Source: Mesorhizobium sp. M2A.F.Ca.ET.046.03.2.1 (GTDB taxonomy: Bacteria > Pseudomonadota > Alphaproteobacteria > Rhizobiales > Rhizobiaceae). Taken from it: a stretch of DNA of 64,000 nucleotides. The notes beneath the pieces are model-generated. The model saw only the letters and a list, made by a program, of their open reading frames with translations, was not told where the DNA came from and did no database searches. The position numbers were made by a program, and so were the translations under genes. Each line of letters starts with the position of its first letter. Position 1 is the first letter of the stretch. The stretch spans positions 6,994,001-7,058,000 of the forward strand of contig NZ_CP034449.1 in the NCBI RefSeq assembly GCF_003952425.1. The letters run 5' to 3'. This document shows, piece after piece, positions 1-64,000 of the stretch.

Positions 1-225
1 ACGGCTTTCGCCTTGCCGGGCAGGAAGGACATCGACAGCCAACTCGTCGGGGGCGCCGCGCTGTTCGGCATCGGCTGGGGCATTGCGGGCTTTTGCCCAG
101 GCGGCGCCATCCCGGCGCTCGGCCTTGGCCGCGCGGAGACGCTGATCTTCGTCGGCGCGATGGTGGCGGGCATCGCGGTGGGGCGCTTGGCCAGGACCCG
201 GCTTGCCCGCCTGGCGACCACATAG
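1..225 (+). CDS. YeeE/YedE family transporter, C-terminal part (5' end outside window)
   Basis: The reading frame is open from the first base and ends at a TAG at 223-225, so only about 74 C-terminal residues are present. They contain two hydrophobic segments, and the glycine-rich stretch GFCPGGAIPALG is typical of YeeE/YedE (DUF6691) membrane proteins. These proteins are linked to thiosulfate or other sulfur-compound uptake and sit in the inner membrane. The next gene encodes a rhodanese-like sulfur transferase, which fits a sulfur-handling pair. The family call rests on this motif and the context. Confidence 0.75.
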   Translation, partial: TAFALPGRKDIDSQLVGGAALFGIGWGIAGFCPGGAIPALGLGRAETLIFVGAMVAGIAVGRLARTRLARLATT

Positions 226-316
226 GAAATCTCCACCGCAGTGGTTGCCCGCCGGTCCGGGGAGTGACAGAACTGCGCCCAAGCCAACAGGCGCCTAGGA
301 TTGCGAGGACGACATC

Positions 317-655
317 ATGGAATACCGCCAGATCAGCGACGACTATTCGGTCTCCGGCCAGATCCAGCCGCAGGACATCGCCGCCATCAAGGACGCCGGC
401 TTCAAGAGCGTGATCTGCAACCGGCCGGATGACGAGCAGCCTGGCCAGCCCACTGCCGACAGCGTCAAGGCCGCGGCCGAGGCGGCGGGGCTGGCGTTCC
501 GCTACATTCCGGTCATCAGCGGCCAGATCACCATGAACAATGTCGAGGACCAGGCCGCCGCGCTCGACGAGCTCGAAGGGCCGGTCTTCGCCTATTGCCG
601 CTCGGGCGCGCGCTGCACCAATCTTTACGGCCTGATCCAGCAGCAGCGGGGTTAA
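317..655 (+). CDS. TIGR01244 / BLH-type sulfur transferase (DUF442)
   Basis: This 112-residue cytosolic protein has a phosphatase/rhodanese-like fold. The active-site loop CRSGARC near the C-terminus gives the catalytic cysteine in a CxxxxR cradle. The N-terminal DDYSVSGQ and the internal PDDEQPGQP are hallmarks of the beta-lactamase-hydrolase-like (BLH, DUF442) domain. In other rhizobia this domain is fused to or located beside YeeE/YedE proteins and persulfide dioxygenases in sulfide detoxification. The stop codon overlaps the 3' end of the convergent Lrp gene by 4 bases. Confidence 0.85.
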   Translation: MEYRQISDDYSVSGQIQPQDIAAIKDAGFKSVICNRPDDEQPGQPTADSVKAAAEAAGLAFRYIPVISGQITMNNVEDQAAALDELEGPVFAYCRSGARCTNLYGLIQQQRG

Positions 656-1119
656 ATCGGCAGCGCGCCGGTTTCCTTGAGCGTCTCCAGCACGATCGCC
701 GTCTTCACGTGCTGCACGGATTCATGCGGCAGCAGAACGCCGTTGACGAACTCCGACAGTGATTTGAGATCGGGCGTCACCACCTTCAGGATGTAATCCA
801 TCTCGCCGGTCAGCGCGTGCGCCTCCTGCACCTCGGGCAGTCGCGCCACCAGTTCGCCGAAGCGGCGGGCATTGTCGCGGTTGTGGGTGGCCAGGGTCAC
901 CGAGATGACGTTGACCAGCGAAAAGCCGAGACGATCGCGGTTGAGCACGGCGCGGTAGCCCTTGATGTAGCCATCGTCCTCCAGCCGCTGGCGGCGGCGC
1001 GAGCATTGCGAGGGCGACAGGTTCACGCGCTCCGAAAGATCGTTGTTGGTGTATCGCGCGTCGTCCTGCAGAAGCGCCATTATCTTGCGGTCAAACTGAT
1101 CAAGGCGCGCATCATCCAT
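652..1119 (-). CDS. Lrp/AsnC family transcriptional regulator
   Basis: The protein has 155 residues when started at the ATG at 1119; the frame extends further upstream but only through atypical sequence. An N-terminal winged helix-turn-helix (about residues 20-50, with LSPSQCSRRRQRLEDDG as recognition region) is followed by the RAM ligand-binding domain (VQEAHALTGEMDYILKV). It is transcribed divergently from hpd, so it probably senses an aromatic amino acid and controls tyrosine breakdown. That role is inferred from position. A 15-base imperfect palindrome lies in the shared upstream region. Confidence 0.9.
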   Translation of the reverse strand: MDDARLDQFDRKIMALLQDDARYTNNDLSERVNLSPSQCSRRRQRLEDDGYIKGYRAVLNRDRLGFSLVNVISVTLATHNRDNARRFGELVARLPEVQEAHALTGEMDYILKVVTPDLKSLSEFVNGVLLPHESVQHVKTAIVLETLKETGALPI

Positions 1120-1136
1120 ACGTATTCCTCCACTCA

Positions 1137-1151
1137 TGCACAATTTGCGCA
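1137..1151. promoter_or_regulatory. Candidate Lrp operator between lrp-type gene and hpd
   Basis: TGCACAATTTGCGCA is symmetric at 12 of 15 positions. It has the length and AT centre of an Lrp-family site, and lies 18 bases before the regulator start and 107 bases before hpd. Further TGCGCA-like half sites follow at about 1153-1163. Confidence 0.4.
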
Positions 1152-1257
1152 CATGATGCGCATTATGGGCGACTGAATGCAAGCACCGTGCAGCGGCTTC
1201 GCGCTATCCTGATGAAAGATGGCCAAGCCCGGCCGCAACAGCTTTCGGAGGACTGCC

Positions 1258-2373
1258 ATGGGCCCCTTCCCGCACGACGCGCCACCCGCGAAAATCAGCA
1301 AGCAAAACCCGGCCGGCACCGACGGCTTCGAGTTTGTCGAATTCGCGCACCCCGAGCCCGCCAAGCTTGCCGAGCTGTTCACCCGCATGGGCTATACCGC
1401 AGTGGCCAAGCACCGGACCAAGGACATCACCGTCTGGCGCCAGGGCGACATCAACTATGTCGTCAATGCCGAGCCGGGCTCGCATGCGATGAAGTTCGTC
1501 GAGAAGCATGGCCCTTGCGCCGCCTCGATGGCCTGGCGCGTGGTCGATGCCAAACACGCCTTCGAGCACGCTGTCTCGAAGGGCGCGACGCCCTATGAAG
1601 GTACCAACAAGGCGCTCGACGTGCCGGCCATTGTCGGCATCGGCGGCTCGCTGCTCTACTTCATCGAAGCCTATGGCGAGAAGGGCTCGGCCTATGACGC
1701 GGAGTTCGAGTGGCTGGGCGAGCGCGACCCGAAGCCGGAAGGCGTCGGCTTCTATTATCTCGACCACCTCACCCACAATGTCTATCGCGGCAACATGGAC
1801 AAGTGGTGGGATTTCTACCGCGACCTGTTCGGCTTCAAGCAGATCCATTTCTTCGACATCGACGGCAAGATCACCGGCCTGGTGAGCCGCGCCATTACCT
1901 CGCCCTGCGGCAAGATCCGCATTCCGCTGAACGAATCCAAGGACGAGACCAGCCAGATCGCCGAGTACCTCAAGAAGTACAATGGCGAAGGCATCCAGCA
2001 TATCGCCGTCGGCACCGACGCCATCTACGAGGCAACCGACAAGCTGGCCGCCAATGGGCTGAAGTTCATGCCAGGCCCGCCCGACACCTATTACGAGATG
2101 TCGCATGAGCGCGTGCACGGCCATGACGAGCCGATCGAGCGCATGAAGAAGCACGGCATCCTGATCGACGGCGAAGGCGTGGTCGACGGCGGCATGACCA
2201 AGATCCTGCTGCAGATCTTCTCCAAAACCGTGATCGGCCCGATCTTCTTCGAGTTCATCCAGAGGAAGGGCGACGAAGGCTTTGGCGAAGGCAATTTCCG
2301 CGCCCTGTTCGAATCGATCGAGCAGGACCAGATCAAGCGCGGCGTGATCAAGCTGGACGGCAAGGCGGCGTAG
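1258..2373 (+). CDS. hpd: 4-hydroxyphenylpyruvate dioxygenase
   Basis: This 371-residue Fe(II) enzyme converts 4-hydroxyphenylpyruvate to homogentisate, the entry step of the homogentisate pathway. The iron ligands of the family are visible: H170 in DHLTHNV, H248 in QHIAV and E332 in FFEFIQR. Their spacing matches the Pseudomonas enzyme. I chose the ATG at 1258 because GGAGGA sits 5 bases before it; an in-frame ATG at 1219 has no comparable ribosome site. The homogentisate dioxygenase and fumarylacetoacetase genes lie 3 kb downstream on the other strand. Confidence 0.95.
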   Translation: MGPFPHDAPPAKISKQNPAGTDGFEFVEFAHPEPAKLAELFTRMGYTAVAKHRTKDITVWRQGDINYVVNAEPGSHAMKFVEKHGPCAASMAWRVVDAKHAFEHAVSKGATPYEGTNKALDVPAIVGIGGSLLYFIEAYGEKGSAYDAEFEWLGERDPKPEGVGFYYLDHLTHNVYRGNMDKWWDFYRDLFGFKQIHFFDIDGKITGLVSRAITSPCGKIRIPLNESKDETSQIAEYLKKYNGEGIQHIAVGTDAIYEATDKLAANGLKFMPGPPDTYYEMSHERVHGHDEPIERMKKHGILIDGEGVVDGGMTKILLQIFSKTVIGPIFFEFIQRKGDEGFGEGNFRALFESIEQDQIKRGVIKLDGKAA

Positions 2374-2408
2374 GCGATCCGATTCGGATGTCTTGCGATG
2401 CGATCAAT

Positions 2409-2430
2409 TATGACCTAAATTATGGTCATA
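2409..2430. promoter_or_regulatory. Inverted repeat upstream of toxin-antitoxin pair, probable autoregulatory operator
   Basis: A perfect 7-base inverted repeat, TATGACC and GGTCATA, is separated by 8 AT-rich bases. It ends 13 bases before the antitoxin ATG. Phd/VapB antitoxins usually repress their own operon through such palindromes. Confidence 0.5.
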
Positions 2431-2443
2431 AAGGGTCGCATCC

Positions 2444-2668
2444 ATGAATGTCTCCATCGCCGAAGCCAAGGCCAAATTGTCGGAACTCGTAAGCCGCGCG
2501 GAAGCCGGCGAGGAGATCGTGCTTACGCGCCATGGCAGGGTTGCCGCGCGTATTGTACCTCCGGAGGTGGTCGAACCGCTTCCGCGTATCGGCGCCCTGA
2601 AGGGCAAGATCTGGATTGCGGACGACTTTGACGAACTCGGTCCCGAATGGGACGAGTACGTCAAATGA
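2444..2668 (+). CDS. Phd/YefM-type antitoxin of a VapBC-like pair
   Basis: This 74-residue protein has the N-terminal Phd/YefM DNA-binding fold, including SIAEAKAKLSELV and LTRHGRVAARIVP. The acidic C-terminus (DDFDELGPEWDEYVK) is the expected toxin-neutralising tail. The antitoxin binds the PIN toxin encoded immediately downstream, with a 4-base ATGA overlap, and represses the shared promoter. The pair separates hpd from the fahA-hmgA gene set. Confidence 0.9.
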   Translation: MNVSIAEAKAKLSELVSRAEAGEEIVLTRHGRVAARIVPPEVVEPLPRIGALKGKIWIADDFDELGPEWDEYVK

Positions 2669-3042
2669 CGACAGGTCCGTTTCTCGCCGACACGCATATT
2701 ATCCTCTGGTCGATTTCGGACGATCGACGTCTCAGCGAACAGCACCGTGCCATCCTGAACTCCGAAGCGGTGGTGTTCGCGAGCGCGGCAAGCGTTTGGG
2801 AAATCGCCATCAAACGATCAATTGGAAAACTTCAGGCGCCAGATGACCTGCCGGCATTGCTTCCGAGGATGCGGTTTCAGCCCCTCGCCGTTACCTTGCT
2901 GCATGCGCACGCAGTCGGCGATCTACCTTCTCACCATGGCGACCCGTTCGATAGGTTGCTAATTGCACAGGCGCAGATAGAGAACCTGACGATCCTGACA
3001 TCCGACTCGCATTTCGCTCGGTACAACGTTGCGCTAGCTTAA
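2665..3042 (+). CDS. PIN-domain toxin (VapC-like ribonuclease)
   Basis: The protein has 125 residues from the ATG that overlaps the antitoxin stop. Acidic residues expected in the PIN active site are present: D9 in LADTH, E46 in VWEIAIK, D93/D96 in GDPFDRLLIAQA and D114 in LTSDSHF. PIN toxins of this class cleave RNA, often tRNA or rRNA, when freed from the antitoxin. Its end overlaps the 3' end of the convergent DinB gene by 4 bases. All key residues are intact, so the toxin is probably functional. Confidence 0.9.
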   Translation: MTTGPFLADTHIILWSISDDRRLSEQHRAILNSEAVVFASAASVWEIAIKRSIGKLQAPDDLPALLPRMRFQPLAVTLLHAHAVGDLPSHHGDPFDRLLIAQAQIENLTILTSDSHFARYNVALA

Positions 3043-3587
3043 CTTTCCAGCCCCAACCGCTCGACTTCGTCCCTCCTCAGCTTGATGTCGTAGTCGAGCA
3101 GAAACTCATCCAATTGCGGCGGCGCTACCGACGTGCCGGAGAGCATGGCATGCACTTGGCCGCGGTGATGGATGTCGTGCAGGAAGACATGGGCGAGGAT
3201 GTCGCCGATGCGCTCGGGGATCAGGCCGTCCTCGCGCCGGTCGGTTATGACTCGACGGTCGAGATCGGCTTCCGACAAGCCATCGCAGTAGGCGACAAGC
3301 TTGCGGTCGAAATTGGCCTGTGCCGCCGCCAGGCTTGCCGCATCGTCGAACGGAACGAAGTTGTCGTAGGCCGCCGCGCCGAGGCCGCCATCGGTCAGGA
3401 AATCGAGATAGAGACGGTCGACCGCGAGGATATGGTTGAGCGTTTCCCTGATCGATGGAAAGAAGCTGACGCGCTCGGCCTCAAACTCGCCGGGCTGCAT
3501 CGCCAGCACGGCGCGGTAGAGCCGGTCATTCGACCACAGATTGTTGCGAGCCATGCGGCGCAGATGCTCGAGCAGGGTCACCTTCAC
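3039..3587 (-). CDS. DinB-fold metalloprotein in homogentisate operon
   Basis: This 182-residue four-helix protein belongs to the DinB / mycothiol-dependent maleylpyruvate isomerase superfamily. The candidate divalent-metal histidines are H52 (LNHILAVDR) and those in HVFLHDIHHRGQVHAML (H133, H137, H141). Its ATG overlaps the fahA stop by 4 bases, so it is the last gene of the hmgA-MBL-fahA operon. No glutathione-dependent maleylacetoacetate isomerase gene is present in this locus, and a DinB-fold isomerase is known for the analogous maleylpyruvate step. I therefore suggest this protein could supply the missing isomerase. That is inference; a general thiol transferase role is the alternative. 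Confidence 0.8.
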   Translation of the reverse strand: MKVTLLEHLRRMARNNLWSNDRLYRAVLAMQPGEFEAERVSFFPSIRETLNHILAVDRLYLDFLTDGGLGAAAYDNFVPFDDAASLAAAQANFDRKLVAYCDGLSEADLDRRVITDRREDGLIPERIGDILAHVFLHDIHHRGQVHAMLSGTSVAPPQLDEFLLDYDIKLRRDEVERLGLES

Positions 3588-4597
3588 CCCTCGTATTTCT
3601 CGACCTTCTGCTCGATGGCGCCGAAGATCGAGTGGCCTGCCTTGTCCTTCATCTCGATGCGCACCGTGTCGCCGAAAAGCAGGAACGGCGTCTTTGGCTC
3701 GCCGCTCTCGATGGTCTCGATCATGCGCAGTTCGGCGATGCAGGAATAGCCGGCGCCGCCGGCCCAGACAGGTTTGCCCGGCCCGCCATTCAGCTTGTTG
3801 GAAACGGTGCCGGAGCCGATGATGGTGCCGGCGGCAAGCGGCCGGGTTTTCGCGGCATGCGCGATCAATGCCGGAAAATCGAAGGTCATGTCGACGCCGG
3901 CATTGGCGCGGCCGAAGGGCTTGCCGTTGAGATCGGCGAGCAGCGGCAGGCTGACCTTGCCGCCATCCCAGGCATCGCCCAGTTCGTCGGGTGTGACAGC
4001 GACCGGTGAGAAGGCCGATGACGGTTTCGACTGGAAGAAGCCGAAGCCTTTGGCCAGTTCCGGCCCGGTGATGGCGCGCAGCGTCACGTCGTTGACCAGC
4101 ATGACGAGGCGGATCGCCTCCCTCGCCTCTTCCAGGCTCGCGCCCATCGGCACGTCGTCGACGACGACCGCAACCTCGGCCTCCATGTCGATGCCGAAGG
4201 CTTCATCGGCCATGCGGATCGGATCGCGCGGGGGAACAAAACTATCCGAGCCGCCCTGGTAGATCAGCGGATCGGTCCAGAAGCTTGCCGGCATCTCGGC
4301 GCCGCGCGCCTTCCGCACCAGCTCGACATGATTCACATAGGCCGAGCCGTCCGCCCATTGATAGGCCCGCGGCAACGGCGAATGCGCGTTGTGTTCGTGG
4401 AAACGCTCCGACGGGACGGCGTTGGTCTCGAGCGATTCCGCCAACGTCGCGAGATGCGGGGCAATGCGGCGCCAGTCGTCGAGCGCGGCCTGCAGCGTCG
4501 GCACCAGGAAGGAGGCATCGGTGAACCGCGTCAGATCGCGCGAGACCACGACAAGCTTCCCGTCGCGCGTCCCGTTCTTCAGTGTGGCAAGCTTCAT
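3584..4597 (-). CDS. fahA: Fumarylacetoacetate hydrolase family protein, probable fumarylacetoacetase
   Basis: The protein has 337 residues. The FAH fold is indicated by PLIYQGGSDSF, the metal-binding acidic region IDMEAEVAVVVDDV, and the C-terminal GSGTVSNKLNGGPGKP. The enzyme hydrolyses fumarylacetoacetate to fumarate and acetoacetate, the last step of homogentisate breakdown. The start codon overlaps the MBL-fold gene stop (ATGA) and the stop overlaps the DinB gene start, which indicates translational coupling. Location beside hmgA makes fumarylacetoacetase more likely than another FAH-family activity. Confidence 0.9.
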   Translation of the reverse strand: MKLATLKNGTRDGKLVVVSRDLTRFTDASFLVPTLQAALDDWRRIAPHLATLAESLETNAVPSERFHEHNAHSPLPRAYQWADGSAYVNHVELVRKARGAEMPASFWTDPLIYQGGSDSFVPPRDPIRMADEAFGIDMEAEVAVVVDDVPMGASLEEAREAIRLVMLVNDVTLRAITGPELAKGFGFFQSKPSSAFSPVAVTPDELGDAWDGGKVSLPLLADLNGKPFGRANAGVDMTFDFPALIAHAAKTRPLAAGTIIGSGTVSNKLNGGPGKPVWAGGAGYSCIAELRMIETIESGEPKTPFLLFGDTVRIEMKDKAGHSIFGAIEQKVEKYEG

Positions 4598-5481
4598 GCG
4601 GTTTCCTCTCCTTGCGCGGCTTTGGCGCCGCTTAGTTGTACAACAAGGCCGTCGCGGGCGATCGTCAAGTCACCCGGCCAAGTTTTCCTGACAGCGGCGA
4701 CCCAATCGGCTTCGCCGATGGCTGGATCGTCGGCCGGAATGAGATGGTTGAGCACCAACCGCCGCACACCGGCATCGCTGGCGATGCGGCCGGCATCCTC
4801 GGCGAGGCTGTGGCTGGCGAAGAGGTGCTCGCGCAGCCGCGCGCCGTTGCCGGTCCGGGCGACCAGCCTTTCCACACCTTCTTCCAGCATGGCCTCATGG
4901 ACGAGAATGTCGGCCTCTTTGGCAAAGCCGGCCAGCGGCGGAAAGAAGGCCGTGTCGGCGGAAAAAACTACGCTTCTACCGCCATGCTCGAAACGCAACG
5001 CAAAACAGTCGGTCACCGGCGGATGGTCGACGCGCAGCGCCGTCACTGTCAGTCCTTCCTCCTCCAGGATGGCGCCCTCGCCGAATTCCTTGATGGAGAC
5101 CAGTTCGCGGATATCCGGCCGGCCCTCGTCCACGATGCGGATCCCGATGTCGAATTCCATCGCCCGGCAGAAATGCCGCCAGTAGTCCTGTGTGCCGGGT
5201 GGGCCGAAAACGGTCATCGGCGTCGTCAACCCCGCTGTCCAAGCGGTGTGGATCAGCGGCCCGAGTTCCAAAATATGGTCCGAATGAAGGTGCGTGATGA
5301 AGATCAGGTCAAGCGCCCTGAGGCTGACGCCGGCATCGACCAGACCGCGCGTGACGCCGAGCCCGCAATCGACGACGATGTCACGCTCGCCGATCTGAAG
5401 GAGCGATGAGCTCGGCCATGGCCCGCCCGGACGCAACGCCGGGCCGCCCTTGGAACCCAGAAGCACCAGCCTGTCGCTCAT
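4594..5481 (-). CDS. MBL-fold metallo-hydrolase (RNase Z-like)
   Basis: This 295-residue metallo-beta-lactamase-fold hydrolase carries the zinc motif HLHSDH at residues 64-69. Later motifs include FSADTAFFPP and HEAMLEEGV, with a C-terminal histidine in VLNHLIP. It resembles the ribonuclease Z/arylsulfatase-like branch but sits inside a homogentisate operon, 10 bases after hmgA and overlapping fahA. Its substrate is unknown; a lactone or thioester hydrolase acting on a side product of ring cleavage would fit the position. Confidence 0.85.
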   Translation of the reverse strand: MSDRLVLLGSKGGPALRPGGPWPSSSLLQIGERDIVVDCGLGVTRGLVDAGVSLRALDLIFITHLHSDHILELGPLIHTAWTAGLTTPMTVFGPPGTQDYWRHFCRAMEFDIGIRIVDEGRPDIRELVSIKEFGEGAILEEEGLTVTALRVDHPPVTDCFALRFEHGGRSVVFSADTAFFPPLAGFAKEADILVHEAMLEEGVERLVARTGNGARLREHLFASHSLAEDAGRIASDAGVRRLVLNHLIPADDPAIGEADWVAAVRKTWPGDLTIARDGLVVQLSGAKAAQGEETA

Positions 5482-5491
5482 CGGGCGAGCC

Positions 5492-6805
5492 TCAAGACCA
5501 ATCGCCCTCCGGGGTGCCGTTGAAACGCTTCTTCAGGTCGGCCCAGCAGTCGATGTAGTTCTCCTGCAAGGTTCCGAGTTCCGCGGCATAGCGCGTCAGC
5601 ATCTGGGGAAATCGGGTCTCGAACATGAAGGCCATGGTGTTGTCGAGCTTGACCGGCTTCAACTCGGCGCGGGTGGCTTTCTCGAAGCCGGAAGCATCCG
5701 GCCCATGCGCCAGCATCTGATTGTGCAGGCTGATGCCGCCCGGCACAAAGCCCTCTTCCTTGGCGTCGTACTGGCCATGGATCAGGCCCATGAACTCGCT
5801 CATGATGTTGCGGTGGTACCATGGCGGACGGAACGTGTCCTCTGCAACCAGCCAGCGCGGCGGGAAGATGACGAAGTCGACATTGGCCGTGCCCTCCTCG
5901 CCGCTCGGCGCCGTCAGCACGGTGAAAATAGACGGGTCCGGATGGTCGAACAGGATGGCTCCGACCGGCGAAAACGTAGCCAGATCATATTTGTAGGGCG
6001 CGTAGTTGCCGTGCCACGCGACGACATCGAGCGGCGAATGGCCAAGTTCGGTGACGTGGAAAGAGCCGCACCATTTGACGATGAGCCGGCACGGCGTCTC
6101 CTTCTCCTCGAACCAGGCGCAGGGCGTCTTGAAGTCGCGCGGATTGGCCAGGCAATTGGCGCCGATCGAGCCGCGGTCCGGCATGGTGAATTTGGCGCCA
6201 TAATTCTCGCAGACATAGCCGCGCGCCTCCTTGTCGGCGAGCTCGACCTTGAAGACCAGGCCGCGCGGCAGCACGGCGATCTCGCCGGGCCGAAGCTCGA
6301 TGACACCCATCTCGGTGACGAAGCGCAGCGCGCCGACCTGCGGCACGACCAGCAACTCGCCGTCGGCGTTGAAGAAATGGTCGTCGACCATCGAGCGGTT
6401 GGCGACATAGACATGCGCGGCCATGCCGGTTTGCCCGACAGCATCGCCGGCCGTGGTGAAGGTGCGCATGCCGGAGATGAAGTCCGTCGGCTCGGTGGGC
6501 ATGGGCGTCGGATTCCAGCGGTATTGGCCGAGCGCCAGCTCATGATCGCCGATGTTGGGGCCAGTCTTCCACAAGGGATAGCTCACGCCCTTGAAGCGGC
6601 CGGTGTGCTTCACGCTCGGGCGGATGCGGTAGAGCCACGAACGCTCATTGGTGCCGCGCGGCGCGGTGAAAGGCGAGCCGGAGAGCTGCTCGGCATAAAG
6701 CCCATAGGCAGGCCGCTGCGGCGAGTTGCGCCCCTGCGGCAGCGAGCCGGGCAGAGTCTCGGTCTCGAAGTCATTGCCGAAGCCCGGCATATATGAAAAG
6801 CCCAT
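5492..6805 (-). CDS. hmgA: Homogentisate 1,2-dioxygenase
   Basis: This 437-residue Fe(II) dioxygenase opens the homogentisate ring to give maleylacetoacetate. The N-terminus [15 protein letters not shown] and internal stretches such as [18 protein letters not shown] and FRPPWYHRN, which carry metal ligands, are diagnostic. The ATG at 6805 is chosen because GGGAGG lies 5 bases upstream; the in-frame ATG at 6838 would add an unusual 11-residue leader. It is the first gene of the hmgA-MBL-fahA-dinB operon and diverges from a MarR gene. Confidence 0.97.
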
Positions 6806-6870
6806 CCGATCCTCCCTGATCCCGACGTCCAGCCTCACGGTGCTAGCCTGTCGGCGATGTTGACCAAACT

Positions 6871-6906
6871 GGTTTCATTTGTAACCATCGAAAATGTAAC
6901 TATCAA
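6871..6906 (-). promoter_or_regulatory. hmgA promoter with overlapping palindromic operator
   Basis: On the minus strand a TTGATA box (6906-6901) is followed, after exactly 17 bases, by TACAAA (6883-6878). A near-palindrome reading GGTTTCATTTGTAACC on the plus strand (6871-6886) covers the -10 box. The divergent MarR protein is the obvious candidate to bind there and block hmgA transcription. Confidence 0.5.
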
Positions 6907-6935
6907 CGCCGCGCTGCATCCCGGAGGAGCGCTTC

Positions 6936-7382
6936 ATGGAACCGGATATCCTGGATCTTGAAAGCTTTCTCCCGTACCGTCTCTACCAGCTGGCGGACAC
7001 CGTCAGCCGCGAGTTCTCCCGCATCTACAAGGAGCGCCACGGCCTGACGCGGCCGGAATGGCGCACGCTCTCAGGCCTCGGCCAGCGCGGCATGATGACG
7101 GCAACGGAGCTCGGAGAGCAGTCGGCCATGCACAAGACCAAGGTGTCGCGCGCCGTGGCCGAGCTGGAACGCCGGCGCTGGCTGACGCGCACGCCGGACG
7201 AGAAGGATCGGCGGGTCGAGCATCTTGCGCTGACCAAGGCGGGAGTTGCCGCCTATCGGGAAATGGTGCCGCTGGCGAAGGCGTTTGAAAGGGAGCTTCT
7301 GGGGAGGTTCAGCGCGGAGGAACGGGCGGCGATCGTGACGGGGATCGCGGCGCTGGAGGGGGCCTTGGAGGAAAAGGGCTGA
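6936..7382 (+). CDS. MarR family transcriptional regulator, likely controls hmgA operon
   Basis: This 148-residue winged-helix protein has the MarR core: GLTRPEWRTLSGL, then the recognition region ATELGEQSAMHKTKVSRAVAELE and the wing RTPDEKDRRVEHLALT. GGAGG lies 10 bases before the start. Divergence from hmgA, with a palindrome in the hmgA promoter, suggests a homogentisate- or aromatic-responsive repressor. The ligand cannot be read from the sequence. Confidence 0.92.
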   Translation: MEPDILDLESFLPYRLYQLADTVSREFSRIYKERHGLTRPEWRTLSGLGQRGMMTATELGEQSAMHKTKVSRAVAELERRRWLTRTPDEKDRRVEHLALTKAGVAAYREMVPLAKAFERELLGRFSAEERAAIVTGIAALEGALEEKG

Positions 7383-7397
7383 TAGGTTGGCGCGAGG

Positions 7398-7554
7398 CCC
7401 CCCTCTCTGTCCTGCCGGACATCTCCCCCTCTTGGGGGGAGATTAGATGTCACCCCGGCTTTCGCCAATCGGCAACATTGCAGGATGAGAGCCGGCGCCG
7501 AAACTGCCAATCTCCCCCCCTTGAGGGGAGATGTCCGGCAGGACAGAGAGGGGG
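7398..7554. repeat. Long palindromic repeat, copy A
   Basis: Two arms of about 46 bases (7398-7444 and 7509-7554) are near-perfect inverted repeats. Their centre carries the conserved blocks CCGGCTTTCGCCAATC and CTGCCAATC. A second copy, in the opposite orientation, lies at 24031-24188. It follows the MarR gene and precedes the 3' end of tdh, so it may also act as a transcription barrier between convergent genes. Confidence 0.85.
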
Positions 7555-7585
7555 CGAAGGAACTCGACGTTTCCTTAGAAGCCCC

Positions 7586-8620
7586 TCACCAATCCATCAC
7601 CACCTTGCCCGAGCTGCCGCTCCGCATCGCATCGAACCCTACCTGAAAATCGTCGATCCCAATGCGGTGCGTGATCAGCCCCGAAACATCCAGCGGCCCC
7701 TGCACGAGCGCGATCATCTTGTACCAGGTCTCGAACATCTCGCGGCCGTAGATACCTTTGAGATGCAGCATCTTGAAGATGACCTTGTTCCAGTCGATCT
7801 CGAAGCCGGTGGGCGCGATGCCCAAAATGGCGATCTTGCCGCCATTGTTCATCGTGTCGATCATGTCGCGGAAGGCAGGCGCGGCACCCGACATCTCCAG
7901 GCCGACATCGAACCCTTCGCTCATGCCGATCGAAGGCATGACATCGCGCAGCTTTTCCTTCGAGGCGTCGACCACATGCTGGACGCCAAGCTTGCGCGCC
8001 AGATCCAGCCGGACCGGGTTGATGTCGGTGATGACGACTTTTCGCGCGCCGACGCATTGCGCGACCAGCGCGCCCATGATGCCGATCGGGCCGGCGCCGG
8101 TGACCAGCACGTCCTCGCCGACCAGATCGAAGGACAGTGCAGTGTGAACCGCATTGCCCAGCGGATCGAAGATCGCCGCGATCTCGTCCGGAACATCGTC
8201 CGGGATCGGCACGACATTGTGCTGCGGGATGACCATATATTCGCCAAAAGCGCCGGGGCGGTTGACGCCAACGCCGAGCGTGTTGCGGCATAGATGCCCT
8301 CGCCCGGCGCGGCAGTTGCGGCAATGGCCGCAGACGATATGGCCTTCGCCCGAGACGCGCTGGCCGACCTTGTATTCGGTGACCGCGGCGCCGAAATCGG
8401 CGACAGTGCCGACGAATTCATGGCCCGTCACCATCGGCACCGGCACAGTCTTCTGCGCCCACTGGTCCCAATTGTAGATGTGGACGTCGGTGCCGCAGAT
8501 CGCGGTTTTCTTGACCTTGATCAGCACGTCGTTAGGGCCGATCTCCGGCACCGGCACCTCTTCCATCCAGATGCCCGGCTCAGCCTTGGCCTTCACCAGC
8601 GCTTTCATCATGTTCGACAT
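7586..8620 (-). CDS. tdh: L-threonine 3-dehydrogenase
   Basis: The protein has 344 residues from the ATG at 8620 and oxidises L-threonine to 2-amino-3-ketobutyrate with NAD. It is a zinc medium-chain dehydrogenase. Catalytic zinc residues are in [13 protein letters not shown] and TGHEFVG, the structural zinc loop is [15 protein letters not shown], and the Rossmann motif is [12 protein letters not shown]. It lies 52 bases after kbl, the gene for the next enzyme, giving the classic kbl-tdh threonine-to-glycine operon. Confidence 0.96.
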
Positions 8621-8672
8621 TCTGTTGTCCTTCGAATCTATTGATCCGGAATCGTTTTCTAGCGCCGGGCGT

Positions 8673-9860
8673 TCAGGAAATGACGCCCAGTTCCTTGCCG
8701 ACCTCGCCGAACGCTTCGACCGCCCGATCGATGTCGGCGCTGGAATGCGCCGCCGACATCTGGGTGCGGATGCGCGCCTGGCCCTTCGGCACGACCGGGA
8801 AGGAGAAGCCGATGACATAGATGCCGCGCTTCAGCATGCGCGCGGCCATCTCCTGCGCCAAAGCCGCATCGCCCAGCATCACCGGGATGATCGGGTGATC
8901 GGCGCCGGCCAGGGTGAAGCCCAGCTTACCCATGCTGGAGCGGAAGCGATCCGCATTGGCATATAGGCGCTCACGCAGCGCGTCGCCATGGCGAATCAGG
9001 TCGAACACTTTGATCGAAGCGCCGGCGATGGCCGGCATCAGCGTGTTGGAAAAGAGATAGGGCCGCGAGCGCTGGCGCAGCCAGTCGACCACCTGCCTCT
9101 TGCCGGACGTGTAGCCGCCGGAGGCGCCGCCCAGCGCCTTGCCCAGCGTGCCGGTGATGATGTCCACCCTCCCCTCGACACCGCAATGCTCTGCCGAGCC
9201 GCGGCCGTTCCTGCCGACGAAGCCGACCGCATGGCTGTCGTCGACCATCACCATCGCATCGTATTTTGCGGCCAGATCGCAGACGCCGCGCAGATTGGCG
9301 ATGATGCCGTCCATCGAGAACACGCCGTCGGTGGCGATCAGCCGGAAGCGGCAGTCCTTTGCCTCTTTCAGCCTGGCCTCGAGATCGGCCATGTCGTTGT
9401 TGGCGTAGCGGAAGCGCTTGGCCTTGGAGAGCCTGACGCCGTCGATGATCGAGGCGTGGTTCAAGGCGTCGGAGATGATGGCGTCCTCCTCGCCAAGAAG
9501 CGTCTCGAACAGCCCGCCATTGGCGTCGAAGCAGGAAGAGTAGAGGATGGTGTCCTCCATGCCGAGGAAGGACGAGATCGTCGTCTCGAGTTCCTTGTGC
9601 TCCTCCTGCGTGCCGCAGATGAAACGCACCGAAGCCATGCCGTAGCCGTAGCGGTCGAGCGCCTGCTTTGCCGCGTCGCGCAGGTCCAGGCTATCGGCGA
9701 GGCCGAGATAATTGTTGGCACAGAAGTTCAGCACCTTTTCGCCGCCGACCTCGATCTCGGCGGACTGCATGGAGGAAATCACCCGCTCGGATTTGTAGAG
9801 CCCGGCCGATTTCAGCCCCTGGAGCTCGCTGTCGATGTGGGAAAGGAATGCTTTGCTCAT
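8673..9860 (-). CDS. kbl: Glycine C-acetyltransferase (2-amino-3-ketobutyrate CoA ligase)
   Basis: This 395-residue PLP enzyme of the alpha-oxoamine synthase family cleaves 2-amino-3-ketobutyrate with CoA to glycine and acetyl-CoA. The PLP lysine lies in [14 protein letters not shown] and the cofactor-ring residues in VDDSHAVGF. Its length agrees with the E. coli enzyme (398 residues). The start at 9860 gives the standard [13 protein letters not shown] opening. The same frame stays open antisense to the GGDEF-EAL gene, but that extension is spurious. Confidence 0.97.
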
Positions 9861-10160
9861 GGGTCCGGCCCTGTTCGGTTCGAGGCCGGACTGTCGCGCC
9901 ACGGCTGCAAAAAATCCATCGCAAAAGCGACCGCTTCGGTGGCGTCGCGAAAGCCGGACAGCAATCCTTCCCGGCGGTGCAACAGCAATGCGATCAAAAA
10001 GCTGTGCGCGGGAAACGACATGATAACCATCTTGCGAGCTTTGTCGCGCCGCCGCGATCGCCATCAGCCTCCTTTGCCGAGCTGTTAACCCTTTCAGGGC
10101 AAGCGTCTTCCCGTCACGCATCCAAGGCGGGAATCCGTCGACCGGAGGGTCACTTAGATC
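9861..10160. other. Intergenic region between kbl and the GGDEF-EAL gene
   Basis: This 300-base region separates two divergently transcribed genes and should hold both promoters. I see no convincing gene, hairpin or clear -35/-10 pair. The only notable site is the GGAGGG ribosome site near 10145. Confidence 0.5.
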
Positions 10161-12230
10161 ATGTCGCAGCAGCCAGTGCAGAGCGTTTCGCGCAAGCTGA
10201 TCCTGCTCATCAAGACCGGCTACTGGCTGGCGCTCACGATTATTGCCGCCATGGTGGTGGCCTCCTTCATTCTTCTGCAGCAGCTGATGGCGCAGCAGCA
10301 GCACAATGATGCCCTGCTCGACATCGTCTCGACGCAGAAGGCGCTGTCGCAGCGCATCGTCTTCCTGGCGAGCGCCACGGGCGCTGCCTCGCGCGACAAG
10401 CAGCCGTCGCTGGTCACCGCGCTCAAGCAGGCGACCGGCGAATTCGAAACCAGCTACGACCGGCTGCTCAAGGAGACCGGCGCCGATCCGCTGTCGCCGG
10501 CACGCAACGATCCGAAGTCGATCGAATATGTGCTGTTCAACAAGCCGTTCCACCTCGATTACTTCTCGGTCGGGCTCGTCGCCAATGGCGAAAGGCTGGT
10601 CTCGTCCTTCGAGTCGCAGCTCGGCATGCAGAGGAACGGCTACAAGGCCGGCGGCGAACGCGCCGGCCTCGACGCTTCCGTCGCCAATGCGACACTGTCG
10701 GGCTATGCCGCGCTCGGCCAGCGCATCAGCGCATTCGCCGACGCGCAATCCAGCAACATCCTCGACCTGCACCGCACGCTGTTCTTCGCCACCCTCGGCG
10801 TCATCGTGCTGGTGGCGCTGTTCATCTTCCGGCCGATGTCCAACGCCATCCTGCGCAAGACCCGCGAGCTGGTCGACGCGCGCAACTCCATGGCCTTCAT
10901 CGCCGTGCATGACGGCTTGACCGGTCTCCACAACCGTACCTTCCTGACCGACCATTTCGATACGCTGATCAAGGGCGCGCACCGGCGCCGCGAGCGCCTG
11001 GCGGTGGTCCAGTTCGATCTCGACCGCTTCAAGCAGATCAACGACACGCTCGGACACGCCGCCGGCGACTATGTGCTGGTGGTGACGGCGCAGCGCATGC
11101 GCGATTCCTGCCGCGCGTCGGACCTCTGCGCGCGGCTCGGCGGCGACGAATTCGTCATGATCCTCAACGGGGCCGGCACCACCGAGGACATCCATGCGCT
11201 GGCCAAGCGCATCCTTGCCGAAATCAACGAGCCGATCACCTTCCAGGGTACGACCATCATGCCTGGCGCCAGCGCCGGCATCGCGGTCTATCCAGTCGAC
11301 GCCGACAATGCGCAGGACCTGCTCGTCCATGCCGACCTCGCCCTCTATTCCGCCAAGAAGCTCGGCGGCGGCAATTTCTCCTTCTTCTCGGAGGAACTGC
11401 GGCGCGAGCTCGACTACCGCAAGCAGCTCGAACAGGACATCCGCACGGCGATCGCCGACAAGAGTTTCGAGGTCTATTTCCAGCCGCAAGTGTCGCTGAC
11501 CAGCGGCAAGATCAGCGGCATCGAGGCATTGGTACGCTGGAACCACGCCACGCGCGGCATGATCTCGCCCGGCGAGTTCATTCCCGTCGCCGAGAAATGC
11601 GGCTTCATGCCCGATGTCGGCCGCATCGTCATCAGCAAGGCGATCAACGAGGCCGCCGAATGGGACCGCGCCGGAATCGATTTCGGGCGCATCGCTGTCA
11701 ATGTCTCCGGTACCGAACTTCGCGAGCCCGATTTCGACGAGTTCCTGTTCGGCACGCTGGAGCGCGCCGGGCTGGCGCCGCAGAAGCTTTCGCTGGAGAT
11801 CGTCGAATCCGTCATCCTCGACGACGAGAAGACCGGAATCGCCGCCAAGCTCCGCCACATCCGCGCCGCGGGCGTGCATCTGGAACTTGACGATTTCGGC
11901 ACCGGCTATGCTTCGCTGAGCCACGTCAACCCCAACGAGATCGACCGGCTGAAGATCGACCGCCGCTTCGTCCAGAACATCAACGAGAACGGCGACAACA
12001 GCAAGATCGTGCGCGCCATCACCGAGCTTGCCAGGGGGCTGGGCATCTCGATCGTCGCCGAGGGCGCCGAGACCGAGGCCGAGCTCGACTCGCTCATGGC
12101 GATCGGCTGCGACCAGGTGCAGGGCTATTCCATCGCCTTCCCGATGCCGCAGGACAAGGCGCGCGAATGGCTGGCGGCGCGCAGCCCGAAAAAGGCGAAG
12201 CTGAAGCTGCTGCAGGGCAGCTTGGGCTGA
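10161..12230 (+). CDS. Membrane-bound diguanylate cyclase/phosphodiesterase (GGDEF-EAL)
   Basis: This 689-residue protein acts on cyclic di-GMP at the inner membrane. TM helices at about residues 20-43 and 205-224 enclose a periplasmic sensor region of about 160 residues. The GGDEF domain has an intact motif at 327-331 and a canonical inhibitory I-site, RASD, five residues earlier. The EAL domain has EAL at 455-457 and the metal-binding pair in [13 protein letters not shown] (577-578). Both catalytic domains look intact, so either or both activities are possible. It stands alone as a transcription unit. Confidence 0.95.
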
Positions 12231-12301
12231 CACTTTCGTCAACAAGCTTGACACAACCGGGCGTTATGGCGGCCAATCGGGATCGCAACCGAGTTTTGCG
12301 A

Positions 12302-13035
12302 ATGCCGCTTCGTTATATCCTGCCGTTCCTGCTGCATGTCGCATCGCCCGCCTCGGCCGCCGATCGCACCATCTACCTCACTTTCGACGACGGTCCGCTG
12401 AACGGTACAGCCAACATCCTCGACGTGCTGCAGGCCGAGCAGGTGCCCGCAACTTTGTTCATGGTCGGCATGCATGTCGAAGCCAATGCTACCAGCCGGG
12501 CGCTGTTGCAGCGGGCGAAATCGATGCCGCTGGTGACGATCGGCAACCACAGCTACAGCCATGCCTATAATCACTACCGGCATTTCTACGGCGTACCGAG
12601 GGCGTGGTCGCCGACATGCTGCGGGCCAATGTTGTGCTCGGGCTGAAGCCGGCCGTGCATGCGCGGCTGCCCGGACGCGACGTGTTCCGGCTGCCCAATT
12701 ACTCGAAGGACGACAATTCGCTCGGGCTGGCCGAGGCCGGCCGCGAGGATCCGGACTACGAATTCGTCGCGGCCTCAGGCTTCTGGCTTTACGGCTGGGA
12801 TCACGAGTGGGTGCATGAGGACAGCGGCAAGCCGGTTCAGAGCGTCGACCATCTGGTCAGCGAGATCGACCATTTGTTCGGTTACGGCCATTTCGCCAGG
12901 CCGAACAAGCTGATCCTGCTCATGCATGACGAGATGTTCCAGGACGCTTTCGACGGCAAGACGAAGCTGACGGCCCTGATCACGGCGCTCAGACTGCGTC
13001 ACTACGCTTTCGGGGCGATTGCGGGCTACGACTGA
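12302..13035 (+). pseudogene. Polysaccharide deacetylase (NodB-like), frameshifted
   Basis: The N-terminal part encodes a signal peptide (MPLRYILPFLLHVASPASA) and the NodB-domain motifs LTFDDGP and HSYSH. The frame then runs out of register. The continuation, from EGVVADMLRANVVLG to the TGA at 13035, lies in the frame one base back. The break is at about 12596-12598, where GTA-CC-GAG lacks one base of the expected VPEG codons. Both halves otherwise keep normal codon use, so this is a very recent mutation or a single-base sequence error. An in-frame ATG at 12266 is an alternative start. If repaired, the product would be a secreted carbohydrate deacetylase of about 245 residues. Confidence 0.85.
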
Positions 13036-13463
13036 GGCGCCTCGGCGTTCCGCCTGAGCATCGCGAGCACCTCGGCGAATTCGGCCAGCCTGTCTTCGGG
13101 AATGCCGGCCCGCAGCCGCTTGTCGAAGTCGACGGCCGCAAGACGCAATTTCTCGAACAGCGCTTCGCCGAGCTCAGTCAGCGCCACCTGGTGGACCCTG
13201 CGGTTTTCGGGATCGCGGCGGCGCGTCAGCAAGCCCTGCGTCTCCATGGCGTTGAGGTGATGCGTCAGCGTCGCGCCCTGGATGCCGATCATGCCGGCAA
13301 GCTCGCGCTGGTTGGCCAGCTCCTTCGACTTGACCGACAGCAAGGTCAGCCAGACCGGCAGCGTGCCGCCGGCCTCGACCAGCGCGGCATCGAAGGCCTG
13401 CGCCACCACTTTCGAGGTGCGGGCGAGGTTCATGCCGACGGGCGGGCGGTCAAATGGTGTCAT
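13026..13463 (-). CDS. MarR family transcriptional regulator
   Basis: The protein has 145 residues from the ATG at 13463 and a winged helix-turn-helix core: LAGMIGIQGATLTHHLNAMETQGLL with the wing RRDPENRRVHQVALT. Its 3' end overlaps the deacetylase remnant by 10 bases. It diverges from a small membrane protein gene whose promoter contains a perfect palindrome, so that gene is its likely target. The inducing ligand is unknown; MarR/membrane pairs often respond to phenolics or oxidants. Confidence 0.9.
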   Translation of the reverse strand: MTPFDRPPVGMNLARTSKVVAQAFDAALVEAGGTLPVWLTLLSVKSKELANQRELAGMIGIQGATLTHHLNAMETQGLLTRRRDPENRRVHQVALTELGEALFEKLRLAAVDFDKRLRAGIPEDRLAEFAEVLAMLRRNAEAPQS

Positions 13464-13512
13464 GACGTGACAGTAGAGCATGCAATGAGAACGTGAAACT
13501 CAGCTTTACGAA

Positions 13513-13541
13513 TTGACATCTAATCGTTAGATCTCTAACTT
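13513..13541 (+). promoter_or_regulatory. Promoter with MarR-type operator in the spacer
   Basis: TTGACA (13513-13518) and TAACTT (13536-13541) are separated by 17 bases. The palindrome ATCTAATCGTTAGAT (13518-13532) has perfect 6-base arms and fills the spacer. The promoter points at the membrane protein gene at 13606, while the MarR gene starts 50 bases away on the other side. Confidence 0.65.
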
Positions 13542-13605
13542 TGTCTTATTGATGGCGTCGCGACATGGCAGCGACGTGCGGCGGGCGACAGAGAGGAATG
13601 CGGTC

Positions 13606-14013
13606 ATGCAATATGTCTATATCGTCGTCATCGGCCTGCACGTCATGGCCGGCGTGTTCTGGGCCGGCACGACCATTGCGGTCGCCCGCGATCCGGAGAT
13701 CAAGGCGGAGCGCTTCATCCGGCCGCAGCTCGGCGCCTCCGGCGTGGTGTTCCTGACCGGCATACTGCTCTGGTATTTCTTCCATGAGGGTGCATTCGGC
13801 CCGATGGAGAAGGCGCTGGCGCTCGGCATTGTGACGGCGCTGATCGCCGCCGGCGTGCAGGGCGCGCTCGTCGCCTCCGCCAGCCGGCAACTGGCTGGCG
13901 CCGATCAAGCGACGCAAACGCAACTGCGGGCCAAAATGACCAGGGGCGAACGCATCGCCGGCGGGTTGCTGGTCATCACGGTGTTTTGCATGGCGACCGC
14001 CAAGCTTTTCTGA
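13606..14013 (+). CDS. Small integral membrane protein of unknown function
   Basis: The 135-residue product starts at the ATG preceded by GAGAGGAATGC. Four hydrophobic segments are visible, at about residues 3-22, 44-60, 68-86 and 113-133. Two histidines (IGLHVMAG and WYFFHEGAF) and an early tryptophan resemble the haem- or copper-binding helices of CopD/DUF2269-like proteins. I cannot assign a family firmly. Control by the divergent MarR protein is likely from the promoter structure. Confidence 0.75.
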   Translation: MQYVYIVVIGLHVMAGVFWAGTTIAVARDPEIKAERFIRPQLGASGVVFLTGILLWYFFHEGAFGPMEKALALGIVTALIAAGVQGALVASASRQLAGADQATQTQLRAKMTRGERIAGGLLVITVFCMATAKLF

Positions 14014-14135
14014 AACCGCACGGCCGGCAAAACCGACCGGGCGCGGCGCGCAACGGACCAGAGCGGCAGGTGGCTCTCCTTGCAAAGGTCCGTTGCGCGT
14101 CACCAGCCGGCTGGCGTGACAGCAAGAGCAGGCGG

Positions 14136-14918
14136 CTAAGCCATTTCGGGGCGTCTGGAGGCCTCGCGAATGGCTTTATGGACATTGCGCTGCAGGTCCA
14201 TGAAGGCGGCGCTCTCCATGACCTCCTCGCGCCGCGGGCGCTCGATGTCGACGTCAAAAGTCCGCATGATGCGCCCGGGGCCGATGCCCATCACGACAAT
14301 GCGGTCCGACAGATAGACGGCTTCTTCGACGTCGTGGGTGACGAAGAGCACGGTCAGCCTGTGCTCCTCCCAGATCTGGGTGAGCAGCTCCTGCATCTGA
14401 TGCCGGGTCAGGGCATCGAGTGCGCCGAAGGGCTCATCCATCAAGAGCATCTTGGGGCGGTAGGAAAGCGCGCGCGCAATGGCGACACGCTGCTTCATGC
14501 CGCCCGAAAGTTCGGATGGATAGAGATTGGCCGAGCGCGGGAGCTTGACCAGGTCGAGATGCTCAAGCGCGATCCTGCGGCAGGTGGCGCGGTCATGGCC
14601 GGCAGCCTTGAGGGCGAACTCGATGTTCTGCTGCGCCGTCAGCCAGGGCAGCAGCGTATAGGACTGGAAGACGACGCCGCGATCGAGACCTGGCTTCAGG
14701 ATCGGCGACCCGTCGATGTCGAGTTCGCCCGAGTCGAAATCCTGCAGTCCGGCGACGATCGACAGCAGCGTGCTCTTGCCGCAGCCCGACGTGCCGACCA
14801 GCGACACGAACTCATTGTCGGCGAGGTTGAGGTTGATGTCGCGCAGCACTTCGGTGCGCCGCGCTCCGGTGCCGAAACTCTTGTGGAGGCCCTTGATCCG
14901 CAGTTTGGGGAAATTCAT
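14136..14918 (-). CDS. ABC transporter ATP-binding protein, nitrate/sulfonate/taurine type
   Basis: This 260-residue cytoplasmic ATPase resembles SsuB/TauB. Walker A GTSGCGKST lies at 42-50, the signature LSGGMKQR at 137-144 and Walker B LLMDEPFGALD at 158-168. The switch histidine lies in LFVTHDVEEAV. It is the last gene of the binding protein-permease-ATPase operon, 13 bases after the permease. The nearby dehydrogenases point to a C3 sulfonate such as dihydroxypropanesulfonate as substrate; that is inferred from context. Confidence 0.9.
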   Translation of the reverse strand: MNFPKLRIKGLHKSFGTGARRTEVLRDINLNLADNEFVSLVGTSGCGKSTLLSIVAGLQDFDSGELDIDGSPILKPGLDRGVVFQSYTLLPWLTAQQNIEFALKAAGHDRATCRRIALEHLDLVKLPRSANLYPSELSGGMKQRVAIARALSYRPKMLLMDEPFGALDALTRHQMQELLTQIWEEHRLTVLFVTHDVEEAVYLSDRIVVMGIGPGRIMRTFDVDIERPRREEVMESAAFMDLQRNVHKAIREASRRPEMA

Positions 14919-14931
14919 CGGCCGGACCTCG

Positions 14932-15810
14932 TCATGAGCGGCTGTCCTGGCGAAACAGCACCTTGCCCAGCGCCTTCATGACCTGATCGGTGATCAGGCC
15001 GAGAATGCCCAACAGAAGGATGTAGCCGATGATGGTGTTGGTCTGGAAATAGCGCTGCGAGACGGTGATGCGATAGCCGAGGCCGGATGTCGCGGCGACG
15101 AGCTCGGCCAGCACCAACCAGGTCCAGGCCCAGCCCAGGCTGATGCGCAGCGTATCCCAGATGCCCGGCAAGGCGCTGGGCACCACGATGCGCGTCAGGA
15201 TCTTGCGGTCCGGAAGGCCGAGCGTCCTGCCGAGACCGACGAAGTCGGCCGGCACGCGCTTGACGTTGTCCATGATCATCAGCACCTGCTGGAAGAAGGT
15301 GCCGATGAAGATGATCAGGAATTTCTGGACGTCGCTCGTGCCCGCCCACAGGATGGAGAGCGGCACGAAGGCGACCACCGGCATATAGCGGATGAAATCG
15401 ACCAGCGGCTCGATGGCCGCTTCCCAGGTTCGGAAGCTGCCGATCAGCACGCCGATCGGAATGGCGAGCACCGAGGCGATGAGGAAGCCGACCGAAATAC
15501 GGTAGATCGAGGCCTCGAGATCGGTGAGCAGCGTGCCGTCGGCCCAGAGCTTGCCGAGTTGCGTCGCCACGCTGGCGGGCGACGGCAGGAAGATCGGCTT
15601 GACCAGGTCGAGCCCCGTCGCCGCCCACCAGGCGAGGCCGAGACCGGCAAAGACGGCCACGGCAATGATCAGGAAGCGGGAGCGCGCGATGGGCGCGCCG
15701 ATCCCGGAGGATCGGCGTCGACGCATCGCCTGCCTGGCGGCAGGTCCCGTCGCCGGGCCGGGCGGGCTCGCTTTGCCGGCAGGCTCGTCGGACATCTCGG
15801 CGGCCGCCAC
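14932..15810 (-). CDS. ABC transporter permease, nitrate/sulfonate/taurine type
   Basis: The protein has 292 residues with about six TM helices. A proline/glycine- and arginine-rich cytoplasmic N-terminus of about 45 residues comes before the first helix. The EAA-type coupling loop is visible around FVGLGRTLGLPDRKILTRIVVPSALPG in its usual place before the last helices. It forms the membrane channel for the adjacent ATPase and binding protein, 4 bases from the latter. Confidence 0.9.
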   Translation of the reverse strand: MAAAEMSDEPAGKASPPGPATGPAARQAMRRRRSSGIGAPIARSRFLIIAVAVFAGLGLAWWAATGLDLVKPIFLPSPASVATQLGKLWADGTLLTDLEASIYRISVGFLIASVLAIPIGVLIGSFRTWEAAIEPLVDFIRYMPVVAFVPLSILWAGTSDVQKFLIIFIGTFFQQVLMIMDNVKRVPADFVGLGRTLGLPDRKILTRIVVPSALPGIWDTLRISLGWAWTWLVLAELVAATSGLGYRITVSQRYFQTNTIIGYILLLGILGLITDQVMKALGKVLFRQDSRS

Positions 15811-15814
15811 GAAC

Positions 15815-16819
15815 CTACTGTGCGGCCTTGACGAAGGCCGGATCGATCATCTGCTCCGGCGTCACGTCGGCCTGAAGCAGCCCGGCATTCTTGGCGGCGG
15901 CCTCGACGTCGGCGAATGTCTTGGTGGAAAAGTCTCCCGTCAGCGCGCCCTTGTTCTCGGCAAGCGAATAGTAACGCACGCCTTCGAACGCCGTATTCAG
16001 ATCCTCGACACTCGAGCCGACCGCCTTGGAGATGATGGCGCGCCCGCCGGGCGTGTCGGCATTGTAATCCTTGAGCGCCGCATCCCAGGCCTTGATCATG
16101 GCCAGCACCTGGCCGGGCCGCGACTTGATCACCTCGTCGCGCACGACCAGCACGTCGCTGATCAGGCCTGGGTCCTCGCCGGCCGTGAAGAGAAGCTTGA
16201 CGTCCTTGTTCTGCGCCCTGGCCGTGGTGAGATAAGGCTCATAGGTGACCGCGACCGGGACGCGGCCGGCAATCAGCGCGCTGCCGGCATCGGCGGCCGG
16301 CATCGGCACCGGCTGGACGTCGGCGATCGACATGCCGTTCTTGGACAGCGCGTATTTCAGCAGGATGTCGCTGGTCGTGCCTTCCTCGAAGGCGACCTGC
16401 TTGCCCTTGAGATCGGCGACCGAGTCGACGTCCTTGCCGGCGATCATGGCGTCGGCGGTCATCGAGACGTCGAGCAGCAGCACGATCTTGACCGGCAGGC
16501 CGGCCGCGACCATGCCCATGGCGGTGTGGGTGGCGATGTTCGCCGCATCGAGCTGGCCGCTCGCCAGGGCGGCGTTGATGTCCTTGTCCTCGGTGAAATT
16601 GACGATCTGGACGTCCGACAGACCGCTCGCCTTGAACAGGCCCTTGGCTTCGGCGACATGCCACTGGCCGTAGCCCAGCCACGGCTCAATGCCGATCTTG
16701 AACGATCCGGCCTCGGGCGTCGCGGGAATGACCGTATCGGCGGCGTGGGCGAGCGGGGCGAAGCCGATGGTCGCCGCCACCACGAGCGCACGGAATTGTC
16801 CTGTGAGGTTAAGCATCAT
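15815..16819 (-). CDS. ABC transporter substrate-binding protein, SsuA/TauA-like
   Basis: This 334-residue periplasmic protein begins with a signal peptide ending LAHA-AD. The mature protein opens FKIGIEPWLGYGQWHVAEAK and has the NMT1/SsuA-type fold, with IATHTAMGMVAAG and FEEGTTSDILLKYAL in the binding cleft. The ATG at 16819 is chosen because AAGGGG lies 7 bases upstream; the frame is open further but without a signal sequence at its start. A GntR-type palindrome lies 165 bases upstream, linking its expression to the dehydrogenase genes. Confidence 0.9.
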   Translation of the reverse strand: MMLNLTGQFRALVVAATIGFAPLAHAADTVIPATPEAGSFKIGIEPWLGYGQWHVAEAKGLFKASGLSDVQIVNFTEDKDINAALASGQLDAANIATHTAMGMVAAGLPVKIVLLLDVSMTADAMIAGKDVDSVADLKGKQVAFEEGTTSDILLKYALSKNGMSIADVQPVPMPAADAGSALIAGRVPVAVTYEPYLTTARAQNKDVKLLFTAGEDPGLISDVLVVRDEVIKSRPGQVLAMIKAWDAALKDYNADTPGGRAIISKAVGSSVEDLNTAFEGVRYYSLAENKGALTGDFSTKTFADVEAAAKNAGLLQADVTPEQMIDPAFVKAAQ

Positions 16820-16983
16820 CTTTGTTCCCCTTGATGATCCAGAGCGCTTTTTTGAACCAAACTTCCCGTCCGGTGAGAATGCGGCTTCTGTTTCTTGCGG
16901 CACTGTGCCTCGGCGTCTTACCTGCCACGTCGACGGGAGTGAAACGATATTCAACGTCGGCGATGACGGATGTCAAGGCTAAA

Positions 16984-17003
16984 ATACATACATGCATATA
17001 CAA
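16984..17003. promoter_or_regulatory. GntR operator, site 1 (ABC transporter operon)
   Basis: ATACATACATGCATATACAA is an imperfect palindrome built on TGTATATGCA-like half sites. It differs from site 3 at one position in 20. The AT-rich, HutC-like sequence stands out in the GC-rich surroundings. Confidence 0.7.
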
Positions 17004-17101
17004 GCTGGAGAGGCTGATTGCCGTGCTCTTGGCAGCATTTGGGCAAGCCGATCCCTGCCCCGTCATGACCGGCGCCGGAGGCGTGAACGATTCGACCCGT
17101 C

Positions 17102-17833
17102 TCACGTCTTGCGCGACGGAGAATAGCGGCTGCCGAGCGAGTAGCGGCTGCCGACATAGGTCAGCTTGCTGATGGTGGCGACGACCGCGCCAGTCCATGT
17201 CCGGCGATGCAGCAGCAGGCAGCAGGCGCCGACGTCGATGGCGAGGTGCCGCGCCGTCTCGGCATCGGCCGGGACAGCGGAAATGATGTGTTCGACCTCG
17301 GTCACCGGCGTCTTCTGCATCAGGTAATCATAGGTCGCCGTCTTCGAGAAATCCTGCTTGTCGTAGTCCGGGATCAGACTCGGATTGACGAAGCGCTCTT
17401 CCAGTTGCACGGGCAGGTCGTTCTCGAAATTGACGACCACCGAATGATAGATCGCGGCGCGCTTGGCGAATTCGAAGGACAGCGAGAGCTCCTTGGTCGG
17501 CGTGATCCTTTCGAGGACGAGAACCTCGGAGCGATGCCTGTTGCCGCGCGCGACGATCTCGGCCGCGATGTTGTTGATCTCGATCAGCGTCGATTGTGGC
17601 TTTGGCGGCGCGATGAATGTCCCCACGCCCTGCAACCGGATCAGGAAGCCGGCCGAGGTCAATTCCCTCAAGGCGCGGTGGACGGTCATGCGCGACACGC
17701 CGAGCGCGGCCACGAATTCATTCTCGGACGGCAGCTTGCTGTCCTTGGTCCACTTGCCGGTTCCGATGTTGGTCAGGATGTAGTCCTTGACCTTCTCGTA
17801 GAGGGGGCTGGCCGTATCGGGCAAAGCACTCAT
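17102..17833 (-). CDS. GntR family transcriptional regulator, HutC subfamily
   Basis: The protein has 243 residues. The N-terminal winged helix is typical of GntR: KLPSENEFVAALGVSRMTVHRALRELTSAGFL, then the wing QGVGTF. The C-terminal UTRA ligand domain ends in the HutC-like LLHRRTWTGAVVATISKLTY. A duplicated (GSRYS) tail, GSRYSLGSRYSPSRKT, closes the protein. It is the last gene of the hisD-like/adh/gntR operon, and three matching palindromes lie upstream of the neighbouring units. It is probably a repressor released by the substrate or an intermediate. HutC homology alone would suggest histidine/urocanate, but no hut gene is present. Confidence 0.92.
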   Translation of the reverse strand: MSALPDTASPLYEKVKDYILTNIGTGKWTKDSKLPSENEFVAALGVSRMTVHRALRELTSAGFLIRLQGVGTFIAPPKPQSTLIEINNIAAEIVARGNRHRSEVLVLERITPTKELSLSFEFAKRAAIYHSVVVNFENDLPVQLEERFVNPSLIPDYDKQDFSKTATYDYLMQKTPVTEVEHIISAVPADAETARHLAIDVGACCLLLHRRTWTGAVVATISKLTYVGSRYSLGSRYSPSRKT

Positions 17834-17863
17834 TCAAAAGTCCTTTCCGGCGAACATCGGAAA

Positions 17864-18886
17864 TCAGGTGCCGGCAGGCTGCCGCAGCCGGATAATGGTT
17901 TTCAAGCCGTCGCCCTGCCCCGCCAAAAGACGCTCATAAGCGGCAGGAATATCGTCCAGGCCGATCTCGCGATCGATCAGGCTGATCAGTGGTCCGGACA
18001 GCTCCGCCAGCATCCCGATGGCGTCGGGCAGCTCATCGGCAAAGGCATGGCAGCCCAGCAGACCGATCTCGCGTTCGACCAGCATGTTGGGGTCTATGTC
18101 GAGGCGGCCGTGGAAAATGCCGACCAGCGCCACGGTGGCGCCGGAACCCAGAACACCCAGCAGTTGGTTGAGCGCGGCGATGCTGCCGGTCGCCTCGACG
18201 GCGGCAAGCAGAGGTGCGTCGGCGGTGGCTTCGGCAATGGCCTCGCGGTCGAGATCGACGATGGTGGCGCCGGTCACCCGGGCGACACGCTCGCAGCGCG
18301 CCTTGTTGCGGTCGGCGATCAGCACCCTGCCCGGGAGCGTCCGCGACAGGAGCAGCGCCGCCAAGCCGCCGATGGTGCCGCAGCCCACGACAAGCACCGA
18401 ACCCGCGGTCTTCGGCAGGCGCCGCACAGCATGCAGCGCGACGGCGAGCGGCTCGGCCATGGCCGCCACTCTTTCATCCAGCGCGGCGTCGATGAGATGC
18501 AGCAGGCGCGCCGGCAGCACCGTCTGCTCGGCAAAGCCGCCGTCGCATACTTCGCCGACGAAGCCCAGCGAGGCGCACAGATGCCGCCTGCCCGCGCGGC
18601 ATTGCGCGCATTCCCCGCACCAGAAGCGGGAATCGGCGACCACCCGGTCACCCACGGCGACGGTGCCGACGCCCTCGCCGACCGCGACCACCGTGCCGGT
18701 CAGTTCATGGCCGGCCGTCGACGGCGCGCGGCTTATCCATTGTCCGGTGCGGAAATTGTGGAGGTCGGAACCGCAGATGCCGGCGGCGTCGACATTGAGC
18801 TTCACCCAGCCCGGCTCGGGAGCCCCCGGCGCGGCGATATCCTCGACACGCAGGTCGCCGGGGCCATGCAGTCTGGCGGCCTTCAT
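17864..18886 (-). CDS. Zinc-dependent alcohol dehydrogenase, candidate DHPS dehydrogenase (HpsP-like)
   Basis: This 340-residue medium-chain dehydrogenase has catalytic zinc residues in GICGSDLHNF and AGHELTG. The structural zinc loop is CGECAQCRAGRRHLC and the Rossmann motif VVGCGTIGGLAA. It lies 12 bases after the histidinol-dehydrogenase-like gene and 30 bases before gntR. In Cupriavidus pinatubonensis, HpsP is an alcohol dehydrogenase that works with the SDR HpsO to interconvert DHPS enantiomers. This gene occupies the equivalent place. A polyol dehydrogenase role is the alternative. Confidence 0.88.
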   Translation of the reverse strand: MKAARLHGPGDLRVEDIAAPGAPEPGWVKLNVDAAGICGSDLHNFRTGQWISRAPSTAGHELTGTVVAVGEGVGTVAVGDRVVADSRFWCGECAQCRAGRRHLCASLGFVGEVCDGGFAEQTVLPARLLHLIDAALDERVAAMAEPLAVALHAVRRLPKTAGSVLVVGCGTIGGLAALLLSRTLPGRVLIADRNKARCERVARVTGATIVDLDREAIAEATADAPLLAAVEATGSIAALNQLLGVLGSGATVALVGIFHGRLDIDPNMLVEREIGLLGCHAFADELPDAIGMLAELSGPLISLIDREIGLDDIPAAYERLLAGQGDGLKTIIRLRQPAGT

Positions 18887-18898
18887 CGCGCCGGCCCG

Positions 18899-20221
18899 TC
18901 AGGCGCCGAGATAGCGGTCGCGGATTTCCGAGACCGCGTTCTCATGCGAGCTGAAGCCCTCATAGCGGGCAAGCCTGCGGGCATGGCCGGCAAGCTCCGG
19001 ATAGGCGGCCGAGGTCACATAGCCGACCGACGAACGTTTCAGGAAATCCGTCACCGAAAGCGGCCCGTAAGTGCGCGCCCAGCGGCTGGTCGGCAGCACC
19101 GCATTCGGCCCGAGGACGAAATTGGCGAGCGTCACCGGCGTGTGCGGACCCATGAGGATCTCGGCCGCCTCGGTGATGTGGCCGAGATGCGCGAACGGCT
19201 CTCTGGACAGGATTTCGAGGTGCTCGGGCGCATAGTCGTTGATGAAGCGGTAGCTGTCCTCCAGTGACGCGGTCAGCACGATGCCGCCGCGCTTGCCGGT
19301 CAGCACCGCGCGCGAGAACTCGACCCGCTGCTCGGTCATACGGGACCAGTGGTCGGGAAGTGCTGCCAGGGCCGCGTCGGCGACCTTGCGGCTGTGCGTC
19401 ACGAGATAGGCGGAAGAGTCCGGTCCGTGCTCGGCCTCGATCAGAAGGTCGAGTGCGGCGAGGCCGCCGTCGACGCTGTCGTCGGCGAAGATGATCGCTT
19501 CCGACGGGCCGGCCGGAAGGCCGGTGTCGATGATCGAGGACAGCAGGCTCTTGGCCGCCACCACCCAAGGGCTGCCCGGGCCGACGATCTTGAGCGCGGG
19601 CTTCACCGTCTCGGTGCCATAGGCGACGGCCGCGACAGCATGCGCGCCGCCGCATTTGTAGACGGTCTCGACTCCGGCGAGCCGAGCGGCGACCAGGGTC
19701 GCGGCATCGACGGAACCGTCCGCGGTCGGCGGCGTCACGATGGCGATCTGCGGCACGCCGGCGATGACGGCCGGAACCGAGGTCATCATCGTCACCGACG
19801 GAAAGGCGCCCTTGCCGCGCGGAACGTAAAGCGCGACCGAGCCGATCGGCGTGTAACGGTCGCCGGCATAGGCGCCGGGGCGGACTTCCTTGAGCCACAT
19901 CGTCTCGGGACGCTGCTCCTCGTGGAAATGCCTGATGTTTGTGATGCCGAAGCGGATGCTGTCGATGACATCCTTGTCGACCTTGCCGAAGGCAGCGTCG
20001 AACTCAGCCTCCGAGACCTTCAGATTACCCGCGGCCACATCGGCCTTGTCCAGATCCCGGACGAAGCGGAGCAGCGCCGAGTCGCCTTCCGTCCTGACCG
20101 CATCAAGAATCGGGCGGACCTTCTCGACGAAGACCGAGAGGTCGGCCTCGGCGCGCTTCAGCAGGCTCGCCCGCTGTTCGGCGCTGGCGGATGAGAGGTC
20201 GTGGAAGCTGATCTCGGACAT
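18899..20221 (-). CDS. Histidinol-dehydrogenase-like enzyme, probable sulfopropanediol 3-dehydrogenase (HpsN-like)
   Basis: The protein has 440 residues of the HisD fold and keeps the catalytic pair in YAPEHL (E333, H334). Positions that bind zinc and the imidazole in E. coli HisD are changed. The zinc ligand Q259 is E262 here (in IEAEHGPDS) and D360 is N367 (in LANFVLGPN). H367 is A374 (PNAVLPT), while H262 and H419 are kept as H265 and H426. Loss of the imidazole-contacting histidine argues against histidine biosynthesis. HpsN of the DHPS pathway belongs to this family and oxidises DHPS to sulfolactate in two NAD-dependent steps. Location with a sulfonate-type transporter, an SDR and an ADH supports that role. 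GAGGAG precedes the start. Confidence 0.85.
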   Translation of the reverse strand: MSEISFHDLSSASAEQRASLLKRAEADLSVFVEKVRPILDAVRTEGDSALLRFVRDLDKADVAAGNLKVSEAEFDAAFGKVDKDVIDSIRFGITNIRHFHEEQRPETMWLKEVRPGAYAGDRYTPIGSVALYVPRGKGAFPSVTMMTSVPAVIAGVPQIAIVTPPTADGSVDAATLVAARLAGVETVYKCGGAHAVAAVAYGTETVKPALKIVGPGSPWVVAAKSLLSSIIDTGLPAGPSEAIIFADDSVDGGLAALDLLIEAEHGPDSSAYLVTHSRKVADAALAALPDHWSRMTEQRVEFSRAVLTGKRGGIVLTASLEDSYRFINDYAPEHLEILSREPFAHLGHITEAAEILMGPHTPVTLANFVLGPNAVLPTSRWARTYGPLSVTDFLKRSSVGYVTSAAYPELAGHARRLARYEGFSSHENAVSEIRDRYLGA

Positions 20222-20245
20222 GGCTGCTCCTCAGAAACGCGGGAA

Positions 20246-20265
20246 AAGTATATACATGTACGTAT
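20246..20265. promoter_or_regulatory. GntR operator, site 2 (hisD-like/adh/gntR operon)
   Basis: The minus strand reads ATACGTACATGTATATACTT, matching site 1 at 16 of 20 positions and containing the perfect palindrome TACATGTA. It lies 25-44 bases before the first gene of the operon. Confidence 0.7.
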
Positions 20266-20321
20266 AATGCTCGCCAGTATTTTTCTGCGTCCGCAGGGTT
20301 GGTCGGCCACGGCAAACCGCA

Positions 20322-21095
20322 TCAGATCGAGGCAAGAAAGCCCCCATCCACCGGAAAGCACTGACCCGTGATGTAGGATGAGGCGTCCGAGGCCAGGAAG
20401 ACAGCAATGCCGTGCAGGTCCGAAAGGTCGCCGAAGCGATGCTGCGGGATCTTGGCGAGCATCGATTGCTGCCACGCCTCGTCGGCGTAGAACACCTCGG
20501 TCATCGCCGTCCTGAAATAGCCAGGAGCAATCGCGTTGACCCTGATCCCGAGACCCGCCCACTCCGCCGCAAGCGCCCGCGTCATGCCGAGCAGGCCCGA
20601 CTTCGACGAACCGTAGGGCACGGCCGTGGGGATGCCGACCTCGGAGGTCAGCGAGCACAAATTGATGATGGCGCCGGGCCGTCCGGCATCGCGCATGTGG
20701 CGGGCGGCGGCCTGAGCGCAGAAGAAGGCGCCCTTGAGGTTGGTGTCGACAATCCTGTCCCAGAGCGCTTCATCGACATCGAGCGAAGGCCTGACCTCTT
20801 CCATGCCGGCATTGTTGACTAGGATATCGAGACCGCCAAGCAGGTTGGCTGCCTCGGCGGTCGCGGCGCGGCAGCGGGCGACGTCGGTGACATCCAGGGC
20901 AATGGCATGCGCAACCCCGCCGGCGGCCCGGATCGCCTCCGTCGTCTCCTGCAGCGAAGCAAGGCTGCGCGCCATGACGGCGACAGCGGCGCCGGCCGCA
21001 CTCAGCGCCTCGGCGATGCCGCGCCCGATGCCGCGGCTGGCGCCGGTGACGAGCGCCTTCCTGCCCGACAGGTCGAAGAGGGAAGCATTGCGCAT
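20322..21095 (-). CDS. SDR family oxidoreductase, candidate HpsO-like DHPS dehydrogenase
   Basis: This 257-residue classical short-chain dehydrogenase has the cofactor motif TGASRGIGRG, NNAG in VNNAGMEE, and catalytic S/Y/K in CSLTSEVG and PYGSSKSG. Its start is chosen from AAGGAGG 6 bases upstream. It precedes the HpsN-like gene by 100 bases in the same direction but has its own GntR palindrome. Within a DHPS pathway it would match HpsO, the SDR partner of HpsP. The sequence alone does not fix the substrate. Confidence 0.87.
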   Translation of the reverse strand: MRNASLFDLSGRKALVTGASRGIGRGIAEALSAAGAAVAVMARSLASLQETTEAIRAAGGVAHAIALDVTDVARCRAATAEAANLLGGLDILVNNAGMEEVRPSLDVDEALWDRIVDTNLKGAFFCAQAAARHMRDAGRPGAIINLCSLTSEVGIPTAVPYGSSKSGLLGMTRALAAEWAGLGIRVNAIAPGYFRTAMTEVFYADEAWQQSMLAKIPQHRFGDLSDLHGIAVFLASDASSYITGQCFPVDGGFLASI

Positions 21096-21155
21096 GTCGA
21101 TCCTCCTTGGCCTTGCCGGCCTGCCCTCGCCCGCGAGACTAACCGATCCTTGGTT

Positions 21156-21175
21156 ATACATACAAGCATATACAA
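21156..21175. promoter_or_regulatory. GntR operator, site 3 (SDR gene)
   Basis: ATACATACAAGCATATACAA lies 61-80 bases before the SDR start and is 19/20 identical to site 1. It completes a three-site set in which every transcription unit of the cluster has one copy. Confidence 0.7.
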
Positions 21176-21290
21176 TGACTTTGGGAGCCGAGTGAACAGC
21201 CGACCGCGGAGAGCGGGCTAACCGCAACCGATAACGCAGCCCTTTACGGCACTTTTCCCGCCGCCGCGATTTCGCGCGGCGACCTGCCCC

Positions 21291-23336
21291 TCAGATCCTG
21301 ATCCCGAACCGGATGCCGTCATAGATGGCGGCGTGGATGTTGCGCGAGGCGACCGCGTCGCCGATGCGAAACAGCACGAAACCGCCTTCGGCATTGCGGG
21401 ATGGGAAGATGTCGCCGCCGTTCACCAGCCGCTCATAGTCGACCGCGCCGCCATTCTTCGACAGCGGTTTGAGCGCAAGATAGAGGTCGTCGAGCGGCGC
21501 CGTGCCATGCTCGACCACCACCTGGTCGACGCGCCTTTCGCCGCGCCAGCCGTCGGCAAAGTCCGAGGCGAGCTCGGCGACGAGCTGGTTGCCCTCGCGC
21601 CGCACCGAACGCAGCCTTGTGTTGATGGTGACGGTGACACCCTTTTCGTGGAAGGCGCGCATATAGGGCACGTGGTTCATGCCGCCCATTTCCGGCGCGA
21701 AGAAGCGCTCCGGCGAGACCAGCTCCAGCTTCGAACCGCTGTTGGCGATGAGTTCGGCCGCGCCCATGCCCTGATGGCCGCCATTGTCGTCGTAGAGCAG
21801 CACATTCTCGGCCGGTTTGACGGAGCCTGCCATGATATCCCAGCTCGAGGTGACGAGATTGTCGCCTTCCGTCAGCGGCGGGTTCTGCGGCATGCCGCCC
21901 GTCGCCACGATCACGACATCCGGCGCCAGCGCCAGCACATCGTCCTTCTCCGCCCAGGTGTCATAGCGGATCTCGACGCCGAGGCGGTCGAGCTCGGCCA
22001 GCCGCCAGTCGATGATGCCGATCAGCTCCTTGCGGCGCGGGTTCTGGGTGGCGAGCCGCACCTGGCCGCCCGCTTGGCTGGAGGCTTCGAGCACCGTCAC
22101 CTGGTGGCCGCGTTCGGCCGCGACGCGCGCGGCTTCAAGACCACCAGCGCCCGCCCCCACCACCACGACCCTCTTCTCCGGTCCTTCGCTCTTCGCGATG
22201 ATGTGCGGAATGGTCGCCTCGCGACCGGTTGCGGCGTTGTGGACGCACAGCGCCTCGCCGCCCTCATAGATGCGGTCGAGGCAATAGGTGGCGCCCACGC
22301 ATGGCCGGATCTCGTGCTCGCGGCCTTCCATCACTTTCCTGACGATGTGCGGATCGGCGATATGGGCGCGCGTCATGCCGACCATGTCGAGCTTGCCGGT
22401 GGCGATGGCGTGGCGCGCCGTGGCGACATCGGAAATGCGCGCCGCGTGGAAGGTCGGGAACTTGGTCGCCGCCCTCACCTCGCCGGCGAAATCGAGATGC
22501 GGCGAGGAGCGCATGCCGGTCACAGGGATGACCTTGGTCAGCGACGCGTCGGTCTCGATCGTGCCGCGGATAATGTTGAGGAAGTCGACCTTGCCGGAAT
22601 TGGCAAGCCGCCTGGCGATCTCGACACCGACTTCCTTCGAGATACCCTTTTCGAGATCCTCGTCGGCAACCATGCGAATGCCGACGATGAATTTTTCCCC
22701 GACGGCGGCGCGGACCGCGTCGAGCACCATGTCGGTGAAGCGCAGCCGGTTGTCGAGCGAGCCGCCGAACTCGTCGTCGCGATGGTTGGTGAGCGGCGAC
22801 CAGAAGCCATCCATCAGATGTCCATAGGATTCGAACTCGATGCCGTCGAGGCCGGCCGCCTGACAACGCTGCGCAGCCGCGGCATAGTCGGCGACGATGC
22901 GCTCGATATCCCACTCCTCGATGGTTTTCGGAAAGGCGCGGTGCGCCGGCTCGCGCACCGGCGAAGCGGACAGCACCGGCAGCCAGTCGGCCTTGTTCCA
23001 GCCCGTGCGGCGGCCGAGATGGGTGATCTGGATCATCACCTTGCAGTCATGCTCATGGCAGGCATCCGCCAGTTCGGCGAGCCAGGGCACGATGCGGTCG
23101 TCATAGACATGCAGATTGCCGAAAGCGGCCGGGCTGTCGCGCGAGACGATCGCCGAGCCCGCCGTCATGGTGAGCGCCATGCCGCCCTTGGCTTTTTCGG
23201 CATGGTAGAGCCGGTAGCGCTCCTTCGGCATGCCGTCCTCGGAATAGGCCGGCTCATGGCTGGTCGACATCACCCGGTTCTTCAGCGTCAGGTGCTTGAG
23301 CTGGTAGGGTCGGAGAAGCGGGTCGTTGCTGGTCAT
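21291..23336 (-). CDS. FMN/FAD/Fe-S oxidoreductase of the OYE-trimethylamine dehydrogenase family (demethylase-like)
   Basis: The protein has 681 residues. An old-yellow-enzyme FMN barrel (about 1-340) precedes an iron-sulfur cysteine region and a C-terminal FAD/NAD-binding part (VVVGAGAGGLEAARVAAERG from residue 391). The architecture matches trimethylamine dehydrogenase, dienoyl-CoA reductase and the N-methylproline/dimethylglycine demethylases of rhizobia. The cysteine motif is CVGATYC (C346, C352) plus C364, so one cysteine of the usual four-cysteine cluster motif is replaced by alanine. Together with the MttB-family gene 4 kb away, it suggests catabolism of a methylated amine or betaine. 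It is monocistronic as far as can be seen. Confidence 0.85.
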   Translation of the reverse strand: MTSNDPLLRPYQLKHLTLKNRVMSTSHEPAYSEDGMPKERYRLYHAEKAKGGMALTMTAGSAIVSRDSPAAFGNLHVYDDRIVPWLAELADACHEHDCKVMIQITHLGRRTGWNKADWLPVLSASPVREPAHRAFPKTIEEWDIERIVADYAAAAQRCQAAGLDGIEFESYGHLMDGFWSPLTNHRDDEFGGSLDNRLRFTDMVLDAVRAAVGEKFIVGIRMVADEDLEKGISKEVGVEIARRLANSGKVDFLNIIRGTIETDASLTKVIPVTGMRSSPHLDFAGEVRAATKFPTFHAARISDVATARHAIATGKLDMVGMTRAHIADPHIVRKVMEGREHEIRPCVGATYCLDRIYEGGEALCVHNAATGREATIPHIIAKSEGPEKRVVVVGAGAGGLEAARVAAERGHQVTVLEASSQAGGQVRLATQNPRRKELIGIIDWRLAELDRLGVEIRYDTWAEKDDVLALAPDVVIVATGGMPQNPPLTEGDNLVTSSWDIMAGSVKPAENVLLYDDNGGHQGMGAAELIANSGSKLELVSPERFFAPEMGGMNHVPYMRAFHEKGVTVTINTRLRSVRREGNQLVAELASDFADGWRGERRVDQVVVEHGTAPLDDLYLALKPLSKNGGAVDYERLVNGGDIFPSRNAEGGFVLFRIGDAVASRNIHAAIYDGIRFGIRI

Positions 23337-23395
23337 CGTCTTCCTGCCGTTTCAATTTGCACGGGAGCGTCGCGCCGCTCCCGCTTCCATTTCTC

Positions 23396-23441
23396 GCATC
23401 GGATTCGTCCGAAAACCGCTGCGCACTTTTCGGTCCGATGC
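23396..23441. repeat. Hairpin repeat sharing the AAAACCGCTGCGCAC core
   Basis: Nested perfect arms GCATCGGA/TCCGATGC and CCGAAAA/TTTTCGG enclose CCGCTGCGCAC. The 15-base core AAAACCGCTGCGCAC recurs at 60187-60201 in a similar hairpin. It lies upstream of queF and downstream of nothing convergent, so it looks like a dispersed repeat rather than a simple terminator. Confidence 0.75.
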
Positions 23442-23540
23442 TATTGAGCGGCCCAAACCCGCCGCGTCCGAAAGGTTGCGGCGCAATTTCCGCTTGTTTT
23501 GCCTGCCGCCCAGACCTTGGACGGCTGCGAGGAGCCGCCC

Positions 23541-24002
23541 ATGACAGACGCCAAGAACCTCACCCAGCTCGGCAAGCACGTCGAGACGCCACAGAGCCCC
23601 GAACAGGCGGTCCTGGAGACCGTGCCGTTCCAGCGCGGCGATGGTCCGCCGGCGATCGTGCGCTTCACCTGCCCCGAATTCACCTCGCTCTGCCCGGTCA
23701 CCGGCCAGCCGGATTTCGCCCACATCGTCATCGACTACGCACCCGACCGGACGCTGGTGGAATCGAAGTCGCTGAAGCTGTTCATGACCTCGTTCCGCAA
23801 CCACGGCGCCTTCCATGAGGAATGTACCGTGATGATCGGCCGCCGGATCGTGGAGGCGACCAAGCCGCTCTGGCTGCGCGTCGGTGGCTACTGGTTTCCG
23901 CGCGGCGGCATCCCGATCGATGTCTTCTGGCAGACCGGCGCACCGCCCAAGGACGCGTGGCTGCCCGATACGGGCGTGGCGCCCTATCGCGGGAGAGGTT
24001 GA
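23541..24002 (+). CDS. queF: NADPH-dependent 7-cyano-7-deazaguanine reductase
   Basis: This 153-residue enzyme reduces preQ0 to preQ1 in queuosine biosynthesis. Type I QueF features are clear: catalytic C51 in [11 protein letters not shown] with D58, the NADPH/substrate stretch [20 protein letters not shown], and the tunnel-fold size. GAGGAG lies before the ATG at 23541. No other queuosine gene and no preQ1 riboswitch-like sequence was seen nearby. Confidence 0.96.
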
Positions 24003-24030
24003 AATTTGTTGCGAAAGGCTGGCGGGACAG

Positions 24031-24188
24031 CGCCCCTCTCTGTCCTGCCGGACATCTCCCCCACAAGGGGGAGATTGGCAGCTTCGGCGGCCCGCTTATC
24101 CTGAAACGTCGGAGATTGGCGAAAGCCGGCGTGACCTCTGATCTCCCCCCAAGTGGGAGAGATGGCCGGCAGGCCAGAGGGGGGCGCG
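24031..24188. repeat. Long palindromic repeat, copy B (inverted relative to copy A)
   Basis: Arms at 24031-24077 and 24141-24187 are imperfect inverted repeats rich in CTCTCTGTCCTGCCGG and its complement. Read on the minus strand the centre matches copy A in the blocks GCCGGCTTTCGCCAATC, TCAGGAT and CTGCCAATC. It fills the gap between the convergent ends of queF and a DUF3828-like gene. Confidence 0.85.
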
Positions 24189-24219
24189 AAGGATCGCCGA
24201 CACTGATCTTTGGTCATTT

Positions 24220-24816
24220 TCATTCGCACTGGTACTGGCTCAGCGCCCATTCGCCGGTGACCGACAGGAGATCGGAGACCTTCCAGGCGCCACCGACCTT
24301 CTTCAGCTTCCATTCCAGGCGGTGCTGGTGGCCCTCGACGACGAAGGCAACGACCACCTTGGCCTCGTCGCCATTGACGGCTTCGATGGTGCGCAGGCTC
24401 CGGTCTATGGCCAGCTTGTCATAGTCGGCATTGTCGAGCGCCATGTTGGGGTCGAGGCATTCGCCCTGGCCCGAGGCGCGCAGCGCGTCCGCCTTGTCGA
24501 GTACGGTTTTCGCCGGGTCGGTGAAGTTCTTACGCTGCGCAGGATCGAGCTCCAGCCCGAGATGCTCGTAGAAGGGCTTCACCACCGCGGTCGGCGATCC
24601 GGGCAGGACCGGCGCGACAGGCGCCGGTTCGGCCGGCTTGCTGTCCGGCGCAGCGGCTGCAGGCGGCGACGTGTCGACCGCAGGCGGCGAGGTGTTGTCG
24701 CCGGATGAGGCTTTCGGCGGCGGCGCGCCGAACAGCCCCTGCGCAGAGGCGCCGCCGCTCAGCCCCGCGGCCAGCATCGACAAGCTCGCCAGCGCGAGGA
24801 CAAAGCGGCGAGGCAC
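24220..24816 (-). CDS. Secreted proline/alanine-rich protein with DUF3828-like domain
   Basis: The protein has 198 residues from a GTG at 24816 that follows GGAG and places a normal signal peptide (FVLALASLSMLAAGL...ASA) at the N-terminus. A proline/alanine-rich linker (about residues 25-70) leads to a DUF3828-like domain containing FYEHLGLELDPAQRKNF, LRTIEAVNGDEAKVVV and WKLKKVGGAWKVSDL. Function is unknown. It starts 4 bases after the stop of its tandem paralogue. A GTG at 24837 would give a 17-base overlap instead. Confidence 0.75.
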   Translation of the reverse strand: MPRRFVLALASLSMLAAGLSGGASAQGLFGAPPPKASSGDNTSPPAVDTSPPAAAAPDSKPAEPAPVAPVLPGSPTAVVKPFYEHLGLELDPAQRKNFTDPAKTVLDKADALRASGQGECLDPNMALDNADYDKLAIDRSLRTIEAVNGDEAKVVVAFVVEGHQHRLEWKLKKVGGAWKVSDLLSVTGEWALSQYQCE

Positions 24817-24820
24817 GGCA

Positions 24821-25294
24821 TCACTCCGTCGAGGCACCGCATCCCAGCGCGCTGAGCTTCCAGTCGCTGGTCTTGGAACTGATGTCGGCGATCTTCCACT
24901 TGCCGTCCACTTTCTTCAGCGACCACACCATTTCGCGTTTGGAGTCATCGCCTTCCGGGAAAAGATTGAAGTTGGCCGTCACTTCGGCGGTGTCGCCATT
25001 GACGGTCTCGGTGAGCTTCAGCGTCTTCGACAGGGTCTTCTGATCGAAATCCTGCGCGTCGAGGCCTGGGTCGAAGTCGAGGCAGGACACCTCGTCGGGC
25101 TTCTCCTTTTGCGCCTTGTCGTTGGCTTCGAACAGCTTGGTGACCGGCTCGGTGAAACGGTCGCGGTATTTGGCGTCTCCCTCGAACTTCACCGAAGGCA
25201 CATAGAAGAACTTCACGGCGTTGGAGGCCGGCCCGGCGAGCACGGCGCCGGGCAAGGCAATCGAGAAGACAGCGGCAAGCACTATCGGCTTCAT
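24821..25294 (-). CDS. Secreted DUF3828-like protein, tandem paralogue
   Basis: The protein has 157 residues with a cleavable signal peptide (MKPIVLAAVFSIALPGAVLA) directly followed by the domain. It shares with the next gene the pattern KFFYV...RDRFTEP, SCLDFDP, LTETVNGDTAEV, WSLKKVDGKWKIADI and a final cysteine region. It lacks the proline-rich linker. GGAGATCC precedes the ATG. The pair probably arose by duplication and forms a periplasmic two-gene operon of unknown role. Confidence 0.78.
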   Translation of the reverse strand: MKPIVLAAVFSIALPGAVLAGPASNAVKFFYVPSVKFEGDAKYRDRFTEPVTKLFEANDKAQKEKPDEVSCLDFDPGLDAQDFDQKTLSKTLKLTETVNGDTAEVTANFNLFPEGDDSKREMVWSLKKVDGKWKIADISSKTSDWKLSALGCGASTE

Positions 25295-25405
25295 GCAGGA
25301 TCTCCGAGGTTCGGCGGCTTGGCGGCACGCTTGCCACCACGCCTCCTGCATATCGCCTTTTTTGCGGCTCATGAAGTCTTTGCGGCTCATGAAGCCCGGG
25401 CGCGC

Positions 25406-27055
25406 TCAGGCATCCAGCCAGACGTTCTGGAAGTCCATCTCGTAGGTCTGGTGCATCGAGTAGTTCTTCACCTTCTTGTTCATGTGGCAGTAGAGCTTCT
25501 GCCAGAAGGGCTGGATGATGACGCCGGAGTCCTGCAGGATCGCCTCGACATCCTTCATCACCTCCTTGCGCTTGGCGACGTCGATCTGTGACAGCGCCTC
25601 CTTGAGCTTGGCGTCGAACTCCGGATTGGAGTAGGCCGTCTCGTTCCAGGCCTCGCCCGAGCGGTAGCCGAGCGCCAGAACCTGGACACCGAGCGGGCGC
25701 ATGTACCAGATGGTCATGGAATAGGGATATTTCGTCCAGTCGTTCCAGAAGGTCGAGCCAGGCAGCACGGTGCGCTTCACCTTGATGCCGGCATCGCGCA
25801 GCTGGCCGGCGATGGCGTCGCCGGTGTTCTTCTGCCATTCGTCCTCGACCGTGATCAGCTCATGCTCGAAGTCGGCCTGGCCGGCTTCCGCCATCAGCTT
25901 CTTGGCGCCGGCCGCGTCGCGCTCCTTCTTGGGCAGCGGATAATATTCGGGATGGATCGGGGCGACGTGATGGTTCTCGCCGACCGTGCCGCGGCCGTTG
26001 TAGCCGAGCTGCATGACCTGGCTGTTGTCGACCGCCATCTGCAGCGCGTTGCGCACCCGCTTGTCGTCATAGGGCTTATGCGTGACGTTGGTGCGGGCAA
26101 CCAGCGTGGTCGCGGTCGCGACCTCCGACTTCACCAGGCCCATCTTGTCCAGCGGGTCGATATAGTCGGCCGGCGTTTCGAAATCGAGGTCGACCTCGCC
26201 CGAATCGAAGGCATTGAGCGTGGCGTTGAAGTCGGTGCCGTAGTCGATGAACTCCACCCCGTCGAGCGGCGCCTCGCCGCCCCACCATTTGCCGTTTTCG
26301 CGGCGCTTGACGACCGCCTTCTGGCCGACATCGTAGGAGACCAGCTCGAAGGCTCCGGTGCCGATCGGCTTCTTGATCGGGTCGGCGCCATCCTTGTCGA
26401 AGTCGCGATGCACGACCAGCGCCGGATAGTCGGTCAAGCCCGGGATGATGGCGATATCGGCTTCGACGAGCTTCAGCTTGACCGTGTGGTCGTCGACCTT
26501 GGTGATGGCGCCATCCTTGGCCTTGCCGGTCTTGGTGTCGATCAGCGCGCCGACGCGGGCGGCCATGGAATTGCCGGAAGCCGCCTTGTCGCACCAGCGG
26601 TTCAGATTGGCGACCACGTCGTCGGCGTTGAAGGCATCGCCATTGTTCCAGGTGACGCCCTTGCGCAGATGCAACGTGTATTCGGTGGCGTCGTCATTGA
26701 CGTCCCAGCTTTCGAGCAGAACCGGCTCGAAGGTGAACTGGTGGGTGTAGCGCACCAGCGGCTCCAGCCAGCAGCGGGTGACGTTCGCCATCTCGGTCCA
26801 GTCGTAAGTGCGCGGATCCTTCTGCGCCTTGACCGACATCGCGACATGCAGCGTGCCGCCCTTCTTCGGCTCGTCGGCCAGCGCCTTGGTCGGCGCGGCA
26901 AGGCCGAGCATGCCATAGGCGAAAGCCGTCGATGCGCCGAAGGCGCTGGCCAGCGCCAGGAATTCGCGCCGGTCGACACGGCCCGCGCGCGCCTCCTCGG
27001 CCATCGCTTGGATAGCGGCCGGGACCCGGTCACCATTGCTTCTGAAAAGTGTCAT
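25406..27055 (-). CDS. ABC transporter substrate-binding protein, peptide/family 5, Tat-exported
   Basis: The protein has 549 residues. The N-terminus carries a twin-arginine signal, [19 protein letters not shown], starting about 30 residues in, so it is exported folded. The mature part has family 5 features: [23 protein letters not shown], and [17 protein letters not shown] in the middle lobe. It lies 64 bases after the MttB-family gene, and no permease or ATPase gene accompanies it. The ligand is likely a methylated amine or small peptide-like osmolyte, inferred from that neighbour. Confidence 0.88.
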
Positions 27056-27119
27056 TCTCGTGCTCCCATTGATCTGGTCGGGTCTTCGCCCGGTTGGCTT
27101 CAACTAATGCTGCCTTCCA

Positions 27120-28670
27120 TCAACTGACGCTGTCAGGCAGCTTTTCCTCGCGCCGCGCGATCAAATCCCTGAGACCTTCGGCAATGCCCTCGTCGAGCTT
27201 CGGCTCCTGGTAGTCGGCCAGCATGGCGCGCGCCTTTTCGCGGCCGCGCGTGTCATGGTCCTTGGCGCCTTCGGCGCTCCACTGCTCGAAGGAATTGAAG
27301 TCCATGATATTGGGCATGAAGAAGGCGCTCTCGAAATGCTCGAGCGTATGCTGCGTGCCGAGGAAATGCCCTTGCGGGCCGACCTCGCGGATCGCCGCCA
27401 TCGCGTCCTTGAAATCGTCGAAGGACACGCCGCCGGCATATTTGTACCAGCCGACCAGCTGCTCGCAGTCGGTGGCGAATTTCGAATAGCCGCAGGTCAG
27501 GCCCGCTTCCAGCCAGCCGGCGGAATGCCAGATGTAGTTGGCGCCGGACAGGATCGCGGCATGCATCAGCATGTTCGCCTCGTAACCCGCCTGCGCGTCG
27601 TTGAGCTTCGAGCCGACATGGAAGCCGGAGGTGCGCCAGGGCAGCTTATACTTCCTGGCCAGCGCGCCCATCAGGTACATCATCTGGGCGGCCTCCGGCG
27701 TGCCGCCCATCGGCGCGCCGGTCTTCATGTCGACCGTCACCATGAACTGGCCGTAGAGCTGCGGCGAGCCGGGCCGGATGAGCTGGGTCAACGCCACGCC
27801 GGCAAGCGCCTCGGCGTTGACCTGCGCCACCGCGCCGACCGCGGAGGCCGAGGTCGAGGCGCCGCACAGCGCGAAGGGCGCCAGGATCAGCGGCTGGTTG
27901 TGGCTGGCATAGACCCGCATGGCGTCGATCATGGTGGCATCCCACACCAGCGGCGAATTGCAGTTGGTGATCGCAACCAGCACCGGATTGTCGCGCACGA
28001 ACTCCTCGCCGAAGACGATGCCAGCCATCGCCATCGTGTCCTCGGCGCGCTCCTTCGACGTGACGATGCCCATGAACGGTTTGTCGGAATGTTTCAGCGC
28101 CGAATGAACGATGTGAAGGTGCCGCTTCGGCACCGCGATCTCCATCGGCTCGCAGATGACCGAGCTCGAGGAATGCAGCGCCGGCGCCATGTAGGCCATC
28201 TTGTGGAAATTGTTGAGGTCGGCCAGCGTGCCGTAGCGGCGCTTGTTGTCGAGGTCGCGGACATAGGGCGCGCCATACATCGGCACGAAGATCGAGTTCT
28301 TGCCGCCGACGCGCACCGTACGCTCCGGGTTGCGCGCGTGCAGTGTGAACTCGGGCGGAACCTTCGAGACCAGCTCCATCAACAGCGCGCGGTCGATGCG
28401 GACACGCGTTTGCCTGACATCGGCGCCGGCCGCCTTCCAGAGCTCGATCGCGCCGTCGTCGCGGAATTCGCAGCCCACCTCCTCGAGGATCTTCAGCGAT
28501 TCCTCGTGGATCAGCTCCACCGCCTCGTCGGGCACGATCTCGTAGGCGGGGATCTTGCGCACAAGGGTGGGGAAGGACGCGACCGGCGCGCTTCTCAGCG
28601 CCTTGCGGCCGAGCCGGCCGCCGCCGCGGCGGTGGGTCTGTTCGGTCAGTTCAACGGCCGGTGCGTTCAT
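27120..28670 (-). CDS. Trimethylamine methyltransferase family protein (MttB-like, no pyrrolysine)
   Basis: The protein has 516 residues starting at an ATG after AAGGAGCCTCC. It belongs to the MttB/COG5598 family; stretches such as FVPMYGAPYVRDL, ANMLMHAAILSGANYIWHSAGWLEAG and the C-terminal KDHDTRGREKARAML support this. The frame is uninterrupted by an amber codon, so it is of the non-pyrrolysine kind, like glycine-betaine or proline-betaine methyltransferases. These transfer a methyl group from a quaternary amine to a corrinoid protein. No corrinoid protein gene is in the window. It forms a unit with the downstream binding protein and diverges from a LysR gene. Confidence 0.9.
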   Translation of the reverse strand: MNAPAVELTEQTHRRGGGRLGRKALRSAPVASFPTLVRKIPAYEIVPDEAVELIHEESLKILEEVGCEFRDDGAIELWKAAGADVRQTRVRIDRALLMELVSKVPPEFTLHARNPERTVRVGGKNSIFVPMYGAPYVRDLDNKRRYGTLADLNNFHKMAYMAPALHSSSSVICEPMEIAVPKRHLHIVHSALKHSDKPFMGIVTSKERAEDTMAMAGIVFGEEFVRDNPVLVAITNCNSPLVWDATMIDAMRVYASHNQPLILAPFALCGASTSASAVGAVAQVNAEALAGVALTQLIRPGSPQLYGQFMVTVDMKTGAPMGGTPEAAQMMYLMGALARKYKLPWRTSGFHVGSKLNDAQAGYEANMLMHAAILSGANYIWHSAGWLEAGLTCGYSKFATDCEQLVGWYKYAGGVSFDDFKDAMAAIREVGPQGHFLGTQHTLEHFESAFFMPNIMDFNSFEQWSAEGAKDHDTRGREKARAMLADYQEPKLDEGIAEGLRDLIARREEKLPDSVS

Positions 28671-28747
28671 GGAGGCTCCTTCTTCCCGCCCGACCAAGTT
28701 AGCGAGAGGAAATATGGATGTGATGCTGGAAAATCCTGATCTCTTGT

Positions 28748-28762
28748 ATAAGCTGCACTTAT
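28748..28762. promoter_or_regulatory. LysR-type T-N11-A palindrome overlapping the regulator start
   Basis: ATAAGCTGCACTTAT has perfect 5-base arms and fits T-N11-A. It covers the first two bases of the LysR start codon and overlaps a TATAAG box at 28747-28752. It lies 78 bases upstream of the divergent MttB-family gene. Confidence 0.5.
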
Positions 28763-29663
28763 GCGAAACCTCCGCCAGCTCCTGCCCTCCGCCGGCAGCC
28801 TCATCGTCTTCGAGGCCGCGGGCCGGCTGTCGAGCTTCACCGCCGCTGGGCGCGAGCTTGGCATGACGCAGGCGGCCGTCTCCTACGCGGTGCGCGGGCT
28901 GGAGGAGCAGCTTGGCGCCAAACTCTTCCAGCGGCGCCACCGCCGGGTGCTTCTGACGGAAGCCGGCGAACGTTTCCATGCCGATGTGTCGCTGGGCCTC
29001 TCGCATATCCGCAAGTCGGCGGAAGACCTTCGCCTGCAGGCGACCGGCGGGCATGTGACCTTGGCCGCCTCGACCGCCTTCGGCTCCTTCTGGATGATGC
29101 CGCGCCTGCAGCAGTTCCGCGACGAATTGCCGGGCGTCGACCTGCGCATCCAGACCGCCGACCGCGACCTCGACATCATCGCCGAGGGGATTCCGCTGGG
29201 CGTGCGCGGCGGCGTGCCGCGCGACTGGCCGGATTATCACTCGCTGTCGCTCTCCGATGAAGAAATCTTCCCAGTCGCCGGCCCCAGCTATCTCGCCAGG
29301 TTCGGCAAGCCGAGGACGGTCGAGGAACTGGCCACGCACCGGCTGATTCATCTAGAAGAACCCTATCGCGAGGCCCCGACCTGGGACGAATGGTTCGCTT
29401 CGGCCGGAACCAGCCTGCGCAATGCCGAGCGCGGCCTGCGCATCAACGACTATGCGCTGGTGATCCAGGCGGTGATGGAAGGGCAAGGCATCTCGCTCGG
29501 CTGGCGGCACCTGGTCGAACGTCTTGTGGCATCCGGGCTGCTGGTGCCGGTGACCGATCACGTGATGCGGACCGGCATCGGCTTCCACGTCATCTGGCCG
29601 AAGAACCGCGATCTCAGCGACAATGCGCGCAAGGTCAGGGACTGGCTGGTGGCGCAGGCGTGA
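28761..29663 (+). CDS. LysR family transcriptional regulator (GcvA-like)
   Basis: The protein has 300 residues. The N-terminal helix-turn-helix is LSSFTAAGRELGMTQAAVSYAVRGLEEQLGAKLF. A periplasmic-binding-like effector domain follows, with VTLAASTAFGSFWMMPRL at its start and AEGIPLGVRGG before the hinge. It is divergent from the MttB-family gene and is its likely activator. No Shine-Dalgarno sequence precedes the ATG; the transcript may be leaderless. Confidence 0.92.
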   Translation: MRNLRQLLPSAGSLIVFEAAGRLSSFTAAGRELGMTQAAVSYAVRGLEEQLGAKLFQRRHRRVLLTEAGERFHADVSLGLSHIRKSAEDLRLQATGGHVTLAASTAFGSFWMMPRLQQFRDELPGVDLRIQTADRDLDIIAEGIPLGVRGGVPRDWPDYHSLSLSDEEIFPVAGPSYLARFGKPRTVEELATHRLIHLEEPYREAPTWDEWFASAGTSLRNAERGLRINDYALVIQAVMEGQGISLGWRHLVERLVASGLLVPVTDHVMRTGIGFHVIWPKNRDLSDNARKVRDWLVAQA

Positions 29664-29745
29664 AAACTGATTGTATCCGAAAGTTCCCTCTATCACTGGT
29701 AGGCGTTCCAGGTGTACTAACTGCGTACCGGATTTTGGGGGGATA

Positions 29746-30540
29746 ATGATGATCGCGAAACTTAGCGGCAATTTCGGCGTGGCTGTGTCTGGTCTAATCA
29801 CGTTTGTGATGGTTGTTCTGGCAGTAATAGTCGTCAACAACCTAACAGGCTTCAACGTTTTCTCGTTCAGTTTCTGGGTGGTCATTCCGGCTGGAGCAGT
29901 GTTGACCGGGGTGGCTGCAGCCTCGGGCTATTATTTTGGCAGCCTGTTTTTTCACACCCGACCCACATGGTTTCTTCTCGTCCAAATTCTCATTGTGACA
30001 GCTGCGGCGCAATTGGTCATCTACTATGGCGAATATCGCTCATTGGTCCTGGACGACGGCACTATGGCTTCTGACGCCATTGGTTTTTGGGATTATCTCG
30101 ATACCTATCTAAGGTCGATGCATCTCAAGGCTGGACATGGCGGCCATATCGACAGTGGCGAGGTTGGCGACTTTGGCTACTGGTTAGCAGTGATCGATTT
30201 CATAGGCTTCATCCTGGGAGGATTTTTCGTCTTTTTCATGCTGCAAACCTATCCGACGTGCTGGAAATGCAGTCGATACCTCAGGAAAATAACCAAAACC
30301 GGCCAGATGTTTCCAGACCATGGGCAGTTCGCGAAATATTACGACACACTTTTTCAGCACCCTGTCGACAGCAGGCCCTTCGCGGATTTGATGAAAGGCA
30401 ACCCGAAAGTCCGCAAACCCGCTTTGGGCACGGTCTTGGTAGGATCTGATCTTCTCGGCTGTGAGCACTGCAAGACACAGCTTCTAGCTCAAAAGGTTCA
30501 GATCCTGGGAAAGAAGGGTGGAAGGATATCGCAAAGCTGA
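29746..30540 (+). CDS. Integral membrane protein of unknown function with cysteine-pair tail
   Basis: This 264-residue protein starts at an ATG after GGGGGG. Four hydrophobic segments lie at about residues 10-33, 41-61, 75-96 and 150-172. The cytosolic C-terminal part contains two CxxC motifs, CWKCSRYL and GCEHCKTQ, which could form a zinc ribbon. Base composition is clearly less GC-rich than the neighbours, and AT-ending codons are common, suggesting acquisition by transfer. I do not recognise a family. Confidence 0.75.
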   Translation: MMIAKLSGNFGVAVSGLITFVMVVLAVIVVNNLTGFNVFSFSFWVVIPAGAVLTGVAAASGYYFGSLFFHTRPTWFLLVQILIVTAAAQLVIYYGEYRSLVLDDGTMASDAIGFWDYLDTYLRSMHLKAGHGGHIDSGEVGDFGYWLAVIDFIGFILGGFFVFFMLQTYPTCWKCSRYLRKITKTGQMFPDHGQFAKYYDTLFQHPVDSRPFADLMKGNPKVRKPALGTVLVGSDLLGCEHCKTQLLAQKVQILGKKGGRISQS

Positions 30541-30658
30541 CCCGGAACGTTCGGCTGCCGGATGGCGTGGATCTGCGGCAGGTGGTTACTCCTGGCTGAT
30601 TTGGGTGACGGCGGCGGTTTGATGCAATTGGCCTATCCGCAGCGCACTCGAATCCGCC

Positions 30659-30664
30659 TATAAT
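30659..30664 (+). promoter_or_regulatory. TATAAT -10 box immediately upstream of mutL
   Basis: A perfect TATAAT ends 6 bases before the mutL ATG, where transcription would begin at or next to the start codon. No ribosome site is visible between them, and no clear -35 box is found at normal spacing. Confidence 0.35.
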
Positions 30665-30670
30665 CACCGG

Positions 30671-32545
30671 ATGCCCATCCGTCAGCTTTCCGAAACGATG
30701 ATCAACCAGATCGCCGCCGGCGAGGTCATCGAGCGTCCGGCGAGCGTGGTGAAGGAGCTGGTCGAGAATGCGCTCGACGCTGGCGCGTCGCGCGTGGAGA
30801 TCGTCACCGCCGGCGGCGGGCTGAACCTGATCCGCGTCACCGATGACGGCTCGGGTATCCCCGAACAGGAACTCGCGCTGGCCATTGCCCGCCACTGCAC
30901 CTCGAAGCTTTCCAATGACATCCACGACATCCGCTCGCTGGGCTTTCGCGGCGAGGCGCTGCCCTCGATCGGCTCGGTGGCGCGACTGTCGATCCGTTCG
31001 CGCACGGCGTCAGGCGAGAGCGCGGCCGAGATCGGGATCGACGGCGGGCGCGTCTTACCGGTGAAGCCGGCGGCGGCCAACCGCGGCACCACGGTCGAGG
31101 TGCGCGACCTCTTCTTCGCGACGCCGGCCAGGCTGAAATTCATGAAGGGCGAACGCGCTGAAAGCTCGGCCACCAGCGACGTGGTGAAGCGCATCGCGAT
31201 CGCTTTCCCGGCCGTGCGCTTCACGCTGGCCGGTTCAGACCGCTCGACCTTAGAACTGCCGGCGACGAGCGACACGCCGGAAGGCCAGCTCGCCCGCGTG
31301 GCGCAGGTGATGGGCAAGGATTTCCCGGACAATGCCATTGCCATCGATGCCATGCGTGACGGCGTGCATCTGGCCGGCCATGTCTCGATCCCGTCCTACA
31401 CGCGCGCCAACGCGCTGCAGCAATATGCCTATGTCAACGGACGTCCGGTGCGCGACAAGCTGATCGCCGGCGCGATCCGCGGCGCCTTCGCCGATGTGCT
31501 GCCGCGCGACCGGCACGCGGTGACGGTGCTCTTCCTGTCGCTCGATCCCTCGACGGTCGACGTCAATGTCCATCCGGCCAAGGCCGATGTACGCTTCCGC
31601 GATCCGGGACTGGTGCGCGGGCTGATCGTCGGCGCCATCCGCGACGCGCTGGCCGGCGCCGGCATCCGCGCGGCGACGACAGGCGCCGCCGGCATGATGG
31701 CGGCATTTCGGCCTGGGGCCGCAGCCTATTCCCACCCCGGCCCGGCGGGCGGCCATCGCAGCTACGAGGCCGCCTATCACGCCTCCAACTCCGGAGGCTT
31801 CGACCCGTTGCGTTCGGCGCAGCGGCCGCTCGATATGGGCTATGGCGAGGCGGGGCATCAGCGCAATGGCTTTGCGGAGAACGACCAGGCGGCGTTCGAC
31901 ACCGGCCCGCTCGCCAGCGCCGATGCCCGCGCCGGCGTCGCCGAGCCGGCCGAGGCGCTGCTCGGCATGGTGCTGGGCGCGGCGCGCGCGCAGGTGCATG
32001 AGAATTATATCGTCGCGCAGACCAGGGATTCGCTCGTCATCGTCGACCAGCATGCCGCGCATGAGCGGCTGGTCTATGAGGCGCTGAAGAACGCCCTGCA
32101 TTCGCGCGCTGTCCCGTCGCAGATGCTGCTTTTGCCCGAGATCGTCGATCTGCCGGAGGAAGACGCCGAGCGGCTGGCGATGCACTCCGAGACGCTGGCC
32201 AAATTCGGCCTCGGCCTGGAGCGCTTCGGCCCCGGCGCGGTGGCGGTGCGCGAGACGCCTTCGATGCTGGGCGAGACCAATGTGCAGCAGCTGGTGCGCG
32301 ACCTTGCCGACGAGATCGCCGACAACGACACCGTCGAGACGCTGAAGGAACGGCTGGACAAGATCGCCGCGACCATGGCCTGCCATGGTTCCGTCCGCTC
32401 GGGCCGGCTGCTCAAGGCCGAGGAAATGAACGCGCTGCTGCGCCAGATGGAGGCGACGCCCGGCTCCGGCACCTGCAACCACGGCCGACCGACCTATATC
32501 GAGCTCAAGCTGGCCGATATCGAACGGCTGTTTGGAAGGCGGTGA
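30671..32545 (+). CDS. mutL: DNA mismatch repair protein MutL
   Basis: The protein has 624 residues. The N-terminal GHKL ATPase is complete: [30 protein letters not shown] and [13 protein letters not shown]. The transducer domain ([12 protein letters not shown]) and a low-complexity linker rich in alanine and glycine (about 330-430) lead to the C-terminal dimerisation domain. That domain has the motifs [12 protein letters not shown] and ACHGSVRSG. MutL links MutS recognition of mismatches to downstream repair. It stands alone and is followed by a repeat and a strong hairpin. Confidence 0.98.
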
Positions 32546-32556
32546 GTGCGCCACGG

Positions 32557-32680
32557 CCCCTCACCCAGCCTCCGCTGCGCTCGGCTGACCTCTCCCCGGT
32601 GGGGAGAGGAGATTGTCGGCGCCGGCGCCAATCTCTTCTCCCATGGGGAGAAGGTGGCCGCGAAGCGGCCGGATGAGGGG
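32557..32680. repeat. Palindromic repeat C, different family from copies A/B
   Basis: The ends CCCCTCA and TGAGGGG are complementary. Inside lie the short inverted pairs CTCCCC/GGGGAG, GGCGCCGGCGCC and CGGCCGCGAAGCGGCCG-like blocks. It sits between the convergent mutL and DMT-transporter genes. Confidence 0.7.
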
Positions 32681-32681
32681 G

Positions 32682-32716
32682 CAAGAAAAGAGCCGCTCGA
32701 AGCGGCTCTTTTCTTG
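32682..32716. terminator. Bidirectional hairpin terminator between mutL and EamA gene
   Basis: A perfect 16-base stem (CAAGAAAAGAGCCGCT and its complement) with a 3-base loop is flanked by A/T runs inside the stem ends. This gives a hairpin with a U-rich tail in both directions, serving the two convergent genes. Confidence 0.85.
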
Positions 32717-32744
32717 AGTCAGGAAATGACTTCAACCTTTTGAT

Positions 32745-33638
32745 TTACCGCTTCAAATTCACCACGATCACGCCGCCCAGAGCCAGCGCGCCGCCGAGGA
32801 TGCCGAGCAGCGACGGCACTTCGCCCAGCCAGAAGAAGCCGATCAAAGCGGAGGTCGGCGAGACCAGATAGAGGAAGTTCGAGGCGCGGGCGGCAGGCAG
32901 GCGCGACAGCGCGGTCGCCCAGGCCGCATAGGCGATCAACGAGGGCACAATGCCGAGATAGATGACGGCGCCGAGACCGGCAGTGTCGGCGACCGCCGCC
33001 TGCGAAAACGCTTCCGTCAGGAATGGCGACAGGCAGAGCGCGCCGAGCACCATGTTGGAGGCGGATATCGTCAGCGGATGATGGCGGGCAAAGAGCGGCT
33101 TCTGGACGATCGTGTTGACGGCCGAGCAAAGCGCCGAGCCCAGCACCAGCAGCGCGCCGGTATTGAAATGCAGGCCATGTCCGTCGGCCACCGCGATGAT
33201 GCCGATGCCAGCGAAGGAAATGACCGTGCCCAGCCAGGCGATGCCTGAGAACCGCTCGCCGAGCAGGGCCATGGCCATGATTGCGGTGAAGATCGGGCTG
33301 ACATTGATGATGAAGCCGGCCGCACCCGCCGAGACCGTGAGCTCGCCGAAATTGAGCATGGCGGTGTAGAGCGCGACGAAGATGGCGCCGCCAAAGGCGA
33401 AGCGCCACAGCTCGCCGATCCTGGGCAGCGCCGGGCGCTTCACCGCGAGAAATATGGCGGCCGGGACCGCAGCGATGGCAAAGCGCAGCGCGCCGAGCTC
33501 CAGCGGCTGGAAGGAGGTAAGGCCGGCGCGGATCGCCGGGAACGCCGAAGCCCAGCCAAGCACCGTAAGCGCCACCGCGACGGCCGCGGTGCCGTCCATG
33601 CGCTGTGTCTCATTCAACGTGCCGGTGTAAGCACTCAT
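32745..33638 (-). CDS. EamA-type DMT superfamily exporter
   Basis: This 297-residue inner membrane protein has ten predicted TM helices in two EamA repeats. Typical signatures are ALTVLGWASAFPAIRAGL at the start and YLVSPTSALIGFFWLGEVPS in the second repeat. Members export amino acids or other metabolites. The ATG at 33638 is chosen because it begins just before the first helix. It is divergent from a LysR gene 90 bases away, a common exporter-regulator arrangement. The substrate is unknown. Confidence 0.92.
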   Translation of the reverse strand: MSAYTGTLNETQRMDGTAAVAVALTVLGWASAFPAIRAGLTSFQPLELGALRFAIAAVPAAIFLAVKRPALPRIGELWRFAFGGAIFVALYTAMLNFGELTVSAGAAGFIINVSPIFTAIMAMALLGERFSGIAWLGTVISFAGIGIIAVADGHGLHFNTGALLVLGSALCSAVNTIVQKPLFARHHPLTISASNMVLGALCLSPFLTEAFSQAAVADTAGLGAVIYLGIVPSLIAYAAWATALSRLPAARASNFLYLVSPTSALIGFFWLGEVPSLLGILGGALALGGVIVVNLKR

Positions 33639-33728
33639 TGCCGTACCCTCGTGTTTTGGTGCCATGGACGCAGAAAACGCCATTGCCGGCCGATTGACAA
33701 ACGAGCAAATCGAGGGTCAGCTGTGAGC

Positions 33729-34655
33729 ATGGATCACAGCTCGGATCAGATACTGCCGTTGGAAACCTTGCGCGCCTTCGATGCCGCGGCGCGCACGGGG
33801 AGTTTTTCCGCGGCGGCCGAAAAACTCAACCTCACCCATGGCGCGGTGAGTCGCCAGATTGCCAAGCTCGAGGACTGGCTCGGCTTGAAAGTGTTCGAGC
33901 GCAATGCGCGCGGCGTGTCGCTGACCATCGAGGGCAATCGCCTGCATCTTCGCACCACAGAGGCCTTCGCGCTGATTTCGGTCAATTCCGACCGCTGGGT
34001 CGAGCCGCGCGGCACGGCCGTGGTGCGGCTGGCCTCGATCCCCTCGGTGAGCGGATTATGGCTGATGCCGCGCATGGCCGCATTGGAAAACCATCCGACC
34101 AAGTTGCGCATCGTGCTCGATGTCGACAATCGCCAGGCCGACCTTGCCGACGAAGGCATCGACCTTTCGGTGCGCTGCGGGCGCGGCCGCATCCCGGGCC
34201 GCGTCTCGGTGCAGCTTTTCGAGGAGCAGATTTTCCCCATCGCCTCGCCGGAGCTCGCCAAGGAGATCGGACGGGGCGACCCTGCGCGGCTGCTGAAGTA
34301 CCCGCTGATCAACGATTCCGATGCATCCGGATGGCGTGCATGGCTCGCCGCGCAAGACATCGATTACCGCCCCCGTCCGCAGGACCGGCGTTTCGAGGAT
34401 TACAATCTGGTTCTGGACGCGGCGGCGCATGGGCTGGGCATTGCGCTGGCGCGGCCGCCGCTGACCGCGGACCAGCTCCGGTCCGGCCGTATCGTTGCCG
34501 TCGATGAGCGCGTTGCGCTCAATCCAGTGTCCTATTGGATGGACCGTCCGGTCGGCCGGCCGCGCGCGGCGGCGGCAGATCTGGCCGGGCGCATCGCCGA
34601 ACAGGCGGGGCTTGCTCGGGAAAAGCTCGAAGCTTTCCTTCAGGATGACGTCTAG
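33729..34655 (+). CDS. LysR family transcriptional regulator (GcvA-like)
   Basis: The protein has 308 residues. The DNA-binding region is LETLRAFDAAARTGSFSAAAEKLNLTHGAVSRQIAKLEDWLGLKVFER, and the effector domain begins GTAVVRLASIPSVSGLWLMPRM. It probably controls the divergent EamA exporter. An in-frame GTG lies 6 bases before the chosen ATG. Its stop codon begins the stem of a terminator-like hairpin. Confidence 0.92.
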   Translation: MDHSSDQILPLETLRAFDAAARTGSFSAAAEKLNLTHGAVSRQIAKLEDWLGLKVFERNARGVSLTIEGNRLHLRTTEAFALISVNSDRWVEPRGTAVVRLASIPSVSGLWLMPRMAALENHPTKLRIVLDVDNRQADLADEGIDLSVRCGRGRIPGRVSVQLFEEQIFPIASPELAKEIGRGDPARLLKYPLINDSDASGWRAWLAAQDIDYRPRPQDRRFEDYNLVLDAAAHGLGIALARPPLTADQLRSGRIVAVDERVALNPVSYWMDRPVGRPRAAAADLAGRIAEQAGLAREKLEAFLQDDV

Positions 34656-34690
34656 GGCATTCACCGTTTCACGAAAACGGTGAAATGCCC
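34655..34690 (+). terminator. Hairpin after LysR gene
   Basis: Arms of 15 and 16 bases (GGGCATTCACCGTTT and its complement with one extra base) flank a 5-base loop. It starts at the last base of the LysR stop codon. A short dispersed repeat ending GGAATTGCTC follows at 34699-34736. Confidence 0.65.
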
Positions 34691-34735
34691 ATCTCCTTCG
34701 GGCGGAAAACCGTTCACACTTTTCCTGGAATTGCT

Positions 34736-35338
34736 CTAGCGAAGCAGCAGGACCATGATCGTTGCCGTCACCGCCGAGACGATGGCCGTGACAACCGAGA
34801 TCGTCCAAAGGGATATCGGCGCGGATTCCGATCGCGGCGCGTGACCAGCCGGGCGGATCGCGGCGCCCCGAGGCTGCGGCGCGTTGGCGTTGGCTGCTAC
34901 CAGCACCGCGGCGGAGGCGACGGCCGGCGAAAATGTGGACAATGCCGGCGCAACCGCGGGCCTGGACACATTGTCTGCAACCGCTGCCTGCGGTGAGGCG
35001 AAGCCGCGCGGAGCCTGATCGGCATCCGTCGCCGCCCTGCCCATCGAGGGTCTTGCCGGCGAGGCGTCGGTGACGGCATCGGGCTCCATCACGGCGCGGT
35101 AAGCATCCTCGACCTCTGCGGACGACAGGCGCTGCGATGCCTGGGCGGCAGGGCGCGGCTGCGCGCTTTGCAGCGACTGGGCCGCGATTTGCGCCGCCTG
35201 CCCCGTCGAGGGCGCCGGCGGCTGGACCAGCGTCTTGATCAAAGCCGCCACCGCAGGATCGGCCTTGGGCGAAGGCGCCGGCTGCGGGGTAAGCGCTTCA
35301 CCGATCAGTGCGTTCAAGCGGGTCGAGGTGATGTCCAT
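34736..35338 (-). CDS. Alanine/proline-rich protein with C-terminal membrane anchor
   Basis: The protein has 200 residues. The first 170 are a low-complexity, soluble alanine/proline/glutamine-rich region. The last 25 (LWTISVVTAIVSAVTATIMVLLLR) form one TM helix, giving a tail-anchored layout. A short ordered-looking segment, SSAEVEDAYRAVMEPD, lies in the middle. I recognise no family and propose no function. Confidence 0.6.
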   Translation of the reverse strand: MDITSTRLNALIGEALTPQPAPSPKADPAVAALIKTLVQPPAPSTGQAAQIAAQSLQSAQPRPAAQASQRLSSAEVEDAYRAVMEPDAVTDASPARPSMGRAATDADQAPRGFASPQAAVADNVSRPAVAPALSTFSPAVASAAVLVAANANAPQPRGAAIRPAGHAPRSESAPISLWTISVVTAIVSAVTATIMVLLLR

Positions 35339-35453
35339 GCCGGCTTCCGGAAACTATTTTGACGCTCAGCCATACCGGATGAGCATTGCGTCAAGCTTGA
35401 CGTTGCTTGCGATTTGTGGCGATTGAAACCCAGATGAACGCAAGCGTCCTTTC

Positions 35454-35684
35454 ATGATGAACCGTTTCGAAGGCCCGGGCGGCAGGGAAGCCCGGATCCG
35501 CTATCTCGACGGCGACTTCCAGGTCACCAGTCCGGGCTCGTTCGTGCGCTGCGCGGTGACGGGCGAGAACATTCCGCTCGACGAGCTCAAATATTGGAGC
35601 GTCGCCCGGCAAGAGCCCTATGTGAACGCGGCGGTCTCGCTTGCCCGCGAGATCGAGATGCACCCGGAGCTGCGCAAACGGTGA
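35454..35684 (+). CDS. DUF2093 domain-containing protein
   Basis: This 76-residue protein has the DUF2093 pattern RIRYLDGDFQVTSPGSFVRCAVTGENIPLDELKYWSV, broken here only for orientation along the chain. The family is small, alphaproteobacterial and uncharacterised. A second ATG three bases downstream is an equally good start. Confidence 0.85.
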   Translation: MMNRFEGPGGREARIRYLDGDFQVTSPGSFVRCAVTGENIPLDELKYWSVARQEPYVNAAVSLAREIEMHPELRKR

Positions 35685-35743
35685 TAGGCCGGGCGAGTTC
35701 ACGACGCCGTGACAGTCACCTCGATTGCGCCTAGGCTACCGAA

Positions 35744-36586
35744 TTGAAAAACTTCAAAAAGTCTCTCAAGACCTTTCTTCGCATGCCGCTTATCATGCGT
35801 GCGAGAATGCGCGATCGGGCGGTATCGAAAGCCCCACGGTTTAAGCTGGCGGCCTGCGCCATCTTCCGTGAAGAAGCGCCGTTTCTGGCCGAATGGATCA
35901 GGTTCCACCAGGGTGTGGGATTTGAGCATTTCTATCTCTACAACAACTTCTCGACCGACGACTTCAAAGCCGTATTGGACCCGTTCATCCAGCAAGGGCT
36001 GGTTACGTTGGTCGACTGGCCGCGGCCGGTGGGACAGCTGTCGGCTTATAGGGACTGCATCCGCAGGCGCTGGCGTGAAGCATTGTGGATCGGATTCTTC
36101 GACATCGATGAGTTTCTTTTCGCGCCCGACGGACGTGACGTGCCCTCGGTTCTCAGGGACTATCGCGACCTTCCAGGCGTTTGCGTCTGGCAGGCGTTCT
36201 ATGGCTCTTCCGGCCATGTCGAGCGACCGGAAAGACCACTGGTCGAGGCCTTTACGATGCGAGCCGGGCCGAACATCACGACGGTCAAGACTATCCTCAA
36301 CCCTCGCATGGTCTACAGGCCTGGCGTCCATCAGTCGAAATTCCTGTTCGGTGAAGGGGTGGACACTGATCGACGGACCATCGTGCCCGGTATGCCTCCC
36401 AAGCTCGATATATTGAGGATCAATCACTATTGGTCGCGATCGCTCGCCGACCTCGACCAGAAGATCCGGCGCGGCGACGCCTCGACTTCCACGCCGCGCG
36501 ACAGGGATTGGCATTTCGACTTCGAAAGCAAGCTCAATGTCGAGCGCGACGAGACCATCCTCGAGGCGATGCAGCGTCAGCGCTGA
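35744..36586 (+). CDS. Glycosyltransferase family 92-like protein
   Basis: The protein has up to 280 residues and a GT-A-like fold of the DUF23/GT92 group. Signatures are CAIFREEAPFLAEWIRFH, FYLYNNFSTDD, the acidic metal motif FFDIDEFLF, and KTILNPRMV further on. The N-terminus is basic. The start is uncertain: TTG at 35744 keeps a basic leader, ATG at 35783 is the first ATG, and neither has a good ribosome site. Proximity to a UDP-xylose-synthase-like gene suggests a surface-polysaccharide role. Confidence 0.8.
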   Translation: MKNFKKSLKTFLRMPLIMRARMRDRAVSKAPRFKLAACAIFREEAPFLAEWIRFHQGVGFEHFYLYNNFSTDDFKAVLDPFIQQGLVTLVDWPRPVGQLSAYRDCIRRRWREALWIGFFDIDEFLFAPDGRDVPSVLRDYRDLPGVCVWQAFYGSSGHVERPERPLVEAFTMRAGPNITTVKTILNPRMVYRPGVHQSKFLFGEGVDTDRRTIVPGMPPKLDILRINHYWSRSLADLDQKIRRGDASTSTPRDRDWHFDFESKLNVERDETILEAMQRQR

Positions 36587-36772
36587 GGCAACCTGCAACT
36601 TGGCCTGTCGCGGCTTCACGGCCGGCGCCATTCACCCGGGCCAGCCCATACAGGTTCCTGGCCGAGTGCCGGCAACAATCGATCGTCGCGACGAAAAACC
36701 CTTCTTCCAACGCACGTGACAGGTCCGTGACTCTGCGGTTATAGACAATGCCGTGGGTATGGGGGATTTGCC

Positions 36773-37705
36773 GTGAAGGCTCTGGTGACCGGCGGTGCCG
36801 GCTTTATTGGTTCGCATTTATGCGACCTGTTGCTGGCAAGCGGCCATGAAGTAATATGCCTCGACAATTTCTTGACTGGTTCGGATGAGAACATCCGTCA
36901 CCTGTCAAACAATGCGCGGTTCAGCCTGCTGAGGCACGACGTCACCGTGCCGCTTCAGGCCGAGGCCGATGAGATCTTCAATCTCGCTTGCCCCGCCTCG
37001 CCTGTTCACTACCAGCGCATTCCAATCGAGACGACAAAGGCTTGCGTCTATGGCGCCATCAACATGCTCGACCTTGCATGCGCTTCGGGCGCCAGAATCC
37101 TCCAGGCGTCGACGTCCGAGGTCTATGGCGATCCGCAAGTCCATCCCCAGACCGAGGCCTATTGGGGCCATGTCAACCCGATTGGCCCGCGCAGTTGCTA
37201 CGATGAAGGCAAAAGATGCGCCGAAGCACTGTTCTTCGACTATCGGCGCCGGTCGCAACTGCCGATCAAGGTGGTGCGCATCTTCAATACATATGGACCT
37301 CGCATGCACCCTTCGGATGGGCGCGTGGTCAGCAATTTCATCGTTCAGGCATTGCGCAAAGACCCCATAACCATCTACGGCGACGGAAGCCACACCCGCA
37401 GTTTCTGCTATGTCGACGACCTGGTGGATGCGATGGCCCGGATGATGGCGACGCCCGACGATTTCGTCGGGCCCGTCAACATCGGAAACCCGACGGAAGT
37501 CACGATCCTCGAGCTGGCCGAGCTGGTGCTGGGCATCGTCGGCGGCAAGTCGAAGATCGAGTTCAAGCCCCTCCCCGAAGACGATCCCCAACAGCGCCAG
37601 CCCGATATAGGCCTGGCGCGTTCGGCGCTGGACTGGTCCCCTCGTGTTGCCCTCGAAGACGGGCTTGGCGAGACAGTCCGCTATTTCCGTGGGCTTATCA
37701 ACTGA
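36773..37705 (+). CDS. NAD-dependent epimerase/dehydratase, probable UDP-glucuronate decarboxylase
   Basis: The protein has 310 residues, an extended SDR with the NAD motif GGAGFIG at 7-13 and catalytic T/S-E (114-116) plus Y143 and K147. The stretch TSEVYGDP...HPQ and the [11 protein letters not shown] region are characteristic of UDP-xylose synthases, which decarboxylate UDP-glucuronate to UDP-xylose. The start is GTG at 36773 after GGGGGA. The product would supply an exopolysaccharide or lipopolysaccharide glycosyltransferase, possibly the preceding gene. Confidence 0.88.
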
Positions 37706-37742
37706 CGGCAGGGCACCGGATCAACCAGGCGCGCCGCAAAAC

Positions 37743-38771
37743 TCAGCCACGCATCTTGCGCTGACGCCAGGCGTCGAGCGTCTCGCCGATGATGCGTTCA
37801 GGCACGTGATCGAGCTCGAACACGGCCTCGATGTCGAGCACGTCCAGTTGATCGAGGAAACCGGCGGGCACCTCGCCGTGGCGCAGCCGCGCGGCGTCCT
37901 TCGCCGTGGTGACCAGGCGCAGCCCCTCCTGCCGGGCGAGCGCCAGAAGGTCGGCAAGCTCGTCCTGGGCGTAGAAATGATGGTCCGGAAAGGCGCGCGA
38001 AAGCGCGACTTCACCGCCCGCTCCGCGCACCGTGTCGAAGAATTTCTCCGGATGGCCGATGCCGGCGAAGGCCAGGAACCGGCCGCCGGCGAAGCGTGAC
38101 GGATCCGCCGGCTCGACATGCGCCAGGAAGATCGGCCGGCCGGCACGCGCCGCCTGGCGCACGACGCCGTCGGCGGCGGCGCCCTCGCCCATCTTCAGCA
38201 AGCCGCTGGTGAAGACCAGCTGGTCGACGATCTTGGCGCGGAGCGGTCCACCCGGAATGACGTGGCCGTTTCCGACGCCGAAGCGGGCGTCTACCACGAC
38301 CAGCGCATAGTCGATATGGATGCGCGCCGACTGGAAGCCGTCATCCATGATCAGGAAATCGCAGCCATGTCCCTCGATGAGCAGTTTTGCGCCCGCGGCG
38401 CGGTTCGCCGTCACCGCCACCGGCGCGTGTTCGGCCAGAAGCAGCGGCTCGTCGCCGACATGCTTGGCGGCGTCGTGATGCGCATCGACGACATGCGGCT
38501 TGGCAAACGAACCGCCATGGCCGCGCGACAGGAAGCCCGGCGTGAGCTGCATACGCTTGGCTTGCCTCGCCAGGGCGATAGCGACCGGCGTCTTGCCGCT
38601 GCCGCCGACCGTCAGGTTGCCGACGCACAATACCGGCGCGTCGACCTTCTCGCGCGGGGCATGCCGCATGCGGCGGCCGGCAACCATGCCGTAGGCAGCC
38701 GACACCGGCGACAGAGCGAGCACGCGCCAGTCCGGCTTTTCCCACCAGAAGGGCGGCGCCTCGCTGGTCAT
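37743..38771 (-). CDS. lpxK: Tetraacyldisaccharide 4'-kinase
   Basis: This 342-residue membrane-associated kinase phosphorylates the 4' position of the lipid A precursor. Walker A GNLTVGGSGKTP follows an N-terminal hydrophobic stretch. DDGFQSARIHIDYALVVVDA carries the Walker B-like acidic residues. It is the last gene of the pmbA-to-lpxK run and begins 1 base after the waaA stop. Confidence 0.96.
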   Translation of the reverse strand: MTSEAPPFWWEKPDWRVLALSPVSAAYGMVAGRRMRHAPREKVDAPVLCVGNLTVGGSGKTPVAIALARQAKRMQLTPGFLSRGHGGSFAKPHVVDAHHDAAKHVGDEPLLLAEHAPVAVTANRAAGAKLLIEGHGCDFLIMDDGFQSARIHIDYALVVVDARFGVGNGHVIPGGPLRAKIVDQLVFTSGLLKMGEGAAADGVVRQAARAGRPIFLAHVEPADPSRFAGGRFLAFAGIGHPEKFFDTVRGAGGEVALSRAFPDHHFYAQDELADLLALARQEGLRLVTTAKDAARLRHGEVPAGFLDQLDVLDIEAVFELDHVPERIIGETLDAWRQRKMRG

Positions 38772-38772
38772 C

Positions 38773-40089
38773 TCATCGACCGTTGGCGCCTTTCAGGCGC
38801 GCCTTGACGACCAGCGGCTGGATATAGGGCTCCAGAGATTTCAGCGTCCGGGCGAGCGCGCCGCGCATCTCGTCGACGGTGGCGGCACCCGCCGCGATCA
38901 TTTCGTGGCGCGCCACCTCGTTGGTCAAAAGGAAATTGACCGCGCCGGTCAGCATGTCGCGGTCGCGCACAAGCTTGGCGCCGCCGCTGTCGAGCAGGCG
39001 CTGATAGGCCTCGCGGAAATTCTGGACGTTGCGGCCGGCAAGCACCGCGGTTTCGAGCATTGCCGGCTCGAGCGGGTTCTGGCCGCCTTCCGAGGTCAGC
39101 GAACGGCCGACGAAAGCGATCTCGGTCAGCCTCAGGTAAAGCCCCATCTCACCGATCGTATCGCCCAGAAGGATATCGGTATCGTGCGAGATGCGGTCAC
39201 CCTTGCTGCGCCGTGCCACCGTCAGGCCCATGCCGGAAATCTGCGCGGCAAGCGCGTCGGCGCGGTCGGGATGACGCGGCACGATGATGGTCAAAAGCCC
39301 ATGATGGCGCCTGTGCAGGCTGGCATGGACCTCGGCGGCCACGACCTCTTCGCCGTCATGGGTCGAGATCGCCGCCCAGGTGGGGCGATCGCCGATCTGG
39401 CGCTGCAGGGTGGCCAGGGCCCGCTCATCAACCGGCGGCGGGTTGGTGTCGACCTTGAGATTGCCGGAAACCGTGACCGGCCGGGCGCCGAGCGCGCGGA
39501 ACCGCTCGCCGTCGACATCCGATTGGGCGATGACATGGGCGAGATTCTCGAACAGCGCCTCGGCAACGCTTGCGCGCTTCTTCCACGACGTGAAGGAGCG
39601 GTCCGACAGCCGGCCGTTGACCAGAACCTGCGGCACATTGCGGGCGCCGAGTTCCAGGATGGTCATCGGCCAGATTTCCGATTCGGCGATGATCGCCAGT
39701 TCCGGCCGCCAGTGATCGAGGAAACGGCTTACCGCGGGCTTGAGATCGAGCGGCACATATTGGTGGATGATGCGGCTGCCGAGGCGCTCGTCGGCGACCT
39801 TGGCCGAAGTCACGGTGCCGGTGGTCAGGACGACGTTGACGCCGTAGTCGAGGATGCTCTCGACCAGTGGCACCACCGCGATCGTCTCGCCGACGCTTGC
39901 CGCATGGATCCAGATCACCGGCCCTTCCGGCCGGGGCCGGCCGGCGACGCCGTAGCGCTCGCGGCGCCGGGCGCGATCTTCCTTGCCGCGCGAGGCGCGC
40001 CAGGCGACATAAGGACCGATCAGCGGATAGGCGGCCGCCCCCGCATAGCGGTAGGCGGTCAGGGCCGCACGCGCCCAGCGCTCGCTCAT
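38773..40089 (-). CDS. waaA: 3-deoxy-D-manno-octulosonic acid (Kdo) transferase
   Basis: This 438-residue GT30 enzyme adds Kdo to lipid IVA at the inner membrane. Diagnostic stretches are IWIHAASVGETIAVVPL, LTTGTVTSAKVADERL, ESEIWPMTILE and FVGRSLTSEGGQNPLEPA. The ATG overlaps the acyltransferase stop by 4 bases. One or two Kdo residues may be transferred; the sequence does not tell. Confidence 0.96.
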   Translation of the reverse strand: MSERWARAALTAYRYAGAAAYPLIGPYVAWRASRGKEDRARRRERYGVAGRPRPEGPVIWIHAASVGETIAVVPLVESILDYGVNVVLTTGTVTSAKVADERLGSRIIHQYVPLDLKPAVSRFLDHWRPELAIIAESEIWPMTILELGARNVPQVLVNGRLSDRSFTSWKKRASVAEALFENLAHVIAQSDVDGERFRALGARPVTVSGNLKVDTNPPPVDERALATLQRQIGDRPTWAAISTHDGEEVVAAEVHASLHRRHHGLLTIIVPRHPDRADALAAQISGMGLTVARRSKGDRISHDTDILLGDTIGEMGLYLRLTEIAFVGRSLTSEGGQNPLEPAMLETAVLAGRNVQNFREAYQRLLDSGGAKLVRDRDMLTGAVNFLLTNEVARHEMIAAGAATVDEMRGALARTLKSLEPYIQPLVVKARLKGANGR

Positions 40090-40865
40090 TTGCCGCCATC
40101 CACGAGGCGATAGGCCTCGGCCGTCGCGGCGTTGAGGGAGGCGGTGACCTCCTGGCGCTTGCGCTCCATCTCGGCATCGTCGGCATCGGCCGGCACGAAG
40201 ACCGGGGGGCCTACGATAACCGCGGAGCGCCCGAAAGGCAGGTTTATGGTGGTCTTGTCCCAACTCCTCTCAAGCACCTTGCGGCGACTGGTGGCGATGG
40301 CCGAGGGCAGGATCGGCCGGCCGGAAAGCCTGGCCAGAAGAACGATGCCAAGCCCGGCCTCGCGCGGCTTGCCGTTCGGAATGTCGGCGATCATGGCGAC
40401 GTTCTTGCCGATCACGAGCGACCTCTTGAGCGCGATCAAGGCCTTGGCGCCGCCCTTGTCGAGATGGTTCGAGCTGTTGCGGCCGCCGGAACCGCGCACC
40501 GCCTCGATGCCGAATTTCTCGAGCATCAGTGCCTGGAGCTCGGCGTCGGCGCTGCGCGAGACCATGGCGACCAGCGGCCGGCCCTTGGGGTAATAGGCAG
40601 GGGTCAGGAGTTGCTGGCCGTGCCAGAGCGCGATGATGCCGGGCTCGAGATGCGCATAAGCGCCGCCGGCAACCTTCGTCGAGCCTTCGACAAGCGGGCT
40701 GGTGAGGCGAATCAGCCGCAGGAACCAGGCGAACAGGCTGGCGATGAAATTCTTGACGAAACTCGACTGCGCCAACGGCTCGCGGATGCGCCGCCACAGC
40801 GTACGCGTTCCGCCGCGTCTGGCAGCGCGCCGCCTGGTCGCGCCTTTCACCGCTTCATGCTCCAT
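40086..40865 (-). CDS. DUF374 lysophospholipid-acyltransferase-like protein
   Basis: This 259-residue protein has an arginine-rich N-terminus and one amphipathic or membrane helix (FIASLFAWFLRLIRLT). The acyltransferase-like core is recognised by IIALWHGQQLLTPAYY and GGAKALIALKRSL, with ADIPNGKPREAGLG in the position of the later acyltransferase motif. DUF374 proteins are regularly encoded beside waaA and lpxK in rhizobia and probably modify lipid A or a phospholipid. The exact acceptor is unknown. Confidence 0.88.
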   Translation of the reverse strand: MEHEAVKGATRRRAARRGGTRTLWRRIREPLAQSSFVKNFIASLFAWFLRLIRLTSPLVEGSTKVAGGAYAHLEPGIIALWHGQQLLTPAYYPKGRPLVAMVSRSADAELQALMLEKFGIEAVRGSGGRNSSNHLDKGGAKALIALKRSLVIGKNVAMIADIPNGKPREAGLGIVLLARLSGRPILPSAIATSRRKVLERSWDKTTINLPFGRSAVIVGPPVFVPADADDAEMERKRQEVTASLNAATAEAYRLVDGGK

Positions 40866-40870
40866 CGACG

Positions 40871-41116
40871 TCAACCGCCGACCTTTGTTTCTGGATCGAG
40901 CAGACGGTGCAGATGAACAACGAAATAACGCATATGGGCATTGTCGACACTGGCCTGCGCCTTCGCCTTCCACGCAGTGTGCGCCGAATGATAGTCGGGG
41001 TAGATTCCGACGATGTCGAGCGCGTCCAGGTCACGAAACTCGGTTCCACCCAGCTTTTTCAGCTCTCCACCGAAAACCAGGTGCAAAAGCTGTTTCTTTC
41101 CGTCTTCCACGGCCAT
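40871..41116 (-). CDS. DUF4170 domain-containing protein
   Basis: This 81-residue protein has the DUF4170 pattern LHLVFGGELKKLGGTEFRDLDALDIVGIYPDY, listed here by its start and end blocks LHLVFGGEL and VGIYPDY, then AWKAKAQASVDNA. The ATG at 41116 follows GAAGGA at ideal distance. It lies 5 bases before the DUF374 gene, in the conserved rhizobial lipid A operon. Function is unknown. Confidence 0.85.
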   Translation of the reverse strand: MAVEDGKKQLLHLVFGGELKKLGGTEFRDLDALDIVGIYPDYHSAHTAWKAKAQASVDNAHMRYFVVHLHRLLDPETKVGG

Positions 41117-41191
41117 GCCGATCCTTCGCAGATTCATGAATTTTGTGAAACGTTTAGCCCAAAGCAGACGATTTTGGAACTGTGGGCCGAC

Positions 41192-42001
41192 TCACCCTTG
41201 GTCAATGCGGGCAATTACACCGGCGAGCACGCCGAGCAGTTCACCGCTGCCGGCGGCAAGCGCGCCGTGATTGATCACCTCGCCGGCATAGCGCGGCGGC
41301 TTGCCGGCGCGATCAAGCAGTGCGCCGCCAGCCTCGGCGAGGATGAGATCGGCGGCGGCGATGTCCCAGTCATGCGCATTCGGCTTGACGAAGGCCGCAT
41401 CGAGCTTGCCGGCGGCGATCATCGCCAGCCTATAGGCAAGCGAGGGGATGTAGGCGGCCCGCCGCAGCCTGTCGTGCCAGACTTCCGGCATCAGGTCGAC
41501 CAGCGTCTTGGGTCCGCCGATATCGACGCTCTGACCCAGCGGACGCACATGGATGCGCTTGTCGTTGAGATAGGCGCCCTCGCCCGGCAGCGCCCAGTAG
41601 GTCTCATGCTTGGCCGGGCATTCGAGCACGCCGGCGAGCGAGCGGCCGTCCTCGACCACGGCGACGCTGACGCACCAGGAATGCAGACCGTCGAGAAAGC
41701 CGCGCGTGCCGTCGATCGGGTCGACGACGAAGGTGCGGCGGGCCGACAGCCTGGCGTGGTCATCGGCGGTCTCTTCCGACAGCCAGCCATAATCGGGACG
41801 CGCATTGAGCAAGGTCTCGCGAAGATAGGCGTCCGCCGCATGGTCGGCCTCGCTCACCGGCGAGGTGCCGCCCTTCATCCACACCTGCGGGTTGTTGCCG
41901 AAATAGCCCATGGCGATGGCGCCGGCTTCGCGGGCGGCTTCGCGCAGCAATGCAAGGTCGTCGCCAGCCTCGCTCGATGTCAGTTGGTCAAGCGCCGGCA
42001 A
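41192..42001 (-). CDS. Inositol monophosphatase family protein, CysQ-like 3'(2'),5'-bisphosphate nucleotidase
   Basis: The protein has 269 residues. Metal-binding motifs of the family are present: SEETADD, DPIDGTRGFLDG and WDIAAADLILAEAGG. CysQ removes 3'-phosphoadenosine 5'-phosphate, and IMPase-type activity is an alternative. The start is a TTG at 42001, with GAAGGGA upstream, giving a 14-base overlap with the end of pmbA. The overlap indicates coupling to pmbA. Confidence 0.88.
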   Translation of the reverse strand: MPALDQLTSSEAGDDLALLREAAREAGAIAMGYFGNNPQVWMKGGTSPVSEADHAADAYLRETLLNARPDYGWLSEETADDHARLSARRTFVVDPIDGTRGFLDGLHSWCVSVAVVEDGRSLAGVLECPAKHETYWALPGEGAYLNDKRIHVRPLGQSVDIGGPKTLVDLMPEVWHDRLRRAAYIPSLAYRLAMIAAGKLDAAFVKPNAHDWDIAAADLILAEAGGALLDRAGKPPRYAGEVINHGALAAGSGELLGVLAGVIARIDQG

Positions 42002-43331
42002 GGGTCATCCCTTCGATCAGGAGCGTCGGGGCAGCCGTGCCGAAATTGCGGTCGAGGTCGCTCGCCGGCACCATGTTGAGGAACATGGTCTTCAGGTTGG
42101 AGGCGATCGTCACCTCGGCCACCGGATAGGCCAGCGCGCCGTTCTCGATCCAGTAGCCGGAGGCGCCGCGGCTGTATTCTCCGGTCACCATGTCGACGCC
42201 CTGACCGAACACCTCGGTGACGTAAAAGCCGCGCTTCAGCGACGCGATCAAGTCGTCCGGCGAATGCTCGCCGGGCTCGATGGCGAGATTGGTCGAGGAC
42301 GGCGAGACCGACGAGCCGCTGCGGGAGCCGCGTCCATTTGTGACGAGACCGAGCTCGCGCGCGGCCGAGGTCGACAGGAACCAGTGGTTCAAGATGCCCT
42401 TCTCGACCATCAGCAGCTTCCCGCCCTCGACGCCTTCGCCGTCGAACGGGCGCGAGGCCTGTCCCCGCCGGCGCAAAGGTTCGTCGGTGACGGTGATCGC
42501 GGCCGAGGCCACTTGATTGCCCATCATGTCGCGCAGGAAGCTGGTCTTGCGGGCGACCGACGCGCCGTTGATGGCGCCGGCGAGATGGCCGGCGATGCCG
42601 CGCGCGACGCGCGGATCGAACACCACATCGACCGGGCCGGTCGCCGCCTTGCGGGCGCCGAGGCGGCGCACGGCGCGTTCGCCGGCCTTGCGGCCGATCT
42701 CTTCCGGCGCGTCGAGGTCGGCGAAATGCTGGCGCGAGGAGAATTCATAGTCGCGCTCCATCGCCGTGCCCTCCCCGGCAATGACGCTGGTCGAGCGCGA
42801 GAAACGCGAGGCGACATACTGGCCGACAAAGCCATGCGAGGTGGCGAGAACCAGGCCACCCAGGCCGGCGCTGGCGCTGCTGCCCGAGGAATTGGTGACG
42901 CCCTTGACGGCCAATGCGGCCGCTTCGGCGGCAAGAGCTGCCTCCTTCAACTGGTCGGCCGGCACCTCGGTCGGATCGAAAAGGTCGAGATCGCGCAAAT
43001 TGCGGGCAAGCAGGGCGGGATCGGCGAGGCCCTGGAACGGATCCTCGGGCGAGACTTTGGCCATGGCGACGGCGCGCTCGGCAAGCGATTTCGGATCGGA
43101 AGCGGCGGTCGCCGAGACGCTCGCCACGCGCTGGCCGACGAAGACGCGCAGCGACACATCCTCGCTCTCCGACGATTCGGTGCCCTCGACCTTGCCCAGC
43201 CGCACCGACACGCCGGCAGAGCGGCCGCGCACCGCCACCGCGTCGGCCGCGTCGGCGCCGGCACGCCTGGCGGCCTCGACGAGCGCCGTCACGCGATCGG
43301 TCAATTTCGCTGCGTCGAGCTTATCGGTCAT
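41988..43331 (-). CDS. pmbA: TldD/PmbA family metalloprotease subunit (PmbA/TldE)
   Basis: This 447-residue protein is of the TldE/PmbA half of the TldD-TldE protease, which trims peptides such as microcin B17 or modified RiPPs. Characteristic stretches are VVFDPRVARGIAGHLAGAIN, FDGEGVEGGKLLMVEKG and GASGYWIENGALAYPVAEVT. The TldD partner is not in the window. It is the first gene of the long operon ending at lpxK. Confidence 0.93.
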   Translation of the reverse strand: MTDKLDAAKLTDRVTALVEAARRAGADAADAVAVRGRSAGVSVRLGKVEGTESSESEDVSLRVFVGQRVASVSATAASDPKSLAERAVAMAKVSPEDPFQGLADPALLARNLRDLDLFDPTEVPADQLKEAALAAEAAALAVKGVTNSSGSSASAGLGGLVLATSHGFVGQYVASRFSRSTSVIAGEGTAMERDYEFSSRQHFADLDAPEEIGRKAGERAVRRLGARKAATGPVDVVFDPRVARGIAGHLAGAINGASVARKTSFLRDMMGNQVASAAITVTDEPLRRRGQASRPFDGEGVEGGKLLMVEKGILNHWFLSTSAARELGLVTNGRGSRSGSSVSPSSTNLAIEPGEHSPDDLIASLKRGFYVTEVFGQGVDMVTGEYSRGASGYWIENGALAYPVAEVTIASNLKTMFLNMVPASDLDRNFGTAAPTLLIEGMTLAGA

Positions 43332-43536
43332 AAGGTTGTTCCTGTTTGTTCATGCAATCTGTCAGGGCCATGCACTTTGTCACCCCCTGCGGCACCTGTC
43401 GCATCGTCTTGTGCATGCCAAAGCGCCAGCTGTCGCACCATCTATTGTTCCACCCACGCTAGTGCAATGGCGGATGCGGCAATCTCAAGGCAATCGCGGT
43501 GGTTAGTGTGGGATGCGCAGGGTCGAAAAGGGCGTG

Positions 43537-44580
43537 CTATCCGGCCACCGGCGCCCAGATCACGTCCTCGATCCTCGTTGCCCCCGTCGCCAGCATCACC
43601 AGCCGGTCGAAGCCCAGCGCCGAGCCGCTTGCCTGCGGCATGATGGCCAAGGCCGCCAGGAAATCCTCGTCCAGCGGATAGCGCTCGCCATAGACGCGCT
43701 CCTTCTCGTCCATCTCGGCGAGGAAGCGGCGGCGCTGCTCTGCCGGGTCGGTAAGCTCGCCGAAGGCGTTGGCGAGCTCGACGCCGCAGCAATAAAGCTC
43801 GAAGCGCTCGGCAACGCGCGGATCCTCGGCGCTCGGGCGGGCAAGTGCCGCTTCCGAAATCGGATAGCCGTAAAGGATGGTGGCCCGCCCCCGCCCCAGC
43901 GCCGGTTCGATCTTCTCCACCATCACCCGGCTGAACAGATCGGCCCAATTGTCGTCGGGCGCGGTGCGCAGGCCAGCCTTGACCAGCGCGGCATGAAGTC
44001 CGTCGCGATCCGTGCTTCCGTCAGCCCCGACGGTCGCCAGAAGATCGATGCCGGCATATCGAGTGAAAGCCTCTGCCACACTCAGCAGCTCCGGCTCGGC
44101 GAAGGGGTCGGCCTCACGTCCGCGAAAACGGAAACGCCTGGAGCCGGCCTTCTCCGCGGCGAGCGCCAGGAATTCGGCGCAGTCGTCCATCAGGCGCTCG
44201 TAAGTTTCGCCGATGCGGTACCATTCGAGCATGGTGAATTCGGGATGATGCAGCGGCCCGCGCTCGCGGTTGCGCCAGACTGGGCCGAGGCTGAAGATGC
44301 GCTCCTCGCCGGCGGCGAGCAGCTTCTTGCAGGCGAATTCGGGCGAGGTGTGGAGATAGAGCGGGTGGCGCGATGCGTCGGGGCCGAACGCCTCGGTGGC
44401 GAAGGCGGAAAGGTGTGCCTCGTTGCCCGGCGAAACCTGCAGCGCCGAGGTCGTCACCTCGATGAAATCGCGTGTCGAGAACCAGCCGCGAAGCGCGGCG
44501 GCAATTGCGTTGCGCGCCATCAGCCGGGGCCGGCGGTCGGCATGGATATCAGGCATCCACCAGGGCGAAGCGGCGGTCAT
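43537..44580 (-). CDS. epmA: EF-P lysine aminoacylase (GenX/PoxA), lysyl-tRNA-synthetase-like
   Basis: The protein has 347 residues. It is a class II aminoacyl-tRNA-synthetase catalytic core without an anticodon-binding domain: motif 2 [26 protein letters not shown] is shown by its ends [11 protein letters not shown] and EFTMLEWY, and motif 3 is [13 protein letters not shown]. EpmA attaches (R)-beta-lysine to the conserved lysine of elongation factor P. The efp gene is divergent, 129 bases away, and its lysine is present. The partner mutase epmB is not in the window. Confidence 0.94.
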
Positions 44581-44709
44581 GGGCAGGAAAATCGCACGGA
44601 AGACTGGCGGTTCGGCGCAAGATGCGCTAGGGCGCACGCGATGGCCGCCGTCGCCGCTTCGCGGAAATCGACGCTTGCAGGCCGAAAAACTCGAACAGGA
44701 TCGAATATC

Positions 44710-45279
44710 GTGGTCAAGGTCATCGCCAGCTCCTTACGCAAAGGCAACGTCGTCGATAAGGACGGCAAGCTCTATGTCATCCTCTTTGCCGAAAACATCC
44801 ACCCTGGCAAGGGCACGCCGGTGACGCAGCTCGACATGCGCCGTATCGGCGACGGGGTGAAGGTCTCGGAACGTTACCGCACGACCGAAATGGTCGAGCG
44901 CGCCTATGTCGAGGAGCGCGAGCACACCTTCCTCTATTCCGACGGCGAAGGCTTTCACTTCATGAACCCGGAAAGCTACGACCAGGTCGTGGCTTCGGAA
45001 GCCGTGGTCGGCGACTTTGCGCCCTATCTGCAGGAAGGCATGGCCGTTCAGCTCGCCCAGTTCAACGGCGTGCCGATCTCGCTGACGCTGCCCCAGCGCG
45101 CCACCTTCGAGGTGGTCGAGACCGAGCCGGTCACCAAGGGCCAGACGGCGTCTTCCTCCTATAAGCCGGCCGTGCTCTCCAACGGCGTGCGCACCGCCGT
45201 GCCGCCGCACATCTCCGCCGGCACGCGCATCGTGGTGATGACCGCAGACGGGTCATACGTCGAGCGCGCCAAGGACTGA
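44710..45279 (+). CDS. efp: Elongation factor P
   Basis: This 189-residue protein starts at a GTG at 44710. Domain I has the tip lysine K34 in HPGKGTP, the site modified by EpmA. Domains II and III follow, with the C-terminal [23 protein letters not shown] relieves ribosome stalling at polyproline stretches. The divergent epmA gene indicates beta-lysylation in this strain. A terminator-like hairpin follows at 45295-45329. Confidence 0.97.
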
Positions 45280-45294
45280 GGGCTCACGGGCAAC

Positions 45295-45329
45295 GCGGAG
45301 CATTTCACGGAAACGGCGAACCGCTCCGC
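45295..45329 (+). terminator. Hairpin downstream of efp
   Basis: Perfect 7-base arms GCGGAGC/GCTCCGC enclose an imperfect inner stem (TTCACGG...). It lies 16 bases after the efp stop and is followed by TTCTTGGTTT. Confidence 0.55.
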
Positions 45330-45411
45330 CTTCTTGGTTTCGAGGCAAATTAGGACCCACAGGCTCCGGCGCGGGCCTTTGTGGGCGTTCTCCGCTGGAA
45401 GTTCGGCTGAA

Positions 45412-46134
45412 CTACTGTCCCGAAGGCGACGATATCAGCACATATCCGCGGGTTTTGTTCTCATTGTCGCTGTCGACCGTGCTCATCGCTCCGAACAGGT
45501 CGGCCGTCGTCACCCATACCGGCGGATATTTGTAGCGGGCGACATCGAGGATCAGGAAGCGGTCCGCTTTCTCGTCGTAAGCGGCCAGTGGCGATATATG
45601 CCCGCCTTTCTCCTGGCCCATCGCCTTGCGCAGATAGTTGACGATGACGAAGTGCCCGGGCTTGGCAAGGAACGAACTGGCCTGGATGCGGAACTGCTCG
45701 AGGCTGGCATCCGAAGCATGGCGGACCTCGGCCTTGATCGGCTGGGTGGAAAGAATGGCCCCGATTTGGTCGAGCGTCATTCCCTGCTTGTCGAGGACCT
45801 GACGAGGAAGAATGGTTTCCGTGCGCTCGTTCAGGACATTATCCTGCGTGAACGTCTTGTAAGGTTCGTATTCGGGCACCGAAGGCGCCGGAACGTTGAG
45901 CGCGTTCAACACCATGACGATGCTGGCCACGCCGCAATAGGCCTGCGTCTTTTGCGTGAGAAAGTTGCTCGCGAGGGGGAAATAGGCTTCCTTCGCCATG
46001 CTCTCGGCAAGAAAGCCTTCTCCGGCAGGGGAACTGAACCCCGTCAGATTGTCCGGAAGCTTCAGCGTCTCCGAGAAGGCGCTGGGTGCAATCAGAAGAA
46101 ACGTTAGCAGGAGCGAATAGAAACGCGCAGACAT
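45412..46134 (-). CDS. Bacterial phytochelatin synthase-like peptidase, secreted
   Basis: The protein has 240 residues with a signal peptide (FYSLLLTFLLIAPSAFS). It is of the single-domain phytochelatin synthase family. The papain-like triad is C67 (QAYCGVASIVMVLNAL), H179 (GGHISPLAAYD) and D197 (ILDVARYKYPP), at positions close to C70/H183/D201 of the Nostoc protein. Bacterial members mainly remove glycine from glutathione, with weak phytochelatin synthesis. Export to the periplasm is predicted. GAGGG precedes the ATG. Confidence 0.9.
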   Translation of the reverse strand: MSARFYSLLLTFLLIAPSAFSETLKLPDNLTGFSSPAGEGFLAESMAKEAYFPLASNFLTQKTQAYCGVASIVMVLNALNVPAPSVPEYEPYKTFTQDNVLNERTETILPRQVLDKQGMTLDQIGAILSTQPIKAEVRHASDASLEQFRIQASSFLAKPGHFVIVNYLRKAMGQEKGGHISPLAAYDEKADRFLILDVARYKYPPVWVTTADLFGAMSTVDSDNENKTRGYVLISSPSGQ

Positions 46135-46385
46135 GGTGACCCTCAAGCCTCGTGGAGAAAGCATCGAGGGATGCTATCAGCTTTTGTAAGCCATCGCACG
46201 TTGATCTGCCGGCGCGCCCGGGTCAATCAGCCAGCCGCACCATCAGGCGGCCGCCGCCACCGGCAGGCTGGCCGCTTTCCATTCCGGCATCCTGTCCTCG
46301 AGGCGGCGCGCGGAACGCCCCAGTTACCGGTTTTGCCATTCTCAAACCCTTTTCCGAAAACTTTCCAAGCGTCTACTATGTGCAC

Positions 46386-47888
46386 ATGCACGGGACTCGC
46401 ATCGCTTTTGGTCCGTTCGTACTCGATCCCGACACCGGGACGCTCCTTAAAGAGCGCATCACGATCGCCGTTGGGCATCGTGGGCTGACGTTGCTTGCCG
46501 CGCTTGCGGCACGGCCCGGCGAAATCGTGACCAAGGCTGAGCTGATGGACGCTGCCTGGCCGGGCACCGCCGTTGAGGAAGGCAACCTTACCGTCCAGAT
46601 CGCGACACTAAGAAAGGTTCTTGGTCCGGCTGACAACGGCGGCGAGTGGATCGCCACTGTGCCTCGCGTCGGCTACCGCTTCACCGGGACGATTGAGCCG
46701 GTGGCGAGCACACCCTCCAAACCGATGCCGGCATCCGGCAAACCGTCGATTGCGGTGCTGCCCTTTGCCAATTTGGGCGGCGATCAGGACCAGCAATATC
46801 TCAGTGACGGCATAACCGAGGACATAATCACGGAGCTGGCCAGATTTCGCTCCCTCCTCGTCATCGCACGCAACTCGTCTTTTCAGTTTCGCCATCCGGC
46901 ACCGGACATCGCTGAAGTCCGTCGCAAACTCGGGGTTCGCTACCTCGTCGAAGGCAGCATACGAAAGCTCGGCGATCGCATTCGCATCACCACACAATTG
47001 ATTGACGCCGCCACCGGCACCCACCTGTGGGCCCAACGGTACGACCGGGCCCTCAACGACATCTTCACATTGCAAGACGAGGTTGCCGCGCTCATCGCCT
47101 CAATGGTCGAAGGCCAAACGGAGGCCGACTCGGCAGGACGCTCCAGGCGCAAGCCTCCAGCCGATTGGGATGCATACGACTACTATCTGCAAGGGCGCGC
47201 GCTCTTCCATAGATATGAACTGGACAAGTCCGAGCCGCTGTTCGTTCGGTGTGTCGAGCTCGATGCGACATTCGCTCAAGGCCACGCCTTCCTCGCCCAG
47301 GCCCTCGTTGGCAGATTTTGGTACGACAACGATCCCCGCACGCTGCAGAACGCCTGGGACTCGGCACGAGCGGCGCTCGCTCTCGACAGGAGTGACGGCG
47401 TGTGTCACCAGAGCATGGGGCTGGTGCTTACGCATATGCGCCAGCACAGCGATGCGGGAATGCATTTCGAGCGAGCACGCTCGTTGAACCCGCTCGACGT
47501 GAACATAGCAGGGGATTACGCGAGCTGGCTCAATTACGGCGGTCGGGCCGAGACGGCACTCAACGTGCTCGAAAGTGCGCTGCTGCGCGACCCGTTGCCT
47601 CCGACATGGTTTTGGGAGGTGAAGGGCAGCTCCCTTTTCCTGCTTGGCAAGTACTCGGAAGCCGTCGGTTCGTATCAGAAGGCCGGAGACCATTTCTTCA
47701 CTCATGCCTTCCTCGCGGCGACTTACGCGCATTTGGGCGAGATGGAGAAGGCGCGCGCTGAAGTCGAGGAAACACTGGTGAGGAAACACGACGTGACTGT
47801 TCGGCTGATTTCAGGTCTCCCGTTCGCCGACCCGGTCGCTCTCGAGCTTTTCACATCAGGCTTCAGAAAGGCCGGTTTTCCAGTGTGA
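46386..47888 (+). CDS. Winged-helix transcriptional regulator with TolB-like and TPR domains
   Basis: The protein has 500 residues. The OmpR-type winged helix (residues 1-105, with ELMDAAWPGTAVEEGNLTVQ and VPRVGYRFTG) is followed by a TolB/FlgO-like domain (SIAVLPFANLGGDQDQQYLS to LWAQRYDR) and C-terminal TPR-like helical repeats. Related proteins are annotated as CadC-like regulators or adenylate cyclase associated, but no cyclase domain is present. The end overlaps the next gene (GTGA), so it probably senses a signal linked to the MFS transporter. Confidence 0.88.
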   Translation: MHGTRIAFGPFVLDPDTGTLLKERITIAVGHRGLTLLAALAARPGEIVTKAELMDAAWPGTAVEEGNLTVQIATLRKVLGPADNGGEWIATVPRVGYRFTGTIEPVASTPSKPMPASGKPSIAVLPFANLGGDQDQQYLSDGITEDIITELARFRSLLVIARNSSFQFRHPAPDIAEVRRKLGVRYLVEGSIRKLGDRIRITTQLIDAATGTHLWAQRYDRALNDIFTLQDEVAALIASMVEGQTEADSAGRSRRKPPADWDAYDYYLQGRALFHRYELDKSEPLFVRCVELDATFAQGHAFLAQALVGRFWYDNDPRTLQNAWDSARAALALDRSDGVCHQSMGLVLTHMRQHSDAGMHFERARSLNPLDVNIAGDYASWLNYGGRAETALNVLESALLRDPLPPTWFWEVKGSSLFLLGKYSEAVGSYQKAGDHFFTHAFLAATYAHLGEMEKARAEVEETLVRKHDVTVRLISGLPFADPVALELFTSGFRKAGFPV

Positions 47889-49126
47889 ACGCCACCGCCG
47901 TCGCGCTCGGCCTCAAGGCCAACTGGAAGCAGTTTTCGCTGCTGGTGCTGATCAACGCCTTCGTTGGCGGGATGGTGGGCATCGAGCGGACCGTCGTGCC
48001 GCTGATCGGCGCGGAGGAATTCGGCGTCGCTTCCAGCACGCTTATCGTCTCCTTCATCGTCAGCTTCGGCGTGGTCAAGGCCTGCGCCAACCTCGTCTCC
48101 GGCCAGCTTGCCGACACATGGGGCCGCAAGCGCGTGCTGGTCCTCGGCTGGCTGTTCGGCCTGCCGGTGCCCTTCATCATCATCTGGGCTCCGAACTGGG
48201 GCTGGATCGTGGCCGCCAACGCGCTGCTCGGCATCAACCAAGGGCTCGCCTGGTCGATGACGGTGATCATGAAGGTCGATCTGGTCGGGCCGAAATCGCG
48301 GGGACTGGCCGTCGGCCTCAACGAGTTCGCCGGCTATCTCGCCGTCGGCATCACCGCCTTCCTCACCGGCTATCTCGCCAGCCGCTACGGGCTGCGGCCA
48401 GTGCCGATCTATCTCGGCGTCGTCTACGCGATCCTGGGTGCGGCGCTGTCGATCCTGCTGGTGCGCGACACACGCGGGCATGTGGAGCTGGAACTGGCTA
48501 ATCACCCAAGACAGTCTTCGCCGCTCAGCTTCCGTGAGATCTTCATGCTGACCTCGTTCGGGGACCGTAACCTGTTCGCCGCCTCCCAGGCCGGCCTGGT
48601 GAACAATCTGAATGACGGCATGAGCTGGGGGCTGTTCCCGCTCTTCTTCGTCGCCAACGGGCTGGGGGTCGAGCGCATCGGCATCCTCAAAGCGGTCTAT
48701 CCGGCGGTGTGGGGCATCCTGCAGGTCGCAACCGGGCCGCTCAGCGACCGGTGGGGCCGCAAGGGCCTGATCGTCGCCGGCATGTGGGTGCAGGCGGCGG
48801 GACTTCTCTTGACCGCCATGACGCGCGATTTCGGCTGGTGGCTGCTGGCGAGCCTGCTGCTCGGTCTCGGCACGGCGATGGTCTACCCAAGCCTGATCGC
48901 GGCCGTTTCGGACGCCTCGCATCCATCGTGGCGGGCGCGCTCGCTCAGCGTCTACCGCTTCTGGCGCGACCTCGGCTATGCGATCGGCGCGCTGTCCGCC
49001 GGCCTGATCGCCGATTTCTTCGGCTTCGCCGCGGCGATTGCGGCCATTGCTGCATTGACGTTCCTGTCGGGCGCGATCGTGGCGGTCTTGATGCGCGAGA
49101 CGCATGCCGCCGCGCGGTCCCCGTAA
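47885..49126 (+). CDS. MFS transporter
   Basis: This 413-residue protein has twelve predicted TM helices and the MFS loop motifs GQLADTWGRKRVLVLGW (after helix 2) and GPLSDRWGRKGLIVAGM (between helices 8 and 9). The start is GTG at 47885, overlapping the regulator stop. Export of a drug or metabolite, or uptake, cannot be decided; overlap with a TolB/TPR regulator suggests regulated expression. Confidence 0.92.
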   Translation: MNATAVALGLKANWKQFSLLVLINAFVGGMVGIERTVVPLIGAEEFGVASSTLIVSFIVSFGVVKACANLVSGQLADTWGRKRVLVLGWLFGLPVPFIIIWAPNWGWIVAANALLGINQGLAWSMTVIMKVDLVGPKSRGLAVGLNEFAGYLAVGITAFLTGYLASRYGLRPVPIYLGVVYAILGAALSILLVRDTRGHVELELANHPRQSSPLSFREIFMLTSFGDRNLFAASQAGLVNNLNDGMSWGLFPLFFVANGLGVERIGILKAVYPAVWGILQVATGPLSDRWGRKGLIVAGMWVQAAGLLLTAMTRDFGWWLLASLLLGLGTAMVYPSLIAAVSDASHPSWRARSLSVYRFWRDLGYAIGALSAGLIADFFGFAAAIAAIAALTFLSGAIVAVLMRETHAAARSP

Positions 49127-49245
49127 GGCGATGGTTAACGCGGGCCCCGAACAAGGTTTCCGTTTACGATATCGTAAGCTTGTTGCTGCGGGGCATTCGT
49201 CGGTCCGCTACAATCGCGGCAGTTGAATTTTCCTCGAGATCGCGC

Positions 49246-50334
49246 ATGAGCAGCCCCAACCGCATGCCGTGGGTGGACACGGCAAAAGGCCTTTCCATCA
49301 TCCTGGTGGTGATGATGTATTCGGCCTACAACACCGGCGAATACACCGGCGGCGTCGGCTTCCTGCATTATGTCATCGGCTTCGCGACGCCCTTCCGCAT
49401 GCCGGAATTCTTCCTGATCTCGGGCCTGTTCCTGTCGCAGGTGATCGACCGGCCGTGGCGGCGTTATGTCGACCGCCGCGTCGTCCACTATCTCTATTTC
49501 TACGTGCTGTGGGCGCTCATCTCGATCGGACTGAAGATCGGCATCTTCAGCCGCGACCCCGCCGGCATGCTGCACGACCTCGCAATGGCCGTCGTCCAGC
49601 CCTATGGCGTCTTGTGGTTCATCTACATGCTGGCGGTTTTCGGCATCGTCATCCGCGTTCTGCGCGAATTCAAAGTGCCGCATTGGATCGTCATCTTGGC
49701 TGCCGCCGCGCTGCAGATGTGGGCGCCGAAGCCCGACAGCTACGCGCTCGAGCAGTTCGCGGCCTACTTCGTGTTCTTCTATCTCGGCTTCGTGCTCGCG
49801 CCGCTGATCTTCCGGCTGGTCGAATGGACGCAGACGCGGCCGGCGGTCGCCGTCGCGGGCCTGCTTGCCTGGGCGCTCGTCAACGGGCTGCTCGTCTATT
49901 CGCCGGGCTACGCCATGCAGCCGGTCGGCATGCAGGTGGGCCTGGCGGCCTGGCCGCCGCTGCATCTGGCGCTTGCCGTGGCCGGCGCGGTGGCGCTGTG
50001 CGTGGCCGGCGGCTTCCTGTCGAAATTCGCTTCCATGGAGTGGCTGCGCTGGCTCGGCGAGCATTCGCTGGTCGTCTATGTCGCCTTCACCATTCCGATG
50101 TCGATCTTCCGCGGTGTCATGCTGGCGAGCGGCCTTCTGACCGACACCGGCATGCTGAGCCTAGCTGTGCTGCTTGTCTCGGTCATCAGCCCGGTGGTGC
50201 TCTATTTCATCGTCAAGCGCATCGGCTTCGGCGCCTTCCTGTTCGAGCGGCCGGCCTGGGCGCATGTCGACGGGCCGAACGCCGCGAAAGCCTCCAGCAA
50301 GCCCATGACGCGGCCGGCGCGCGAAGCGGCCTGA
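49246..50334 (+). CDS. Acyltransferase family membrane protein (acyltransferase 3 / OpgC-like)
   Basis: The protein has 362 residues with about ten TM helices. The N-terminus MPWVDTAKGLSIILVVMMY and the motif FFLISGLFLSQ are typical of integral acyltransferases that add acetyl or succinyl groups to surface polysaccharides, osmoregulated glucans or lipids. The ATG at 49246 is chosen because it begins the conserved domain; upstream sequence in the frame overlaps the MFS gene. The acceptor is unknown. Confidence 0.87.
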   Translation: MSSPNRMPWVDTAKGLSIILVVMMYSAYNTGEYTGGVGFLHYVIGFATPFRMPEFFLISGLFLSQVIDRPWRRYVDRRVVHYLYFYVLWALISIGLKIGIFSRDPAGMLHDLAMAVVQPYGVLWFIYMLAVFGIVIRVLREFKVPHWIVILAAAALQMWAPKPDSYALEQFAAYFVFFYLGFVLAPLIFRLVEWTQTRPAVAVAGLLAWALVNGLLVYSPGYAMQPVGMQVGLAAWPPLHLALAVAGAVALCVAGGFLSKFASMEWLRWLGEHSLVVYVAFTIPMSIFRGVMLASGLLTDTGMLSLAVLLVSVISPVVLYFIVKRIGFGAFLFERPAWAHVDGPNAAKASSKPMTRPAREAA

Positions 50335-50358
50335 CCGCGCCGCCCTTTCGCCAGCCCG

Positions 50359-50997
50359 TTACTTGGCGCCGTGTCCCGGACGCTTCGCGGCCTTGATCTT
50401 GCCGCTGCTGCCGCCGCCACAGAAGAAGCAGCCGCCGCCGTCCGATTCCAGCCCCGACACGCCGGAGGGCATCGCCAGCTCCTGCAGCACGTCGCCCGTG
50501 TCGGGATCGACGCGCACCAGGTCGCCCTCCTCGCCCTCCCAGGTGGCGTGCCAGAGCTCGCCGTCTACCCAGGTGACGCCGGTGACGACGCGCTTGGATT
50601 CGATCGTGCGGATCACTCTGCCTGTTTCAGGATCGATCTGATGGATCTTATGCGCCCGGTATTCGCCGACCCAGAGCGAACCCTCGGCCCAGGCCATGCC
50701 TGAATCGCCGCCATTGCCGGGGGCAGGAATGGTGGCGACGACCTTGCCGATCTTCGGGTCGACCTTGTGGATGCGATCCTCGGCAATCTGGTAGAGATAC
50801 TCACCATCGAAGGCAGTCCCGGCATGCGAGGCGACATCGATCGTACGCACGATCTTGCCGCTGTCGGGATCGAGCGCGTTCAGCTTGTCGCCACTGGCGA
50901 ACCAGATATTTTGGCCGTCATAGGTGACGCCATTGACGCGCTCGACGCCGGGGAACGGTCCGTATTCGCGCAGGATCTCGGCAGCGGCTCGTTTCAT
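50359..50997 (-). CDS. Small beta-propeller-like protein (Vgb/YncE-like) with CxxC glycine-rich tail
   Basis: This 212-residue protein starts at an ATG after GGAGG. About four repeats of the type VxGVTYDGxNIWFASGDKLNALDPDSGKI indicate a partial beta-propeller; repeat cores end DPDSGK, DPKIGK, DPETGR and DPDTGD. There is no signal peptide. The C-terminus is unusual: GGGCFFCGGGSSGKIK holds a CxxC pair in a glycine-rich stretch, possibly for a metal or disulfide. Function is unknown. Confidence 0.75.
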   Translation of the reverse strand: MKRAAAEILREYGPFPGVERVNGVTYDGQNIWFASGDKLNALDPDSGKIVRTIDVASHAGTAFDGEYLYQIAEDRIHKVDPKIGKVVATIPAPGNGGDSGMAWAEGSLWVGEYRAHKIHQIDPETGRVIRTIESKRVVTGVTWVDGELWHATWEGEEGDLVRVDPDTGDVLQELAMPSGVSGLESDGGGCFFCGGGSSGKIKAAKRPGHGAK

Positions 50998-51028
50998 TTT
51001 CAGCCTCCATTCGAACAATGGCCGCAGA

Positions 51029-52249
51029 CTAGTCGGTCGGCAGCGGCCCCGGGAGTAACAACACAGTCGGGAATCCGGTCACCGGCGGCATCATCCAGCG
51101 GCGCGCCCGGCCGCGGCCGACCGGCTGCACCTTATTCTGCGTCGACAGTTCTTCCAGCGCTCGCTGCACGGTGCGCGCGCTGGCGCCAAGCGCGATCGCC
51201 AGCGCGGAGCTCGACCAGGCCTCGCCATCGGTCAGGAAGGCAAGCACCGCGCCGTGTTCCTCCTCGACAGGCGGCGCCAGCACGACGACGTCGGCGGCAT
51301 TGAGGGGCGTCAGCGCAAACCCGGCGGCGGTCGCATTGATCTCGGCCAAGCCGGCGAGCTCCGCGCGCAGCCGCCCCATCTCGACTCTCAGCCGCGCGCG
51401 ATGAGATTCATCCGCGTGCCTTGCCCGAAAGGCGCGTCTCAACAGCAACTCACGCGAGGCATCCGCCGGCCATGCCTCGGCAAGCGTGCGCGCCAGCGCG
51501 AACAACACCGGCCGTGTCGCCAGCGAGACGACCGCATCGGCCTCGCGCACCACGTTGCGGCAGGCATCGATGACCAGCGCGCCCGAGGTCAGCAGCGTCT
51601 CGACCTCGTCGAGCAGCAGATCTTTCTCTGTGCCGCGCGCGATCAGCCTGCCGACCGGCGTGTTCAAGACCAGGGATGCCGCTTCGACTTCGGCCTTCAA
51701 GGCCGGGATGTTGGCTTCGTAGGCGGCCAGCGATGCCCGGCCGAACGCCGAGCGCGCGGCCTTCGTCCTCAGGCGCCGGACCGCGACGCCGGCCGCGGCC
51801 AGTTCATGCGCGACGCGCGCAACCGGCGGCAGCGGCGCCGGATCGAAATCCGAAAGCAGCCGCTCGGCCTCGTCGAGCCGGCCGATCAGGATGAGGCGGC
51901 GCGCCTCGAGGCTGCCGGCATAGGCAGCGTTCAGCCGGTCGCCATGCGCGGCAAGCGTGGCGCGCGCGGATCGCAGGGCCTTCTCCGGCCAGCCGAGGTC
52001 GCGTGAGACCAGGGCAATCTCGGCCTCGGCGACGACGCAGCGCGCCCGGGCGACGGTCTCCCTCGAACTGAAGGCCCTCGCCGCGTCCTTCAGCAGCGCC
52101 TTTGCCTTGGCGAAATCGCCGAGCTGCGCCATCGCGATGCCGCGCAGCGCCAGCGCCGGCGCGTCGTCGCGCAGCGCGACGCGCTTCAAGGCGCCGAGCG
52201 GATCGCCCGCGGCGAGCGCGCGCCCGGCGGCGTTGATCAGCGAGTCCAT
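51029..52249 (-). CDS. Helical-repeat protein with C-terminal winged-helix domain, putative regulator
   Basis: The protein has 406 residues. The first 330 form alanine-rich helical repeats resembling TPRs (ALALRGIAMAQLGDFAKAKALLKDA). The last 70 hold a winged helix: WSSSALAIALGASARTVQRALEELSTQNKVQPVGRGRARRW. It is divergent from the DUF899 gene, 120 bases away, and may control it. I do not recognise a named family. Confidence 0.75.
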   Translation of the reverse strand: MDSLINAAGRALAAGDPLGALKRVALRDDAPALALRGIAMAQLGDFAKAKALLKDAARAFSSRETVARARCVVAEAEIALVSRDLGWPEKALRSARATLAAHGDRLNAAYAGSLEARRLILIGRLDEAERLLSDFDPAPLPPVARVAHELAAAGVAVRRLRTKAARSAFGRASLAAYEANIPALKAEVEAASLVLNTPVGRLIARGTEKDLLLDEVETLLTSGALVIDACRNVVREADAVVSLATRPVLFALARTLAEAWPADASRELLLRRAFRARHADESHRARLRVEMGRLRAELAGLAEINATAAGFALTPLNAADVVVLAPPVEEEHGAVLAFLTDGEAWSSSALAIALGASARTVQRALEELSTQNKVQPVGRGRARRWMMPPVTGFPTVLLLPGPLPTD

Positions 52250-52369
52250 GCCGCCGCCTCAGGGCCCGCCGGATCAAATCGCGTCACACTTGTAACTCTC
52301 ACCATCGAACCATGCGGCCTATGTCTGTCCCTGTCACCCCCAACCAAACCCAAGAACGGGACAAGAGCA

Positions 52370-53119
52370 ATGACCCAACACATGAAGACACCGCCGGTCG
52401 TTTCGCAGGAAGCGTGGGAAGGCGCCTATGAAGAAATGCTGGTCAAGGAAAAGGCGATGACCCGCGCCCGCGACGCATTGGCCGCCGAACGCCGCCGCAT
52501 GCCGTGGATGGAAGTGACCAAGGATTATGTGTTCGACGGCCCGAACGGCAAGGCGAGCCTGCTCGACCTCTTCGAAGGCCGCCGCCAGCTCGTGATCTAC
52601 CGCGCCTTCTTCGAGCCGGGTGTCTTTGGCTGGCCCGAACACGCCTGTCGCGGCTGCTCGCTCGGCGCCGACATGGTCGGCAACCTCGCCCATCTCAACG
52701 CCCGCGACACCACGCTTGCCTATGCCTCGCGCGCGCCGCAGGCCGACATCCAGCGGTTGAAGCAACAGATGGACTGGAAAATGCCCTGGTACACCATCAC
52801 CGACAGCTGGGATAAGGATTTCGGCGTCGACCAATGGCACGGCCACAACGTCTTCATCCATGACGGCAAGCGCATCTTCCGCACCTATTTCGTCAACAAC
52901 CGCGGCGACGAAGCCTTCGGCACCGTGTGGAGCTATCTCGACGTCACGCCGCTCGGCCGTCAGGAGGTGTGGGAGGATTCGCCCGAGGGCTATCCGCAGA
53001 CCCAGACCTATAAATGGTGGAACTGGCACGACAATTACGAAGCAGGCGCCGCCCCAGACCAGAGATGGGTCGAGGTCTCGGATGCCGGTGAAGCGGCGTT
53101 CCGCAACAAGAGCGCCTGA
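52370..53119 (+). CDS. DUF899 family thioredoxin-like protein
   Basis: The protein has 249 residues. DUF899 signatures include WEGAYEEMLVKEKAMTRARDALAAERRRMPW (abridged: EEMLVKEKAMTRARD and RRRMPW), YVFDGPNGKASLLDLFEGRRQLV, CRGCSLGADMVGNLAHLNARD and FRTYFVNNRGDEAFGTVW. The fold is thioredoxin-like with a CxxC at CRGC. The family is abundant in rhizobia and uncharacterised. The conserved small membrane protein gene 103 bases downstream may be co-transcribed. Confidence 0.9.
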   Translation: MTQHMKTPPVVSQEAWEGAYEEMLVKEKAMTRARDALAAERRRMPWMEVTKDYVFDGPNGKASLLDLFEGRRQLVIYRAFFEPGVFGWPEHACRGCSLGADMVGNLAHLNARDTTLAYASRAPQADIQRLKQQMDWKMPWYTITDSWDKDFGVDQWHGHNVFIHDGKRIFRTYFVNNRGDEAFGTVWSYLDVTPLGRQEVWEDSPEGYPQTQTYKWWNWHDNYEAGAAPDQRWVEVSDAGEAAFRNKSA

Positions 53120-53222
53120 GCGCGAAGCGACTCCGGCGGCGGCCACACGTCGCCGGAGCCGATCTCGCCAAGCCTTGTCTCTCTGACCCCTGCAAACCTG
53201 ACCGCTTCAGAAGGTGGATATT

Positions 53223-53465
53223 ATGAGCATCGACAACCCCGCCCCTCGCCTGAGCGGCTTCGGCCTCGCCGACTGGCTCTGCCTCGCCGCGGCGCCAACC
53301 TTCGCCATGATGGCGCTGCTGACGGCTGCCTATGGCGACCACGACACGATGTGCATGTCGGCCGCCTCGGTGCTGAGCGGTATGGCGCCGATGTATCTGT
53401 TGATGGCGGGCTTCCATCTGACGCCTTGGCTGCGGCTGATGGCGAGGCGCACCAATGGGATTTGA
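53223..53465 (+). CDS. Small membrane protein downstream of DUF899 gene
   Basis: This 80-residue protein starts at an ATG after AAGGTGG. Two hydrophobic segments lie at about residues 16-38 and 47-66, separated by a loop with DHDTMCMSAA. The cysteine and two histidines near the membrane face could bind a metal. The same-strand position after the DUF899 gene suggests an operon. No family is recognised. Confidence 0.65.
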   Translation: MSIDNPAPRLSGFGLADWLCLAAAPTFAMMALLTAAYGDHDTMCMSAASVLSGMAPMYLLMAGFHLTPWLRLMARRTNGI

Positions 53466-53542
53466 CGCAAGCGCTCAGCGTTCCCGTTACGTTGCGTTTA
53501 GCTCTGCCATGTAGATAATTCGGATGCGGAGGCGGCGTCTGA

Positions 53543-54190
53543 ATGCTGGATAACTATGAGGCGGACGAATTCGGCGTGATCCACCAGATCGACTTCACGC
53601 CGATCAAGTACGACAAGAAATACATCTCGTACTACGAGGACTTGAGCGACCGGACCATCAAGCTCGGCTATCAGCGGCTTGGCTGGGTGCTGGGGATCAC
53701 CGGCGAAATTCCGCGCTCGGTGCTCGAAATCGGATACGGCACCGGCACATTCATCGAAGCCGCGAAGATAACAGGCGTCGCCGATTGCGCCGGCTGCGAC
53801 ATCGCCGAGTTTCCGCTGCCCCAAGGTGTCCGCTTTGTCGATTGGGAGGAGGCGCTCGCCGGCTCGTGGGATCTCGTCGCCATGTTCGACGTGCTCGAGC
53901 ACATCCCTGATCTCAGTTTCCTAGCCCGCCTTAAGACCCGGCATCTGGCCGTCGCTGTCCCTTATTGCCGCTGGCGTGAGCTCGGCGCCGACGGCGACGC
54001 GTGGTTCCGAACCTGGCGCATGCGCCTCCCCAACGAGCACCTGCACCACTTCGACCGCGACTCGCTGGTGGCGCTGCTCGCCCATAACGGCTTCGACTGC
54101 ATGACCCTGAACTGTTTCGAGGACGGGATCAGGCTGCGGCCCGGAGAAGCGGGACCGAATATTCTGTCGGGCTTCTTCAGGAAGCCATAG
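53543..54190 (+). CDS. Class I SAM-dependent methyltransferase
   Basis: The protein has 215 residues. The SAM-binding motif I is VLEIGYGTGTFIEAA, an acidic motif lies in GCDIAEFPL, and the motif-IV-like DLVAMFDVLEHIPD is typical of the Methyltransf_23 group. Often such enzymes sit in polysaccharide or lipid clusters; here the neighbours give no clue to the substrate. GGAGG lies 10 bases upstream of the start. Confidence 0.85.
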   Translation: MLDNYEADEFGVIHQIDFTPIKYDKKYISYYEDLSDRTIKLGYQRLGWVLGITGEIPRSVLEIGYGTGTFIEAAKITGVADCAGCDIAEFPLPQGVRFVDWEEALAGSWDLVAMFDVLEHIPDLSFLARLKTRHLAVAVPYCRWRELGADGDAWFRTWRMRLPNEHLHHFDRDSLVALLAHNGFDCMTLNCFEDGIRLRPGEAGPNILSGFFRKP

Positions 54191-54221
54191 GTCCAGGAGC
54201 CGGCTGAGCGCCAATGGCGAA

Positions 54222-55154
54222 CTACTCGGCCCAGGCAAGCTCGCCCAGATGACGACGGACCCAGTTCATCTCTTCAGAAGCCGTGCGCCCAAAATGCCGC
54301 TTGAAGTCGCGGCTGAACTGAGCCGCGCTCGCATAGCCGACCGAAGCCGCGGCCTGAGCGATCGTGCCCTTGCGCGCGATCATCAGTCTTGCCTCGTGCA
54401 GCCGCATGGCTTTCACGTACTGCATCGGGCTGCTTCCGGTCATCTCCCTGAAATGGACGTGGTAGGAAGGCACGCTCATGCCTGCTTCTCTCGCCAGATC
54501 GGCGACCGAGATTTCGCAGCTGTAGTTTTCCCGCAGCCATGCAAGGCTCCGCACGATCCTTCCCGACCTGCCCCTTTGCTGCAAGGCTGCGATCATTGCG
54601 CCGCCTTGCGGGCCGATCAGCACCCGGTAATGCAGCTCGCGCAGGAGGCTTGATCCAAGAACGGCGGTCTCAGCAGGACTGCGAAGCGCCTTCAAGAGGC
54701 GCAGCAGCACATCCTCAATATCGGCCTCCATCCTGCTCGATGTGAGGCTTTGCGGCCTGTCGCTTCCCATTGCGGAATGCGTCTCCAGCAGCGCGGCAAT
54801 CTCGGCCGCCAGCCGCATGTCGAACGCGACATAAACGGCAAGCAGCGGGCGATCGGGACTGGCCGTTGACTCCATCCGAAACGGAACCGGCACCGACACC
54901 GCCAGATAGTGTTCTTCGTCGTAGAGGTAGACCTCCTGTTCGAGGATGCCTCGCTTGCTTCCCTGCAGGACGAACACCGCGCCCGGTTCATAAAGCACCG
55001 GGACGTCATGGAGCGCGGCCTCCGTCCGAAGCACCCGTACGCTCTCGATCGCGGTGGCATTGTATCCAATGCGTTCGGCCAGAGTTCCGGCAAGCTCGAC
55101 CAGTTCCCGTTTTCGTCCAGGGTCTGCTTCGATAGGATTTGGCAAGGAATTCAT
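54222..55154 (-). CDS. AraC family transcriptional regulator
   Basis: The protein has 310 residues. An AraC_N cupin-like domain (VLYEPGAVFVLQGSKRG, LAVSVPVPFRMES) precedes two C-terminal helix-turn-helix units: EISVADLAREAGMSVPSYHVHF and GTIAQAAASVGYASAAQFSRDFKRHFG. It is divergent from an SDR gene 75 bases away, its likely target. AraC_N members commonly regulate a neighbouring oxidoreductase. Confidence 0.93.
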   Translation of the reverse strand: MNSLPNPIEADPGRKRELVELAGTLAERIGYNATAIESVRVLRTEAALHDVPVLYEPGAVFVLQGSKRGILEQEVYLYDEEHYLAVSVPVPFRMESTASPDRPLLAVYVAFDMRLAAEIAALLETHSAMGSDRPQSLTSSRMEADIEDVLLRLLKALRSPAETAVLGSSLLRELHYRVLIGPQGGAMIAALQQRGRSGRIVRSLAWLRENYSCEISVADLAREAGMSVPSYHVHFREMTGSSPMQYVKAMRLHEARLMIARKGTIAQAAASVGYASAAQFSRDFKRHFGRTASEEMNWVRRHLGELAWAE

Positions 55155-55228
55155 AGAAACCGCAATCCAGGTGACCGCCGCACCATACTATTTGCCAAGG
55201 CGCACTCCATCAACAAGGACCCCAGACC

Positions 55229-56056
55229 ATGGCGAAAAAGACCTTCTTCATCACCGGCGCCAATTCCGGCTTTGGCCTCGCCATCGCTTCCGCCGCAATC
55301 CAAACAGGCCATACGGTCATTGGCACCGTACGGTTCGAGACGTCACGCGCGGCACTCGGCAGATCCCTGCCCGCGATGCGGACGGTCATGTGCGATGTCA
55401 CGGAGTTCGACCGCGTGCCGGACGTCGTCGCGCAGGCGGAGAAGGAGCACGGGCCCGTCGATGTCCTGATCAACAATGCCGGCTATGGCCACGAAGGGGT
55501 GCTTGAAGAGTCGCCGCTCGAAGAGATGCGGCGTCAGTTCGACGTGAACGTCTTCGGAGCCGTGGCGGTCGCCAAGGCTTTTCTTCCGAAGTTCCGCGAG
55601 CGACGCCGTGGCTTCATCGTCAATGTCACCTCGATGGGCGGCATGATCACGATGCCGGGCATTGCTTACTATTGCGGCAGCAAGTTCGCGCTCCAGGGCA
55701 TATCGGAGGTGATGCGTTCGGAAATGGCCCCGTTTGGCGTTCGCGTCACGGCCGTCTGCCCCGGTTCATTCCGGACGGACTGGGCCGGGCGCTCCATGGT
55801 CCGGACCGAAAGGTCTATCGCGGATTATGACGCGCTGTTCGACCCGATCCGGGAAGCCCGGCTGACGAAAAGCGGCAAGCAGCTTGGCGATCCGGACAAG
55901 CTCGCAACGGCCGTATTGGCTTTGGTGGAATCCGAAGCTCCGCCGCCGCAGCTTCTGCTTGGCAGCGACGCCCTCAAGCTCGTGTCCGAGCGTATCGAAC
56001 GCTTGCAGCAGGAGATCGAAGCCTGGAGGGCCGTAACCATCTCGACCGATGGCTGA
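55229..56056 (+). CDS. SDR family oxidoreductase
   Basis: This 275-residue short-chain dehydrogenase has TGANSGFGLA for NAD(P), NNAGYGHEG, and the catalytic S...YYCGSK (Y and K four apart). C-terminal residues resemble the retinol-dehydrogenase-like branch often paired with AraC_N regulators. AAGGA precedes the start. The substrate is not evident. Confidence 0.9.
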   Translation: MAKKTFFITGANSGFGLAIASAAIQTGHTVIGTVRFETSRAALGRSLPAMRTVMCDVTEFDRVPDVVAQAEKEHGPVDVLINNAGYGHEGVLEESPLEEMRRQFDVNVFGAVAVAKAFLPKFRERRRGFIVNVTSMGGMITMPGIAYYCGSKFALQGISEVMRSEMAPFGVRVTAVCPGSFRTDWAGRSMVRTERSIADYDALFDPIREARLTKSGKQLGDPDKLATAVLALVESEAPPPQLLLGSDALKLVSERIERLQQEIEAWRAVTISTDG

Positions 56057-56118
56057 ATGAGCGCGGGAATAACCCGCCGCATTGCCTTTCCGCCCCGGCT
56101 CGCTCCATAGTCGGGTCA

Positions 56119-57579
56119 ATGCTTGACGCGATTGCGAGTCACTGGTCGACGCTAATCCTGATCCTCTCGCTGGCGATGGCGGCGGTCGGCATCGTGCACG
56201 CCATCATGACCAAGGAGGACGTGCGCGCCGCCACCGGCTGGGTGGGCGTGATGCTTTTGTCGCCTTTCCTCGGCGCGATCATCTACGCCATTGCCGGCAT
56301 CAACCGCATCCGCCGCGCGACGATCAGCGCGATGCGGCCGGTTTCACCCGAGGCGGCCGCCGCCAGGCACGACCGCGACGTCGCGCTCGAAGCCCTGATC
56401 AACGCCGAATTCGGCCAGCGCTTCACCGGGTTGAAGACGCTTGGCGACAGGGTGGCGCGGCGTCCGCTGACATCCGGAAACACCATCGCCGTGCTCAAGA
56501 CCGGCGACGAGGCCTATACGGCGATGTGCCGGGCAATTGATGCCGCGCAAAGAAGCGTCCTGCTCGAAACCTATATTTTCGACAATGATGCGGTCGGGGC
56601 GCTTTTCGTCCAGTCGCTCGGCAACGCCGTCAAGCGCGGCGTCACTGTCCGCGTGCTGATCGACGCCGTCGGCGTGCGCTATTCGGTGCCGAGCATCCTG
56701 AAACAACTCAGGGAGGTCGACGTCATCGTCGACCTCTTCAACGGCAACATCGTGATGGGCCTGAGGCTTCCCTATGCCAATCTGAGGACGCACAGGAAGA
56801 TCCTGATCGTCGACGGCGCGGTGGCGTTCACGGGAGGCATGAACATCCGCAAGGGATTCTCCGCCGAATTCGCCGGTTCCGAAAGTTCGCGGGATACGCA
56901 TTTCGAGGTCACCGGGCCGGTTGTGGCCGACCTGTTCTCGGTTGCGGCCGAGGACTGGCGCTTTGCCGGCAACGAGGCCCTGAAGGACGGGCCCTGGCAG
57001 GTCGAGCGCGCCGCGCCGCCGCCCGGGCAGCCGGTGCTGGTGCGCGCGGTGGCGACCGGGCCGGACGCCTCCAACGAAACCAACCTCAAGCTTTTGATGG
57101 GCGCTTTTTCGGTCGCCCGCAAGTCGATCCGCATCATGTCGCCCTATTTCCTGCCGGACCGGGAGTTCATCAGCGCGCTGACCACGGCTGGCCGCCGCGG
57201 CGTCGAAATCGACATCGTCGTGCCGGCGGTGAACAATCTTTTCCTCGTCGATCATGCGATGACGGCGCAGTTCGACCAGGTGCTGAAGCATTATTGCCGG
57301 GTCTGGCGCCACGAGGGCTCGTTCGATCATTCCAAGCTGATGGCGATCGACGGCGTGTGGGCCTATGTCGGCTCCTCCAATCTGGACGCGCGCTCGCTGA
57401 GGCTGAATTTCGAGATCGACATGGAAGTCCTGGACAAAAACTTCGCCGCCGAGATCGACGCCCGCATCGCGGCCGCCATCTCGACCGCCCAGCCGGTGAC
57501 GCTGCAGACGCTGAATGCAAGACCATTCGTAGTCCGCGTCTTCGACCGTTTGCTGTGGCTGGGATCGCCCTATCTTTAG
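56119..57579 (+). CDS. cls: Cardiolipin synthase (phospholipase D superfamily)
   Basis: The protein has 486 residues. Two N-terminal TM helices (residues 9-29 and 41-60) are followed by two HKD motifs, RTHRKILIVDGAVAFTGGMN and DHSKLMAIDGVWAYVGSSN. Each gives HxK and D for the phosphatidyl transfer. It makes cardiolipin from phosphatidylglycerol at the inner membrane. The next gene encodes an endonuclease/exonuclease/phosphatase-fold protein 24 bases away, the arrangement seen for E. coli ybhO(clsB)-ybhP. Confidence 0.93.
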   Translation: MLDAIASHWSTLILILSLAMAAVGIVHAIMTKEDVRAATGWVGVMLLSPFLGAIIYAIAGINRIRRATISAMRPVSPEAAAARHDRDVALEALINAEFGQRFTGLKTLGDRVARRPLTSGNTIAVLKTGDEAYTAMCRAIDAAQRSVLLETYIFDNDAVGALFVQSLGNAVKRGVTVRVLIDAVGVRYSVPSILKQLREVDVIVDLFNGNIVMGLRLPYANLRTHRKILIVDGAVAFTGGMNIRKGFSAEFAGSESSRDTHFEVTGPVVADLFSVAAEDWRFAGNEALKDGPWQVERAAPPPGQPVLVRAVATGPDASNETNLKLLMGAFSVARKSIRIMSPYFLPDREFISALTTAGRRGVEIDIVVPAVNNLFLVDHAMTAQFDQVLKHYCRVWRHEGSFDHSKLMAIDGVWAYVGSSNLDARSLRLNFEIDMEVLDKNFAAEIDARIAAAISTAQPVTLQTLNARPFVVRVFDRLLWLGSPYL

Positions 57580-57603
57580 AGCAGGAAATCGAGCAGCAGG
57601 ATC

Positions 57604-58413
57604 ATGGAGATAGACGACATCAAGGGACGCAGCCTGCCGGGGACCGTGCTCCTGTCGATCCGCGCCAGGAACGCGCGCAAGGCGAAGGCGACGCCGCGCA
57701 AGCGAGTCAACGACACTGAAATTGTCGTCGCCTCCTACAACGTCCACAAATGCATCGGCACGGACCGCAGGTTCGACCCTGACAGGACGGCCCGCGTCAT
57801 CCGCGAGATCAGCCCCGATGTGATCGCCCTGCAAGAAGCCGACAATCGCTTCGGCGACAGGGCCGGGCTGCTCGATCTCGCTCGCCTGGAACTGGAGACG
57901 GGACTCGTGCCGGTGCCGGTCTCGGGCAACGGCAAGGGGCATGGCTGGCGCGGCAATGTGCTCCTGTTCAAACGCGGCACCGTACGCGACGTCCACCAAC
58001 TCAAGCTGCCGGGACTGGAGCCGCGCGGCGCGCTGGTCGCCGAGATCGATCTTGACGAGAAACGGTCGCTGCGCGTGATCGCCGCCCATCTCGGCCTTTT
58101 GCGCCGCTCGCGCTCCGAACAGGCCCGGGTCGTGCTCGACATCATGAGCAGCGCCGATGAAAGGCCGACGCTGCTGCTCGGCGACCTCAACGAATGGCGG
58201 CTCGGCAACCGCTCGGCGCTGAACACACTGCACACGACCTTCGGGCCGACGCCGCCGGCGGTGCCGACCTTCCCGTCGGGCCTGCCGGTGCTGGCGCTCG
58301 ACCGCATCATGGGCAATCGGCACGGTTTGGTTTCAGGCGTCGAGGCGCATGACACGCCGCTGTCGCGCGTCGCCTCCGACCATCTGCCGCTGACGGCTTT
58401 CGTGCATCTGTAG
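57604..58413 (+). CDS. Endonuclease/exonuclease/phosphatase family protein
   Basis: The protein has 269 residues. EEP-fold motifs are complete: ASYNVHKCIGTD, ALQEADNRFG, LLGDLNEWR and the C-terminal SDHLPLTAF. It may be a nuclease or a phosphoesterase acting on phospholipid-related substrates. The basic N-terminus (about 35 residues, rich in K and R) has no signal sequence. It is coupled to cls, as ybhP is to clsB in E. coli. Confidence 0.88.
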   Translation: MEIDDIKGRSLPGTVLLSIRARNARKAKATPRKRVNDTEIVVASYNVHKCIGTDRRFDPDRTARVIREISPDVIALQEADNRFGDRAGLLDLARLELETGLVPVPVSGNGKGHGWRGNVLLFKRGTVRDVHQLKLPGLEPRGALVAEIDLDEKRSLRVIAAHLGLLRRSRSEQARVVLDIMSSADERPTLLLGDLNEWRLGNRSALNTLHTTFGPTPPAVPTFPSGLPVLALDRIMGNRHGLVSGVEAHDTPLSRVASDHLPLTAFVHL

Positions 58414-58457
58414 ATTGCCGCCGACGACGGTCAGCCGGTATACGGCGAAGCTTCGTC

Positions 58458-58838
58458 TCAGAACTTCCAGTTGAAGTCCGCCCCGCACGGACTGGTCGGA
58501 GAGACCCGAGCCGAACTGGACGCCATAGGAGACACCGAGGGTCGCGGCCGGCGTCAAGTTCAAGTCGAGGCCGGCTTCCACCACCGCCGCATCGCGTGCG
58601 ATGGGCGCGCCGGCGATCGTGAAGGGGGAGCCGCCGGCAAGGGCGAGGCGGCGCCGATGTTCAGCGCGCCGGACCCCGTGCTGTCCACCGTCACAGTGCC
58701 ATTTGTGTCGGGACTGATACCAACATAGCCATCAATACTGCTGACCGCGCCGCCGTTCTGGACCGTCGGGGTGCCGGTGTCGTGCAGCCGGATCACTGCC
58801 TGCGACCTGCCGTTTGCGCCGCTGTGGGCGGAGACCAT
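58458..58838 (-). pseudogene. Autotransporter remnant (passenger scrap joined to end of beta-barrel)
   Basis: The 5' part reads TPTVQNGGAVSSIDGYVGIS and GTVTVDSTGSGALNI, typical of autotransporter passenger repeats. It runs directly into GSPFTIAGAPIARDAAVVEA, LTPAATLGVSYGVQFGSGLS, which is the end of an autotransporter barrel. Nearly all of the barrel is missing. Two frame changes are needed, near 58640-58580 and near 58480. After the second, the frame ends ADFNWKF-stop at 58458, with the C-terminal phenylalanine of an outer membrane protein. This is a deletion remnant, not a working gene. Confidence 0.8.
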
Positions 58839-59044
58839 CCTTGCGCACCACCTCTCCTGACGGAACCCTGACGCGATCCTAACGATCGACGAGACGCTCG
58901 CCGGCCTTTCCCAAGCGCTCGGCTGACGCCTCTTTCACTAAGGACATCGCGGGATCTTCGGCGAGGCTTGTCGTGCCGCTCGGAGCCAACCCACCAAAAA
59001 ATCGACTCCGATTCGCCAGGACAAGACAAGGGGATCAACGGCCG

Positions 59045-60070
59045 ATGCAAAGCAATGAAAGAGTTGCCACCGAAGTCCTGGGCGAAGACGGCAGGCGATA
59101 CCTGGAGACGATCGAAAAATGCCGGAAGATCGGCCAGCCCTACATGATCGGTTTCTCGCCTGATCACCTCTGGGGGCTGGCGCTGGTGATGTGCGCCGCC
59201 ACACTCTGGGCGACCGTGGGTGTCGCAAGCAGGTTTGTCCCGCATGAAATCGCAATGCCGGACGAGGTCTACGGATTCGTCCGCACGGCTATTGCCGGGC
59301 CCGCCATACTCCTGGTGGCGCGGGTAACAGGCGGCACCCGCAGGGTTAAGGCCAGCGCGGGCAGCTTTTCGGGATTTCTCCTGTTCGGCATTTCCTGCGC
59401 CACCTTCCAGGTCTGCCTGTTCCGCAGCTTCACGCTGCTGGGAGTGACGATAACGGTCTTTCTGACGGTTTGCTTGCCACCGGTCATCGCCGTCTTCTGG
59501 TCACTGAGGAAGCTTGGCGAACCCATATCGCGGCAGGTCGTGCTTCCCCTTGCGATCTCGATCGCAGGCCTCGTCACTTTCGTAAGTGTCGATACGGCAT
59601 CGGAACAACCGCTCGACCTTCTATTGGGCCTTGCTCTGTCGCTGCTGGCATCTGCGGCCTTCGTCGTGATGACCAATGCCGCTCGCTCGCTTTCCGTTGC
59701 CTATTCGCCGAACCTTGTTTCGGGCCTTGGCCTGATCATCGCATCGCTGGTTCTCGCACCCGTGGCCATGATAGTCGCTCCAGGCGGTCTCACGCATTTC
59801 GGCGCGGCCATGGGGGACTGGCGAAGCATCTCGGTTCTGATCTATCTCGGTTTAGGGCCGACAGCTCTCGCCTATGTCTGCTACTGCGCGGGCATGGCGC
59901 GGTGCCGCTCCGCGGTGACTGGACTCGTCGCATCGATGATCGAGCCTGCGGTTGCCGCCGGACTGGCATTCCTGTTCCTGGACGAAACTCTCACGGCTTG
60001 GCAGGCACTCGGGTGTTTCATGTTGCTGACGGCAATGGTGGCACTTTGGCTGGACAAGCAAAGAACCTGA
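59045..60070 (+). CDS. EamA-type DMT transporter with N-terminal extension
   Basis: The protein has 341 residues from the ATG at 59045. A 40-residue polar N-terminus (VATEVLGEDGRRYLETIEKC) precedes ten TM helices in two EamA repeats, beginning LWGLALVMCAATLWATVGVA. The region 58839-59044 upstream has no other gene. A start at 58973 is possible. The stop codon overlaps a perfect hairpin. Substrate unknown. Confidence 0.88.
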   Translation: MQSNERVATEVLGEDGRRYLETIEKCRKIGQPYMIGFSPDHLWGLALVMCAATLWATVGVASRFVPHEIAMPDEVYGFVRTAIAGPAILLVARVTGGTRRVKASAGSFSGFLLFGISCATFQVCLFRSFTLLGVTITVFLTVCLPPVIAVFWSLRKLGEPISRQVVLPLAISIAGLVTFVSVDTASEQPLDLLLGLALSLLASAAFVVMTNAARSLSVAYSPNLVSGLGLIIASLVLAPVAMIVAPGGLTHFGAAMGDWRSISVLIYLGLGPTALAYVCYCAGMARCRSAVTGLVASMIEPAVAAGLAFLFLDETLTAWQALGCFMLLTAMVALWLDKQRT

Positions 60071-60115
60071 GCAATTCCTGAAAAAATGTGACGGGTCTTC
60101 CGCCCGGAATTGCTC
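60069..60115. terminator. Hairpin/dispersed repeat after EamA gene
   Basis: Perfect 10-base arms GAGCAATTCC/GGAATTGCTC start inside the stop codon region of the EamA gene. The inner part TGAAAAAATGTGACGGGT matches, in reverse complement, the sequence after the LysR gene at 34699-34736. It is probably a dispersed element that also stops transcription. Confidence 0.65.
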
Positions 60116-60171
60116 TAAATCGCGTCGCGCTGAACCGGATCCAGGCGAGGCGTTTTAAGTCTTTGTTTGAT

Positions 60172-60216
60172 GCATGTCGTACGCCCAAAACCGCTGCGCA
60201 CGTTTGGGCGACAGGC
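60172..60216. repeat. Hairpin repeat, second copy of the AAAACCGCTGCGCAC family
   Basis: Near-perfect arms GCATGTCG/CGACAGGC with inner CGCCCAAA/TTTGGGCG enclose the 15-base core at 60187-60201 shared with 23412-23426. It ends 2 bases before the 3' end of the convergent BTAD gene. Confidence 0.75.
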
Positions 60217-60217
60217 A

Positions 60218-62188
60218 TTAGGAAGCGGGGAGGCCGGCTTTCGAAAGCATTTCAAGAAACCGCGAGTGGTGGCCGTCCCTCAAATAGCGCGGCATGAACC
60301 CGGGAGCGACATTGCCGAGGTTGAGATGCGGGAGTTGTGACAGGCAGTGGTGGATGGCCCGTGACGCTTCTTCATCATTTCCCGTCGCCGCGGCAGTTGC
60401 CGCCCAAAAAAGCGCGCCGCGCAGGAATCCCGGCTTTGTCCTGACTACCTTGCGGGCGACCTCGAGCGCCCGCCGGTCGTCTCCGCCCGCGAACAACGCC
60501 ATGACCATGCCGTGGTGGCGCCAGAAGTCGATGACGTCATGCGCTCCAAGGCGGATCGCCTCGTTTGCCGCGCGGACCGCCTCGCCGACCTGTCCGCGCA
60601 AGGCGAAGAGCATCGCAATATCGCCGTGGCTGCTGGGATAGCTCGGGTTGAGACTGATTGCGTGCTGGCATTGCACGATCGCCTCGTCGATCCGGCCATC
60701 GCATTCGTAGGCGAATGACAGGATGCAGCGGGCAATTTCGTCATCGGGTACGGCTCTTACCGAGTCTTCGGCAAGCTCGATCGCACGGTCGATATGCTCC
60801 TGCTCGCGAGGCAGAGCACCGAACGCAACACCCATGGTCGTCGCGATGGACAGCGTCCGTTTCGCGCGAACGTTGTCGGGCGCCAGCAAAAGAGCCTTTT
60901 CGGCGAGATCCTTCGAGACCAGGAGCGAGTCCCGCGTCATCTCGAAGTATTTCATCAGGGCTTCGTTCACCAGCCGGCGCACTTCTGGAGGACCAGGCGG
61001 GCTCTTGTCGCGAACCTTCCAGTTGGTCAATTGAAGCTCAAGGCTGACTGCCAGCACGACCGACTGCGCGATCCTGTCCTGGAAAGCGAGCGCGTTCTCC
61101 GAGTGGTCGTCGAATTTCTGCGCCCAGACATTGCGTCCATCAGCGGCGTCGACAAGCTGGATGTTCACCCTGAGCTCGTGTCCGGACCTCTGGATGCTGC
61201 CCTTGAGCGTATAGCGCGCCCGCACGCCAGCCGGCGCCCTCGGTTCCTCGCCGTTTTTCTCGAGGGCCGAAAGCACGATATAGTCGGCCACCTCTGAAAG
61301 CGCCGTGGTGATATCGTGAACGAGACCCTTGGCGAAGAAGTCGTCACCACGCTGTCCTGTCAGATTGACGATGTCGGCCACGACGATGGATGGGCGTCCC
61401 GAGCGCTGACCGGCGATAGCTCCATTGGCCGTCTGAAGGTTTGATGATGGCTCGGTGGAGGAAAGCAGCGATTGCCAGAGCGCTCGCGTCTCCGCGCTGA
61501 CGTCGACACCGAACTCCTTCCTCAAGACGCTTCTGCAAGTCTCGAAGGTCCGCAACGCCTTGTCGCGCTGACCGCATGCAAGCAGCAGTTCCATCTTCAG
61601 CCGATAGGATTCCTCCCGCGTCGGCTCCATGGACACCATTCGATCAGCAACAGCCAAGCCGCTTTCGGCGTCCACGAGACGGGCGAGCTTTTCCAGCGAC
61701 TGAAGCGCGCGGCTCTGCAGCCTTTCGCGTTCGGACGCCGCCCAATCGTCGAAAACGTTGGTGCCGACATGAAAGCCGTCGAGAAACGGTCCACTGTAGA
61801 GAGTCAACGCAGCCTGGAGTTCCGAGGCCGAACGGGCCGACAGGCCGGTTTCAAACTCGTCGACATCGACCCGCACCGCTTCCGGCCTCAGACCGATCAG
61901 GTCCTTGTGGGAATAGATGATATCCAAGCCGTGTCGCGCCAGATCCCGGCGCAGGACGCTGAGCGTTTGCCGCAGGCTGTTGCGCGAGTGTCCACTGTCG
62001 CTGTCGGTCCATAGATAATCGGCCAGCCGCTCGCGCGGCGCCGCCATGCCCGGACAGCGAGCCAGATATGCAAGAATTGCGGGGCCGCGCTTACCGGTGA
62101 GCCAAATTGTGCCGCCAGCCTCCTTTTCAAGCTGGAAACCGCCGAAAAGCAAAATCCGACTTGCAGCACGGCTTTCCGCATTTTGCAT
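60218..62188 (-). CDS. BTAD/SARP-type regulator with TolB-like and TPR domains
   Basis: The protein has 656 residues. A winged-helix start (FGGFQLEKEAGGTIWLTGKRGPAILAYLA) and a bacterial transcriptional activation domain (to about residue 245, ending ETRALWQSLL) resemble SARP activators. A TolB/FlgO-like domain follows (SIVVADIVNLTGQRGDDFFA to NVWAQKFDD), then TPR-like repeats to the end. The middle and C-terminal parts parallel the regulator at 46386-47888, while the DNA-binding part differs. It diverges from an EamA transporter gene. Its ligand is unknown. Confidence 0.87.
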   Translation of the reverse strand: MQNAESRAASRILLFGGFQLEKEAGGTIWLTGKRGPAILAYLARCPGMAAPRERLADYLWTDSDSGHSRNSLRQTLSVLRRDLARHGLDIIYSHKDLIGLRPEAVRVDVDEFETGLSARSASELQAALTLYSGPFLDGFHVGTNVFDDWAASERERLQSRALQSLEKLARLVDAESGLAVADRMVSMEPTREESYRLKMELLLACGQRDKALRTFETCRSVLRKEFGVDVSAETRALWQSLLSSTEPSSNLQTANGAIAGQRSGRPSIVVADIVNLTGQRGDDFFAKGLVHDITTALSEVADYIVLSALEKNGEEPRAPAGVRARYTLKGSIQRSGHELRVNIQLVDAADGRNVWAQKFDDHSENALAFQDRIAQSVVLAVSLELQLTNWKVRDKSPPGPPEVRRLVNEALMKYFEMTRDSLLVSKDLAEKALLLAPDNVRAKRTLSIATTMGVAFGALPREQEHIDRAIELAEDSVRAVPDDEIARCILSFAYECDGRIDEAIVQCQHAISLNPSYPSSHGDIAMLFALRGQVGEAVRAANEAIRLGAHDVIDFWRHHGMVMALFAGGDDRRALEVARKVVRTKPGFLRGALFWAATAAATGNDEEASRAIHHCLSQLPHLNLGNVAPGFMPRYLRDGHHSRFLEMLSKAGLPAS

Positions 62189-62351
62189 TGCTCAACGGCT
62201 CCCCAGCCTATTGAAATTCTAACTCAAAACTAACGCCTCGCAAGCTCCAGCGCGACGCCACCCAAGCGTTACCGTGACGCACTTCATTTAGACGCTGCTG
62301 AATTAACGGTAACTCAACCAGCAGCGTGGTTCCGGCCCAGGGGTGCGGCGA

Positions 62352-63404
62352 ATGTCGAAGGTCACGGCCAATCTGCTGCTTCTGTTTGCGGCCGCGCTTT
62401 GGGGCTTCGGAAACGTGGCGCAAAAGACGGTGCTCGATCATCTCGACGCACTGAGCGCAGTCGGGCTGCGCTGCTTGATCGGCGGGCTGCTGGTGCTGCC
62501 CTTTGTCCTGACGGAAAGGCGAGCGCCGGCCGATTCCGCACATTCCTCCAGCGTGGCCCGGGTGGTCGTGCTGTTTGCCATCTCCATCATGCTGCAACAG
62601 CTCTGCTATCTCGGCGCCAGCGTCACCAATGCAAGCTTCTTCGTAAGCACGGCAACGGTGATCACGCCGCTGGCCGCCTGGCTGCTCATGGGTGAACGTC
62701 CGAAGGCAGGTCTCGTCGCCGCCGCCGGATCCACGGTGATGGGCTGCCTGCTGTTGTCGGGCGGGATTACCGGTTTCGGCGCCGGCGACCTCACCGCCCT
62801 CCTCTCGGCGGGCTGCTATGCGCTGTGGACGGTCGAGCTCGGGCGCCACATGCATACCTATGCGCGCCCCTTCACGGCCGCCGCGGCGCAGTTCCTTGCC
62901 GCCGCCGCGATAGCCCTGCCGCTCGGGGCGGTGCAAGGCAATCTGTCATTGTCGGCGGCTTCCGAGGCCGGTCCCGAACTGGTGGTGCTCGGGGTTTTCT
63001 CGACCGCGGCCGCCTTCGGCATCCAGACTGCCGCCCTGCGTTTCACTTCGGCCAGCCACGCCGCGGTGATCGTCAGCGCGGAAAGCGTGTTCGGCGCCCT
63101 GGGCGCGGCGATCTTCCTTGGCGAGCGCTCTTCTGCGGCAGGCGCGCTCGGCGCGGCGATCATCCTCGGATCGATCCTGTCGGTCGCGATGTCGAACCGA
63201 ACGTCGACGGCGTCCCTGCGAGCCAGTCCGGGCAGAGCCGACGCGGCATTGGCAGCAGGCGCCTGGCCGGTCAGGCGACGCTCATCGTCGTCAATGCAGG
63301 TCGGAAGGAGACAATCCGCTGACCTTTCCGGCGACGGCCCACGCCGGTCCCAACGACCGAGACCGCGTTGCATGGAAAACGACCTGTATCGAGATGGAGG
63401 GTAA
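62352..63404 (+). CDS. EamA-type DMT transporter with atypical C-terminal tail
   Basis: The protein has 350 residues. Ten TM helices in two repeats occupy residues 1-285, from LLLLFAAALWGFGNVAQKTV to IILGSILSVAMSN. The remaining 65 residues are polar, arginine/serine-rich and unlike the family, so the true stop may have been lost by a frameshift near 63200. It is divergent from the BTAD regulator and ends 1 base before the DUF1194 gene. The ATG at 62352 is preferred to a GTG at 62343. Confidence 0.87.
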   Translation: MSKVTANLLLLFAAALWGFGNVAQKTVLDHLDALSAVGLRCLIGGLLVLPFVLTERRAPADSAHSSSVARVVVLFAISIMLQQLCYLGASVTNASFFVSTATVITPLAAWLLMGERPKAGLVAAAGSTVMGCLLLSGGITGFGAGDLTALLSAGCYALWTVELGRHMHTYARPFTAAAAQFLAAAAIALPLGAVQGNLSLSAASEAGPELVVLGVFSTAAAFGIQTAALRFTSASHAAVIVSAESVFGALGAAIFLGERSSAAGALGAAIILGSILSVAMSNRTSTASLRASPGRADAALAAGAWPVRRRSSSSMQVGRRQSADLSGDGPRRSQRPRPRCMENDLYRDGG

Positions 63405-63405
63405 G

Positions 63406-64000
63406 ATGGTGGACGGTCTTCACAGGACACCGGGCTCCGACGGCAAAGGGGCAAGGCGTGCGCTTTCATTGGCGATGCTGGCGACACTGCCAGCCGCGGT
63501 CCTTTGGGGACCTGCCGCAGACGCAACCAACATAGATCCGCCGTCGATGCAGGTTGACGTCGCCGTCGTCTTCGCGGTGGACTTCTCCTCTTCGATTGAT
63601 CCGAAGATTGCCGACCTGCAGCGTGAGGGCCATGCCGAAGCGCTCACCTCGCCGGAAATCATCCGCGCCATCTCGCAGAACTATATCGGTTGCATCGGCG
63701 TGGCCTATTTCGAATGGTCGAGCCCCGGTCGCTCGCGCACCGTGCTGCCATGGACGCGCATCTGCGGACTGGACGATGCTAAGGCCGCCGCGTCGGTGAT
63801 CAGCAATACAGGCGACACCGGCCATATGCGGCGAGGCAGGGGTGGAACTTCGGTTTCAACGGCAATCGATGTCGGAGGCCTTCTGCTCGACGAGTTCCCC
63901 GGGACCGCCATGAAGAAGGTGATCGACATCTCTTCCAATGGCGAGAACAATGACGGGCTGCCCGTCCAGCCGAGCCGGGAGAACGCGATCGCCAAGGGCT
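63406..64000 (+). CDS. DUF1194 (von Willebrand factor A-like) protein, 3' end outside window
   Basis: At least 198 residues are present, open to the window edge. A signal peptide (ALSLAMLATLPAAVLWG) is followed by a VWA-like domain with the MIDAS-type VDFSSSID, the DUF1194 signature LQREGHAEAL, and later GGTSVSTAIDVGGLLLDE and DISSNGENND. GGAGGG lies 5 bases before the ATG. The protein is predicted to be exported; its role is unknown. Confidence 0.88.
   Translation, partial: MVDGLHRTPGSDGKGARRALSLAMLATLPAAVLWGPAADATNIDPPSMQVDVAVVFAVDFSSSIDPKIADLQREGHAEALTSPEIIRAISQNYIGCIGVAYFEWSSPGRSRTVLPWTRICGLDDAKAAASVISNTGDTGHMRRGRGGTSVSTAIDVGGLLLDEFPGTAMKKVIDISSNGENNDGLPVQPSRENAIAKG

Follow-up and report, generated by a model that had tools for sequence, protein, structure and literature searches.

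Analysis of the window (the whole stretch of 64,000 nucleotides studied here) identified a putative regulon in which one HutC-related repressor most likely controls an ABC importer and three dehydrogenases. At the level of sequence the regulon is well supported because its three operator sites occur nowhere else in the genome and are conserved in Mesorhizobium, and a tandem form precedes the same genes elsewhere; binding and repression by the regulator are predicted from this arrangement. The regulon, which is uncharacterised and offers candidate operators, is found in many Rhizobiales, including on pSymA of S. meliloti. The HisD-like dehydrogenase within it is not an HpsN and belongs to a separate clade, marked by exchanges at two of its four zinc-ligand positions.

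The importer, regulator and dehydrogenase genes all lie on the minus strand. The importer consists of a nitrate/taurine/sulfonate-type ATPase (14136-14918) scoring under equivalog cut-offs, a TauC/SsuC-like permease (14932-15810), also under cut-offs, and an NMT1/SsuA-type solute-binding protein (SBP; 15815-16819). A sulfonate-type transporter had been proposed from sequence alone, and this stands in so far as the importer is taurine/sulfonate-like, but the SBP falls below the SsuA-family cut-off (TIGR01728, 144.9 bits against 163.5). Beyond it lie a HutC-family GntR/UTRA regulator (17102-17833), a zinc-type alcohol dehydrogenase (ADH; 17864-18886), the HisD-like dehydrogenase (18899-20221) and an SDR (20322-21095), the three enzymes together representing the families PF00815, PF13561 and PF08240/PF00107. 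An OYE-like protein (21291-23336) was considered as a further member and rejected, as no operator precedes its gene and it is present in only 12 of 80 homologous loci.

One operator can be read directly before each transcription unit, as the sequence-only reading had described. ATACATACATGCATATACAA (16984-17003, plus strand) lies upstream of the importer genes, with 165 bp between it and the SBP start, ATACGTACATGTATATACTT (20246-20265, minus strand) upstream of the HisD-ADH-GntR unit, 25 bp before the HisD start, and ATACATACAAGCATATACAA (21156-21175, plus strand) approximately 61 bp before the SDR start. Counted by hand, the pairs agree at 19, 16 and 15 of 20 positions, so that the range of 16-19 given earlier fits two pairs and overstates the third. 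The consensus ATACRTACAWGYATATACWW, allowing ≤3 mismatches, matched three times in the window, whereas 100 shuffled sequences averaged 0.00 matches, and the genome-wide scan that had been suggested as a check (7.37 Mb, ≤3 mismatches) returned the same three operators only, with 0 for a reversed-pattern control. The operator appears to take the form of two half-sites near WTGTATRT, arranged as a direct repeat 10 bp apart. By eye, 6-7 of the 8 positions of TGTA-N2-TACA are matched within the three operators, inside the longer tandem motif, and the half-sites look related to this HutC element. The short HutC-type palindrome TTGTATATACAA proved uninformative when searched in the same genome, giving one unrelated place at 1 mismatch and likewise one for the control.

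The operators are largely conserved in Mesorhizobium clusters. Among 40 loci from this genus (L044-L085, with L073 and L081 dropped as they are cut by contig ends), a site with ≤3 mismatches was present before the SBP gene in all 40, before the SDR gene in 38 and before HisD in 24, the remaining 16 being absent from the HisD count; this count rises to 25 with the addition of L072, a locus whose ORF was called from a start upstream of the site. In total 117 sites were found in 844,830 bases versus 2 for the reversed control, and an extra site precedes a kinase-like gene in 12 of the 16 loci having that gene. Many clusters from other Rhizobiales, though not all, carry a related tandem site before SDR, PotA or HisD. 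At least one match was identified in 28 of 42 non-Mesorhizobium loci, and 43 of 44 matches (counting overlapping and two-strand readings) have a cluster gene start within 300 bp; the reversed control gave 11 matches, gene placement being confined to the forward pattern. The 14 loci of the 42 in which this search found no tandem site include those on an S. meliloti plasmid (L041) and a Phyllobacterium plasmid (L040).

The regulator scores above the curated HutC cut-off (TIGR02018, 274 bits against 220) and below that of the stricter model PRK14999 (249.5 against 424). Together with the exclusive and conserved sites, this upholds the earlier proposal of a HutC-like GntR with matched operators over the importer and dehydrogenases as the probable arrangement. 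The regulator shares no more than 30% identity with HutC from the genome's own hut locus, and its ligand may therefore differ. The two systems share a HutC-model GntR/UTRA regulator and a catabolic-looking gene cluster, and their operator elements may be related through TGTA-N2-TACA. However the hut locus has the better-scoring HutC and a perfect TGTATATACA between divergent genes, in agreement with the HutC operator TGTA-N2-TACA given in the accessible text of PMC12977541, whereas the paralog in the window is accompanied by the longer tandem operator, the importer and the dehydrogenases instead of hut enzymes. The window operators lie approximately 23 kb from the hut operator, and this distance is their sole link to hut.

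Membership of the HisD-like enzyme in PF00815/TIGR00069 is clear (TIGR00069, 419 bits; cut-off 243.8), although this is a coarse criterion because HpsN also belongs to PF00815. True HisDs score higher against it than HpsN does (up to 254 versus 169 bits), all 7 solved HisD sequences listed in the comparison ranking above all 4 HpsN ones. In a 35-row tree the clade of the window enzyme (21 rows) is split by a 100/100 branch from the HpsN group, which comprises 3 rows, one assigned by motif only, with long branches flagged; the enzyme forms a third clade that is not nested in classical HisD either. According to the accessible text of PMC11382572 the HpsN hallmark is G-R-Y-A/S-H, and Lys353 contacts the sulfonate. 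The window enzyme instead reads G-K-G-A-F, with Phe at the position of His126, and has Phe368 at the position of Lys353. It is 29-30% identical to the HpsN proteins of two sulfonate-gene clusters, which are 84% identical to each other. It also differs from classical HisD in the metal site. At the zinc ligands of HisD, Gln259, His262, Asp360 and His419 (E. coli numbering), the enzyme has Glu, His, Asn and His (E262, H265, N367 and H426). All 110 homologs, a set with many close relatives, carry Glu and Asn at the two exchanged positions, whereas the 4 references have Gln and Asp. A low-confidence stretch of the HisD model (residues 357-403) covers N367 and A374, and we therefore base no claim about the pocket on it.

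This clade with an altered metal site seems, from gene content, to provide the sole histidinol dehydrogenase of some bacteria. Five genomes (G408, G361, G438, G265 and G073), all with a HisB match, have an enzyme of the Glu/Asn type as their sole HisD match, HisD and HisB being the two steps of the histidine pathway covered by the search. In G408 the gene for this enzyme adjoins a HisC-HisB fusion. A comparison of 11 active-site positions showed no difference between the window enzyme and its counterparts in G361, G438 and G408. Overall identity to the enzymes of the single-HisD genomes is 45-55%, and their branching order is weakly supported. Three more genomes with a single Glu/Asn-type enzyme, including the incomplete G212 (81%), gave no HisB match, so a biosynthetic role need not extend to every member of the clade. 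On the strength of the five genomes and the TIGR00069 score, the window enzyme could be read as a spare histidinol dehydrogenase for biosynthesis, with the sites belonging to an unrelated regulator. We regard this as very unlikely, since the genome already encodes a canonical HisD (543.9 bits), 68 of 80 loci have SDR, ADH and GntR all inside the region retrieved around the HisD-like gene, and the operator sites track the cluster.

The type of importer varies across the 80 loci, being NMT1/SsuA-type in 43, PotD-type in 28 and neither at ≥45% identity in 9 (including L087 and L123, which have an NMT1-type importer at 35-36%), with no locus having both. The importer is an indecisive clue to the substrate, and the PotD type does not point to a sulfonate; among its closest relatives of known structure, matched at low scores, are binders of agropine and of spermidine/putrescine. 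Additional genes encode a HisC-family protein (28 of 80 loci, though absent from the window's own cluster), an APH-fold small-molecule kinase (32 of 80) and an FMN alpha-hydroxy-acid oxidase (8 of 80). The S. meliloti cluster L041 (hisC3, SDR, PotABCD, hisD2, ADH and GntR) has a core related to that of the window (HisD 77%, SDR 70%, ADH 60% and GntR 68% identical) but has a PotD-type importer in place of the NMT1/SsuA-type one, and an aminotransferase, kinase-like protein and FMN oxidase as extras. From gene names and order we infer that it corresponds to SMa0387-SMa0402. According to the accessible text of PMC2912261, a tolC mutant shows lowered expression of SMa0387, 0391, 0392, 0394, 0396, 0398 and 0402 together with genes for nitrogen assimilation; the portions of the SMa0387-SMa0402 literature available state no function for the cluster. 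A literature search, mostly at title and abstract level and with subscription journals largely missing, found no report of the cluster's function or of histidinol catabolism in rhizobia.

The sequence-only reading had equated the three enzymes with HpsN, HpsO and HpsP and taken dihydroxypropanesulfonate (DHPS) as the substrate imported and oxidised. The HpsN/HpsO/HpsP pathway of Cupriavidus and Roseobacteraceae does share with the window three enzyme superfamilies, a transporter and a regulator in one cluster, the trio applied after BLAST served as the HpsN neighbourhood filter in one survey (section 2.8 of PMC11382572), and NMT1/SsuA-type SBPs also serve sulfonates. However the placement of the HisD-like enzyme in the tree, where the earlier reading would have it beside HpsN, and the Phe residues at both contact positions oppose the assignment, as do the SDR and ADH, which are not orthologous to HpsO and HpsP: the SDR is 39-40% identical to HpsO and the ADH 32-37% identical to HpsP over parts, far under the identity of HpsO and HpsP proteins to each other. 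A genome search covering two of the known sulfolactate-processing lyases (SuyAB, Xsc and CuyA) gave at best 292 bits for Xsc (cut-off 676.4) and 32% identity for a SuyB-like protein, and none of the eight genes typed in 14136-23336 is a sulfonate lyase or sulfopyruvate decarboxylase. A third protein of the HisD family in this genome (L005) lies closer to HpsN, at 376 bits. It has GKFPM in place of GRYAH, and its neighbours are two SDRs and what is presumably a sugar-type ABC importer, and it therefore does not rescue the DHPS reading. With the PotD-type importers also considered, DHPS is unsupported as the substrate and such a regulon highly improbable. The HisD, SDR and ADH trio alone is thus no marker of DHPS use, which corrects an easy misreading.

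A scheme in the style of the DHPS pathway could instead act on a different small substrate, a diol or amino alcohol that is neither sulfonated nor an imidazole, for example one of opine, polyamine or sugar origin, the SDR and ADH sorting stereoisomers ahead of a HisD-type four-electron oxidation. The PotD-type importers and their relatives, the APH-fold kinase, the FMN oxidase and the nitrogen-linked expression in S. meliloti (as reported in the accessible text of PMC2912261) are consistent with this, and we consider it a serious possibility though short of probable; against it, no specific substrate can be named, and imidazoles are suggested by the HutC-family regulator together with the aminotransferase of the HisC family.

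Our best explanation, held tentatively, is a HutC-paralog regulon for an imidazole or other nitrogen-containing C3 alcohol, such as histidinol or an imidazolyl diol, and not DHPS. An imidazole or histidinol-like substrate is the best guess because of the sole-HisD genomes with HisB, the HutC-family regulator and the HisC neighbour. The HutC paralog would bind the three operators and hold back uptake and oxidation until the substrate or an intermediate appears, whereupon it would release them. Judging from the enzyme classes and from the analogous roles of HpsN/O/P and HisD, the importer would take up a small alcohol whose stereoisomers the ADH and SDR would interconvert or oxidise, and the HisD-like enzyme would convert the primary alcohol to the aldehyde and then the acid, a product that may enter histidine/urocanate or amino-acid breakdown. 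More speculatively, and on balance doubtfully, the Glu/Asn clade could be an active alternative histidinol-type dehydrogenase that several alphaproteobacteria use in place of classical HisD and that rhizobia have drawn into a HutC-paralog regulon scavenging a plant or soil imidazolyl alcohol through two interchangeable importers. Simple oxidation of histidinol would need neither the SDR nor the ADH, a point that counts against the imidazole explanation.

We located three 20-base candidate operators by direct reading of the window, at 16984-17003 (+), 20246-20265 (-) and 21156-21175 (+), where the sequence-only reading had placed them. Compared in pairs, they share the same base at 19, 16 and 15 of 20 positions, so that the 16-19 put forward earlier holds for two pairs but not for the third. 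Each site precedes one minus-strand unit: the importer genes for the SBP (15815-16819), permease (14932-15810) and ATPase (14136-14918); the HisD-like gene (18899-20221) with ADH (17864-18886) and GntR (17102-17833); and the SDR gene (20322-21095). The site consensus has three matches in the window against a shuffle expectation of 0.00, and the genome scan that had been proposed, allowing ≤ 3 mismatches across 7.37 Mb, returned the same three only (reversed control 0). In all likelihood the three units form a real regulon. Directly upstream of the SDR gene lies a gene for an OYE/FadH-type long flavoprotein (21291-23336, minus strand), before which no operator was found.

Of 176 homologous stretches, one scan kept the best 80, with ≤ 10 kb on each side; the closest named loci among these are from Mesorhizobium (99 %), which by homology places the window's genome in that genus. 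Counting relatives with at least 45 % identity by BLAST, the HisD-like gene has SDR, ADH and GntR together around it in 68 of these 80 loci, and each taken singly in 75, 77 and 72 respectively, some of the missing neighbours reflecting contig ends. The flavoprotein occurs in 12 of the 80, 11 of them close Mesorhizobium and one Phyllobacterium. After removal of two truncated loci from the Mesorhizobium set L044-L085 (42 loci), a site lies before the SBP gene in all 40 that remain, before SDR in 38 and before HisD in 24 (25 with L072), and 12 of the 16 loci with an inserted kinase-like gene have an additional site upstream of it. These loci total 117 sites in 844,830 bases versus 2 for the reversed control.

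Importers among the same best 80 of 176 are of the NMT1/SsuA type in 43, the PotD type in 28 and neither in 9, with both in none. We scanned the remaining 42 loci, of either importer type (the four plasmid loci L040-L043, plus L086-L123), for the tandem motif WTGTATRT-N2-WTGTATRT at ≤ 2 mismatches, and obtained 44 matches versus 11 for the reversed control, counted at any position and including overlapping and two-strand readings. Of the 44, 43 have an SDR, PotA or HisD start within 300 bp (PotA in 16). No match at this threshold came from 14 of the 42 loci, among them S. meliloti L041 and Phyllobacterium L040. The operator thus accompanies much of the cluster family and, where it is present, seems to govern importers of both types.

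The window GntR scores over the NCBI HutC model (274 bits, cut-off 220) and below a second, stricter HutC model, while a separate HutC encoded in the genome scores higher (295 bits). That HutC belongs to a hut locus on the genome contig C1 (~6982.3-6989.8 kb; L220:3280-10820), which ends ~4 kb before the window and contains hutU, hutG and hutH by model, together with probable hutI and hutF genes, named from their translations. Its HutC shares 30 % identity with the window regulator, and a perfect TGTATATACA lies between divergent genes of the locus, ~23 kb away from the closest of the window operators. HutC of P. aeruginosa has been reported to bind TGTA-N2-TACA (PMC12977541); the window operators, by comparison, resemble a HutC site lengthened into a tandem, and are predicted to be bound by the window regulator.

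The cluster had been read as a dihydroxypropanesulfonate (DHPS) regulon encoding HpsN, HpsO and HpsP. The HisD-like enzyme scores 211-254 bits against the seven solved HisD sequences listed versus 163-169 against the four HpsN ones. HpsN is described as carrying G-R-Y-A/S-H, with His126 and Lys353 contacting the sulfonate (PMC11382572), whereas the window enzyme has G-K-G-A-F and a Phe at the Lys353 position. Two reference clusters (L124 and L125), taken as genuine HpsN-O-P on the motif GRYSH, the adjoining SDR and ADH, and the presence of ComDE in the one cluster and of SuyAB-like UxaA-family proteins in the other, share 84 % (HisD), 71 % (SDR) and 66 % (ADH) identity, versus 29-30 %, 39-40 % and 32-37 % with the window, which speaks against HpsO and HpsP. 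The proposed tree placement likewise went against HpsN: among 35 rows, three of them HpsN (two from the reference clusters, one by motif), the window's clade of 21 separated from all others at 100/100, the HpsN sister group contained another HisD-family paralog of the same genome and classical HisD formed a third group, the deeper order being unsure because the program flagged long branches. Xsc had no match over cut-off in the genome, and the top match to a SuyB-like protein reached 32 % identity, as would be expected of a sugar-acid dehydratase. Support for the DHPS pathway is therefore lacking at its entry and for Xsc and SuyB, two of the three exits known for it, and DHPS is a very improbable substrate.

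Our tentative single best guess is an imidazole or histidinol-like substrate; another small alcohol without a sulfonate is about as likely. A HisC-family aminotransferase is present in 28, an APH-fold kinase in 32 and an FMN alpha-hydroxy-acid oxidase in 8 of the best 80 of 176 loci, and the S. meliloti aminotransferase exceeds two HisC model cut-offs; none of the three was found among the window cluster genes typed by family searches. In a tolC mutant of S. meliloti, SMa cluster genes are reported to decrease in expression together with genes for nitrogen assimilation (PMC2912261). By gene name and order these SMa genes probably represent the L041 cluster, and the pattern hints indirectly at a substrate that contains nitrogen.

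Further HisD-family proteins were observed. The same-genome paralog (L005, L175; C1 2158821-2160041) has the motif GKFPM, keeps Lys353 and adjoins two SDRs and what seems to be an ABC importer of the sugar type; it may be a sulfonate or other diol dehydrogenase. Two other Mesorhizobium genomes (L168, L170) encode a second HisD of the window's Glu/Asn type, neighboured in L168 by a TPP enzyme, class III aminotransferase, GMC oxidoreductase, SDR and ATP-grasp protein, several of these gene families being in common with L170. In L156 and L158, from ~2 Mb genomes (94 % complete) in which HisB had no match, a Glu/Asn-type HisD directly adjoins a kinase-like gene, possibly a minimal form of the pathway. 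In L157 and L159-L161 a HisD of this type forms one gene row with phosphoglucomutase and phosphoglucose isomerase; these two were typed in L157 and assigned by similarity in the others.
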